This document shows positions 1 to 44,069 of a DNA stretch of 44,069 bases, one piece after another. The notes below the pieces were generated by a model. The model searched no databases, was not told the origin of the DNA, and saw only the letters and a list, made by a program, of their open reading frames with translations. The stretch lies in assembly GCA_029245725.1 (NCBI GenBank), contig JAQWOT010000165.1, positions 1 to 44,069 of the forward strand, given 5' to 3'. The DNA comes from SAR324 cluster bacterium (lineage in GTDB: Bacteria; SAR324; NAC60-12). Numbering within the stretch: the stretch's first letter is position 1; each line of letters starts with the position of its first letter. The position numbers and the translations under genes were made by a program.

Positions 1-1
1 A

Positions 2-619
2 AAAGGCCTTAGATCTCCTCATTGCATTATACAAGTAGAATCTGATGGACAGAGAACTATAATAAGTGAGAAGATTAATTTCAACTACTCAAAGATCATT
101 CATTTTATTTCTCAAAATTCAAAGAAGACTAGCTTCATTTATCTGGATGGATATCGTTTTTTGGATTGTGATCTATTATTAGAAATTTCAAAAGAAACTG
201 GAATCCCAGTCATCATTGATCTAGATGGATATGAAGGTCTTAATATTGATATGAAGAAACTAAGTTATTTCGATACAATTATATTTAATAAATCTCTCCT
301 CAAACAATTAACAGGTAGTGCTAGTTTAGAAGAGAATGGAAACTATTTTAGAACCCTCTATTCAAGTAAGATTATCTGTACTTGTGGTGAGGATGGTGTT
401 GAAACGTTGGTTAATGGCCACTTTACAAGAATTTCAGCACCAAATGTTGAGGTAGTTGACACGACAGGGGCTGGTGACACATTTGCTGGCGCTTACTTAC
501 ACAGTCTGGAAAGTAATACACCTTTTCTTGAGAACGTTGAACATGCAGCTAGAATTGCAAGTAAATCAACAGCCTTTAATGGTTCACTTGGTCTACTAGT
601 GGCGAATCAAAAAATGTAA
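2..619 (+). CDS. PfkB-family carbohydrate kinase, 5' end outside the window
   Basis: The frame is open from base 2 to the TAA at 617-619, giving 205 residues with no start inside the window, so the N-terminal part lies upstream. The C-terminal PfkB signature is clear: DTTGAGDTFAGAYLHSL, which in this ribokinase-like family supplies the anion hole and the catalytic Asp of GAGD. The usual family length is about 300 residues, so roughly the first third is missing. The likely role is ATP-dependent phosphorylation of a sugar or sugar acid in the cytoplasm; the substrate cannot be told from this fragment. The gene is visibly more AT-rich than most of the window. A TTG at 161 could be proposed as a start, but coding continues upstream of it. 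It converges on the SDR gene. Confidence 0.85.
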   Translation, partial: KGLRSPHCIIQVESDGQRTIISEKINFNYSKIIHFISQNSKKTSFIYLDGYRFLDCDLLLEISKETGIPVIIDLDGYEGLNIDMKKLSYFDTIIFNKSLLKQLTGSASLEENGNYFRTLYSSKIICTCGEDGVETLVNGHFTRISAPNVEVVDTTGAGDTFAGAYLHSLESNTPFLENVEHAARIASKSTAFNGSLGLLVANQKM

Positions 620-714
620 TCAAAATCATAAGTGCTTTCTAGCCATCCAAGAAAAAGTAGTACTAGGACTAACTTCTAAACCCCTTCCAAGGATCATAAG
701 CATACGAATAATTT

Positions 715-744
715 GATGCTGCTCCAAAACAAGGAGCATGCATC
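715..744. terminator. Hairpin between convergent genes
   Basis: GATGCTGCTCC (715-725) pairs with GGAGCATGCATC (733-744) around a 7-nt A-rich loop, with one bulged base. It lies between the convergent kinase and SDR genes, where a bidirectional terminator is expected. No strong T tract follows on either side, so a terminator role is only tentative. Confidence 0.3.
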
Positions 745-814
745 ATATCCTTAGTTATTATAATATTAAGAATCTCTTCAGAGTCACAGGCTTAGTATTT
801 CTCCACGTCAATTT

Positions 815-1606
815 TTACCAAACGGTTTTGATTGATCCCCCATCAACTGCGATGCTACTTCCTGTAACATAGGATGCAGCATCTGAGAGTAAAAAAGCTC
901 CCATCTTACCGAAGTCTTCGATTGTGCCATATCTTTGAAGAGGGATGGTTGATTGGCTCTGGGCCTTACGTTCTTCCACAGAAATTCCAGCTGCTTTCGC
1001 CTGATTCTCATCGATGGAGCGCACACGATCGGTATCAATTCGTCCAGGCATGAGGTTGTTTACTCGAATATTTTTGGGAGCTAGCTGTAGCGATAAGCTC
1101 TTTACGAGGCTTGTTACCCCGGAGCGCATGACATTTGAAAGAATTAGAACATCAATTGGTTCCTTCACTGAAGATGAGGTCACTGTAAGAATGGAACCAC
1201 CTCCACGAGATTCCATCGATGGTATAACCTCACGAATCATTCTAACTGCGCTCATCAGGTTCATATCAAAGGCCGCTTGCCAGTTCTCGTCTGTAAAATC
1301 CATAAATTTGCCCGGAGGAGGCCCTCCTGCGTTGACCACCAGCAGATCTACTCCTCCGAAGTGATCAGTTGTTCTTTTGGTCCAATCTTCGATACTTTGT
1401 TTGTTGGATGAATCCATAATTGAACTCAATACACCTGCCTGGGTTTCTTCTCGCAACTTACTAGCTGCTGTTTCAATTCCGTCTTTTGATCGACTGCCAA
1501 TTGACAATTTTGCACCTTCACGAGCCAATTCCTGAGCAATTCCAAATCCGAGGCCTTTGCTTGATGCGGCAACCATCGCGACCTTGCCTTTTAAATTTAA
1601 CTGCAT
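815..1606 (-). CDS. SDR-family oxidoreductase lacking the canonical YxxxK
   Basis: A 263-residue short-chain dehydrogenase/reductase with a Rossmann fold. The N-terminal glycine-rich nucleotide site reads AASSKGLGFGIA (residues 13-24) and the NAG motif is at 92-94 (VNAGG). The catalytic Ser is plausible at 144-146 (TSSS). Where Tyr-x3-Lys normally sits, 13 residues on, the sequence is LSNVMRS, with Ser157 and Arg161 in place of Tyr and Lys. I recall the same SN..R replacement in a recognised subgroup of 3-oxoacyl-ACP-reductase-like SDRs, so this is probably a natural variant rather than damage. The C-terminal cofactor/dimer motif SYVTGSSIAVDGG is present. Cytoplasmic. The substrate is unknown and activity may be altered or absent. 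The neighbours give no clear pathway. Confidence 0.88.
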   Translation of the reverse strand: MQLNLKGKVAMVAASSKGLGFGIAQELAREGAKLSIGSRSKDGIETAASKLREETQAGVLSSIMDSSNKQSIEDWTKRTTDHFGGVDLLVVNAGGPPPGKFMDFTDENWQAAFDMNLMSAVRMIREVIPSMESRGGGSILTVTSSSVKEPIDVLILSNVMRSGVTSLVKSLSLQLAPKNIRVNNLMPGRIDTDRVRSIDENQAKAAGISVEERKAQSQSTIPLQRYGTIEDFGKMGAFLLSDAASYVTGSSIAVDGGSIKTVW

Positions 1607-1869
1607 TTTCTCTCCAGAATCTTTTGATTTAAGGTTAGTTATTTAAGTGACATTCAACAGACTGGAAGCTTTCCTAAGATGCAAGATGTTCAACCAAAAA
1701 TTTATGATGAAAGTTATCAGCTTTTTAGCAAACATCGACTTTGATTTCCTTCCTGAGGACATCCTGATCTTCAACTAAGAATTATCATTGGGCGTTCATC
1801 TAGGTAGTAGATTGATCACTTAGTTCTAAGTTGATTAATGCTCAATTTTCATAATTTTAGGTAAAGAAA

Positions 1870-2269
1870 ATGGCACATGTTGGTTTAATTCAATACGAAC
1901 AGGCTTCTGAAGAAGTCAGAAAGGTCTTTGATGATATCAAGAATTTATGAAAAATTCCTGATGTGAATAATTTCTGGAAATGCCTAGCCAATCACCCACC
2001 AACACTCAAACGGACTTGGGAAAGCTTGAAAGATGTAATGGCTCCCGGGGCTCTGGCTTCACTGACCAAGGAAATGATCTATGTCGCAGTGAGTGCCAGC
2101 AATGGATGTGAGTACTGCATTCATTCACACACTGCAACAGCAAGAAAACAGGGAATGACGGATGAAATGTTTGGAGAGTTGATGGCGAGTGGGTATGGCC
2201 AATGAAACTAACCGCTTGGTTCACGGATATCAGGTGCCTCTGGATCCGCAATTTTGTATAGAAAATTAG
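1870..2269 (+). pseudogene. Carboxymuconolactone decarboxylase / AhpD-like protein, broken by a stop and a frameshift
   Basis: From the ATG at 1870 the frame codes for an AhpD-like protein but meets TGA at 1948-1950 after 26 codons. The same frame then continues with strongly family-like sequence (VNNFWKCLANHPPTLKRTW) and the active-site motif CEYCIHSH (C-x2-C-x3-H). Near 2188-2192 the frame is lost again: the expected GMANETNRL continues from 2192 in the next frame and ends at the TAG at 2267-2269, consistent with a 2-base loss. Intact relatives are peroxidases or decarboxylases of about 130 residues. In relatives as I remember them, Arg stands at the TGA position, so CGA to TGA is the simplest change. 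Two independent lesions argue for a real pseudogene, though draft-sequence errors are possible. Confidence 0.8.
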
Positions 2270-2338
2270 GGCCAACTTTTTCATGGCAAATGAAAATATC
2301 GTCTCAGAAATTGAGAAGCAACAATCTGGAGGTAATCA

Positions 2339-3088
2339 ATGAAAACTAAAGAAATGAAAAAAGGTGGATACGAATATATCCCTGGAGTCATTCAGTATTC
2401 TGGTGGCGTAACGGCTTTGCCAGGCTTCCGGATTGTCCGAGTAAGATTTATGCAGCCCGTTCCGATGGAGATTGGATTTCAGAGGATTGCAAATCATCTT
2501 CAACAAGCTGGCAGACCAAAAACCGCATTTTGCGCCTGTGAGCTGCGATCACCTGGACAGTTTACCCAGGCTGGTTTTGAAGAATTTAATCTCAACTATG
2601 CGAATACCCTCAGGGATTGGCAGATTATGCAAGGGAATGAGAATCCTGTCGCTCGTTCCAATGTCTGTCCAGCTGTCAATGCTCCGAATTCACCCTCCTT
2701 TCACGCTTTTTGTTTCACAGTGGAAGTAAACGCCAATGAACAGTCATTTGTCATCGCTGGCTCTGGAGAAGCACCCGAGGGCAAAGGAAACTATGCGGAT
2801 GTTGCTGTCAGTTATGGGGACACCAGCGAGAGTGGAATCCGCTCAAAAGCAGAATTTGTTCTCGGAGAGATGGAACGCAGAATGTCTTTCTTTCAGAGTG
2901 ATTGGGCCTCTACAACCGCTGTCCAGCTATATACCGTTTATGATGCCTATCATGTCATTGTCAAAGAGATGAGTGAGCGGAAAGTTCTTGAGCACGGTAT
3001 CACCTGGCACAATTGCCGACCCCCTGTGATTGGCTTGGATTTTGAGATGGATTGTCGTCGGATTTTTGAAGAAAACGTTCTTCCATAA
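2339..3088 (+). CDS. RidA-like protein, candidate 2-amino-5-chloromuconate deaminase (CnbZ) family
   Basis: A 249-residue cytoplasmic protein. The start is well supported by GGAGG (2328-2332) six bases before ATG. The sequence contains NPVARSNVCPA, AFCACELRSP and GSGEAPEGKGNY. These match my memory of a family automatically named CnbZ, after the deaminase acting on 2-amino-5-chloromuconate in nitroaromatic degradation, with a RidA/YjgF-like core. That family name covers many proteins whose substrate is unproven. It follows the broken carboxymuconolactone decarboxylase gene by 69 bp, so the two may once have formed an aromatic ring-fission operon. No transmembrane or export signal is seen. I am confident that it is a gene, and only moderately confident of the family. 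Confidence 0.6.
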   Translation: MKTKEMKKGGYEYIPGVIQYSGGVTALPGFRIVRVRFMQPVPMEIGFQRIANHLQQAGRPKTAFCACELRSPGQFTQAGFEEFNLNYANTLRDWQIMQGNENPVARSNVCPAVNAPNSPSFHAFCFTVEVNANEQSFVIAGSGEAPEGKGNYADVAVSYGDTSESGIRSKAEFVLGEMERRMSFFQSDWASTTAVQLYTVYDAYHVIVKEMSERKVLEHGITWHNCRPPVIGLDFEMDCRRIFEENVLP

Positions 3089-3246
3089 AATGAGATGTGA
3101 GTTCTCATTGAAAAGCAGTTGTTCACTCAACAAAGAAACTGATTGGAAGCATTGTTACTACCTCTCCAGATCCTTCAAAAAGGGTGATAGTTGCTAAAAT
3201 GGAGTGGGAAACCTTATTACTTGGTTGAGTTGAACATACGAGTTGA

Positions 3247-4611
3247 ATGAATTTATTTAAAAATGGGGGATTGAGTAGGTTTTTCAAGCCGAGTTTCCCT
3301 TTTGAACCAAAGAAATTCCCATTCTTTTATGGCTGGTGGATCCTAGTAGTTGCAACCTTCGGAATGCTTGCAAGTATACCGGGTCAAACAATTGGAGTTG
3401 GAGTATTCACAGAGCATTTGCTCGATGTGTCGAATTTGAGTCGCCTCGATCTGAGTATCGCTTACATGTTCGGTACTGCTGGGAGTAGCTTACTGATTCC
3501 ATACGGAGGAAAATTATTGGATCATTGGGGATCAAGGATCATGATCATCTTTGCAGGATTGGGGTTGGCATTTGCTCTCTTTCTGCTGGAAAATACGGAG
3601 GGCCTGCTGGCTGTTCTGAATCAATTATCGTGGCTTTCTCCTTTCTTTGTCAGTTTTGCCATTCTTTCGTTGATCTTCTTGCTCTTGCGTCAGTTTGGAC
3701 AGGGCTTGATGACCATGGTCAGTCGTTTTGCCTTGTCAAAGTGGTTTGACCGTAGACGTGGGTTAGTGACGGGAATCAACGGTGTCTTTGTCTCCTTTGG
3801 TTTCTCTTCAGCACCCCTTCTTTTGAACATGCTAATTCTAGAGCAAGGTTACCTTGGAAGTATGGTGATTTTAGCAATCATCTGTGGCTTAGGTACCGCT
3901 TTCCTCGGCTGGTTGTTTTTCAGAGATCAGCCTGAGGACTGTGGAATGGAAATGGACGGATGGTCCACTGATAAATTAGAGGATATTCATTCCAATCTTG
4001 GTTCACCCCAAAATACTACTGCGAAAGACCTCCCACTTGAAGAAGTTCGTAGGAGTTTTACCTTTTGGATCTTTACTCTGGGGATGGCGTCTTCCTCACT
4101 AATCATCACAGGATTCACCTTTCACATTGCTTCTATTGGAGAAATCGCGGGTCTGGACCGATCTGCCATCTATTCGATCTTCCTGCCGATTTCAATCATC
4201 AGTGTGATCACGAATTTTACTTCTGGTTGGTTGAGTGATCGTATTCCATTGAAATATCTGCTGATGGTACTTGTGTTGTCGCTCGGCCTAGGGAGTTTCG
4301 GAATGTTGTATTTACACGAAACAATTGGAAGAGTTTTGGTAATGATTGGCTATGGCATTCAGGGTGGAGTATGGGGGTGCCTTTCTGTGGTCACTTGGCC
4401 AAGATTTTATGGACGGAAACACCTCGGTGCCATTTCAGGGCTCTTTATGGGAGTCATCATTTTTGCTAGTGCCATCGGTCCAGCTTTTTATGGAATTTCT
4501 CAACAGGTCACAGGAAGTTACAATACTTCAGCTTGGGTTGCTGTGCTGATGAACCTGCTCATTTTTGTTGGAGCATTCAGAGCAAAGCGCATGTTGACAA
4601 TATCTAAGTGA
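3247..4611 (+). CDS. MFS transporter
   Basis: A 454-residue integral membrane protein with about 12 hydrophobic segments in two halves separated by a charged loop near residues 225-260. The family loop-2/3 motif appears as GGKLLDHWGSR and a related one as SGWLSDRIPLK in the second half. The layout (FYGWW near residue 27, RRGLVTGINGVFVSFGFS mid-protein) resembles the oxalate/formate-antiporter and monocarboxylate branch of the major facilitator superfamily. It is probably a secondary transporter for an organic anion in the inner membrane; the substrate is unknown. No convincing ribosome site precedes the ATG at 3247, and the frame is closed by a TGA just upstream, so no earlier start is possible. 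A GFA-like pseudogene follows. Confidence 0.85.
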   Translation: MNLFKNGGLSRFFKPSFPFEPKKFPFFYGWWILVVATFGMLASIPGQTIGVGVFTEHLLDVSNLSRLDLSIAYMFGTAGSSLLIPYGGKLLDHWGSRIMIIFAGLGLAFALFLLENTEGLLAVLNQLSWLSPFFVSFAILSLIFLLLRQFGQGLMTMVSRFALSKWFDRRRGLVTGINGVFVSFGFSSAPLLLNMLILEQGYLGSMVILAIICGLGTAFLGWLFFRDQPEDCGMEMDGWSTDKLEDIHSNLGSPQNTTAKDLPLEEVRRSFTFWIFTLGMASSSLIITGFTFHIASIGEIAGLDRSAIYSIFLPISIISVITNFTSGWLSDRIPLKYLLMVLVLSLGLGSFGMLYLHETIGRVLVMIGYGIQGGVWGCLSVVTWPRFYGRKHLGAISGLFMGVIIFASAIGPAFYGISQQVTGSYNTSAWVAVLMNLLIFVGAFRAKRMLTISK

Positions 4612-4679
4612 GCAATTGTGAAGGCTTTTTTTTGGGGATCTAGGACCAGATTAACAAGGAATGTAAAAGGAAGTTGCGC

Positions 4680-5083
4680 ATGAAAATCAAAGGCAAGTGC
4701 CATTGTGGCAAAATATCAATCACTGCAGAGGTAGACCCAAATACAGCTACTGCCTGTCACTGCACTGATTGTCAGATGTTTGGGGAGGACCTTTTCGAAC
4801 TGTTGTGGTAGCCAAGGGGGAAAGTACCAAAATTGATGGAAATCCTAAGGAATACATGAAGATTGCCGAAAGCTGGAATCCACGGATTCAGGCATTCTGT
4901 GGAGAATGTGGAACCAGCCTCTATGCAACTGACCCAAAAAAGACTATGTTCAATCTGCGAACCGGATTTCTGAAGCAGCGTGAAGAGCTGATTCCCAAAA
5001 AACACATCTTTGGAGATTCTTCAGCCAAGTGGCTAATGGACCTTGAGCAACACCAATGGTTTCCCAAGACGCGTCAAAAATGA
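4680..5083 (+). pseudogene. GFA-family (glutathione-dependent formaldehyde-activating-like) protein, frameshifted
   Basis: An ATG at 4680 follows a good ribosome site (AGGAAG, six bases upstream) and opens a frame with the zinc-site motif CHCGK and then CHCTDCQ. At about 4776-4790 the frame leaves the family pattern and stops at TAG 4809-4811. The rest of the domain (GGPFRTVVVAKGES, FCGECGTSLYATDP) continues in another frame to the TGA at 5081-5083. A single-base loss after CHCTDCQ explains this. All zinc-binding cysteines are present across the two frames. Intact members are small cytoplasmic proteins (about 130-140 residues) of mostly unknown substrate. Either a recent pseudogene or a sequencing error. 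Confidence 0.75.
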
Positions 5084-5090
5084 ACCATCC

Positions 5091-5110
5091 GAAGAGATTC
5101 GACTCTCTTC
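5091..5110. terminator. Hairpin between convergent genes
   Basis: GAAGAGA (5091-5097) and TCTCTTC (5104-5110) form a perfect 7-bp stem with a 6-nt loop (ttcgac). It begins 7 bp after the stop of the GFA pseudogene and lies before the 3' end of the HTH/membrane gene on the other strand. A short T-rich stretch follows on the plus strand. A weak bidirectional terminator is plausible. Confidence 0.4.
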
Positions 5111-5140
5111 AGCATTTTCATAATTTGGGTTGTCTGTCTA

Positions 5141-5827
5141 TCAATTCGAATATGAAATTTGCAGTGCTTTGGCTACCTTTTCCTGCATTGAAGGGAGCCA
5201 TTGGCTCCCCTCTTCGCTCGTGATGGCCAACCAGAATAAGAAGGCGCATGCCGCAATTACAAATAATCCAATGCCAAATCCACCTTTTTCTTTTTCACTC
5301 TCACGGTGAATGGGTTCGTTCAGTCCTTGCTGAATCACTTCCATTTCTTGAGGTGTGACATGATCTGCAGGGGATGGTGTTGGAATGTCGGCATTGACCC
5401 TACTTGGTGCACTGTTGTGGAGGAGTAATCCCTCCACTTCCTTTCTAAGTGTCTGAATATCTGAGGAGAGGTTACCAATCATTTGCTCGGTACGCTGAGA
5501 GATCTGCTTCTCCAACTCCAGAGTCTTCAACAATTCCGACTTTTCCAAGGTCAGCCCTTCTATCTGCTTTTTCAAAGATAATAACTCTTCTTGCAAAGCG
5601 ATGATTTGTTGAGTTGACTCTTGATCTGCTTTGCCTTTTCGGATTTTTGGAGTGGAAGTAGAATCTTCTTGGAAGGAAATTGCTTGCTGGATTTTTTGGA
5701 ATTGTTCTTCGTCCAGAAGTCTTCGTCGACCATCTTGATGAGGATTGATCTCCAGTTCCTTCATCAGACGATACAGCTTGGACTTTCCAATCTGTAGATC
5801 TTGAGTGAGTTGGGTCAGTGTAATCAT
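5141..5827 (-). CDS. HTH, coiled-coil protein with C-terminal membrane anchor
   Basis: A 228-residue protein from the ATG at 5827, which has GGAG six bases upstream; an ATG eight codons earlier (5851) has a poorer site. Order of parts: a winged HTH of MerR/excisionase type (residues 1-50, ITLTQLTQDLQIGKSKLYRL then DGRRRLLDEEQFQKI), a charged linker, a long heptad-rich coiled coil (about 72-135), a Pro-rich spacer, a single hydrophobic helix (about 182-202, GLFVIAACAFLFWLAI) and a short tail. I know no named family with this order. A DNA-binding or protein-binding head tethered to the inner membrane through a coiled coil is the simplest reading. It lies upstream (in genomic coordinates) of a second HTH/coiled-coil gene on the same strand, 173 bp apart. 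Confidence 0.75.
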   Translation of the reverse strand: MITLTQLTQDLQIGKSKLYRLMKELEINPHQDGRRRLLDEEQFQKIQQAISFQEDSTSTPKIRKGKADQESTQQIIALQEELLSLKKQIEGLTLEKSELLKTLELEKQISQRTEQMIGNLSSDIQTLRKEVEGLLLHNSAPSRVNADIPTPSPADHVTPQEMEVIQQGLNEPIHRESEKEKGGFGIGLFVIAACAFLFWLAITSEEGSQWLPSMQEKVAKALQISYSN

Positions 5828-6000
5828 CTTTAACTCCAATGTTTGATGCATACCTGCAGTATTTTATTCACTATCCATTAGTGATGGTACTGACGTGACG
5901 CTATGATAATTGTTTCATCTTTTTTTCCCATTAATTTTTTCTTATGGGAAAAGAATTAGTGTTTCCTCCTTTGATGATGATTTCAAAAGGCTAGATTTAA

Positions 6001-6729
6001 CTACCAATTTTTTCGAATGCTACTAACGATTGAGTTCAGCCGAGAGTCGCTGATCCCAAGTCCCTGCTCTGCAAGATGACTAGACAATTCATGCTTCACA
6101 TTTGAAGGCAGCCGAGAGGGCATTCCCCAAGGGAAAGTTTTTCTCAGCAAATTCTCAATAATGGCTTGTGCACCATTCGTTCGTTGGGACTCCTGTTGTT
6201 CATTTAAAGGAAATCCGTTTAATTTTTCTCCCATATACAATTGACCGCTGGCCAACTCATCAGCATTTAACTCCGACATCGAGGCCGACATTAAATTATT
6301 AGAAATATTTTTTTTGTATTTTTCAATTTCTTGTCGGAGTTTGAGATTTTCACTCTGAAAGTTCATCATGAGATCTTGCCACTGACTGACTTGTTCGATT
6401 AACTCAATATTTTGGGCCCTCTCTGCTTCTACCTGAGACTTTAGGAAGTCAATCTGATCACGTAATTCACTAATCAATAAATCCGGTTTTCCAGGATCAA
6501 TTGCCAATTGCAAGTCTTGAAGATTTTCCTCTTTCTCAAGTTTAGTCTCACTGGAAGAAATTACTTGGGTTTGTTTTTTTAATAAACCTTTTAAATGTTG
6601 ATAGTCTTCTTTTTGAATCAGGTGCTCATTGCCATTGGAAATCAGCTTGATTCGATAATCCCTGACGATTCTCTCAAATTCATCGCTAGAAATTCCTAAT
6701 TTTTTTGCGGCTTCAATCGCGGTTTTCAT
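6001..6729 (-). CDS. HTH, coiled-coil protein without membrane segment
   Basis: A 242-residue soluble protein. The N-terminal part (1-50) looks like the same winged-HTH type as its neighbour: AIEAAKKLGISSDEFERIVR, then NGNEHLIQKEDYQHL. A coiled coil covers about 83-142, followed by a linker and a C-terminal globular part (about 185-242, FPWGMPSRLPSNVKHELSSHL). No membrane segment. I do not recognise a named family. Because it shares architecture and strand with the membrane-anchored gene at 5141-5827, the two may be old paralogues that interact. No clear ribosome site precedes the start. A DNA-binding structural or partition-like role, comparable in shape to plasmid KfrA proteins, is possible but unsupported by any recognised motif. 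Confidence 0.7.
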   Translation of the reverse strand: MKTAIEAAKKLGISSDEFERIVRDYRIKLISNGNEHLIQKEDYQHLKGLLKKQTQVISSSETKLEKEENLQDLQLAIDPGKPDLLISELRDQIDFLKSQVEAERAQNIELIEQVSQWQDLMMNFQSENLKLRQEIEKYKKNISNNLMSASMSELNADELASGQLYMGEKLNGFPLNEQQESQRTNGAQAIIENLLRKTFPWGMPSRLPSNVKHELSSHLAEQGLGISDSRLNSIVSSIRKNW

Positions 6730-6842
6730 TGGTTTTTCAGAGTAATTTTGCTGCGGAAACCGTCAGTGCAATGAGCTTGAGCTAAAGTTAGAATGTTTGT
6801 AGACAGGAGAAGATTTTTACAGTTGATTTTTAAAAAATTTAG

Positions 6843-6989
6843 ACTTGCAGTTTATTTGCCGATGGAGAGCGGGTTTACTTTTCTGAAGAAGAATACTTTC
6901 AAAAATTAAATGCTGATAGCATGTCAATTTTGGATTACTTAACTCTCAGTCAGTTCTATTCAAGAACGATTCTTCACAAAGGAATTTAA
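6843..6989 (+). pseudogene. Startless fragment resembling the HTH part of the neighbouring proteins
   Basis: Between TAG (6840-6842) and TAA (6987-6989) lies an open stretch of 48 codons without an ATG at its beginning. It reads FADGERVYFSEEEYFQKLNA and continues to ILHKGI. The segment DGERVYFSEEEYFQKL lines up with DGRRRLLDEEQFQKI of the 5141-5827 protein and NGNEHLIQKEDYQHL of the 6001-6729 protein. This suggests the remnant of a third copy on the opposite strand. Its TAA overlaps the ATG of the nucleoside hydrolase (TAATG). It could instead be chance; the similarity rests on about 16 positions. Confidence 0.35.
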
Positions 6990-7927
6990 TGAAACGTAAA
7001 ATCATCATTGATACGGATCCTGGACAGGATGATGCGCTCGCTATCTTATTGGCGTTGGCAAGCCCCGAAGAATTAGATGTTTTGGGAATTGTGACGGTTG
7101 CTGGAAACGTCCCCCTGCCATTAACAACACGTAACGCCAGGGCACTTGTTGAGCTTGCGAATCAGCCAGAGGTTCCTGTTTTTGCTGGTTGTCCACGTCC
7201 CCTCATGCGGAATTTAGTCACAGCAGAGCATGTTCATGGTAAGACGGGGTTGGATGGATGGGACATGCCGGAACCCAATGTCGCATTGCAGAGGGAACAC
7301 GGAGTTGACTGGCTGATTGAAACGCTAAGACAAGCTGAGGATGATTCCATCACCCTTTGTACATTGGCTCCGCTGACCAACGTGGGAATGGCTTTCGCCA
7401 AAGCGCCAGATATTCTACCAAAAATCAGAGAAATTATCATGATGGGAGGAGGTTATTTTGTGGGCGGTAATGTAACCCCTGCAGCAGAATTCAATGTCTA
7501 TGTTGACCCACATGCTGCTCAAACTGTCTTTTCCTGTGGTCGTCCAATGACCGTCATGCCATTGGATGTCACCCACCAAGCATTGATGCCCAAAACCTGG
7601 ATTCAGAGTCTAAGAGAACTCGGAACTCCGGTTGGGGATGCTACTTCAGGGATGCTGAGTTTTTTTGAAAGATATGATGTAAAAAAATATGGCTCAACAG
7701 GAGGGCCACTTCATGATCCGACAGTAATTGCCTATCTACTGAAGCCGGAATTGTTCGAGGGGAAATTTGTTAATTTAACCGTGGAGACGCAATCAGATCT
7801 GACAATGGGAATGACGGTTCTTGACTGGTGGGGAGTAACGAAACGCAAACCAAATGCTACTGTAATGAACAAAATTGATGCAGAGGCCTTCTTTGATTTG
7901 CTGCTGGAGAGACTTTCAAAATTGTAG
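6989..7927 (+). CDS. Inosine-uridine preferring nucleoside N-ribohydrolase family
   Basis: A 312-residue cytoplasmic enzyme, full length for the family. The Ca2+-binding aspartate cluster DTDPGQDDA is at residues 8-16 (D8, D10, D14, D15). The family segment IIMMGGGYFVGGNVTPAAEFNVYVDP lies mid-protein (quoted in parts: IIMMGGGYF, AAEFNVYVDP), and a C-terminal HDP motif in GPLHDPTVIAYLL supplies the last metal ligand. It cleaves the N-glycosidic bond of nucleosides to ribose and a free base; specificity cannot be read from the sequence. An AAGGA ribosome site precedes ATG 6989. It ends 11 bp from the convergent DUF1028 gene. Its likely role is nucleoside salvage or use as carbon and nitrogen source. 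Confidence 0.93.
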   Translation: MKRKIIIDTDPGQDDALAILLALASPEELDVLGIVTVAGNVPLPLTTRNARALVELANQPEVPVFAGCPRPLMRNLVTAEHVHGKTGLDGWDMPEPNVALQREHGVDWLIETLRQAEDDSITLCTLAPLTNVGMAFAKAPDILPKIREIIMMGGGYFVGGNVTPAAEFNVYVDPHAAQTVFSCGRPMTVMPLDVTHQALMPKTWIQSLRELGTPVGDATSGMLSFFERYDVKKYGSTGGPLHDPTVIAYLLKPELFEGKFVNLTVETQSDLTMGMTVLDWWGVTKRKPNATVMNKIDAEAFFDLLLERLSKL

Positions 7928-7938
7928 GAAGAGTTTTT

Positions 7939-8580
7939 TTATTTGCTTGGAATCTCTCTTATAAATTCCTGGTAATATGATTCCTTAAACTCTTTAAATA
8001 ATCGGGTCAACTCCATCAATGGGTCCGGGTGATCATCAACCCTGAGATTACACCAAGGAAAAGGTTGCTCTCGAGCGCTCAACAAGGCTGCTGATTGTCT
8101 GCCACGCTTATCACCGCCAGCTTCTTCTCCAGCAAAGAGAGCCTGCAGTAGTCTGGATTCCAATGATCGCTCGGTAGACAATTTCAACGATTCTACGCAT
8201 GCGGCCAAAACAAAGGAGCCAGCAAGGTAATTCCCAGCGACACTGAAGTTCTCTCCCCTCACATGTCCTGCCCAGGGCTGGGCATCTGCTCCTGTCCAAG
8301 CCCATGAATTCCCATGACAATCAACTCCATGTACCTGTCTTTTTTGTGGTGTAGCATCTTGATCTAGGGCTTGTTCAAGTGCATCTTTCACAAGTTGTCC
8401 TTTGGCCAATGCTTCTAAACCCTGCAATCCAAGATGAGGATTTGTTGTAGATTGGGTAGCAATCGCTCCGATTCCTGCTGCCAGGTGAGGAACTAAAGCT
8501 CCCACAGCAAAGTGCTTGGTAGCAACTGCGATTCCGAAATGATTTTTCACCGGATCTCGAAGAACAATGGAATAAGTCAT
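7939..8580 (-). CDS. DUF1028 family protein (Ntn-hydrolase-like fold)
   Basis: A 213-residue protein from the ATG at 8580, chosen because AGGA lies seven bases upstream and because the family begins with M-T-x-S-I-V (here MTYSIVLRDP). The longer start at 8616 lies inside an operator palindrome. Typical family blocks are FGIAVATKHFAVGALVPH, GAIATQSTTNP and the C-terminal LRVDDHPDPL. Structures of relatives, as I recall, show an Ntn-hydrolase fold; if Met is removed, Thr2 would be the exposed N-terminal residue, as such hydrolases need, but activity is unproven. It is divergent from the peptide ABC operon and shares its control region, so a role in breaking down the imported amide or peptide is inferred. 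Cytoplasmic; no signal peptide. Confidence 0.85.
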   Translation of the reverse strand: MTYSIVLRDPVKNHFGIAVATKHFAVGALVPHLAAGIGAIATQSTTNPHLGLQGLEALAKGQLVKDALEQALDQDATPQKRQVHGVDCHGNSWAWTGADAQPWAGHVRGENFSVAGNYLAGSFVLAACVESLKLSTERSLESRLLQALFAGEEAGGDKRGRQSAALLSAREQPFPWCNLRVDDHPDPLMELTRLFKEFKESYYQEFIREIPSK

Positions 8581-8606
8581 TTTGGGTCCTTTTTTCAATT
8601 TTTGAG

Positions 8607-8624
8607 AATTTATCATGATAAATT
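8607..8624. promoter_or_regulatory. Operator candidate 1: perfect 18-bp palindrome
   Basis: AATTTATCATGATAAATT is exactly self-complementary and lies immediately upstream of the -35 box of the ABC operon promoter. A near copy lies 31 bp downstream, centre to centre, about three helical turns. It is also inside the 5' leader of the divergent DUF1028 gene. Binding by the GntR protein encoded at the end of the operon is inferred. Confidence 0.65.
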
Positions 8625-8625
8625 A

Positions 8626-8653
8626 TTGACAGCATCAAATTTATCATTATAAA
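8626..8653 (+). promoter_or_regulatory. Sigma-70 type promoter of the peptide ABC operon
   Basis: TTGACA (8626-8631), a perfect -35, is followed after 16 bp by TATAAA (8648-8653), five of six to consensus. The start point would fall near 8660, giving a leader of about 50 nt to the ATG at 8708. The -10 lies within operator 2, so a bound protein would block RNA polymerase. Confidence 0.6.
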
Positions 8654-8655
8654 TT
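8638..8655. promoter_or_regulatory. Operator candidate 2: near copy of the 18-bp palindrome
   Basis: AATTTATCATTATAAATT differs from operator 1 at one position and covers the -10 box. The equal length, near-identity and 31-bp phasing with operator 1 point to cooperative binding of a dimeric repressor. Confidence 0.6.
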
Positions 8656-8707
8656 CGTTGCTTTGCCATCTTCAGGCAACTTTTTCTTACTCTCTTTGGA
8701 GAAGAAC

Positions 8708-10273
8708 ATGCTGAAGAAACAGTTACGAGTGATGGTGCTGCTCAGTTTCCTTTTGCTAAGCTTTGGATTGACCATCCAGGCTGCTACACCAAAAGATGTG
8801 TTGGTGGTGGCTCAGATTGCGGAGCCGAAGTCAATGGATCCTGCAACAGTGACAGCGGTCAATGATTTCCGAATCCTGATGAATGTTTATGATGGTTTGG
8901 TCCGTTACCGAAGCGGAACACTTGAGGTCGAACCCGGCCTGGCTGAGTCCTGGACAATCAGTGATGATGGAAAAGCCTACACATTCTCACTGCGCCAAGG
9001 AATTAAATTTCATGATGGCAGCCCCTTCAACGCAGAAGCTGTCAAGTTCAACTTTGATCGTATGCTGGTCAAAGATCACCCCTACGCTGAGACCGGGCCT
9101 TTCCCCCTATCTTTCTTCTTCTCAGCGATCAAGGAAACAACTGTTGTAGATGAACACACGGTTCGTTTCCGTATGGACGATCCTTATGCTCCATTACTTT
9201 CGAATCTGGCCTACCCCACTGGGCTGATCATTTCCCCGGAAGCTGTCAAAAAACACGGGAAGGATGTAGGGCGGAATCCAGCTGGAACTGGGCCTTACCA
9301 ATTTAGAGAATGGAAGAGTAATCAACACGTCATTTTGGATCAAAACGGTGGCTACTGGGATGGGCAGGCCGGATTGAGGTCTGTGGTGTTCAGGCCAATC
9401 ACGGATGCAAACACCCGGGTGGCAGAGATGCTCTCAGGTGGTATTGATATGATGGTCGAGGTTCCACCTGATAACGTAGCGACTTTCTCTTCAAACAGCA
9501 GCTATGCTTTGCATGAGCAGGCTGGACCACATCTTTGGTTTCTGATTCTGAATTTGAAAGAGGGACCTCTACAAGACAAGCGAGTTCGACAAGCTTTGAA
9601 CTATGCCATCAACAAGCAGGCACTAGTTGAGAATGTTCTTCAAAATACTGCCACGGTGGCAAGCGGCCCAACTCCTGCTGCGTTCTCCTGGGCTTATAAT
9701 GATGCGCTGCAACCCTATCCTTACGACCCGGCTAAAGCACGCGAGTTGGTGAAAGCTGCTGGTGCAGAGGGTGCAACATTGACCTTCTACGTAACTGAGG
9801 GAGGCTCTGGAATGTTGGATCCTGTACCAATGGGAACTGCTATTCAGGCGGATCTCAAGGCGATTGGTTTGAACGTTAAAATTGAAACCTACGAGTGGAA
9901 TACTTTCCTGGGCAAGGTCAATCCAGGTTTGGAAGGCAAGGCGGACATGGCTGAGATGGCCTGGATGACCAATGATCCAGACACCCTTCCGTTCTTAGCA
10001 TTGCGCACTTCTGCTTGGCCTGATCAAGGTGGATTTAACTCAGGTTACTATTCCAATCCTCAGGTAGACGAACTTCTCGAGCAGGCCCGTGTCAGCACTA
10101 GCCAAACGGTTCGCGCCGCGCTCTACAAGGAGATGCAGCGTATCGTACACGATGATGCCCCATGGGTCTTCGTAGCGAACTGGAAGCAAAACGCTGTGAC
10201 TGGGAGCAATGTGCAAAACTTCCGATTGGAGCCATCCTTCCTCTTGCTTCTGCACAAAGTTAGCAAGAATTAA
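8708..10273 (+). CDS. Peptide-type ABC transporter substrate-binding protein (family 5)
   Basis: A 521-residue periplasmic binding protein of the dipeptide/oligopeptide/nickel class. The ATG at 8708 has GGAG seven bases upstream and starts a clear signal peptide (MLKKQLRV, hydrophobic core, cleavage likely after TIQA before ATPKD). Family blocks include EPKSMDPATVT, GLAESWTISDDGKAYTFSLR, FHDGSPFNAEAVKFNFDRM and RVRQALNYAINK. Length is normal. It captures the ligand and delivers it to the permease pair encoded next. Family 5 proteins bind many ligands besides peptides, so the substrate is open. It is the first gene of the operon and is followed by a stable hairpin that probably lowers expression of the downstream membrane components. 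Confidence 0.93.
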   Translation: MLKKQLRVMVLLSFLLLSFGLTIQAATPKDVLVVAQIAEPKSMDPATVTAVNDFRILMNVYDGLVRYRSGTLEVEPGLAESWTISDDGKAYTFSLRQGIKFHDGSPFNAEAVKFNFDRMLVKDHPYAETGPFPLSFFFSAIKETTVVDEHTVRFRMDDPYAPLLSNLAYPTGLIISPEAVKKHGKDVGRNPAGTGPYQFREWKSNQHVILDQNGGYWDGQAGLRSVVFRPITDANTRVAEMLSGGIDMMVEVPPDNVATFSSNSSYALHEQAGPHLWFLILNLKEGPLQDKRVRQALNYAINKQALVENVLQNTATVASGPTPAAFSWAYNDALQPYPYDPAKARELVKAAGAEGATLTFYVTEGGSGMLDPVPMGTAIQADLKAIGLNVKIETYEWNTFLGKVNPGLEGKADMAEMAWMTNDPDTLPFLALRTSAWPDQGGFNSGYYSNPQVDELLEQARVSTSQTVRAALYKEMQRIVHDDAPWVFVANWKQNAVTGSNVQNFRLEPSFLLLLHKVSKN

Positions 10274-10281
10274 AAGAATTT

Positions 10282-10311
10282 GGGGGTTGCTTCTCTTGCG
10301 GTGCGACCCCC
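10282..10311 (+). terminator. Intercistronic hairpin between binding protein and permease genes
   Basis: GGGGGTTGC (10282-10290) pairs with GCGACCCCC (10303-10311), nine pairs including one G-U, around a 12-nt loop. It lies 8 bp after the binding-protein stop. A pyrimidine-rich stretch rather than a pure T run follows. Such hairpins commonly protect the binding-protein message and attenuate transcription into the permease genes. Confidence 0.55.
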
Positions 10312-10340
10312 ACTTCTCTTTTCGAAGCTAATTCTCATTG

Positions 10341-11297
10341 ATGTTGCGTTATACAATTCACCGACTGCTGTTGACCATCCCAGTACTAGTTGGGATTTCA
10401 GTGGTCGTTTTTCTGATCATGGCCCTAATTCCCGGAGATCCTGCAACAGCAATTCTCGGTGCATTTGCCACTCTAGAAAATGCTACGAAACTCAGAGCTG
10501 AATTGGGGTTGGATCGGCCATTGATTGAGCAATACTTCACTTGGGCTGGCAATCTTTTATCGGGTGATTTTGGGCGAAGCTATGCTCTGAATCGTCCAGT
10601 CTTAGATGAATTATTGGAACGTATGTGGCCTACCATCCTTTTGGCTGGGTCGGCGATGTGTGTCTGCGTTATACTTGGACTAATCTCTGGATTACTAGCT
10701 GCGGTCAAACAATATACATGGGTTGATCAGGGACTGACCCTTTTTACATTGATTGGGATTTCTGCACCCTCCTTCTGGTTAGGCCTAATGGCAGTTTCCC
10801 TGTTCACCGTTCAGTTGGGTTGGTTGCCTGCAAGCGGAATGTACACGCCCTATGGAGATGAGAGTCTGGGCGATTTACTGGTCCACCTGTTAATGCCCGC
10901 GATAACTCTTGGATTGGTTGCGTCGAGCGTAATTGCAAGATTGACCCGCACAAGCATGTTGGAACAGCTTCGTCAGGACTACGTTCGCACCGCGCGGGCA
11001 AAAGGAGAGCGAGAAACCGCAGTAGTGATTAAACATGCTTTTCGGAATGCGCTCGTTGGCTTGATTCCAGTTCTCGGTCTGCAAGCTGGATTCGTTTTAG
11101 GTGGCGCTGTCTACATAGAAACTGTCTTCCAGTGGCCAGGCATTGGCAGGATGCTGGTCAATGCAATCTCCACACGTGACATCCTCCTTGTTCAAGGGGG
11201 AGTAATGATGGTGGCTACAATCTACGTATTCTTCAACTTATTGGCTGATCTGATTCAGCATGCTTTGGATCCGCGAATCCAGCAGAGCCATGGTTGA
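10341..11297 (+). CDS. Peptide-type ABC transporter permease, DppB class
   Basis: A 318-residue inner-membrane protein with about six hydrophobic helices. The N-terminus MLRYTIHRLLLTIPVLVGIS is typical of DppB/OppB. The family markers LGLDRPLIEQYFTW and GDFGRSY follow helix 1. The ATPase-contact EAA loop is RTARAKGERETAVVIKHAFR. It forms the translocation pore with the DppC domain of the next protein. The ATG at 10341 is preferred to a TTG one codon earlier; neither has a clear ribosome site. Its stop overlaps the next start by 8 bp (ATGGTTGA), so translation is probably coupled. Confidence 0.92.
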   Translation: MLRYTIHRLLLTIPVLVGISVVVFLIMALIPGDPATAILGAFATLENATKLRAELGLDRPLIEQYFTWAGNLLSGDFGRSYALNRPVLDELLERMWPTILLAGSAMCVCVILGLISGLLAAVKQYTWVDQGLTLFTLIGISAPSFWLGLMAVSLFTVQLGWLPASGMYTPYGDESLGDLLVHLLMPAITLGLVASSVIARLTRTSMLEQLRQDYVRTARAKGERETAVVIKHAFRNALVGLIPVLGLQAGFVLGGAVYIETVFQWPGIGRMLVNAISTRDILLVQGGVMMVATIYVFFNLLADLIQHALDPRIQQSHG

Positions 11298-13215
11298 AAA
11301 AACCACTCCAGCACAAGAATTCTGGCAGAGACTGAATCGTAATCGATTGAGTACAGTAGGGCTACTGATGCTAGGACTCATCTTTTTGCTTTGTCTAATT
11401 TCTCCCTGGCTCCCCCTGCCTGATCCAGATGTTACTGATCTCGCAAATCGTCTCAAAACTCCTTTAACTCCAAATCACTGGCTTGGAACAGATCAGCTAG
11501 GAAGAGATCTTCTTTCAAGGCTGCTTTGGGGAACTCGAGTGAGCCTGGTGGTTGGGTTTGTGGCGACGCTTGCTGCAGCATTGGTTGGCAGTTTGATTGG
11601 TCTGGTCTCCGGGTATTTTCAAGGCTGGATTGATAGCGGACTTATGAGAGGGGTGGATACTTTGATGGCATTCCCGTACATGTTGCTGGCGCTGGCGATT
11701 GTGGCTGCCTTTGGCCCTGGACTCCTGAATGCCCTTTTTGCCATTGCGATAGTAAATGTACCCTTCTTCGCAAGAACGGTTCGAGGAGCAACGATCTCGT
11801 TAGTACAACGTGAATTTGTTCTGTCAGCAAGACTTGGAGGGGCAAGCCACTTTGGTGTACTGGGGCGTGAACTGCTGCCCAACATTCTACCTGTGATTAT
11901 AGTCACAATTTCAACTACGGCTGGATGGATGATTCTGGAAACTGCAGGATTGAGTTTCTTAGGCTTGGGTGCTCAGCCTCCGACTGCTGATCTTGGGTCC
12001 ATGCTGGGTGAAGGAAGAAAACTTCTCTTTACAGCACCCCATGTTTCTACACTTCCTGGGCTAGTAATCCTGATCTTAGTTATCTCCCTAAACCTGCTTG
12101 GAGATGGGGTCAGGGATGTACTGGATCCGCGCTTGCGGGGAGGAGCTTTACGCAGTCCACAACCAAGGACAGATGTCCTGAGTACTGAGCCGATCTCAAC
12201 TCAGGTTAGATCTACGGGGAAAATGTTTGTGCATAACCTAACAACAGAATTATTTCAGGAAGGACAAGCCCAGCCCCTGGTGAGAAATGTCAATTTTGAA
12301 TTAAGGCCTGGAGAGTGTTTGGGGCTTGTTGGTGAGTCAGGTAGTGGGAAGTCTGTGACCGCATTATCTCTTGCTGCCCTGGCTGCGTCCCCTCCTCTAC
12401 GAATTACTTCAGGAACTGTAGAGTTGGATGGAGAGGATATTCTGCGCCTTCCTCTTAGACTACTTCAGGATATCAGAGGCAAACGAGTCTCCTATATCTT
12501 TCAGGATCCTCTCGCAACTCTAAATCCAGTGTTGACGATTGGTGAACAACTGATTCAGGTGATACGCAGACATCAGTCACTTTCTTCAAAAGCAAGTTAT
12601 GCGGAAGCTTTGTGCCTGTTGTCCAAAGTAAGAATTCCTTCTCCTGAGACTAGGATGAAGGCTTATCCTCATCAGCTTTCTGGAGGAATGCGTCAACGAG
12701 TTTGCATTGCAATTGCCTTGGCTAATCATCCCGAAGTTTTGATTGCAGATGAGCCAACTACAGCTTTGGATGTAACGATTCAGGCTGAAGTCCTGTCATT
12801 ACTTAATGATTTGAGACAGACCACTCTTGAAGATAGCCAAACAGTACAAAGAACAGGTTTATCAGTCCTTTTCATTACTCATGATCTGGGGGTTGTCTCG
12901 ACAATATGTGAAAAAGTTGCAGTGATGTACGCTGGTCAAATCGTTGAGTTTGGGGAAACAAAATCAATTTTAGAATCTCCTGAGCATCCATATACACAAG
13001 CCTTGCTAGCATGTACACCACGACTTGGGGCTAAGCATAAGGTGCTGGGGGGCATACCAGGAACACCTCCCCCTCCGGGTGCGTACCCTTCAGGATGTGG
13101 TTTTATTACCAGATGTAATTCAGCGAAATCTATCTGCCAAGAGCCTGTCAATTTGATTCAACTACCCTCAGGCAGGCAAGTACGTTGTGTTCTCAAGCAG
13201 GATGCAAATGCCTGA
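11290..13215 (+). CDS. Peptide-type ABC transporter permease-ATPase fusion (DppC-DppD)
   Basis: A single 641-residue chain. Residues 1-285 are a DppC-type permease: N-terminal LNRNRLSTVG, HWLGTDQLGRDLLSRL, and the EAA loop SARLGGASHFGVLGRELLPN (179-198). A short linker (about 285-310) leads to a DppD-type ATPase: Walker A GESGSGKS 348-355, Q-loop near 405, signature LSGGM 463-467, Walker B VLIADEP 483-489, H-loop H531, and the C-terminal oligopeptide/dipeptide Cys motif GCGFITRCN. The reading frame is continuous with no sign of a lost stop codon. Such fusions exist in other bacteria. ATG 11290 is chosen because it aligns with normal DppC starts; an in-frame ATG at 11260 would add ten non-family residues. 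It overlaps dppF by 8 bp. Confidence 0.92.
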   Translation: MVEKTTPAQEFWQRLNRNRLSTVGLLMLGLIFLLCLISPWLPLPDPDVTDLANRLKTPLTPNHWLGTDQLGRDLLSRLLWGTRVSLVVGFVATLAAALVGSLIGLVSGYFQGWIDSGLMRGVDTLMAFPYMLLALAIVAAFGPGLLNALFAIAIVNVPFFARTVRGATISLVQREFVLSARLGGASHFGVLGRELLPNILPVIIVTISTTAGWMILETAGLSFLGLGAQPPTADLGSMLGEGRKLLFTAPHVSTLPGLVILILVISLNLLGDGVRDVLDPRLRGGALRSPQPRTDVLSTEPISTQVRSTGKMFVHNLTTELFQEGQAQPLVRNVNFELRPGECLGLVGESGSGKSVTALSLAALAASPPLRITSGTVELDGEDILRLPLRLLQDIRGKRVSYIFQDPLATLNPVLTIGEQLIQVIRRHQSLSSKASYAEALCLLSKVRIPSPETRMKAYPHQLSGGMRQRVCIAIALANHPEVLIADEPTTALDVTIQAEVLSLLNDLRQTTLEDSQTVQRTGLSVLFITHDLGVVSTICEKVAVMYAGQIVEFGETKSILESPEHPYTQALLACTPRLGAKHKVLGGIPGTPPPPGAYPSGCGFITRCNSAKSICQEPVNLIQLPSGRQVRCVLKQDANA

Positions 13216-14179
13216 GCATCTTTTGCAATTTGATCGCGTTACGAAAGAGTTTGACCTACGTAAGAACTGGTTTGGCAAAACGTCGAAGAGATTTCGGGCG
13301 GTTAATGAGGTGACGTGGCAGGTCGAGCCAGGAACAGCTCTGGGAATCGTGGGAGAGTCAGGTTGTGGTAAGTCAACAATGGCACGCATGGCAGTTGGAC
13401 TTGAGTTGCCCACTTCTGGAGAGATCCGCTTCGCAGGAAAAACGTTGGGCAAGTGGTTGAAGGAAGAAGCCATGATGCTACGACGATCTGTGCAGATGGT
13501 TTTTCAGGATCCTTCAGCGTCCCTGAATCCAAGGCAACGCATCCGAGAAATTCTGGAACTGCAACTTAAACGGTTGACAGATTTCAGGGCAGAGCAGCGA
13601 ATGCAGCGAATGGAAGAGGTTTTGGAACAGGTACAACTTCTCTTGGCAACGCTTGAACGATATCCTCATGAATTTTCTGGGGGACAGGCCCAAAGAATCA
13701 GCATTGCTCGTGCGCTGATTTCAAAGCCAAAACTCTTGTTGCTTGATGAACCAGTTTCTGCGTTGGATGTTTCTGTCCAAGCACAAATTCTCTTGTTGCT
13801 GGAAGAGATGCGAAAGGAGTTGGGGGTTACCTACGTTTTCATCAGTCATGATCTGGCCGTCGTCGAACAGCTTTGTCCAAGTGTATTGGTCATGTACGCC
13901 GGTTCGATTGTTGAAAGTGGCCCAACCAACCAGCTTTTTCAGCAACGTAGACACCCCTACACGGATTTGCTGATCAGAAGTGTTCCCATGCCTGGAAAAT
14001 CTCTGGAATTGAAAAGCGAGGAGATGGCGGATTTGAAAAATCCTCAAGGCTGTGCTTTCCGTAATCGCTGCCCAAAAGCTAATCACCAATGTTCACAGGA
14101 TCCAATATTGAAAGAAGTTTCGGGCTCCATTGGAGGACATGAGTGTGCTTGCCACTATCCATTAAGTGTTGTGGCTTGA
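13208..14179 (+). CDS. Peptide-type ABC transporter ATP-binding protein, DppF class
   Basis: A 323-residue cytoplasmic ATPase, partner of the DppD domain of the preceding fusion. Motifs: Walker A GESGCGKST, Q-loop VFQDPSASLNP, signature FSGGQAQRISIARAL, Walker B LLLLDEPVSALD, H-loop ISHDL. The C-terminal Cys motif typical of these ATPases is GCAFRNRCPKANHQC. The start at 13208 is set by AGG six bases upstream and by an 8-bp overlap with the preceding stop (ATGCCTGA), the same arrangement as at the previous junction. ATG 13202 is a close alternative. It powers import with the fusion protein. The M42 peptidase gene begins inside its 3' end. Confidence 0.92.
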   Translation: MPEHLLQFDRVTKEFDLRKNWFGKTSKRFRAVNEVTWQVEPGTALGIVGESGCGKSTMARMAVGLELPTSGEIRFAGKTLGKWLKEEAMMLRRSVQMVFQDPSASLNPRQRIREILELQLKRLTDFRAEQRMQRMEEVLEQVQLLLATLERYPHEFSGGQAQRISIARALISKPKLLLLDEPVSALDVSVQAQILLLLEEMRKELGVTYVFISHDLAVVEQLCPSVLVMYAGSIVESGPTNQLFQQRRHPYTDLLIRSVPMPGKSLELKSEEMADLKNPQGCAFRNRCPKANHQCSQDPILKEVSGSIGGHECACHYPLSVVA

Positions 14180-15222
14180 AGAATTCAAATACTTTCCTCG
14201 TTGAGACCCTGAGAAGTCTGACCAGTATCCCAAGCCCTAGCGGACGAACAGAGCAAATTGCTGGCTGGACGCTGAAACTACTTCAATCATGGGGCTTTTC
14301 ACCCGAACAAACACGTCGTGGAACAATCAAGCTTAAGCTACCGGGTAAAGACACTAGTCAAGCACGAGCTTTAACAGCTCACCTGGATACACTTGGAGCG
14401 ATGGTGCAGCATCTCAAAGACAATGGCCGATGTGCACTGGCGCCTGTTGGAACTTGGTCCAGCCACTTCGCAGAGGGCGCCAGAGTGACCCTCCACACCG
14501 ATGAACATGAATATCGAGGGACGATCTTACCACTCTTGGCTTCAGGCCATGCCTTTAATGAAAAAGTGGATCAGCAACCTGTCAACTGGGAACAAGTAGA
14601 GCTACGAATCGATGAGTACTGCAATAGTTTTCAGGAATTGGAAAATCTAGGTGTTCAACCAGGTGATTTTGTCTCTATTGATACAGGCACCGAGGTTTTA
14701 GAAAATGGGTACATCTTCTCAAGGCATTTGGATGACAAAGCCGGAGTGGCGGCTCTACTGAACGCTCTAAGACTGATTCACGAGGAGGGTCATCAACTTC
14801 CTTGTACATCGTATCTGATTTTGACAGTGCGCGAAGAAATTGGAGATGGAGGATCCGCTGTTCTTTCTCCGGACGTCTGGGAACTGGTAACAATTGACAA
14901 TGGAGTTCAGGCTGGCACTCAGCATTCCAGAGAGTTTGGAGTAACCTTAGCGATGGGGGACAAGACGGGGCCATTTGATCGAAGACTTGTCTTACATCTC
15001 GACCGACTTTGCAAAGAGAACCAACTGTCTCATCAGCGAGATTTATTCAAACACTATCGTTCTGACCTAGCAGCAGTAGTAGAAGCAGGTTTTGACGTTC
15101 GAACTGTTCTGATTGTGATCGGATTGGATGGAAGTCATGGTCATGAACGGACTCATCTTGATGCAATTCGTACTGCTTCTGAACTCGCTAATCTTTATTT
15201 ACGTTCCCCACTTCTGGACTAG
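14143..15222 (+). CDS. M42-family metallopeptidase, NAGGN-system-like
   Basis: A 359-residue cytoplasmic metallohydrolase from GTG 14143, which has GGAGG six bases upstream inside dppF; a TTG at 14176 is the alternative. Dinuclear-metal residues fit the M42/M20 pattern: AHLDT (H80, D82), RHLDDKAGVAAL (D197 or D198), REEIGDGG (E231, E232), IDNG (D252) and SHGHERTH (H332-H338). The blocks GTWSSHFAEGARVT, ASGHAFNEKVDQQPV and FKHYRSDLAAVVEAG closely resemble, from memory, the M42 family named for the N-acetylglutaminylglutamine amide (NAGGN) osmolyte cluster. No NAGGN synthesis genes are here; instead it follows a peptide importer and precedes an M20 amidohydrolase. It likely removes residues from an imported blocked or amidated peptide. 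Confidence 0.85.
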   Translation: MCLPLSIKCCGLKNSNTFLVETLRSLTSIPSPSGRTEQIAGWTLKLLQSWGFSPEQTRRGTIKLKLPGKDTSQARALTAHLDTLGAMVQHLKDNGRCALAPVGTWSSHFAEGARVTLHTDEHEYRGTILPLLASGHAFNEKVDQQPVNWEQVELRIDEYCNSFQELENLGVQPGDFVSIDTGTEVLENGYIFSRHLDDKAGVAALLNALRLIHEEGHQLPCTSYLILTVREEIGDGGSAVLSPDVWELVTIDNGVQAGTQHSREFGVTLAMGDKTGPFDRRLVLHLDRLCKENQLSHQRDLFKHYRSDLAAVVEAGFDVRTVLIVIGLDGSHGHERTHLDAIRTASELANLYLRSPLLD

Positions 15223-15228
15223 AATAGA

Positions 15229-16458
15229 ATGCTCAAAATCAATGGAGCCCGACTCTGGGATAGCTTGATGGAAATGGCAAAAATTGGGGTGACTCCAGAG
15301 GGAGGAGTCACCAGGGTGGCGGTCAGTGAAGAGGATCGGCTTGGTCGGGATTTGCTCAGAAAGTGGGCAACTCCACTTGTCGAAGATTTCCACTTTGATG
15401 AAGTAGGTAACATGTTTTTCGTTCGTCATGGGCTGCAACCAGAATCTCCAATGATCCTGACAGGGAGCCATCTAGACACACAAATACATGGCGGTCGATT
15501 TGACGGTGCTTTTGGTGTGATGGCTGGCTTGGAAGTCCTAAGAACTCTATCTGAAGAGGATATCCGATTGCCATATGGAATTGGCTTAGTAGCCTGGACA
15601 AATGAGGAGGAAGCTCGTTACTGCCCCGCCATGGGCTCAGCAGTTTTTGTTGGCAAGCAAGACCTGCAATCAGCATTGGATTGTGTTGGACTCAACGGGA
15701 AGGTCTTTGGTGAGGAACTGAAGAAAATTGGTTATCTTGGCAGAGCACTAGAATTAAATATTTCAGCTTACTTGGAGGCCCATATTGAGCAAGGGCCAGT
15801 ACTTGAGAATGAAAAGATCCAAATTGGCGTAGTCTCTAGCGCACAGGGTCAAATCGCTATGAATGCTGAAATTATTGGAGAGGCTGGCCACTCGGGAACT
15901 GTTCCTATGAGATTACGCAAAGACGCCTTGGTTTGTGCGATTGCTGTGATCAATTCCTGTCGAAATCTTGTCGTCGAGGAGGGGAATGGGGTCTTTACTG
16001 TTGGAGCCTTCAAACTTGAGCCGAATTCAAGGACCACAATTCCAGATAAAATTTCTTTTGGGATTGATTTGCGTCACCCAGACGCAGATTCACTCAAAAA
16101 TTTGCAGAATTTAATAAAGAATAAAATTAAAGAGAAGGTGGCAGAACATTGCTGTCAGGAAAGAATTGAAGATCTTTTTCACAAAGAACCGGTTGTCTTT
16201 ACCGATTCATGTGTCGAAAGTGTTCAATCTGCGAGTGATCAACTGGGATATAGCTCTCTTGCGATGCCATCAGGTGCGTTCCATGATGCATGTCTACTGG
16301 CTAGCCAGGTCCCCACTGGAATGATTTTTGTGCCAAGTCAAAAAGGAGTAAGCCATAATCCCACGGAGTATTCCTCTCCTGAACAGCTAGAAAAAGGCGC
16401 GAATGTGTTGCTTCACGCTTTGCTGAATTTGGCTGAAAAGGGAGTTCCTTTGTCATGA
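15229..16458 (+). CDS. M20-family N-carbamoyl-amino-acid hydrolase / ureidopropionase-type amidohydrolase
   Basis: A 409-residue cytoplasmic enzyme of the hydantoinase/carbamoylase (HyuC, AllC-like) group. Metal-site motifs: GSHLDTQIHGGRFDGAFGV (H81, D83, D92) and WTNEEEARYCPAMGS (E126-E128). The dimerisation/substrate region GEAGHSGTVPMRLRKDA and the C-terminal SGAFHDACLLA ... PSQKGVSHNP blocks are present. Known members hydrolyse N-carbamoyl amino acids, beta-ureidopropionate or allantoate; which applies here is not visible. It lies six bases after the M42 peptidase and overlaps the regulator by ATGA, so it belongs to the same transcript. It probably acts on the product of the M42 or DUF1028 step. 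Confidence 0.9.
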   Translation: MLKINGARLWDSLMEMAKIGVTPEGGVTRVAVSEEDRLGRDLLRKWATPLVEDFHFDEVGNMFFVRHGLQPESPMILTGSHLDTQIHGGRFDGAFGVMAGLEVLRTLSEEDIRLPYGIGLVAWTNEEEARYCPAMGSAVFVGKQDLQSALDCVGLNGKVFGEELKKIGYLGRALELNISAYLEAHIEQGPVLENEKIQIGVVSSAQGQIAMNAEIIGEAGHSGTVPMRLRKDALVCAIAVINSCRNLVVEEGNGVFTVGAFKLEPNSRTTIPDKISFGIDLRHPDADSLKNLQNLIKNKIKEKVAEHCCQERIEDLFHKEPVVFTDSCVESVQSASDQLGYSSLAMPSGAFHDACLLASQVPTGMIFVPSQKGVSHNPTEYSSPEQLEKGANVLLHALLNLAEKGVPLS

Positions 16459-17195
16459 CAGCAGAGGTGCCAAAGAGTATCCGTAAGAGATCCGATTTGG
16501 TTGCTGACCAAATCAAGGAGGCTATCATTAGTAAAAAGTTACCTCCTGGTGAAAGGCTCTCTGATGAAAAAGATTTTCTGAAGACTTATCGAGTCAGCAA
16601 GGGGACAATGCGGGAAGCCCTGAAATCACTGGAGGTGCAAGGACTCGTCAACATCAAAACTGGTCCAGGGGGCGGAGCCTCTGTTGCGAGAGTCAGTGCT
16701 GAAAAAACGAATGAGCTATTGTGGAATTACTTTTTTTCAAGAAACGTGTCCCTAGAAAATATCTATGCTGTCCGCAAACTCGTAGAACCTGAACTAGCAG
16801 CAAGTGTAGCAGAGCATCTGGATGAAGAAGACCTGCAACTGCTCGAGCAATCGGTTGGCCACTGTTCTCTCCAGGGATTTGAAGGTAATGATCGAGCACA
16901 GCGTATTCAGGAATTAGATTTCCATTTGGTGATGGCAGATTCCTGTCCAAATCCTGTGTTGGCTTTTTTTACAAAATTCATTCTCAGTCTACTGGCACGC
17001 ATCATTATTCATGAGGAACTAACCCCCGATCCACACACCAGCGCTCAACACAGCCAACAAGGCCTTGACTACCATCAAGCTTTGCTACTGGCTTTTAGAG
17101 AACGTAACCCTCAGAAAGCTCGACAAGTGATGATCGAGCATATGGATTCAGCAGAATCCTTCATGTTGAATATCAGCCGTCCAAAGACTTCCTAG
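16455..17195 (+). CDS. GntR-family transcriptional regulator, FadR/FCD subfamily
   Basis: A 246-residue DNA-binding regulator. The N-terminal winged HTH spans about residues 12-80 (LVADQIKEAIISKKLPPGER, then VSKGTMREALKSLEVQGLV). The all-helical FCD effector domain follows (about 100-240), with the expected metal/ligand-site arginine and histidines in IYAVRKLVEPELA, ELDFHLVMA and YHQALLLAF. It overlaps the amidohydrolase stop by 4 bp (ATGA) and is the last gene of the ABC operon. It is therefore the natural candidate to bind the two palindromes at 8607-8655 and to respond to the imported compound or a breakdown product. The palindromes do not show the classical GT-N3-AC core of FadR-type sites, so this assignment is an inference. 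Confidence 0.92.
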   Translation: MTAEVPKSIRKRSDLVADQIKEAIISKKLPPGERLSDEKDFLKTYRVSKGTMREALKSLEVQGLVNIKTGPGGGASVARVSAEKTNELLWNYFFSRNVSLENIYAVRKLVEPELAASVAEHLDEEDLQLLEQSVGHCSLQGFEGNDRAQRIQELDFHLVMADSCPNPVLAFFTKFILSLLARIIIHEELTPDPHTSAQHSQQGLDYHQALLLAFRERNPQKARQVMIEHMDSAESFMLNISRPKTS

Positions 17196-17381
17196 CCTAT
17201 CCACTCTCACCACTAAAATTTACTTCTTCAGCTATTTCAGCTGAATTATCCCTGCTGATACTAATTTTAATTCCTTCAAAATCTAAGATCTTCGATTGAA
17301 AACCAGCAATATTGCCATACAACTGCTACCCTTGATGGACCAGTTGATAGGATAAAATATCTTAATCCCTCTGGAGAGATA

Positions 17382-18584
17382 ATGGCTGAGGAAACTGGAA
17401 AGTTTAATCAAGAAACTACTGAAAATGATCCAACAAAATCTGAGATAGCAGAAGGCTCTGACCCACTAACTCAAAGATTGAACTCTAATGATGATGTGGG
17501 TGTTTCTTCTGAAGTTTTGGAAGACCCAACAACACTGAAAATTTGGGATGCTTCCCCTATTCCATTCGAGTTCACAGGGAAAGCCAAAGAATTTTTTGGC
17601 ATCTGGCTCTCAAATCTTTTGCTGAGTATTCTCACGCTTGGGATCTACTCAGCCTGGGCTAAAGTTCGTAGACGTAGATTTTTCTTGGGTCATACCCTTA
17701 TTGGAGGTCATCGCTTTGATTATCACGCTGATCCAAAAGTAATTTTAAAAGGTAGAGCTGTCGTGGTATCGGTGCTGGTTGTGTTGAGTCTTGTTTCCAA
17801 ATTGAGCCCCGTTTTGAGTGGAACTTCTTTAGTTTTACTGATGCTTGCTCTTCCCTGGTTGGCTAACCGAAGCCTTCGATTCAACGCTAGGATGACGAGC
17901 TTTCGTAATGTTCGCTTTGATTTCAGCGGGGCTTACGGAAAATCTCTGTTGGCTTTCGTGCTCCTCCCACTGCTTGGTTTACTCAGCCTCGGTCTCCTGC
18001 AGCCTTTTGCAACAAGGTATTCTGGACGTTACCTAGCTGTGAATTACTCCTACGGGGAAGCAAAACTAGAGTCAGATCCTCAGTTGAAGAGGTTGTACAA
18101 AGGATTCTTTCAGGCTTTTTCGATAATTTTGCTGCCCGTTGTTGTCCTGTTGGGCATCATGGCCCAGCTCGATTGGGAACTTGAACGCCTGATATTGATC
18201 CCAGATGATGGGGCAACAGGTTGGTTGATTGACTTGAGCCCATTTGCTTTGATCATCACTTTCTATCTGGCATTTTTTCATTATCGAGCTGTTGTTCGTA
18301 ACTCAATCCTAGGAAGTCTTTTAATATCCAGTATCCATCAACTTAAATCTGAAATTTCAGGATTTCGTTTAGCCTGGATTGTCTTGAGCAATACGTTTCT
18401 TACTTTGATTTCACTCGGTTTACTTCAGCCTTGGGGGGCTGTTCGCCGATGGCGCTATGAAACTGAGAGTTTACAGCTGATTCCTGGGGGATCACTGGAT
18501 GAGTTCATTGGGAAAATCCAGCCTGCCGAAGGTGTAATTGGATCAGAATATACAGATCTTCAAGACATTGATGTAGGCGTATAA
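17382..18584 (+). CDS. DUF898 (YjgN-like) membrane protein
   Basis: A 400-residue protein. The first 60 residues are hydrophilic and acidic, followed by about eight hydrophobic segments. The family motif is duplicated in form: FTGKAKEFFGIWLSNLLLSI then LGIYSAWAKVRRRRFF in the first half, and LTLISLGLLQPWGAVRRWRY near the C-terminus. GGAG five bases before ATG 17382 supports the start. The function of DUF898/YjgN is unknown; it is an inner-membrane protein. An M48 protease gene follows after 12 bp, a pairing I recall from other proteobacteria, so the two probably form a membrane quality-control or envelope unit. The 186 bp upstream separate it from the regulator gene; I see no certain promoter there. 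Confidence 0.85.
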   Translation: MAEETGKFNQETTENDPTKSEIAEGSDPLTQRLNSNDDVGVSSEVLEDPTTLKIWDASPIPFEFTGKAKEFFGIWLSNLLLSILTLGIYSAWAKVRRRRFFLGHTLIGGHRFDYHADPKVILKGRAVVVSVLVVLSLVSKLSPVLSGTSLVLLMLALPWLANRSLRFNARMTSFRNVRFDFSGAYGKSLLAFVLLPLLGLLSLGLLQPFATRYSGRYLAVNYSYGEAKLESDPQLKRLYKGFFQAFSIILLPVVVLLGIMAQLDWELERLILIPDDGATGWLIDLSPFALIITFYLAFFHYRAVVRNSILGSLLISSIHQLKSEISGFRLAWIVLSNTFLTLISLGLLQPWGAVRRWRYETESLQLIPGGSLDEFIGKIQPAEGVIGSEYTDLQDIDVGV

Positions 18585-18596
18585 AGTCGTTAGCCA

Positions 18597-19616
18597 ATGG
18601 AAATATCAGGAAAGCTCTACTTGTCAGGTCAGTCCAAATCCATATCAGCCGTTTTACTGTGGTGTAATGGAGGCTTCCAGTTGAGGTCAAATTCTACGGA
18701 GATCAACCTGGAAGCGCGCAGAGATGAAATGGTTATTCAAGCTCCTGTGGGAAGTCTCCCCTATAAGATCCTCTTTGCTAACGGACACCTCTTTGAAGCA
18801 CAGAACAACCAAGAAGCGAAGGAGTTTTTGGAGTTTTGCAAGAAGCCGAATGCTGAAAGCTGGCTCAGCTATCTAGAACAAAGAAAGACAGTCATTTTTG
18901 TCGGAATCATGATTCTGGCTGGCTTGGTGATTATGGTTCCAAGAAACGGCTTACCCTGGATAGGTGATCAGGTAGCGAATTGGATTCCCCACAGCTGGTT
19001 GATGATGGCAGGTGATGAGACCCTAGAAATTCTTGACGAAAGCTTCTTTTCTCCCTCTGAACTGGCGCTTCAGGATCAGGATAAACTCACAAAAGAATTT
19101 AACCGCATGGCTAGCCTGGTTCTGAAAGATCAAACTGCGAAACTAATTTTTCGCCATAGTGAAGAGATTGGTCCAAATGCTTTTGCTCTACCAGGTGGTG
19201 TGGTAGTTTTGACGGATGAGCTAGTGGAAATCGCAGAGGATCAGGAGGGAGTAATCGGCGTATTGGCTCATGAATTAGGTCATGTTCAATTGAAACATCC
19301 AGCGCGAAGATTGGTTCGCTCGTTGATGGCTTTAGCCGTGGTTAGTTTGATTTTTGACGATGCAGCAACCTTTGCTGAGGAATTAGCAGCAATCTCAGGA
19401 TCTCTAATCAGTCTTGCCTATACCCGTGAGTTTGAGGAAGAGGCAGACCGAGCCGGTAAAGAAATCTTGATCAGAGCCGATTTGTCCCCAATCCCGCTCG
19501 CCAATCTCCTGCAAAAGTTAAGTGATGGCTGCAAAGAAAATTGCAGCCAATTACCCGAGTGGCTCACAACACATCCATCAGTGCCCTCCAGGATTGAATT
19601 TCTGTTGAGTGAGTAA
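18597..19616 (+). CDS. M48-family zinc metalloprotease with one membrane helix
   Basis: A 339-residue protein. Residues 1-85 form a small soluble domain of the type found before some M48 peptidases. A single transmembrane helix follows (about 98-115, TVIFVGIMILAGLVIMV). The protease domain has the zinc motif HELGH (H225, E226, H229) and the third ligand in TREFEEEADRAG (likely E280). Other blocks: NAFALPGGVVVLTDEL and the C-terminal THPSVPSRIEFL, both typical of Ste24/HtpX/BepA relatives. The catalytic domain probably faces the periplasm. It is co-transcribed with the DUF898 gene, 12 bp apart; no obvious ribosome site precedes its ATG, so coupling is likely. Role: turnover of envelope proteins, substrate unknown. 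Confidence 0.9.
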   Translation: MEISGKLYLSGQSKSISAVLLWCNGGFQLRSNSTEINLEARRDEMVIQAPVGSLPYKILFANGHLFEAQNNQEAKEFLEFCKKPNAESWLSYLEQRKTVIFVGIMILAGLVIMVPRNGLPWIGDQVANWIPHSWLMMAGDETLEILDESFFSPSELALQDQDKLTKEFNRMASLVLKDQTAKLIFRHSEEIGPNAFALPGGVVVLTDELVEIAEDQEGVIGVLAHELGHVQLKHPARRLVRSLMALAVVSLIFDDAATFAEELAAISGSLISLAYTREFEEEADRAGKEILIRADLSPIPLANLLQKLSDGCKENCSQLPEWLTTHPSVPSRIEFLLSE

Positions 19617-19660
19617 CTCCAAAAAAATCATTAACTGGGCCACTGTAAGAGGACTTTGAT

Positions 19661-20479
19661 CTAATGAAATGGGGGATGAGGAGGGGTGGAAGGCCAGGGA
19701 TACTTCATCCCCAGAAGTTGTTGCATCTCAGGTGTAGTGCTTTTCAGATAATTCTCATCTAAATCCGTCATCAAGTCTTCAATTGGTGTGACAAACTTTG
19801 GCAAGAACTCCACTAGAATTCCAATACGCCCTGCTTCACTCTGATTAGGCATGGCACAATGCCAAGCAGCTCCAAAGAACAAAACTACGTCTCCGGGTTT
19901 CCCTGTTAAACGGATGCATTTTCCAAAAAAATCATCACTCTTTTCTGGATAACGCAAATCTTTCTGAGAACCTGGCGCCAGAGCAGTTGCGCCATTTTCT
20001 TCGGTAAATTCATCAATCAAGATGATTGCCTGCGCGTTCAGTGGAAAAGAGGAGTTGGTGCGGGTCGGGAAGGTTTCGTTACGATAAAAATCCCAGTATG
20101 GGTAATCGATATGTGGCTCCTGTCCTCGGTAGCCAGGCATGATTCTGGATGCACACATGCTTCCCATCACAAATTCCTTGCCTAGAAAATCCTGTATAGA
20201 CTGAAAAATCATCGGTTCTTCTACCAAACTTGCGATCTCAGGATCCAACTCAACAAGCCGAGTAAACCAGACTCTACGTTGGAGCAGAGGATCCTGATCA
20301 TTCTGGTTGAAGTGGGAACCGGTATCAATCGCTTCATCAGTTTCTACTTCAAGCGTTTGGGCGATTCGCTTTATGCGTTCCTGAGAGAAAACATCTTTCA
20401 GCATGATCGCCCCAGCACCATCCATTAATTCTTCCACAACGATCGATGTTTTGAATTCATCCCGAGTAATGGTCTTCAT
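19661..20479 (-). CDS. Phytanoyl-CoA dioxygenase (PhyH) family protein
   Basis: A 272-residue Fe(II)/2-oxoglutarate-dependent oxygenase. The iron triad is visible: HIDYPYWDF gives H123 and D125, and AAWHCAMPN gives H207; R218 in AGRIGILVEF is the expected 2-oxoglutarate-binding arginine. No signal peptide, so cytoplasmic. It hydroxylates an unknown small molecule. It is the last gene of the minus-strand block that begins with the polyamine-type ABC importer, 151 bp after the iolD-like gene, and may have its own promoter in that gap. The C-terminus is unusually Pro-rich (PWPSTPPHPPFH). No ribosome site is evident at ATG 20479. Confidence 0.88.
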   Translation of the reverse strand: MKTITRDEFKTSIVVEELMDGAGAIMLKDVFSQERIKRIAQTLEVETDEAIDTGSHFNQNDQDPLLQRRVWFTRLVELDPEIASLVEEPMIFQSIQDFLGKEFVMGSMCASRIMPGYRGQEPHIDYPYWDFYRNETFPTRTNSSFPLNAQAIILIDEFTEENGATALAPGSQKDLRYPEKSDDFFGKCIRLTGKPGDVVLFFGAAWHCAMPNQSEAGRIGILVEFLPKFVTPIEDLMTDLDENYLKSTTPEMQQLLGMKYPWPSTPPHPPFH

Positions 20480-20630
20480 AACTTTCTATTACCAGTATTT
20501 AGAAAGGCAAAAAAGAATGTTCATATTGGGTTCTATCACAGCGATTTGCTACAGTTCTGAATTGTAGAGCAATCACTCAACAAAACATGATCCCAAATTG
20601 ATTTTTTGCAAGGGTGTGGTGTTCCTGAAA

Positions 20631-22526
20631 TCAATAATAGAATCGTTGTTTGATTCGGCCTGCTTCCCTTGCTTCTACAAGCGCCTTGGTCTTAGGATCG
20701 TTCGTCACTTCGGCTCCAACGACCTCCCACCATACTTCCGGACCAGGGGGTGAGCGATACTTTTCCGTTGGCACCACAATTAAGCAAGAATTCTTCTGAT
20801 GTTTTGCTGCTTGGAGTGCTGAGCGTATTTCCTGCTCAGTGTTGGCAACCCAGGTTTTTAACCCCACACTCTCAGCATTCTTTGCATAATCGACTTCGAT
20901 AAACTGACCTTCATCCAAAAGCCCACTCGCTTGATCACGAATCTTGAACTCATTACCAAGTGAATGGCCAACGAGGGCTTTTTGATGCCCATGGATCGAT
21001 TGATAACCATAATTCACGTTTAATAGGATCGTGATTTTTGTCCTTTCTTGCATAGCAGTGACCAGTTCCATGGGATGCATTTGGTAATTGCCGTCTCCCA
21101 TCAGCACATACACTTCTTTTTCAGCACCAGCCAATCTGACCCCAATCGCTGCTGGAATATCATAACCCATGCAGGAATTTCCAAACTCTAAGTGCAACAC
21201 CTTGCCGCCTTTCACATCAAAGAGTTTCGTTAGATCTGCTGGAATTGTCCCAGCTGCAGCCACGAGCACATCACCCTTATCCATTTCATCATTGAGGATT
21301 CCAATAAGGTGCCCTTGGCTTATCATCTCTTCAGCATGTTGAATGAAAACCTCTGTGCGTTTGATGTTTTCCCAAGAATTTTTTTCGAACCTGACTTTAT
21401 TTACCCAGTCTTTTTGAGGCTGAATTCCAACTTCAATTCCAGCTTCGAGCAAGGCACTTAGTGCTAATTTGGCGTCTGCCACAATAGGGAGTGCTCCAAG
21501 CTTATACGCATCACGGTCATTGACATTGACACTGATGAACTTCACATCTGGATTCTGGAAGGCAGAATTTGAGCCCGTAACAAAATCATGCAGTCTAGTA
21601 CCTACACAGAGAACAACATCAGCTTCTTCTGCAATACGTCCAGCACCCGGGGTTCCAAGGTGTCCAGTACCTCCCAAAAGTAGTTCAGAATCAGATTGTA
21701 TCGCCCCACGTCCCGCATGTGTTTCACCAACTGGAATTCCAAATTTTTCCGCCAATGAAGCCAATTCATTCCATGCCTCTGAATAGTGAATACCACCACC
21801 AGCGATGATGTAGGGTTTTTTGGCGCACTTGAGCAATTCAGTAGCTTCCACGATTCGCGCAGGATTCGGAAAGCTTCGTTCAATTCGCCAAATCCGTTTC
21901 TCAAAGAAGCGAGTTGGATAGTCGTAGGCATAGCCTTGGATATCTTGTGGTAATGAGATCGTTACCGCACCGGTCTCAGCGGGATTGGTCATGATGCGCA
22001 TGGCTTCTGGAAGCGAGATTAGGATTTGCTCAGGGCGAGTGATTCGATCAAAAAAACGGCTGACGACTCTAAATGTGTCTGTAACAGACATGTCCTCGGA
22101 GCTGAGATGATCAATATCCTGAAGAACAGTCCCACCATAACGAGAAGCGTAGTAGTCTGAGGGAAGCAAAAGTACTGGGATACGACAGATGGTAGCTGTC
22201 GCCGCTCCAGTGATCATGTTGGTTGCTCCGGGACCAATTGAGGTGGTACAAGCCATCGTGGCTTTGCGTCTCTTCGCTCTTGTAAAGCCGGTCGACGCAT
22301 GAACCATAGACTGCTCATTACACGGTTTGTGATAGGGCAATTCCTGACCATACTCAACGAGTGCCTGGCTCAGCCCGGAAACATTGCCGTGTCCAAAGAT
22401 TCCCCAGATTCCCTGAATAAAACGCTGCTCCACCCCATCATATTCTGAGTATTGTGCCTGCAAGTATTTCACAATGGCTTGTGAAAGAGTCAGCCGTTCT
22501 TTCCGTTCAGAGGGGTAAAAGTTCAT
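20631..22526 (-). CDS. iolD: 3D-(3,5/4)-trihydroxycyclohexane-1,2-dione hydrolase
   Basis: A 631-residue thiamine-diphosphate enzyme. In the myo-inositol pathway IolD opens the cyclohexanedione ring to 5-deoxyglucuronic acid. The N-terminal segment TLSQAIVKYLQAQYSEYDG and IWGIFGHGNVSGLSQAL are characteristic. E71 in CNEQSMVHA is the ThDP-activating glutamate. The C-terminal ThDP/Mg motif begins GDGNYQMHPMELV (about residues 460-475) and ends ILLNVN. AGGAG eight bases before ATG supports the start. Unusually, the other iol genes (iolB, iolC, iolE, iolG) do not surround it; it follows a glycosidase, an isochorismatase-like hydrolase and an ABC importer. A related cyclic polyol substrate is possible. 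Confidence 0.9.
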   Translation of the reverse strand: MNFYPSERKERLTLSQAIVKYLQAQYSEYDGVEQRFIQGIWGIFGHGNVSGLSQALVEYGQELPYHKPCNEQSMVHASTGFTRAKRRKATMACTTSIGPGATNMITGAATATICRIPVLLLPSDYYASRYGGTVLQDIDHLSSEDMSVTDTFRVVSRFFDRITRPEQILISLPEAMRIMTNPAETGAVTISLPQDIQGYAYDYPTRFFEKRIWRIERSFPNPARIVEATELLKCAKKPYIIAGGGIHYSEAWNELASLAEKFGIPVGETHAGRGAIQSDSELLLGGTGHLGTPGAGRIAEEADVVLCVGTRLHDFVTGSNSAFQNPDVKFISVNVNDRDAYKLGALPIVADAKLALSALLEAGIEVGIQPQKDWVNKVRFEKNSWENIKRTEVFIQHAEEMISQGHLIGILNDEMDKGDVLVAAAGTIPADLTKLFDVKGGKVLHLEFGNSCMGYDIPAAIGVRLAGAEKEVYVLMGDGNYQMHPMELVTAMQERTKITILLNVNYGYQSIHGHQKALVGHSLGNEFKIRDQASGLLDEGQFIEVDYAKNAESVGLKTWVANTEQEIRSALQAAKHQKNSCLIVVPTEKYRSPPGPEVWWEVVGAEVTNDPKTKALVEAREAGRIKQRFYY

Positions 22527-22629
22527 GCTTCATTCTCCTGATTGAAATAACCTAAATCTAATGTCTAAATTACTACGAAAGAGTTTATTTCCCATGTGGT
22601 GCCTGAAAGTAAAGTTTTGACCTACAAAG

Positions 22630-24426
22630 TCAATTTTCTAGCGCCTTCATCATAGCCAGCAAGGCTCCCCAAGAGTAAAAGCCATCCGTATCAGGCTGAT
22701 CAAGTACCTCGCCAGTTTCAGCGTTAAAATTTTCTCCACAAAGTCGCTGCTCCCAATTCATTTTGAAGAGCCTCCAACTTTGTTCTGCTAACTGTGCAGC
22801 CTCATTGAAAAAACCTTTACGCTTAAGTCCTTGCCAGACCCAAAAGTTGAGAGGAGCCCATATTCTACCACGCCAGTAGACGTTGTCCGAATACGCTGGA
22901 TCGTCCCTTGTCACGGAGGGCAGACCGAACTCCCCACCAAATTTTGAAGGATTATTTAAATAGCCATGAACTATCCTTTGGGCCTGATCCATGGAACCAA
23001 TACCTACGGCCATTGGAAAGAAAGAGGTGGGTGCGAGGGTGCTAACAAAGTCGCCGTTGATCATGCGGTTTGCGAAAACTCCTCGGCTTTCATCCCAGAG
23101 CCACTCTGCGATTCTTTGCTTGTGAGTAACTGTGCGCTCCCTCAATTGCTCAGCAACATCTAATTCACCAAGTTCGTTAAAGATTCCTTCCAGCAATTCA
23201 CCATCCAGTGCGGCCATAGAATTGACACCAACGTCTGCAGCTAACAACAGTCCGCTCACTTCATCAAAGGGGACAGGATCGTGGAGAGGCGAGTTGTCCA
23301 TCGTGGATTCATCCTTTGCAGCGAGCTTGGTCCCTTTATACAAACCATCACCTGCCTCCAGGCTTGTACCAAAGCAGAGCAAGCCGGTGTCTCCCAGTTG
23401 TCTTTTGGACCACCACCAGTCCAAGTTCCGCAGAAGACCCGTAGCATACCTCTCGAGGATGTCTTTGCGCCCTGTTTTTTCATAGAGTGACCAGACCACG
23501 AAGGCAGCAATTGGGGGTTGGGTACGATCCAGCCAAGCGTCGTTCCCTGTAACTAGGCAGGGAAAGTTTCCGGCCTCTGTCTGATGAGCGAAGACGGCAT
23601 CCACATTTTCTAAAGAGCGTTCAACATCAAAAAATCCCCACATCCAAGCATTGTAAAGAATGTCATTGAGCCAGACACCAAATCCGCCAAATTTCTTCTT
23701 GTTCCAAAACCGGCTCAAAGCCGTATAGGGTCTCTGGTTGACTGCATCCCAAACATGATTCCAGGCAATGACATCATGTACCGCCTCCCAGGCTTGCTCC
23801 CTCGGTTCAGTTTCAGGCTTTGGAAATTCCTGAGGTACTAGCTTCATTGGATCATTTCCAATAGACCCACGTATGGTCATGGTGGGAGTTTCTTCGAGAT
23901 TGAAGCGTAAGGCTAGGAAGGAACCACTCTCGGCCCTAGATGCCAGGTAGAAATAGCCGAATTCTTCATATTCCTGGTTGAGCCCCCCGAGATCAGGATG
24001 CTGTGTCACTAACAAAGGTTTTTTTTCAGAAGTTAATGAAAAGCTCCGATCAGTTGCTGCTCCAGATATCTGACCTGTTTGCCGATCATAAACAAAATTC
24101 AAATCCCTAGTCCCAGTCAGGCATAGATTTACCCAAAATCGCAAACCCCACTCACCATATTGAAGTACCTGCCACTGGATTATGCAATCACCATCTCGTA
24201 ATTCGTAATGCCACTGCAGGATAGTTCCGGCAACTTCCGTGGTGAACTGAATCAATTCATCTCCAATAGGACGGCGACTAAAAGTAACCTCAGGCCCTGG
24301 ATTCAAAAGAGAAATTCGTTCTTTTGAGGCAGCATAAAGAACAGGAGTGATTTGCAGACCAGTGGCGAGGTTGATCAATTCTGCAGGGCGTTCTGAGTTC
24401 CAGGTCCACCATCGATTGGGGGTCAT
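22630..24426 (-). CDS. GH63/GH37-like glycoside hydrolase, MGH1-like (alpha/alpha)6 domain
   Basis: A 598-residue protein with an N-terminal beta-rich domain (about 1-200) and a C-terminal (alpha/alpha)6-barrel (about 220-598). Family markers: DESTMDNSPLHDP, resembling the ESGMDNSP motif of glucosidase/trehalase-like barrels, and SDNVYWRGRIWAPLNFWVWQ near the C-terminus. These families cleave alpha-glucosides and alpha-mannosides such as mannosylglycerate, glucosylglycerate and trehalose. There is no signal peptide, so the substrate must be cytoplasmic, presumably delivered by the ABC importer of the same operon. It overlaps the isochorismatase-like gene by 4 bp (ATGA) and precedes iolD by 103 bp. 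A glycosylated polyol as substrate would join these neighbours, but this is inference. Confidence 0.82.
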   Translation of the reverse strand: MTPNRWWTWNSERPAELINLATGLQITPVLYAASKERISLLNPGPEVTFSRRPIGDELIQFTTEVAGTILQWHYELRDGDCIIQWQVLQYGEWGLRFWVNLCLTGTRDLNFVYDRQTGQISGAATDRSFSLTSEKKPLLVTQHPDLGGLNQEYEEFGYFYLASRAESGSFLALRFNLEETPTMTIRGSIGNDPMKLVPQEFPKPETEPREQAWEAVHDVIAWNHVWDAVNQRPYTALSRFWNKKKFGGFGVWLNDILYNAWMWGFFDVERSLENVDAVFAHQTEAGNFPCLVTGNDAWLDRTQPPIAAFVVWSLYEKTGRKDILERYATGLLRNLDWWWSKRQLGDTGLLCFGTSLEAGDGLYKGTKLAAKDESTMDNSPLHDPVPFDEVSGLLLAADVGVNSMAALDGELLEGIFNELGELDVAEQLRERTVTHKQRIAEWLWDESRGVFANRMINGDFVSTLAPTSFFPMAVGIGSMDQAQRIVHGYLNNPSKFGGEFGLPSVTRDDPAYSDNVYWRGRIWAPLNFWVWQGLKRKGFFNEAAQLAEQSWRLFKMNWEQRLCGENFNAETGEVLDQPDTDGFYSWGALLAMMKALEN

Positions 24427-25040
24427 AATTCACCTCGGGCTGAGAGAATTTCAGCAACTGTTGCGATTTCAATTTGCTGGGAATAGCGGGGAAAGAGGAA
24501 TTCGAAGCAGGCGTTGTGTGAATTGAGATCCGAACTGGTTACTGCGTCTTTTGCGATGATGGTGCGAAAACCAAGATCTACAGCCGTCAAAACTGTCGTG
24601 AGGACACAAACATCTTTTTCGATTCCACTAAAAACCAATGCAGAGGGCTTGGCACTTTCAATATTTGATCTGAATGAAACCGAAGCAAAGGCATCGTAAG
24701 TTGTCTTATCGAAGGTGTTTTCAGAATTGGCAAATTTCTGAAGAGTTGGGTGCAGTGCAAGCAATTCCTCTCCAGCTTCTTCTTTGGTCACCTGATGCCA
24801 AAATTCATAGTAAGTCTGCCATCGGCCACTGGCTTCCATTGCTGTACTTGGGGTAATGAACCTAGTAAAAAAGGTTGGGAGATTTCGAGCATGAACTAGT
24901 TGATCAATCATAGGTAGGAGATCCCGCCCGGCTTCAGCAAACCAGGGGCCTGGTTCCAGGAAAATCCGCTGCATGTCTATGCAGATGTGTAACGCTTGAT
25001 CATCCAGTAATCCGAAGACCAGCGGGTGAGTTTCAGGCAT
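24423..25040 (-). CDS. Isochorismatase-family cysteine hydrolase
   Basis: A 205-residue cytoplasmic hydrolase. The catalytic triad of the family is intact: D22 in CIDMQRIFL, K112 in FDKTTYDAF and C145 in EKDVCVLTT. Members hydrolyse isochorismate, nicotinamide, N-carbamoylsarcosine, ureidoacrylate and other amides; the specificity here is unknown. Length is normal. It overlaps the ABC ATPase stop by 8 bp (ATGCCTGA) and its own stop overlaps the glycosidase start by 4 bp, so all three are translated from one message. An amidase role on the imported compound is the simplest inference from context. Confidence 0.9.
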   Translation of the reverse strand: MPETHPLVFGLLDDQALHICIDMQRIFLEPGPWFAEAGRDLLPMIDQLVHARNLPTFFTRFITPSTAMEASGRWQTYYEFWHQVTKEEAGEELLALHPTLQKFANSENTFDKTTYDAFASVSFRSNIESAKPSALVFSGIEKDVCVLTTVLTAVDLGFRTIIAKDAVTSSDLNSHNACFEFLFPRYSQQIEIATVAEILSARGEL

Positions 25041-26088
25041 CTGGAAAAACTAAGGTGTCTTCTGGTCGAAATCTGAGATGAACTTGGGTATTTGGTGAAA
25101 TGAGCTCCCCCGAAAGATTTTGCACAAAGACTCTGACAACTTGATCTCCACATTGGACTAGGTAGTTCAGACTCGTCCCATTAAAGATATGCTCGTTGAC
25201 TTGACCAGCTATATGATTGCTGCTGGAAGGGGGTATATCTTGTTCTTTATGGATTGAAATTTTTTCAGGACGGATGGAGCAGATTACTTGAGGGGAAGCG
25301 GGTTTGCTACGAGTTTGAACAGTCCCACCAACATTTAAATTTACTCTTGAACCATCAGCTTGCCCCTTCAATAAGTTGGCTTCGCCCAGGAAACGAGCTA
25401 CAAAGACGCTCTGGGGATTTTCATAGATGTCTACTGGGCTGCCATGCTGCACAAGCTGACCTTCGTTAAGAATTCCAATTTGATCAGACATGGTTAATGC
25501 TTCTTCTTGATCGTGGGTAACAAAAATCGTGGTGATTCTTACATCACGCTGAATGCGTTTCAACTCAATCTCCATTTCCAACCGCAGATTCCGGTCTAGT
25601 GCGCTCAAGGGTTCGTCAAGCAGCAGCACACGAGGTTTTGTTACGATTGCCCGAGCCAGTGCAACTCGTTGCCGCTGCCCTCCGGATAGTTGATCGGGTC
25701 TACGGTTATCAAATCCCGACAGCCGCACCAGTTCCAGCGCCTCACCAACAAGAAGTCTCATTTCTGATGTAGAAATCCCTCGTACCCGCAGTCCAAATCC
25801 CACATTAGCCTGAACATCCATGTTTGGAAAAAGCGCATAATTCTGGAAGACCATGCCAATGTCTCGCCTTTCCACAGGGATGTGATCCACAACCTTCCCA
25901 TCGATCTGAATTGAGCCTCGATCAGGACTCTCAAAGCCTGCAATCATCCGTAACAACGTGGTTTTGCCACTTCCAGAGGGGCCCAATAGCGCAAAGAATT
26001 TTCCATCCTCAAAATCATATGAGACTCTATCCAGCGCAACCGTAATACCGAAATTTTTGCTAAGGTTCTGAACATTTACACTGGCCAT
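25033..26088 (-). CDS. ABC transporter ATP-binding protein, polyamine/PotA type
   Basis: A 351-residue ATPase. Start at ATG 26088 (MASVNVQNLSKNF); the longer open frame to 26343 runs through the permease gene and adds non-family sequence. Motifs: Walker A GPSGSGKTT, Q-loop VFQNYALFPNMDV, signature LSGGQRQRVALARA, Walker B RVLLLDEPLSALD, H-loop VTHDQEEA. A C-terminal TOBE-like domain (about 270-351) includes CSIRPEKISI. It energises the PotB/PotC-type permeases. Its start overlaps the permease stop by one base (TGATG). Ligand class cannot be fixed from the ATPase. Confidence 0.92.
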   Translation of the reverse strand: MASVNVQNLSKNFGITVALDRVSYDFEDGKFFALLGPSGSGKTTLLRMIAGFESPDRGSIQIDGKVVDHIPVERRDIGMVFQNYALFPNMDVQANVGFGLRVRGISTSEMRLLVGEALELVRLSGFDNRRPDQLSGGQRQRVALARAIVTKPRVLLLDEPLSALDRNLRLEMEIELKRIQRDVRITTIFVTHDQEEALTMSDQIGILNEGQLVQHGSPVDIYENPQSVFVARFLGEANLLKGQADGSRVNLNVGGTVQTRSKPASPQVICSIRPEKISIHKEQDIPPSSSNHIAGQVNEHIFNGTSLNYLVQCGDQVVRVFVQNLSGELISPNTQVHLRFRPEDTLVFPDA

Positions 26089-26867
26089 CAGTCCCGCCCC
26101 CCAAAGCGATACAATCGAGAGACCCCAACAAGCAATAGCATCGAAAGGAGTATGACGAGTGTGGAAATGGCATTGATCTCTGGCGTAAAACCTTTGCGAA
26201 TTGCAGTGTAAATTTCCACGGGCAGTGTCGTGACTCCAGGTGCGGCCAGAAAGTAAGAAATGACGAATTGATCCAATGAAACAGCGAATGCAAACAAGGC
26301 TGCTGCAATGATTCCCGGCATCAACCAGGGCACTGTAACCCAAAGGGTAGTTTGCCAGTAACTGGCACCAAGAGATCTAGCGGCATCCTCGAGAGTGGAG
26401 TCAAAAGATTTCAACCTCGCCGAAACGACAATGACGACATAGGGCAACGAAAGAGCCACATGTCCCAGTACCATCGCATGAAGTCCACGTCCTATCCCCA
26501 CCCAGAAGAAAAAGACGAGCATCGCCGTCCCGATGATTAACCAGGGAATTGTGATCGGTGGGAAAATCAGGATTTGCAGCAAACGCTTCCCTCTAAAATC
26601 ATACCTATAGAAAGCAAGGGCAACCGCAGTCCCCATCAAGGTCGATAGGCACGTACTCAGAAAAGCGACCGCTAAGCTGTTTACAGTCGCTGAATGAAGT
26701 TTACTGTTATTTGCTAGCGCTTCGTACCATCTAATACTCCATTCAATCGGAAGTCGATACAGCTGGGATTCGTTGAATGATAAGGCAACCATCACCAAAA
26801 TTGGGACATACAAAAAGAGCACAATGCAAATCAGGTATGTCCTACCGATCCATTTGAGAAAGTTCAT
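26088..26867 (-). CDS. ABC transporter permease, PotC type
   Basis: A 259-residue inner-membrane protein with six predicted helices. ATG 26867 (MNFLKWIGRTYLIC) is taken as the start because it overlaps the upstream permease stop by ATGA; the longer frame to 26957 has no family sequence. The EAA loop that contacts the ATPase is EDAARSLGASYWQTTLWVTV. FNESQLYRLP and TLMGTAVALAF segments fit the PotC/second-permease class. It pairs with the 280-residue PotB-type permease. Confidence 0.92.
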   Translation of the reverse strand: MNFLKWIGRTYLICIVLFLYVPILVMVALSFNESQLYRLPIEWSIRWYEALANNSKLHSATVNSLAVAFLSTCLSTLMGTAVALAFYRYDFRGKRLLQILIFPPITIPWLIIGTAMLVFFFWVGIGRGLHAMVLGHVALSLPYVVIVVSARLKSFDSTLEDAARSLGASYWQTTLWVTVPWLMPGIIAAALFAFAVSLDQFVISYFLAAPGVTTLPVEIYTAIRKGFTPEINAISTLVILLSMLLLVGVSRLYRFGGRD

Positions 26868-27706
26868 TTGAAGTGACGCACTAGAGGCGAGAAACCCAAA
26901 AGGATCAGCAGCACGAGTCCCATCATGATGAAGGACAAGGCTGCGCCGAGGGGCCAATTGAAAACTGCAGTGAACTGATCCTCGATAATAGTTCCAATGA
27001 AGGTCCCGTTTCGCCCACCCAGTAGTCGAGGTTCCATGAATGAACCGATCACAGGAATGAAAATCAAAACCGAACCTGCAACGATACCTGGCAACGCTAG
27101 AGGAACGATCAGCCGAAAGAATATGGTCAATTTCCCTGCACCCAGTGATCGAGCTGCTTCCAGCAGCTGGTTGTCGATGGCATCAATCGAAATGTAGCAG
27201 GTGAGAATCATGTAAGGCAGGTAGGAATGAACCAGACCCAGAAGAATTGCTGGATAGGTAAACATCAGACCAAGTGGGCCTGTCCCAGGCAAGAACCAAT
27301 TGATGGAGTACTCCAAAATTCCGTTCCCTCGAAGAACCATCGTCCATGAGAAGATGCGGACCAGGGCGTTTGACCAGAAAGGTAAGATGATTAGCAGGAA
27401 AAGTGCTTCTTTGGTCCGTCCTCGAATGGATTTAGCAAGAGCCAAAGCGCAGGGGAAACCGAGCAGCAGGCAAAAGGCGGTGACCTCCGCTCCAAGTTTG
27501 AAAGAGCGGAGCATCAATTCGCTGTAGAAAGCTTTCTCAAAAAATGTTCCGTAGTTTTCTAGTGTCCACGATACTTCTCGATTGCCGATTGGCACATCAC
27601 TGAGAAAGCTGTAGTAAAGCATCGCCGAGAGTGGTAACAGAATGGTCAGCGTCAGCCAGAGGTAGGCCGGGCTGATTAGACTGAGAACTGCTTCTCGTTG
27701 CTTCAT
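26864..27706 (-). CDS. ABC transporter permease, PotB type
   Basis: A 280-residue inner-membrane permease with six helices. The EAA loop is LEAARSLGAGKLTIFFRLIV followed by PLALPGIVAGSVLIF, typical of the first permease of spermidine/putrescine-class importers. It lies 46 bp after the binding-protein gene; the gap shows no strong hairpin. It forms a heterodimer pore with the PotC-type protein. Confidence 0.92.
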   Translation of the reverse strand: MKQREAVLSLISPAYLWLTLTILLPLSAMLYYSFLSDVPIGNREVSWTLENYGTFFEKAFYSELMLRSFKLGAEVTAFCLLLGFPCALALAKSIRGRTKEALFLLIILPFWSNALVRIFSWTMVLRGNGILEYSINWFLPGTGPLGLMFTYPAILLGLVHSYLPYMILTCYISIDAIDNQLLEAARSLGAGKLTIFFRLIVPLALPGIVAGSVLIFIPVIGSFMEPRLLGGRNGTFIGTIIEDQFTAVFNWPLGAALSFIMMGLVLLILLGFSPLVRHFK

Positions 27707-27752
27707 CAGTTCAGTAGGAATTCAACTTAATTCTAGCTTTGAAAACAGGAAT

Positions 27753-28820
27753 TTAATTTTGAAAATAAGCTTTTGTTTCCTGCCAAAGTTCTACAATTTC
27801 TTCCCGCAGGGCGTCTTCCATTGGGCCCATGAACTGAACCTTGGCAACTTTCTTTGAATCACTAAAGGCTGTTCGGTTGAAGGCTTCTGCTGGAAGCATC
27901 GAAACCGCTTTGGCATTGGCTGAAGTTGGCGCTCCCACTTCTGTATCCCACCTTACGTAAAAGTCGGGATCAATCATGAAGTTGATGAAGGCCTTTGCCT
28001 CATTACGGTTCGGGGCATTCGTTGGAATGGATAGTCCGTCCAACCAACCAATCGCTCCCTCTTTGGGGAGAACAAATTCGACAGGAAGGCCGAAGGTGTT
28101 CTTGGAACGTGAGGCAGAGCCTGACCAGTAAGTGGCCAAGTCGAATTCATTGGCAGAGAAGAACTGATTCCACTCATCTTCTGAGGACCAAAAGGTCCGA
28201 ATTTGAGGTTTCAACGCCCGTAGCTTTTCGCGGATGGCATTCAGATCACTCGGATTGTTGATGTCTTGACCCAAAGCGACAGCTGCCAGTTGCACAGCTT
28301 CCACCGCATCGTCCCGCCAGCCTACTCTTCCAGCGTTTTTTGGATCCCACAGGACTTCTATTGAATCCGGTGTCTGCTGAAAATCACCAGTATCTATTGC
28401 AAAAGAAGTTACCCCCCAAACCCAGGCAACTCCATAGTTCATACCATCAGCGACAAGCTTTGGGTCGTTGCGCATGCCTGGCGAAAGATCATCTACATTT
28501 GCCATTCCTGTTGCATCAATCGCTTCAATCAAACCTTCTTTGGCGGCTTGCCCCGTGTAGGCACTATTGATCAAAACCACATCATACACTCCGGGGTTGG
28601 TTCTGAGCTTCGTCAGCATTTCCTGTTCGGAGTTGAAGTAATCATGAACTACATCAATGCCAGTGCGCTCCTTAAACATTTCGAGGGCCCAGGCTTCATC
28701 AGTCCCATATCCCTGCCAGTTGAGGACGCGAATCTCTGCTGCACCTATCACTGAACTACCAAGGATCAGAACAATCAAACATTGGAAGGCGATCAATTTC
28801 AAAAGAACACGAAAACTCAT
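27753..28820 (-). CDS. ABC transporter substrate-binding protein, PotD type
   Basis: A 355-residue periplasmic protein with a signal peptide (MSFRVLLKLIAFQCLIVL, cleavage likely after VIGA before AEIRVLNW). The mature N-terminus EIRVLNWQGYGTDEAW and the blocks YDVVLINSAYTGQAAKEGLI and IPTNAPNRNEAKAFINFMID fit the spermidine/putrescine-binding family. That family also contains binders of other small molecules, and the downstream glycosidase and inosose hydrolase argue against a plain polyamine. It is the first gene of the minus-strand operon. No good ribosome site is seen before ATG 28820. Confidence 0.9.
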   Translation of the reverse strand: MSFRVLLKLIAFQCLIVLILGSSVIGAAEIRVLNWQGYGTDEAWALEMFKERTGIDVVHDYFNSEQEMLTKLRTNPGVYDVVLINSAYTGQAAKEGLIEAIDATGMANVDDLSPGMRNDPKLVADGMNYGVAWVWGVTSFAIDTGDFQQTPDSIEVLWDPKNAGRVGWRDDAVEAVQLAAVALGQDINNPSDLNAIREKLRALKPQIRTFWSSEDEWNQFFSANEFDLATYWSGSASRSKNTFGLPVEFVLPKEGAIGWLDGLSIPTNAPNRNEAKAFINFMIDPDFYVRWDTEVGAPTSANAKAVSMLPAEAFNRTAFSDSKKVAKVQFMGPMEDALREEIVELWQETKAYFQN

Positions 28821-29213
28821 TGGTTTTTCTCGCAGGAGTTGATCGAAAAATTCTGTTTTAGAGCCATACGGCCAACTAATTTCCAGAGAATACTCTCAAT
28901 TACTGGGAGGCTCAATTGAAATCAATTGGAAAATAAACTTGTGGGATTTTTCGAAGAAAATTGGGAGGTCGTTTTTCTGATCGAAGTGAACAGCTATTCA
29001 GATCAGCAGATTCGGTTTCTTTGATGTCTGCAGAATAGGGAACTTGTTGGAATCGAAGTTTGATTTGTGAATGCTTTGAGGATTCTTAATACCGAAGAAT
29101 AATCGAGTTGGACAAGTTGCTGAGATGATTTGATGCTGACTCAACAACTTGCCAGGACGTAGGAAAAATTAGGCAGGGAATCTGAGAAAGTCTCCAAAAT
29201 TGGGGCAGAAAGT
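28821..29213. other. Intergenic region between the PotD-type gene and pilZ-like gene
   Basis: These 393 bases contain no gene I can support. They hold the probable promoter of the PotD-type operon with an overlapping inverted repeat (28887-28928), and a larger imperfect hairpin: CAAGTTGCTGAG (29113-29124) with CTCAACAACTTG (29140-29151), 11 of 12 pairs around a 15-nt loop. That hairpin lies downstream of the PilZ gene on the minus strand and could end its transcript, although no T run follows. Confidence 0.5.
28887..28928 (-). promoter_or_regulatory. Probable promoter of the PotD-type operon with overlapping inverted repeat
   Basis: On the minus strand TTGAGC (28915-28910) and TATTCT (28892-28887) are 17 bp apart, each four of six to consensus. 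The -35 overlaps a symmetric site, CAATTGA (28913-28919), two bases, TCAATTG (28922-28928). A regulator bound there would compete with or contact RNA polymerase. The boxes are weak, so this is tentative. Confidence 0.35.
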
Positions 29214-29624
29214 TCAGGCTACCCAACGCATGGCTGGTCTGTAGCGCTCAGTATTCTGCTGAATCTCTCGAATAATTTTAGGGATCCCGTGGGATTCCAT
29301 GGGACCGCTCAGAAATTGAATCCCGTATTGTTTGATGCCCCCTAACTGCCATTGAGAGCAGAAGGCGATCTTCCCAGAAATCATTCCACACTTCATCAGA
29401 CCTTTGGATTTGCGGTTATTCTGAATAAGTTTGGGGATGTAGAGTTCAAGATGAACAATCTTATCTAGTGGCAACGACCCCTCACTGGAAATGCGGCAAC
29501 CCCCTCGGGAGAGATCATGAACCCGCACAAGCTCTGAGAACTCAAAACTGGTAACCTGTGCGGGTACCGCTACATCAAATCGTTTGGTTTTTCTGTTTTC
29601 CTTAATGTTTTGCAAAATTGCCAT
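29214..29624 (-). CDS. PilZ-domain protein (cyclic di-GMP receptor type)
   Basis: A 136-residue stand-alone PilZ domain. Both cyclic-di-GMP motifs are present: RxxxR at R11-R15 (RKTKR) and D/N-x-S-x-x-G as D37-x-S39-x-x-G42 (DLSRGG). The protein therefore probably binds cyclic di-GMP and adjusts motility, exopolysaccharide or another surface function by protein contact. It is cytoplasmic and stands alone; no flagellar or polysaccharide genes are nearby. The 376 bases upstream are AT-rich and carry a palindrome near 29656-29670 that may be its control site. Confidence 0.88.
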   Translation of the reverse strand: MAILQNIKENRKTKRFDVAVPAQVTSFEFSELVRVHDLSRGGCRISSEGSLPLDKIVHLELYIPKLIQNNRKSKGLMKCGMISGKIAFCSQWQLGGIKQYGIQFLSGPMESHGIPKIIREIQQNTERYRPAMRWVA

Positions 29625-30000
29625 TAGTTTGCTCCAGAGTCAGTGAAAGTGTTAAGAAACATAATGTTTCATTGTATACAAATTAGTCACTATTATGCAA
29701 CATTAAAATTTAAGAATTAGATTTGATTTAAATGATAATTCTTTATAAACAATTAATTTTTTTATAAAATTAAGTCTTAAAATTTATAATCATTTTTGAA
29801 TTTGTAATAAATATTAATTTTTATGAAATGATACCAATCAACTCAATTGGATCAGCTAGAATACTAAAAATACATTCAAGAATTCATCACAGATTCTTCC
29901 AATCCATCTTTCATTTTGGAAAGGCTTGATCGGCTTTCGGGTGGTGTGTAGATTTGTCATTTTTCAGGCTCAATTGTTTTTAGATTTTGCTAAGGAATTC
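29625..30000. other. AT-rich intergenic region between divergent pilZ-like and molybdenum-enzyme genes
   Basis: This 376-base divergent spacer has no supportable gene. It is strongly AT-rich, especially 29690-29830. It must hold the promoters of both flanking genes, but the many AT hexamers make a single choice unsafe. One symmetric site stands out: GAAACAT, one base, ATGTTTC (29656-29670), about 32 bp upstream of the PilZ start. Confidence 0.5.
29656..29670. promoter_or_regulatory. Inverted repeat upstream of the PilZ gene
   Basis: GAAACAT-A-ATGTTTC, seven-base arms around one base, lies 32 bp before the PilZ start codon on the minus strand. The position suits a repressor or activator site. 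No regulator can be named. Confidence 0.35.
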
Positions 30001-32073
30001 ATGAGTTTTTCTGAATCAAAGTGGTTGAACAGTACTTGTCCTCATGATTGCCCGAGTACCTGTGCTCTAGAGGTCGAGAGCGATGAACAGAACCAGATCA
30101 AGCGGCTTCGAGGTCGGAAAAAGCATCCTTACACAGATGGAGTGATCTGTGGCAAGGTAGCCAATTATGCAAAGCGACATCATCATCCAGATCGGTTGAC
30201 CCATCCCTTGAAGAGAGTTGGCCCCAAGGGAAGAGGGATTGGTGCGTTTGAGAAGATTTCTTGGGCAGAAGCGCTGGATCTGACGGTTACAGCACTCAAG
30301 GAAAGTGGTGAAGCAAATGGGCTGGAAAGTGTCTGGCCATATTTTTACGCCGGCACGATGGGTTGGGCTCAACGAGATGGAATTGAGCGACTTCGGTATG
30401 TGATGGGTTATTCCAGGCAACACTCAACGATCTGTGTGGGGCTGTCTGATGCAGGTTGGCTGGTGGGAGCTGGGGAGAAGCGTGGTGTTGATGCAAGGGA
30501 GATCAGTGAAACAGATCTGCTGGTTGTCTGGGGTGGAAATCCAGTCAATACCCAGATCAATGTCATCCATCGATTCCAGCAAGCCTGCAGACAACGTGGG
30601 ACCAAGCTGGTGGTGATTGATCCTTACACGACAGATACTGCAAAGCGAGCAGATTTGCACCTTCGTTTGCAACCTGGAACGGACGGAGCATTGGCTTGTG
30701 CGGTCATGCACATCTTGTTTCGTGATGGTCTCGCGGATTGGGTCTATCTGAAAAAATACTCAGATGATCCTCAAGGATTGGCAGAGCATTTACAAATGCG
30801 AACTCCAGCATGGGCCGCTTCCATCACAGGATTATCTGTCGACGAGATTGAACAGTTTGCGGAGCTTTATGGGAGTAATCCCAGAAGTTTTTTACGCTTG
30901 GGCTACGGATTTACACGCTCCAGAAATGGTGCCCCCAACATGCATGCGGTCAGCTGTTTGCCAATAGTTACGGGTGCCTGGCAATATCCTGGTGGGGGGG
31001 CTCTTTACAGCAATTCAGGTATATGCCCCTTCGATGTATCCGAGATCAAAGGCTTGGATCGACTAGATCTGTCCAAAAGGGTTTTGGATCAGTCTCGAAT
31101 TGGGCCAATCCTATGTGGTCATCCTCAAGATTTACAAGGAGGGCCTCCGATCAAGGCCCTCTTTATTCAAAATACAAATCCGATGGTTGTAGCACCAGAA
31201 ACTGACTTGGTTCGACAAGGTTTTTCCAGAGATGATCTGTTCATTTGTGTTCATGAACAATTCATGACAGAAACTGCTGAAATGGCGGATGTGGTGCTGC
31301 CTGCAACGACCTTTTTAGAACACGATGATTGCTATTCAGCAGGAGGCCACACGTTTTTCCAGATCGCCAAGGCTGTGGTTCCACCTCTCGGAGAATGTCG
31401 ATCTAACCACTGGGTGATTCAGGAACTTGCGATACGGCTTGAAGCCGAGCACCAGGGATTTCTGAAGAGTGAATGGGAATTGATTACGGACATGCTGAAG
31501 AAATCCGGATACCAAGAAAAGATTCCACTCAAAGAAAAAAGTTTTGAAATTGATTTAGATCTTGGTTTTGAAAAAATGCACTTTTTGGATGGCTTTGGTC
31601 ACGAAGATCGGAAGTTCCATTTTAGAGCAGATTGGACGTATTGGGGTCAGGCAAACCAAGAGATGCCCATGTTCCCAGATCATTGGGAAGTGCGAGATCG
31701 CCTATCCAATGAAAAGCCGTATCGAATGATCACGCCTCCTGCAAGGTGGTTTCTGAACTCTACCTTTAACGAGATGTCGCTTTCTCAGGATCGCTTGCTG
31801 TCCCCAAAAGCCTGGATGCATCCGAGTGATCTGAAACAGGAGGGTTTAGAAAACGCTGAGCAAATTAAATTAGGCAATGAGCGAGGTGAGATCGAAATCT
31901 CCTTGGAAGCCAATGAGGAGGTGCAGCCAGGCCTGGTCGTGATTGAAGGACTGTGGGCAAACCGAGCTTTTCCAGCTGTCAAAGGTGTCAACACGCTAAC
32001 TTCGGCTGATGCGGCCTTGCCAAATGGAGGGGCCGTTTTTCATGATACGACCGTCTGGGTGAGAGCTTCTTGA
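30001..32073 (+). CDS. Molybdopterin-dependent oxidoreductase (DMSO reductase family)
   Basis: A 690-residue enzyme. ATG 30001 has AAGGA five bases upstream; the longer frame from 29926 is not needed. The N-terminal Fe4S4 site is C13-x3-C17-x3-C21-x28-C50 (CPHDCPSTC, then VICGKV). Molybdopterin-guanine-dinucleotide binding blocks follow (VWGGNPVNTQI, VVIDPYTTDTAKRADLHL, IKALFIQNTNPMV, EMADVVLPATTFLEHDD). The Mo-ligand region is QHSTICVGLSD; I cannot say whether Ser142 or Cys145 is the ligand. No twin-arginine signal is seen, so the enzyme is probably cytoplasmic. No electron-transfer subunit gene is adjacent, so the redox partner and substrate are unknown. Confidence 0.9.
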   Translation: MSFSESKWLNSTCPHDCPSTCALEVESDEQNQIKRLRGRKKHPYTDGVICGKVANYAKRHHHPDRLTHPLKRVGPKGRGIGAFEKISWAEALDLTVTALKESGEANGLESVWPYFYAGTMGWAQRDGIERLRYVMGYSRQHSTICVGLSDAGWLVGAGEKRGVDAREISETDLLVVWGGNPVNTQINVIHRFQQACRQRGTKLVVIDPYTTDTAKRADLHLRLQPGTDGALACAVMHILFRDGLADWVYLKKYSDDPQGLAEHLQMRTPAWAASITGLSVDEIEQFAELYGSNPRSFLRLGYGFTRSRNGAPNMHAVSCLPIVTGAWQYPGGGALYSNSGICPFDVSEIKGLDRLDLSKRVLDQSRIGPILCGHPQDLQGGPPIKALFIQNTNPMVVAPETDLVRQGFSRDDLFICVHEQFMTETAEMADVVLPATTFLEHDDCYSAGGHTFFQIAKAVVPPLGECRSNHWVIQELAIRLEAEHQGFLKSEWELITDMLKKSGYQEKIPLKEKSFEIDLDLGFEKMHFLDGFGHEDRKFHFRADWTYWGQANQEMPMFPDHWEVRDRLSNEKPYRMITPPARWFLNSTFNEMSLSQDRLLSPKAWMHPSDLKQEGLENAEQIKLGNERGEIEISLEANEEVQPGLVVIEGLWANRAFPAVKGVNTLTSADAALPNGGAVFHDTTVWVRAS

Positions 32074-32174
32074 TTATATGTATTCTCTTTCATTAAGGGT
32101 GTTCTAAACTAGAGAAGATTTGAGATCCTTTTTGGAAAAATTCCTCTTTTAGTAACAATTATTTGAGTTTTTTC

Positions 32175-33374
32175 ATGTCTTCAACATTTCACCAAGTAAT
32201 TACCGATGTGGATCAGCATCTTTGGATTGATTCACTAGAATTGAATGAACAGAACTTATCCACAAACTCCTCATCAAATTGGGGAATTAAGAAGTCCACC
32301 TTGCAGGGAAGCCTTCAGCAGGGGATTGATTTGATCGAGGTAGATAATGGGATTTTTTCTTTTGCTATTGTCCCAACTCGTGGGATGGGGCTTTGGAGAG
32401 GTTCCTATTCGGGTAAGACTTTGGGTTGGGACTCGCCTGTAAAGGACCTAGTGCATCCAGCCTTTATCGAATTGAACGATCGTGGTGGCCTAGGGTGGTT
32501 GAAAGGTTTCAATGAGTGGATTGTACGCTGTGGCCTGAGTAGTAATGGCGCTCCAGGAAATGATGTGATTGTCGATAACAATGGAAACAAAGCGGAGGTG
32601 TTTCTTCCACTCCATGGAAAGATTGCCAATATTCCAGCGCGATTTGTTGAGGTTCAAGTGGAAGTCGGCACACCAACGATTCTGAGGATTCGAGGGATTG
32701 TTGAGGAAACCATGCTTTTTGGTCCAGCACTTCGACTAACAACTGAAATTTCAACAGAGCTCGGTTCAAACAAGCTGACCATTGTTGATGAAGTGACCAA
32801 CTTGAATACGACACCTGAAGAAATCGAAATGCTGTATCACTGCAATTATGGACCTCCTTTTTTAGAGGAAGGTTCCAAGTTGGTTGCACCAGTAAAGAGA
32901 GCAGCTCCAAGAGATCAGCGAGCTCGGGAGGATCTAAAAACGTTATCAGACTTTCGAGGCCCTACGAACGGTTATGTAGAGCAAGTATATTTTTATGAAC
33001 TGTTGGGAGATTCTTCCGGCAAATCTAAGGTAATGTTGCGTAACAAGGCAGGAGATCTTGGGACTTCGATGAGTTTTTCTTTAGAACAAATGCCCTGTTT
33101 TTCACTTTGGAAGAATACAGCATCCATGAAGAATGGATATGTGACAGGGCTGGAACCAGGATCAAATTTCCCAAACCCGAAGTGTTTCGAACGTGAAAAT
33201 GGTCGAGTGGTCCTCCTAGATCCGCTGATGAGCAGAAAATTTGGGCTTTCTTTGGAGGTTCATGTGGGTGGTGAAGCCGTGAATGAAGTTGAGAAGGAGA
33301 TCAATAAGCTGCAAGGTTCAACATCTACAGAGATTTTAGAGTTTGCTCCAAAAAATCTTTCGGCAGCTACCTAA
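32175..33374 (+). CDS. DUF4432 / aldose 1-epimerase-like protein
   Basis: A 399-residue beta-rich protein of the galactose-mutarotase-like superfold. Typical DUF4432 blocks: VPTRGMGLWRGSYSGKTLGWDSP, written in part as VPTRGMGLWRG and LGWDSP; GFNEWIVRCGLSSNGAP; LPLHGKIANIPAR; LYHCNYGPPFLEEGS; and GLEPGSNFPNP. The two histidines (LHG, YHCN) and the final Glu (GLEPG) match the sugar-binding site of these epimerases. ATG 32175 is preferred to TTG 32163. It lies 101 bp after the molybdenum enzyme on the same strand. Likely role: interconversion of sugar anomers or another cytoplasmic carbohydrate step; substrate unknown. Confidence 0.85.
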   Translation: MSSTFHQVITDVDQHLWIDSLELNEQNLSTNSSSNWGIKKSTLQGSLQQGIDLIEVDNGIFSFAIVPTRGMGLWRGSYSGKTLGWDSPVKDLVHPAFIELNDRGGLGWLKGFNEWIVRCGLSSNGAPGNDVIVDNNGNKAEVFLPLHGKIANIPARFVEVQVEVGTPTILRIRGIVEETMLFGPALRLTTEISTELGSNKLTIVDEVTNLNTTPEEIEMLYHCNYGPPFLEEGSKLVAPVKRAAPRDQRAREDLKTLSDFRGPTNGYVEQVYFYELLGDSSGKSKVMLRNKAGDLGTSMSFSLEQMPCFSLWKNTASMKNGYVTGLEPGSNFPNPKCFERENGRVVLLDPLMSRKFGLSLEVHVGGEAVNEVEKEINKLQGSTSTEILEFAPKNLSAAT

Positions 33375-33387
33375 GATCTGCTTTATT

Positions 33388-34227
33388 CTAGATTTTGAGG
33401 AGGACAATCCCAAGTGTTACCAGCACCGCCGCCAGGACTTTTAGAAGGTCTTTGCTTTCCTTGAGGATCAGGATTCCAAGCACTGAAGCCATCACCACAC
33501 TTGTTTCTCGAAGTGCTGCAACAAGCATGATGGGAGCCGATTCCATGGCCCAAAGCACAGATCCATAGGCATAGGCTGCTAGCAAACCAGCCCCGACACC
33601 ACTCCATCCGAGCTCGATCAAGCGGGGGATTGTTTCGCTCTTGTAATGATAAAAGGCGTAGGCTTGCACCATCAACATTTCCAGAAAGAAAAGCCAGCAG
33701 ATATAACCAAGTACATTCCCAGAGTTTCTTACCCCAACTCCGTCGATCAAACTGTAAATACCAATGAGAACTCCGGTGCCAAGCGCATAAAAAATTGTTG
33801 AAGGCTGTTGTTTAAAATAACTGAAGGAACGCAGACTGAGACTCAAGATTCCTCCAGCAATCAAAAAGAAAGCAAATAACTGGAGCCCAGAGACGGGTTC
33901 ATTCAAGAATATCAAGGAAGCTAAAAAGACCACAATTGGTCCTGTGCCTCTCAAGATGGGATAAGCTTGACCAAGTTCTACGTTTCGATACGAAAAGGTC
34001 AAAAAAACATAGTAACCGCCATGAACGACAGTAGACATCAGGAGCATGGCCCAAGCGGCTTCCGCAACAGGACCAATAAACGGAATGAACACCAACCCCA
34101 GCAAGCCCGTGACCGTGTGCATCGACATCATCATAATGAGTCTACTCTCAGTTTGCTTTAGGAGCAAATTCCAGAGGGCATGAGAAAGTGCAGCCCCCAG
34201 TACAAGGGTGATGACGATGCCATTCAT
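33388..34227 (-). CDS. EamA/DMT-family transporter
   Basis: A 279-residue inner-membrane protein with about ten hydrophobic helices in two similar halves, the EamA pattern. Family-like blocks: ALSHALWNLLLK in helix 1, LGQAYPILRGTGPIVV near the end of the first half, and APIMLVAALRETSVVMASVLG in the second. It probably exports or imports a small metabolite. It converges on the DUF4432 gene with only 13 bp between the stops and no hairpin, so transcripts may run into each other. Substrate unknown. Confidence 0.87.
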   Translation of the reverse strand: MNGIVITLVLGAALSHALWNLLLKQTESRLIMMMSMHTVTGLLGLVFIPFIGPVAEAAWAMLLMSTVVHGGYYVFLTFSYRNVELGQAYPILRGTGPIVVFLASLIFLNEPVSGLQLFAFFLIAGGILSLSLRSFSYFKQQPSTIFYALGTGVLIGIYSLIDGVGVRNSGNVLGYICWLFFLEMLMVQAYAFYHYKSETIPRLIELGWSGVGAGLLAAYAYGSVLWAMESAPIMLVAALRETSVVMASVLGILILKESKDLLKVLAAVLVTLGIVLLKI

Positions 34228-34447
34228 ATAGTGGCTACGCTGAGGCTAGAGATCGAGAGGTTCATTTGGTTTCGCAGCCATTGATCAGGAAGCTCTGTAA
34301 AAAATTCTCAACTCGATACAGAGTTCCCAAGTCGTAGTCAATCTTCATTTTTTGAGAGGCTTACCATATTCGTGAACAATCGATCTCATATTCAAGTGAG
34401 GTCTTTTGCTCAACCTTACTATCCATAATTGAATTTTCCCTCTTAAC

Positions 34448-35662
34448 ATGATTGAGATGAATCCAATGACGTCAGCTTCCTTTTCCTACCCTGACTTTGA
34501 AAATGCAGAATTTCTAAAGGATCATGTACAGAAGGTGCTGAATTTTTACAGGGGACGAGCCCTCGATCCAAGTGGTGGATTCTTTCACGGATTTGAAGAT
34601 GATGGGGCACTTTTTGATAAAGATTTCAGACATCTAGTGAGTTCTTGTCGTTTCATTTTTAACTTTGCAGGTGCATACTGCCGAGAGGAAAATCCTGAGG
34701 ACTTTGCGCTGGCGGAACATGGGCTCCAATTCCTGACTTCCGCCCATCAGATGCCAGATGGTTTTTATGCTTGGGAATTAACAGCTGGTCAGGTCAGTGA
34801 TGGGAGAGCAATGGCCTACGGGCATGCTTTTGTTCTATTTGCTGCTGCTCATGCGCTGCAGACTGGGCTTGCCTCCGCTCAGTCTGTCCTTGATGACGTG
34901 TGGTCTCTGCTGGAACAACATTTTTGGGAGCCAACTCATGGAGCCTACCTTGATGAATTGAGTTGGTCACAGAGAGAGCCCGATGGCTATCGTGGACAGA
35001 ATGCCAATATGCACATGTGTGAGGCTTGTCTAGCCGCTTGGAAAGCAACGAGTGATGAAAAATTCTTGGACAGAGCTGAGCAACTAGCTCAGAAATTTGC
35101 TCTAGAATTGGCAGATTTGAATGATGGGCTCGTCTGGGAACACTACACACAAGATTGGCTTCCGGATATGGAGTATCACAAGGATCAGCCAGATGACCTC
35201 TTCAAGCCTTGGGGATTTCAACCTGGTCACCAGGTTGAGTGGGCCCGTCTCCTGTTGAGTCTTTTGGAAATTCGTCCACAATCCTGGTATCTAGATCGTG
35301 CTGAGACGCTTTATAGAAATGGAATGAAAGATGGAAGAGATGCAGATTATGGGGGGATTTTTTATGGATTTGGACCAGATGGAGAGACTTGTGCGTCTAC
35401 TAAATATTTTTGGGTTCAGGCGGAGTTCATTGCAACAGCTTGGCGTCTTTTTTGGTTGACAGAAAAGCCTATCTATCGAGATGATTATTTGGAATTCTGG
35501 CGTTACGCCTGGGATCATTTTGTGGATCACCAACATGGCGCCTGGTTTAGGATTCTCTCTCGAGAGAGCCAAAAAATCGATAGGCTCAAGTCTCCCCCTG
35601 GCAAAACAGACTATCATGTCCTGACCGTGTGCTGGGATATTCTGGATCACCAGCCGGAATGA
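34448..35662 (+). CDS. AGE-family epimerase/isomerase
   Basis: A 404-residue (alpha/alpha)6-barrel protein of the N-acylglucosamine 2-epimerase / mannose isomerase group. Blocks: GGFFHGFEDDGALFDKDFRH, HMCEACLAAW, EHYTQDW, PWGFQPGHQVEWARLLL (two catalytic-region residues His and Glu), and GGIFYGFGPDG. It interconverts aldoses and ketoses or 2-epimers in the cytoplasm; the exact sugar is unknown. No clear ribosome site precedes ATG 34448; an in-frame ATG at 34466 with a weak GAG upstream is possible. It is a single gene with a 220-bp upstream gap in which I see no certain promoter. Confidence 0.88.
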   Translation: MIEMNPMTSASFSYPDFENAEFLKDHVQKVLNFYRGRALDPSGGFFHGFEDDGALFDKDFRHLVSSCRFIFNFAGAYCREENPEDFALAEHGLQFLTSAHQMPDGFYAWELTAGQVSDGRAMAYGHAFVLFAAAHALQTGLASAQSVLDDVWSLLEQHFWEPTHGAYLDELSWSQREPDGYRGQNANMHMCEACLAAWKATSDEKFLDRAEQLAQKFALELADLNDGLVWEHYTQDWLPDMEYHKDQPDDLFKPWGFQPGHQVEWARLLLSLLEIRPQSWYLDRAETLYRNGMKDGRDADYGGIFYGFGPDGETCASTKYFWVQAEFIATAWRLFWLTEKPIYRDDYLEFWRYAWDHFVDHQHGAWFRILSRESQKIDRLKSPPGKTDYHVLTVCWDILDHQPE

Positions 35663-35720
35663 TCCCTCCAACCTTTGTTATCTTGGGCCTACATCAACTT
35701 TCAAAAAGGAAGGTTATCCT

Positions 35721-35873
35721 ATGGAAAGAAAGACCTACGGTTATCAATTCCAAATGGTTCAGTTGATTGTTCGAAAAACGCAAAAGGTGGAGGCTGCAAA
35801 AGAGGAAAAGCAATCCATGAACGAACTACAGACTGAGAAGGGTTCCTTCATGATTCAACGGAACCCTGCTTAA
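35721..35873 (+). CDS. Possible 50-residue basic small protein
   Basis: ATG 35721 follows a strong ribosome site (GGAAGG at 35708-35713, seven bases away) and opens 50 codons ending TAA at 35871-35873. The peptide begins MERKTYGYQFQMVQLIVRK and is rich in Lys, Gln and Glu, with no membrane segment. I recognise no family. It sits between the epimerase and the convergent amidase gene. The ribosome site and position support it; the shortness and lack of relatives keep confidence low. Confidence 0.4.
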   Translation: MERKTYGYQFQMVQLIVRKTQKVEAAKEEKQSMNELQTEKGSFMIQRNPA

Positions 35874-35934
35874 CTGAGCTCAGAAATATTTTTCAGACTG
35901 GCATGCTTTTCTTCATCGAGTACTCCTAGGCCAA

Positions 35935-37329
35935 TTACGGTTCTGCAATTTCAATCTTGGGGCTGCGGGCCTCAATCTCTTTGGCAGCAGAAATAAGAAT
36001 ATCCTCTCGGAAGCGTGCCCCCACCAGTTGAGCGCCCATTGGTATCTTTCCATCAGGACTATCATTGTATCCCGTGAAGATGGAGAGACCCGGAATGCCC
36101 ATCAAAGGAAGCCCTACCTGGGTGAGTTGAGCCTTAATCACTCTTGGAAAATCCTCCAGATCCAGCAAATCTGGAAAGGGAGGTTCGCTCGAAGTAGGGC
36201 AGATCAAGACAGGATATTTCTCCAAGAAGAGTTGCCAATCCCGAAGAAATCCCAACCGCGCCTGTAAAGCATCCAATACATCATTTATCGTTGGCACAGG
36301 CGAAAGTTTGGTCATCTCCCCAAAGACGTGGATGGCATCTGGATCTCCCTCTTTGTCTAGAATGCCTGTCCCTACACGATGTGTTTCAGCAAGCCAGAGA
36401 ATAGCCTGCAATCTAGCCGGTTCCTGAAACGGTGGGCTCTCTACTTCCGTTACCTCCCAACCCGCATCTTTGAGCCTTTCAGCAGCTTGCCGAACTGCTT
36501 TTTCAACGGACTCCTCTGTTTGCATGCCATCTGGATTCACACAGAGCGCAGCCCTCCGAGGAAAATCACCCATCTGATACGGGAGAGGAACATGCCAGGG
36601 GTCTCTTAGATCTGCACCAGCCATCACTTTGGTGGCTAACTCCAGATCAGCGATCGTCCTGGTAAGTGGTCCTGAAACTGCCATTAACTGAGCACCAATA
36701 TGCCGGTCTTTACCAGAAGGATTCCAGGCAGGAAAGCGTCCCTGAGTTGGGCGAAGCCCTTGGAGTCCACAGGCATAGGCTGGATATCTGACTGAACCCC
36801 CGATGTCTGTGCCGTGCCCGATCGCGCCAATACCTGACGCTGTTGCTGAAGCAGCACCGCCTGAGGAACCACCTGGAGTAATCCTGGAGTTATGAGGATT
36901 GATTGTATGGCCATGCAATTGGTTCCGAGTGAACCAGCGGAGGGAGAATGCTGGCGTGTTCGTGCGACCAATGATGATCGCTCCTGCTTTGCGAAAGTTG
37001 GTTACGACTGGGCTGTCCTGGTTTGCAATCAGATTCTCCTGTAACTTCAGACCATTAGTATTTGCGTATCCTGCTTGATCAATGTTGACTTTAACTGTAA
37101 CAGTCACACCAGCCAATTCGCCTGGATCTTCACCCCGATCAATTGCTTGGTCTACCAACTCAGCAGAGCGTAGGGCGTCCTCAGGTGTTTCAATGACAAC
37201 CGCATTTAGCTTCCCATTGACTGCTTGCAAACGATCAAACGCAGATTGGGCAACTTCAACAGCAGACACTTGGCGTGATTTTACTAATCCCACGATTTCA
37301 GCTGCACTCCTTTTCCATAATCCTTCCAT
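35935..37329 (-). CDS. Amidase signature family hydrolase
   Basis: A 464-residue cytoplasmic enzyme. The start at 37329 (MEGLWKRSAAEI) has AGGAG at the best distance; an ATG directly before it and a longer frame to 37386 are alternatives. The Ser-cisSer-Lys triad is intact: K80 in TVTVKVNID, S155 in TPGGSSGGAAS, and nucleophile S179 in GTDIGGSVR. Members hydrolyse amides such as indoleacetamide, aryl amides or glutamyl-tRNA; the length and absence of gatB/C neighbours argue against the GatA role. Substrate unknown. It is divergent from the TIM-barrel amidohydrolase gene. Confidence 0.9.
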   Translation of the reverse strand: MEGLWKRSAAEIVGLVKSRQVSAVEVAQSAFDRLQAVNGKLNAVVIETPEDALRSAELVDQAIDRGEDPGELAGVTVTVKVNIDQAGYANTNGLKLQENLIANQDSPVVTNFRKAGAIIIGRTNTPAFSLRWFTRNQLHGHTINPHNSRITPGGSSGGAASATASGIGAIGHGTDIGGSVRYPAYACGLQGLRPTQGRFPAWNPSGKDRHIGAQLMAVSGPLTRTIADLELATKVMAGADLRDPWHVPLPYQMGDFPRRAALCVNPDGMQTEESVEKAVRQAAERLKDAGWEVTEVESPPFQEPARLQAILWLAETHRVGTGILDKEGDPDAIHVFGEMTKLSPVPTINDVLDALQARLGFLRDWQLFLEKYPVLICPTSSEPPFPDLLDLEDFPRVIKAQLTQVGLPLMGIPGLSIFTGYNDSPDGKIPMGAQLVGARFREDILISAAKEIEARSPKIEIAEP

Positions 37330-37447
37330 CATTATCTCCTGAAATGTTTGCCAAAAATTCTTTGGAGGGATCTTCTTCACGGTCACGAATTTTTCTGATT
37401 TCAGTGCCCACCCTCTAAAAGTCCTGAAAAAAAATCAATTTTTCATT

Positions 37448-37476
37448 GACAGGTTCATGATTCATTAAGATAAAAA
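37448..37476 (+). promoter_or_regulatory. Sigma-70 type promoter before the amidohydrolase gene
   Basis: TTGACA (37448-37453) and GATAAA (37471-37476) are 17 bp apart. The start point would be about 45-50 bp before ATG 37532. The -35 is perfect and the -10 matches four of six bases. Confidence 0.5.
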
Positions 37477-37531
37477 GGGCCAAACTTCCATTGTTTTGAT
37501 CAATCATTATTCGCTAATTCTTGAGGAAAAC

Positions 37532-38401
37532 ATGAGCGTCATTGATGCACACTTACACGTATTTCAAAAATATTCAGAAGAGTATCCTAGACCAATTCAT
37601 GCTGGATTAGCAGAAGCAGATCGGGAAGTGCTTGCTGAAGATTTAATCAAGGAAATGGATAAGGCAGGAGTTGACAAAGCGATCCTGGTTCCTCTCGGCC
37701 CTGAGGATCACTACGTAGCCGAAGTTCAACGGGAACATCCAGGTAAATTCGCGGCTGTTGGGATTTTTGATGTGACTGCAAATGACCAGGAAGAAAATCT
37801 GGACTCCCGCATTGCTCAGAGCAGGATCCAGGGGATTCGGGTGGGGTTTGTTGATCAAAGAGAGAATCCTGGAGAGGACCCAAGGACTTTTGAGATGTTT
37901 CCACTCTTTAAGGCAATGGCTGAACGTAAATTGAAAGTTTGGTTTTATGCCGAACCACCGCAAGTAAGATTGTTTGATAAAGTCTTAAAAGAACTTCCAG
38001 AACTGGTTACGGTTTTCAATCATTGTGGATTTATGGTTTCTTTGGCAAATTTAGCGATTGATGAGCACAATCGGCCACATTTTTCAGTAGATTTACCCCC
38101 TGAAACCCTTGATCTTTTGGAGATGGTGGCAGTTAACCCAAATACTTACGTACACTTTTCTGGACAATATGCCTTTACGCATGACCCCTACCCTCACAAT
38201 GACATGAAACCGATCGCTCAAAGACTTCTAAAAATCTTTGGTCCAAGCCGCATGCTTTGGGCCTCAGATTTTCCATGGATCAGTGAGAAACCCGGTTACA
38301 AAGAACAACTGGCTTTAGTGGACTACTTACTTCCAAAATTGAACACTAAAGATCGCACAATGATATGTGGAGGGAATGCCGATAAATTATTTGTTTTTTA
38401 A
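37532..38401 (+). CDS. TIM-barrel amidohydrolase family protein
   Basis: A 289-residue cytoplasmic enzyme. ATG 37532 has GAGGA five bases upstream; the frame from 37496 is not needed. Metal-site residues of the amidohydrolase-2 type are visible: HxH as H7 and H9 (IDAHLHVF), an inner His in VFNHCGF, and the catalytic Asp in WASDFPW. C-terminal GGNADKLF is typical. Relatives include 2-pyrone-4,6-dicarboxylate lactonase, decarboxylases of the ACMSD group and sugar lactonases; I cannot choose. It precedes the sugar-type ABC operon by 169 bp on the same strand, so a lactonase step in sugar breakdown is plausible. Confidence 0.87.
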   Translation: MSVIDAHLHVFQKYSEEYPRPIHAGLAEADREVLAEDLIKEMDKAGVDKAILVPLGPEDHYVAEVQREHPGKFAAVGIFDVTANDQEENLDSRIAQSRIQGIRVGFVDQRENPGEDPRTFEMFPLFKAMAERKLKVWFYAEPPQVRLFDKVLKELPELVTVFNHCGFMVSLANLAIDEHNRPHFSVDLPPETLDLLEMVAVNPNTYVHFSGQYAFTHDPYPHNDMKPIAQRLLKIFGPSRMLWASDFPWISEKPGYKEQLALVDYLLPKLNTKDRTMICGGNADKLFVF

Positions 38402-38499
38402 TTCGGAACTGAATAAAAACATTACAAATTTCAATAAATAGAAAAATTTATTATTTATATTCAAATAAATATAGATACAAAATATCAGTTCGAAAAAAA

Positions 38500-38548
38500 C
38501 GGATTTAACTTGACTAGCTGAAGTTCATTTATAAAATCCGCTTTTTTT
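38500..38548 (+). promoter_or_regulatory. Promoter within a terminator-like hairpin before the sugar ABC operon
   Basis: CGGATTT (38500-38506) pairs with AAATCCG (38534-38540), extended by A7 (38493-38499) against T7 (38542-38548) with one bulged base, enclosing a smaller AACTT/AAGTT stem. This looks like a terminator for the amidohydrolase gene. The same bases contain TTGACT (38510-38515), 16 bp, TAAAAT (38532-38537), each five of six to consensus, giving a start near 38544. The two readings may both be true. Confidence 0.5.
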
Positions 38549-38570
38549 AACCTCACTAGTAAGGATAGTT

Positions 38571-39905
38571 ATGGTGTTGAAAATGTTCAAAAAAGTTCGA
38601 TTCACTAGTTACCAAAAATTCAGTGTCCTCACAACTTCTGTTTTAGCTTTTGGTACAATTGCACAAGCAGCTCCTATTGAATTGACAATGCAGCACATGG
38701 AGCAGCCACCAAGTCGTGTAGAAGCAATGCAGGTGGTTGTTGATAAGTTCAATGAGAAATATCCTGAATATCGGATGAAACAGAATGTGGTAGGTTGGGG
38801 AGAAGCCTTCACAAGGGTTCCAGCTCAGATTGAAGCAGGGGTGTCTGTTGATTTGCAACAGGCCATTCCAGGTTTTTTCGTTTATGTCAGAGAGATGGGT
38901 GCTAAGGGAGTAAAGCCAGCGACAAGCGTCTATGAGCAGGTAGCGAAAGAGGTGAAATTTATTGATGCATACGTGGATCAATACCGTGCTGAAGGTGAAA
39001 TTTGGGCTATCCCAGCTTTTGGAATGCTAGAACTTCTGATGTATAACAAAAAGCATTTTGAAGAGGCAGGAATTCCACATCCTCCCAAAACTACCGAAGA
39101 TGTTTTGGCAGCAGCCAAAAAGTTGACTGATCCTGATAACGATAGATACGGATTTGCTCTTCCAGCTAGTGATACATTAGCTGGAACTCAATCAATTTAT
39201 ACCTGGATGGGGGCATTTGGTGGCAAGAAGATTTTTGATGATTCATGCAATCCTATTGTGAATAATCCTCAAAACAAGCGCGCTTATTCTTTTTTGAAAG
39301 AACTGGCTTCTTACAGTCCTCCAGACATTGGTTCTTATGCTTGGGCTGAGGTGGAAGGCTCATTGGTGTCAGGTCGGGCTTCCATGATCACTTTTAAGAA
39401 TGCTTTCATGAATTCCTGGATCAATGATTCAGGTCTAGGACCAAATGACCTTGGGGCGGCTCCTATCCCTGTTCCAAAGGATGGAAGTGGAGAAAGATTC
39501 TCCCTAGCCTATTCAAATGCATTCATGGTAATGACTGATGATCCAAAAAAACAAGAAGGTCTGGCAAAGTTCATGTCCTTTTGGTTGAGTCCTGAAATCT
39601 ACGGCGAGTGGCTGGGAACATCTGAGCCGGGCTTGTTTCTTCCTGTGACAGATGATTCTAAAACCAATGAGATCATGTTCTCTGCCCCGGTCTTAAGCCA
39701 ATTCAAAGACCAGCACCAAACTTCGCTGGATGAAGCCCCTTACACAGGAATGTATGGATTCATGCAGAACAATTACTGCCCTCAGGTTGGACAGTTTGAA
39801 GGCCAGAATTTCACAGCTAAAGCTATGGAAAAAATGGTAGTGGAGGATATCTCTCCAGATGAAGCGGTTGGATATCTCGAAGAGTTGATGCTCAACGTTA
39901 AGTGA
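38571..39905 (+). CDS. Sugar-type ABC transporter substrate-binding protein (family 1)
   Basis: A 444-residue periplasmic protein. AAGGAT seven bases before ATG 38571 supports the start. Signal peptide: basic MVLKMFKKVRF, hydrophobic VLTTSVLAFGTIAQA, cleavage before APIELTMQ. Family-1 features: the mature N-terminal MQHMEQPPSRVEAMQVVVDK and the mid-protein IWAIPAFGMLELLMYNKKHF, GRASMITFKNAF blocks. It brings a carbohydrate or polyol to the permease pair encoded next; downstream dehydrogenases suggest a sugar or polyol that is oxidised. A strong hairpin follows the stop codon. Confidence 0.92.
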   Translation: MVLKMFKKVRFTSYQKFSVLTTSVLAFGTIAQAAPIELTMQHMEQPPSRVEAMQVVVDKFNEKYPEYRMKQNVVGWGEAFTRVPAQIEAGVSVDLQQAIPGFFVYVREMGAKGVKPATSVYEQVAKEVKFIDAYVDQYRAEGEIWAIPAFGMLELLMYNKKHFEEAGIPHPPKTTEDVLAAAKKLTDPDNDRYGFALPASDTLAGTQSIYTWMGAFGGKKIFDDSCNPIVNNPQNKRAYSFLKELASYSPPDIGSYAWAEVEGSLVSGRASMITFKNAFMNSWINDSGLGPNDLGAAPIPVPKDGSGERFSLAYSNAFMVMTDDPKKQEGLAKFMSFWLSPEIYGEWLGTSEPGLFLPVTDDSKTNEIMFSAPVLSQFKDQHQTSLDEAPYTGMYGFMQNNYCPQVGQFEGQNFTAKAMEKMVVEDISPDEAVGYLEELMLNVK

Positions 39906-39914
39906 TCATCAAGC

Positions 39915-39943
39915 GGCAGGCCATATCTGAAATATGGCCTGTC
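39915..39943 (+). terminator. Intercistronic hairpin between binding protein and permease genes
   Basis: GGCAGGCCATAT (39915-39926) pairs with ATATGGCCTGTC (39932-39943) around ctgaa: ten perfect pairs, then one G-U and one G-C. No T run follows. The position, 9 bp after the binding-protein stop, matches the hairpin at 10282-10311 in the peptide ABC operon and suggests message stabilisation or partial termination. Confidence 0.6.
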
Positions 39944-39998
39944 AAGCCCTCCAATATTTCCAAAGCCTATTACTTTGGAACTTCCTTCAATCTTTCTC

Positions 39999-40919
39999 AT
40001 GACTAAGCAGGATTTTCGCAGCCGTGACGCTAGACTTGGGTTCCTCCTTGTTTTACCTGCTGTAGTTCTTGTCATTCTTGTTGTGATTTTGCCAATCATA
40101 TCTGGGATTCAAATCAGTTTTACCTCTCAAAGAGTAGTTGGAAGTGAATACGAATTTATTTGGCTAAAAAATTATTTTGAACTTTTTGAGGACAAACAAT
40201 TTATCGCTTCTCTTGGCAAAAGCGCGATCTGGGTGTTGGCAAATGGTTTTTTCCAAACTTTAGCAGCATTGTTAATCGCATTATTGATCAATCAACCATT
40301 CAGGGGGCAAAATTTTGTTCGGACTTGGATCATCCTTCCATGGGCTGTACCTGCAGCGGTGACAGCAATTCTTTGGCGCTGGATGTTTGATGCCTCTTCA
40401 GGAATTTTGAACACAACGATGAAGGGAATGGATTTGGTGCAAAAACCCGTGCTTTTTCTGGCTAATCCCGACATTGCTGGAATGAGTCTGACCTTTGTCA
40501 ATTCTTGGAGATACATACCATTCTTGACGATTATTTTCCTTGCTTCCTTAGCAAGTGTCCCTGAGGAAGAGTACGAAGCAGCCAAAGTTGATGGAGCATC
40601 TCCCTGGTTACAATTCAAATCGATTACCTTCCCTAATCTTTTGCCAACACTGACCGTTCTGGGTTTGGTTGGAACCCTTTGGGCTTCAAATGTGTTTGAT
40701 ATTATTTGGATGATGACACGTGGTGGACCAGGGGACGCAACGACGACGGTTCCTGTCTTGATGTATGATATGGCATTTTATGGCTATAACATTTCAAAGG
40801 CTACAGCGGGAGCGATCATCTTCTTATTTATCCTTATTATTTTCACCTTTGTTTTCATCTTTGCCAATCGGAAACAGTTCGTTGTTGCGAGTGAAACTTT
40901 CCAAGATTTATCAAAATAG
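39999..40919 (+). CDS. Sugar ABC transporter permease, MalF type
   Basis: A 306-residue inner-membrane protein, six predicted helices. ATG 39999 is preferred to TTG 39975, though neither has a clear ribosome site. Family blocks: RLGFLLVLPAVVLVI in helix 1, TWIILPWAVPAAVTAILWRW, and the EAA loop EEYEAAKVDGASPWLQFKSI followed by TFPNLLPTL. It forms the pore with the MalG-type permease, which starts 3 bp after its stop. Confidence 0.92.
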   Translation: MTKQDFRSRDARLGFLLVLPAVVLVILVVILPIISGIQISFTSQRVVGSEYEFIWLKNYFELFEDKQFIASLGKSAIWVLANGFFQTLAALLIALLINQPFRGQNFVRTWIILPWAVPAAVTAILWRWMFDASSGILNTTMKGMDLVQKPVLFLANPDIAGMSLTFVNSWRYIPFLTIIFLASLASVPEEEYEAAKVDGASPWLQFKSITFPNLLPTLTVLGLVGTLWASNVFDIIWMMTRGGPGDATTTVPVLMYDMAFYGYNISKATAGAIIFLFILIIFTFVFIFANRKQFVVASETFQDLSK

Positions 40920-40922
40920 ATC

Positions 40923-41753
40923 ATGAAGTTAAATTTTTCGATTTTTTCGCTTCTACGACTCTTCGTGATCATAATGATCTTGTTTATATTGCTGGCGCCT
41001 TTCTTATGGATTTTATTGGCTTCATTCCGTCCAAACATGGAGCTTGTTCGGAATCAGTCTTTAATACCCAATTCATTGACAATTGAAAACTATGTTTCCT
41101 TGTTTTCGAAATCTGGATATTGGCAATGGATTATCAACAGTCTCATTGTGGCTATTTATACAGTTTTGATATCAATTCCTTTAATTGTTGCAGGTGCCTA
41201 TAGTGTTTATCGAACCTATTTCTGGGGTCGAAATGCTTTAAGTCTCTTTCTGTTGAGTGTGTACATCTTTCCGACAGCGCTATTAGTCGTTCCAATCTTT
41301 CGGATCTTCAATGACTTGAAACTGGTTGACAGCCACTTGGGCTGTGCACTTATGAATACCGCTTTTGCCGTACCTTTTGGTATTTGGTTGTTGCAGGCAT
41401 TTCTCAAAAGTTTACCCCCAGAATTAGAAGAAGCAGCGGCAGTAGATGGTATAGGTCGAATGCGAACATTAATTCAGATAATCATTCCACAGGTTGCTCC
41501 TGGCATTATCGCGATTGCAATGTTTGCATTCATTGTTTCCTGGACAGAATACTTGTTTGCGATGACGCTTTTGCTCAGTAATGATTTGCACACGCTTCCA
41601 ATTGGGTTAACTGGAATAGTTTTTGGTCAGTATAGAGTCAATTGGGGATTTGCTGCAGCTGGAGCCGTAGGTTCAGCTATTCCGGTCTTTTTGTTGTTTT
41701 TAATTGTTGGGCGATGGTTTATCCGCGGGATCTCTGCGGGAGCAATCAAGTAA
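40923..41753 (+). CDS. Sugar ABC transporter permease, MalG type
   Basis: A 276-residue inner-membrane protein with six helices. Typical blocks: LLAPFLWILLASFRPNMEL, SLIVAIYTVLISIPLIVAGA, and the EAA loop ELEEAAAVDGIGRMRTLIQI with the following IIPQVAPGI. It pairs with the MalF-type protein. The ATPase gene follows 11 bp later. Confidence 0.92.
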   Translation: MKLNFSIFSLLRLFVIIMILFILLAPFLWILLASFRPNMELVRNQSLIPNSLTIENYVSLFSKSGYWQWIINSLIVAIYTVLISIPLIVAGAYSVYRTYFWGRNALSLFLLSVYIFPTALLVVPIFRIFNDLKLVDSHLGCALMNTAFAVPFGIWLLQAFLKSLPPELEEAAAVDGIGRMRTLIQIIIPQVAPGIIAIAMFAFIVSWTEYLFAMTLLLSNDLHTLPIGLTGIVFGQYRVNWGFAAAGAVGSAIPVFLLFLIVGRWFIRGISAGAIK

Positions 41754-41764
41754 ACTGGTGAACT

Positions 41765-42847
41765 ATGGCTTCAGTTGCTCTGAAAAATCTTTATAAAAAT
41801 TTCGGTCAAACAACCGTAGTTAGAGATGTAAATGTAGAGATTGATGATGGAGAATTTCTAGTTTTCGTAGGGCCCTCTGGTTGTGGAAAAACAACGACAC
41901 TTCGCATGGTTGTAGGATTAGAATCTCTAAGCCAAGGCGAGATACATATTGGAAACTGCCTTGTTAATGATCTACCTCCAGGTGATCGGGATGTTGCCAT
42001 GGTTTTTCAAAATTATGCTCTCTATTCCCACATGACCGTGAGCAGAAATTTAGGATTTGCATTGAAGGCTAGAGGAATAGCTGACCAAGAAATTGCTAAA
42101 AGGGTTCAGCGAGTTGCTAAAATGCTGGATTTGGAGGGATTGCTTGAACGAAAACCAAAGCAGTTATCCGGGGGACAACGCCAGCGAGTTGCCTTAGGGA
42201 GAGCAGTCGTGCGGAATCCCCAAGTTTTTTTAATGGATGAACCGTTATCCAATCTCGATGCTTTATTGCGACTAAAGACTAGAAAAGAATTGATCGAGCT
42301 TACAACAGAATTAAATAGTACTGTAATCTATGTCACTCATGATCAGGTTGAGGCTATGACCATGGGGCATCGATTAGCTGTGATGAACAAAGGAGAAGTT
42401 GTTCAATTGGACCCACCAGAAAAGGTTTTTAATGAACCATCCAACCGTTTTGTTGCAGAATTTATTGGAAGCCCCCCGATGAATTTTCTGGATGTTAAGG
42501 TGGTAGAAGAAAACTTCCAAAAAATCTTGAAAAGTGATGCCTTTGATCTAGTTTTACCGAAGTACTGGGATTCAATCTCCGAGTCCGAAGCCATCTTGGG
42601 TTTTCGTCCTCACGACGCACAACTGGTTTCGGAGGGAGGAGTTGCTGGTAGGGTAACGGTGGTTGAAACGTTAGGAGCTGAGAAATTAGTCTATCTCAAG
42701 ATCGGTAAAAATAGTTTATCAATTCTGGTTCCTGCTTCTGAAAAAATACGCTCTGGGGATCATTTACGGTTTGATCTCAATAAAAATGCGCTTCATTTAT
42801 TTAATCGTGTAGATGAGAAGAGAATTATGCTTTTCAAGCAAAGCTAA
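41765..42847 (+). CDS. Sugar ABC transporter ATP-binding protein, MalK/UgpC type
   Basis: A 360-residue ATPase. Motifs: Walker A GPSGCGKTT, Q-loop VFQNYALYSHMTV, signature LSGGQRQRVALGRAV, Walker B VFLMDEPLSNLD, H-loop VTHDQVEAMT. A C-terminal OB/TOBE domain (about 235-360) includes GFRPHDAQLV. It drives import with the MalF/MalG-type permeases. Its stop TAA is directly followed by the ATG of the next gene (no spacer), so translation is probably coupled. Confidence 0.93.
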   Translation: MASVALKNLYKNFGQTTVVRDVNVEIDDGEFLVFVGPSGCGKTTTLRMVVGLESLSQGEIHIGNCLVNDLPPGDRDVAMVFQNYALYSHMTVSRNLGFALKARGIADQEIAKRVQRVAKMLDLEGLLERKPKQLSGGQRQRVALGRAVVRNPQVFLMDEPLSNLDALLRLKTRKELIELTTELNSTVIYVTHDQVEAMTMGHRLAVMNKGEVVQLDPPEKVFNEPSNRFVAEFIGSPPMNFLDVKVVEENFQKILKSDAFDLVLPKYWDSISESEAILGFRPHDAQLVSEGGVAGRVTVVETLGAEKLVYLKIGKNSLSILVPASEKIRSGDHLRFDLNKNALHLFNRVDEKRIMLFKQS

Positions 42848-43903
42848 ATGCTTTCACCCTCAAAAAGAATTTCTTTCGCATTGATTGGCTTTGGTCGTTT
42901 CGGCAAGCACCATGCGAACATCCTGAAGCACCATCCCAATGTGATAGTAGACTCGATTTGTGAAATCGATCCGGTCGCTGTCCAGCAAGCCAGTAAGGAA
43001 TTCCCAGATGCAAAGATCTACACAGAACCCTTCAACATGTTTCAGGAGATTGATGTTGATGCCGTAACGGTAGTTTCTCCTGAAGACACACATGCTGAAA
43101 TTGTTCAGGCAGCTTTAGAAAGTGGATCGCATGTCTTTTGTGAGAAACCATTGGCAACTAAACTCTCTGAGGCCAGGAAATTGGCAAAGATATCTCTGGA
43201 GAGAGAACTAAAGCTGAGAGTGGGCTACATCCTCAGATATGAACCTCGACACCGAGTGCTTAAACAACAAATAGAAGCTGGAAAGTTAGGAGAAATTGGG
43301 AAAATTAGGGCAAAAAGAGATATTTCCCGTTCATGGTTTGAAGCCTATGGATATCGAGTTCACTCTGCTTACGAGACTTTGATACATGATGTGGATCTAG
43401 TTCTTTGGTTCAGTCAGCAGCGATGCAAATCAGTCAGTGCCTGGGGTGGTTATCTATTAGGCTACAATGTACCAGAAACTCTGGTTATGGTGCTTGAGAT
43501 GGAATCAGGAACCATTTGTATTCTTGAGTCTTCATGGTTAGTACCCAGCGGTGCTCCAGCCAATATTATTGGGTGGGATGATGCAAGCGATGTAGGAAAA
43601 GGCGTTGTCGAAGCTTCCTTGGAGGTGATTGGTACAAAAGGGTCCAGTTATTTGAAGACCTATGAGCCATCCTTGACAATCAATGATGATACTGGGAGCT
43701 ATTGTCCAGATTTAGCTTTTTGGCCCCAAATTGAGGGTCGAACGGTTGGGGCATTACGTGAAGAAATTTGGGATTTCATTGAGGAATTACTTGGTGAAAA
43801 TCATGCGAAGGTGGATTCTTTGGAAGATGCCGTTTACGTTCAGGAAATTTGTGAGGCAGCTATTGAATCAGAAAAATCTGGGAAGAAAATCTTTATCAGT
43901 TAA
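42848..43903 (+). CDS. Gfo/Idh/MocA-family oxidoreductase
   Basis: A 351-residue NAD(P)-dependent dehydrogenase of the inositol-dehydrogenase type. N-terminal Rossmann motif GFGRFGKHHANIL (residues 14-26) and the active-site lysine in CEKPLATKL. The C-terminal alpha/beta substrate domain (about 125-340) contains ETLIHDVDLVLWF, where the Asp and His lie at the usual catalytic positions. It oxidises or reduces a sugar, sugar acid or inositol, presumably the substrate of the ABC importer encoded just before. The gene begins immediately after the ATPase stop and its own stop is followed at once by the next ATG. Confidence 0.9.
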   Translation: MLSPSKRISFALIGFGRFGKHHANILKHHPNVIVDSICEIDPVAVQQASKEFPDAKIYTEPFNMFQEIDVDAVTVVSPEDTHAEIVQAALESGSHVFCEKPLATKLSEARKLAKISLERELKLRVGYILRYEPRHRVLKQQIEAGKLGEIGKIRAKRDISRSWFEAYGYRVHSAYETLIHDVDLVLWFSQQRCKSVSAWGGYLLGYNVPETLVMVLEMESGTICILESSWLVPSGAPANIIGWDDASDVGKGVVEASLEVIGTKGSSYLKTYEPSLTINDDTGSYCPDLAFWPQIEGRTVGALREEIWDFIEELLGENHAKVDSLEDAVYVQEICEAAIESEKSGKKIFIS

Positions 43904-44069
43904 ATGTCTAAAATTTTTCAACAAGTCGCGCTAGTCACAGGGGCTGCCAGAGGGATAGGTGAAGCAACTGTTGAGAGGTTTATCAAAGAGGGAATAAACG
44001 TAGTTGCAACCGATATTTTGCCGGAAATTAAACATTTAAATCAAACCAATGTCATTTCCCTTATGCATG
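43904..44069 (+). CDS. SDR-family oxidoreductase, 3' end outside the window
   Basis: ATG 43904 directly follows the preceding stop, and the frame is open to the window end (55 codons). The N-terminal nucleotide-binding motif is VALVTGAARGIGEATVERF. This is the TGxxxGIG signature of classical short-chain dehydrogenases. It continues the sugar-type ABC operon and would be a second oxidation step with the Gfo/Idh/MocA enzyme. Catalytic residues lie beyond the window. Confidence 0.85.
   Translation, partial: MSKIFQQVALVTGAARGIGEATVERFIKEGINVVATDILPEIKHLNQTNVISLMH

Follow-up and report, generated by a model that had tools for sequence, protein, structure and literature searches.

In a SAR324 cluster bacterium, we found two 18-bp palindromes that lie 31 bp apart on the predicted promoter of an operon encoding a peptide transporter; they are conserved in related genomes and are associated there with the gene for a GntR-type regulator, which is the last gene of the operon. 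Judging from sequence comparisons, the two palindromes are probably twin operators of the operon's own FCD-type GntR repressor, which would bind them cooperatively and be released by a ligand. Hereafter, the window refers to the whole stretch of DNA that was analyzed (44,069 nucleotides).

The first candidate operator, O1 (8607..8624, no strand assigned), is a perfect 18-bp palindrome, AATTTATCATGATAAATT, with 9 of 9 symmetric pairs, and the second, O2 (8638..8655, likewise without strand), AATTTATCATTATAAATT, has one mismatch to O1 and retains 8 of 9 pairs; both have counterparts in the loci L041-L044. The core of the operator reads TTATC-AT-GATAA. The starts of the two sites, and hence their centers, are 31 bp apart, i.e., 2.95 turns at 10.5 bp per turn; the palindromes, the single mismatch, and the separation by almost three helical turns are thus as the original prediction had described them. 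Two matches to the 18-mer at up to 3 mismatches were detected in the window, compared to a mean of 0.04 in 100 shuffles, and of 5000 dinucleotide shuffles of the 127-bp intergenic region, 3 contained a perfect 18-bp palindrome. In the complete set of contigs of the same genome (4.4 Mb), 18 places match the 18-mer at up to 3 mismatches: O1 at 0, O2 at 1, and the other 16 at 3, so that nothing besides O1 and O2 was found with fewer than 3 mismatches. A chance palindrome was ruled out by these shuffles and by the search of the genome, and the uniqueness of the pair in its own genome points to a local regulator. A genome-wide regulon was also considered and rejected, since no shared pattern was seen in the five of the sixteen 3-mismatch places that were inspected (L003, L004, L006, L007, and L008). 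The place in L003 overlaps an ATG start codon, and start codons reading TCATGAAAA, as in this case, may contribute to the 18:1 excess of 18-mer matches over matches to the reversed pattern in this genome.

The two sites occupy the control region between divergent genes, a setting that the original prediction had not mentioned. To the left lies a gene for a DUF1028 family protein of 213 aa (7939..8580, minus strand; Pfam PF06267, E 5e-67), the start of which is most likely 8580. To the right, on the plus strand, the operon begins with a gene for an oppA-like peptide-binding protein (SBP_bac_5, PF00496; 8708..10273) and continues with the transporter genes (10338..14179), whose reading frames match the Pfam families BPD_transp_1, OppC_N, ABC_tran, and oligo_HPY over cut-off: the permease oppB (10338-11297), a fused permease-ATPase oppC-oppD (11260-13215), seen with Pfam as a single 651-residue reading frame, and the ATPase oppF (13187-14179). 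These are followed by an M42 peptidase (14143..15222; a member of NCBIfam TIGR03106, 449.2 bits, cut-off 397.75), an M20 hydantoinase/carbamoylase-type amidase (15229..16458; TIGR01879 over cut-off), and the FCD-type GntR regulator of 246 aa (16455..17195; Pfam GntR and FCD), the start of which overlaps the preceding stop codon. All seven operon frames have Pfam families, and gntR is the only regulator among them.

Several features of this neighborhood were recorded in passing. Frames of 646-666 residues are found at the place corresponding to the fused permease-ATPase in G002, G006, G007, and G046. The family TIGR03106 is named for NAGGN osmolyte gene trios, and members of it were detected in 4 of the 12 genomes examined for it, all belonging to the genus of the window; NAGGN osmolyte synthesis was rejected as the purpose of the operon, because TIGR03104 yielded no match over cut-off in the same genome, only two weak ones (36 and 30 bits). 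The M42 peptidase may take part in the breakdown of imported blocked dipeptides. On the minus strand, two adjacent proteins (5141-5851 and 6001-6729) appear by eye to contain coiled-coil-like stretches and perhaps an N-terminal helix-turn-helix, and no Pfam match was obtained for either.

The predicted promoter of the operon is interleaved with the palindromes. As originally noted, TTGACA (8626..8631, plus strand) lies between O1 and O2, and TATAAA (8648..8653, plus strand), the predicted -10 hexamer, lies inside O2; together they constitute a promoter of the sigma-70 type, in which the spacer is 16 bp and 11 of 12 bases agree with the consensus. In five of five close loci, the -35 hexamer is in the same place, as TTGACA (four loci) or TTGACG (one). 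A promoter scan that requires T as the last base of the -10 hexamer offers TAAATT (8650-8655) with an 18-bp spacer as an alternative, and either choice falls within O2. Transcription would start near 8660, in which case the operators would be centered at about -44 (O1) and -13 (O2). No strong divergent promoter was found on the minus strand of the window, where the best candidate reaches 9 of 12, with a perfect TATAAT and a poor -35. It should also be mentioned that the oppA leader contains, just past the presumed start, a terminator-like hairpin, TTGCCATCTTCAGGCAA, followed by T-rich DNA (8663-8679, plus strand); the hairpin is also present in the three control regions of the same genus that were compared, and it is not evident in G007.

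This geometry can be read in two ways with respect to the sign of regulation. If the same GntR protein were an activator or a dual regulator, O1 would serve to recruit RNA polymerase and O2 to tune its activity; the center of O1, about 44 bp upstream of the presumed start, is near the position that the class II rule assigns to activators, and the promoter between the sites in G007 is weak (TTGACG with TAAATT, 9 of 12), as an activator would need. However, the best -10 candidate falls within the downstream site in all six genomes that have an ortholog of this GntR, and in five of the six (the exception being G007) the promoter scores 10 or 11 of 12, which suits a repressed promoter. We consider activation quite improbable, and the layout would fit cooperative repression, as the original prediction had it.

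Comparison of control regions showed that the palindromes are conserved in relatives, so that the lack of conservation which the original prediction had named as a refuting outcome was not observed. Using a threshold of E 1e-30 or better, we found an ortholog of this GntR in 6 of 52 genomes of the phylum (its own genome counted; the genomes are mostly fragmented assemblies), and phased sites are present upstream of oppA in 6 of 6. Five of these have near-perfect pairs, spaced 31 bp in the window's genome, G001, G005, and G004, and 30 bp in G007. The last belongs to another genus and has two perfect copies; its operators and those of the window are alike at 35 of 36 bases, compared to 30 of 100 bases in the upstream flanks and 15 of 50 in the downstream flanks. 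The sixth genome, G006, represents a third genus, with a GntR of about 42% identity; oppA is preceded there by three degenerate copies, spaced 31/31, with TTGATA between the second and the third and TATAAT within the third. These copies agree with the 18-mer at 12, 14, and 13 of 18 bases, and the number of symmetric pairs, out of 9, is 3, 6, and 4, respectively. Taken alone, the best of them is unremarkable, as it was equalled in 810 of 20000 shuffles of the 191-bp control region; the best pair was equalled in 1 of 20000, and a triple as good was obtained in none of 20000 at 31/31 and in none of 3000 when the two spacings could take any equal value between 18 and 60 bp. The spacing is thus conserved across the six genomes (31, 31, 31, 31, and 30 bp, and 31/31 bp), as expected for sites on the same helical face, with the qualification that four of the six belong to one genus and have nearly identical control regions, so that the comparison represents about three independent lineages. 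A contig binned as Planctomycetaceae (L080:1-900) carries the end of the M20 gene and GntR residues up to 131 (96% identical), followed by unrelated sequence; it is probably chimeric or misbinned and was set aside as uninformative.

The same genomes bear on whether the two sites act together. In an alternative reading, which overlaps the preferred one as to the protein, each palindrome serves its own promoter, O1 that of the DUF1028 gene and O2 that of the opp operon, and the distance between them has no significance of its own. The location of the sites between divergent genes in the genus of the window agrees with this, and in G006, where the divergent gene is an M20 amidase, that gene could use the third, upstream site. 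Moreover, of 100 double-site divergons of the FadR subfamily that include the gene of the transcription factor, 71 were judged separate and 29 cooperative in PMC4494728, which counts somewhat against cooperation. On the other hand, in G007 no DUF1028 gene was found and the gene upstream of oppA has the same orientation as oppA, yet both sites are perfect, which counts for cooperation; in the window, the divergent gene has nothing better than the 9-of-12 minus-strand promoter with its poor -35. Separate action of the two sites is, in our estimate, unlikely.

We also examined loci and genomes that lack this GntR. A relaxed scan for the paired pattern across the phylum returned 5 of 52 genomes, namely four of the six genomes above (G000, G001, G005, and G007) as well as G009 with an unrelated tandem repeat; the relaxed pattern misses G004, which has a C in one arm, and the degenerate sites of G006. 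The G009 repeat (G009:C4:348090-348149) consists of a 16-bp direct repeat, TTATCAGTATAACTTT, arranged head-to-tail in apparently four copies (two overlapping matches), and is unrelated to the operators. In G046, an oppA gene 74% identical to that of the window is located in a cluster that includes the gene of an IclR regulator (PF01614 and PF09339 over cut-off), without an ortholog of this GntR; in G022 and G025, DUF1028 genes 60-63% identical to that of the window are found in other surroundings, also without an ortholog. No place at up to 4 mismatches to the 18-mer was found in the stretches of these three loci (in G046, the stretch before oppA), and those of G046 and G025 contain two scattered 5-mismatch places each. 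It should be noted that G046 is the one oppA control without this GntR: G002 (L109) also has oppA, and its contig begins just before that gene, leaving the control region outside.

Single matches to the 18-mer are a different matter. Among the matches listed, at least 46 of 58 relatives and outgroups have the 18-mer at up to 3 mismatches, and such loose single matches, being widespread, mean little. Four of the listed matches at 1-2 mismatches were inspected. One genome of the same family, G015, has a lone intergenic copy identical to O2 (L052:1501-1518, corresponding to G015:C48:14757-14774); its leftward neighbor resembles kynureninase by inspection, and the other neighbor reads rightward. 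This genome has no match to this GntR, and no second site at up to 5 mismatches was found in 3 kb around the copy, which counts against a strict link between the site and the GntR protein. An isolated perfect dyad, GATTTATCATGATAAATC, is found in an intergenic position in G056, outside the phylum. Both look-alikes are single sites, not phased pairs, and they may have arisen by chance in AT-rich DNA or be bound by something else.

The original prediction had offered a choice between a GntR protein with an unusual site and some other regulator. The second option, binding of the palindromes by a regulator not linked to the operon, draws on the G015 copy in a genome without a match to this GntR, and on a core without GT...AC, which differs from most FCD sites (PMC4494728). 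Against it, O1 and O2 are the only places in their genome at 0-1 mismatch, phased sites accompany gntR in three genera, none turned up in three loci that lack the gene, and gntR is the operon's sole regulator gene. The first option is favored by this uniqueness, by the co-occurrence, by the absence at the three loci, and by two substitutions in the protein described below, and the second is retained as an improbable rival. Co-occurrence of GntR and sites could, it is true, mean simply that both belong to the operon.

The GntR protein itself is, by profile, a two-domain member of its family, with an N-terminal GntR winged helix-turn-helix (PF00392, 43.2 bits, cut-off 27) and a C-terminal FCD domain (PF07729, 72.2 bits, cut-off 24.3). 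An AlphaFold2 model of the protein (mean pLDDT 85.3), which has 11 residues ahead of its first helix, aligns with FCD proteins, and 6az6 gave the best match (residues 12-237, Z 19.5, rmsd 3.6, 207 aligned). By sequence profile the closest solved relative is NanR; the curated NanR model NF003011 gave 100.4 bits, below its cut-off of 260. Residues 17-70 match FadR 13-66, a stretch of equal length, and place K39 and K49 at FadR R35 and R45, both of which make specific Arg-G contacts according to Table 1 of PMC4494728. Lysine is found at position 39 in 6 of 6 distinct orthologs and in none of 23 other GntR-type rows from related genomes (R in 16 of 23), and at position 49 in 6 of 6 orthologs and 1 of 23 other rows (R in 21 of 23); the G004 ortholog in this comparison is a fragment. 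The presence of lysines in place of R35 and R45 in the ortholog group agrees with an operator that lacks the common GT...AC core. This is a correlation, and lysines at the DNA-reading positions are what a changed operator would predict.

The original prediction was also right that the core is not GT-N3-AC. Sites of the FadR subfamily usually contain GT-N2/3-AC, with the consensus TKGT/ACMA (PMC4494728), and no GT...AC core of this kind is present in O1 or O2. Exceptions within the FCD subfamily have been published, i.e., the BioR operator TTATMKATAA and the direct TGGTATAW repeats of NanR (PMC4494728). The BioR consensus does not describe O1 and O2 either: the arms agree, and the spacing between them is 4, not 2. 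AlkR, a VanR-type FCD protein whose site is of the usual GT...AC type (PMC12042122), was considered and rejected.

In the mechanism that we favor, a GntR dimer would occupy each dyad, and with centers about three helical turns apart both dimers would lie on one face of the DNA and be able to touch. With O2 covering the -10 hexamer and O1 abutting the -35, the bound repressor would exclude RNA polymerase from the oppABCDF-M42-M20-gntR operon and might also affect the divergent DUF1028 gene. Release would be brought about by a ligand, for which a peptide-derived compound that the operon handles is a plausible candidate, and, with gntR inside the operon, the circuit would be self-limiting. The location over the promoter, the near-constant phasing, and the third copy in G006 favor cooperative repression. 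What the comparisons show directly is the sites, where they lie on a predicted promoter, that they are conserved, and that they go with the GntR gene; that this GntR binds them, represses and does not activate, acts cooperatively, and responds to a ligand is our inference. A broader and more tentative proposal, which we regard as possible and somewhat doubtful, is that these proteins form a branch of FCD/GntR regulators of the SAR324 lineage with a switched DNA code, in which R,R has become K,K and the site is a TTTAT-N4-ATAAA dyad without GT...AC; the recognized signal would then be the phasing of an array, two or three dyads every 30-31 bp on one helix face, and not a single dyad alone.

No earlier description of the 18-mer or its cores was found in open-licence papers, the lone text match being an unrelated malaria paper, and searches of the open-licence literature for SAR324 with GntR, DUF1028 with GntR, and FCD with two operators and helical turns returned nothing. 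Judged by the open-licence papers searched, a regulator-operator pair may not have been proposed before for the SAR324 marine group. The switch is of a fairly ordinary kind, though sound, and it offers a testable example of an FCD regulator whose operator breaks the GT...AC rule and whose DNA-reading residues have changed correspondingly. Each element has precedent; new to our knowledge are the operator sequence, the group of orthologs, and the joint occurrence of a phased array of long non-GT dyads and a K/K pair that replaces R/R.

The closest parallels are found among known GntR-type systems. BioR, the FCD/GntR regulator of biotin genes in alpha-proteobacteria, resembles the case described here in being an FCD protein, in its TTAT...ATAA dyad without GT...AC, and in the two tandem boxes present at some of its targets (PMC4494728, PMC4554459); the distance between TTAT and ATAA is 2 bp in BioR sites and 4 bp here (TTAT-CATG-ATAA), and the genes and taxa are different (PMC4494728). 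FadR of E. coli shares the arrangement of a winged helix with a helical effector domain, whereas it has R35 and R45 in place of K39 and K49, and the operator of the window lacks TKGT/ACMA (PMC4494728). In E. coli, three NanR dimers cooperatively fill a triple repeat (PMC8012715), so that both systems have several dimers (here proposed) on an operator that is repeated, departs from the standard, and lies in a promoter. The repeats bound by NanR are closely spaced direct copies of GGTATA, which it contacts by means of an N-terminal extension of 32 residues (PMC8012715), whereas the repeats described here are dyads about 31 bp apart and the model has 11 residues before the first helix. Atu1419, a tetrameric VanR-type regulator, can loop between distant sites (PMC7797058). 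Comparable phasing is known from BusR, a protein with a GntR-type DNA-binding domain, whose two motifs and their spacer together span three turns, with both motifs on the same side of the DNA (PMC8517857); two motifs on one side, about three helical turns in all, and a fixed spacing are shared, whereas BusR has an RCK_C effector domain and forms a coiled-coil tetramer (PMC8517857), and the regulator described here has an FCD domain and no known ruler.
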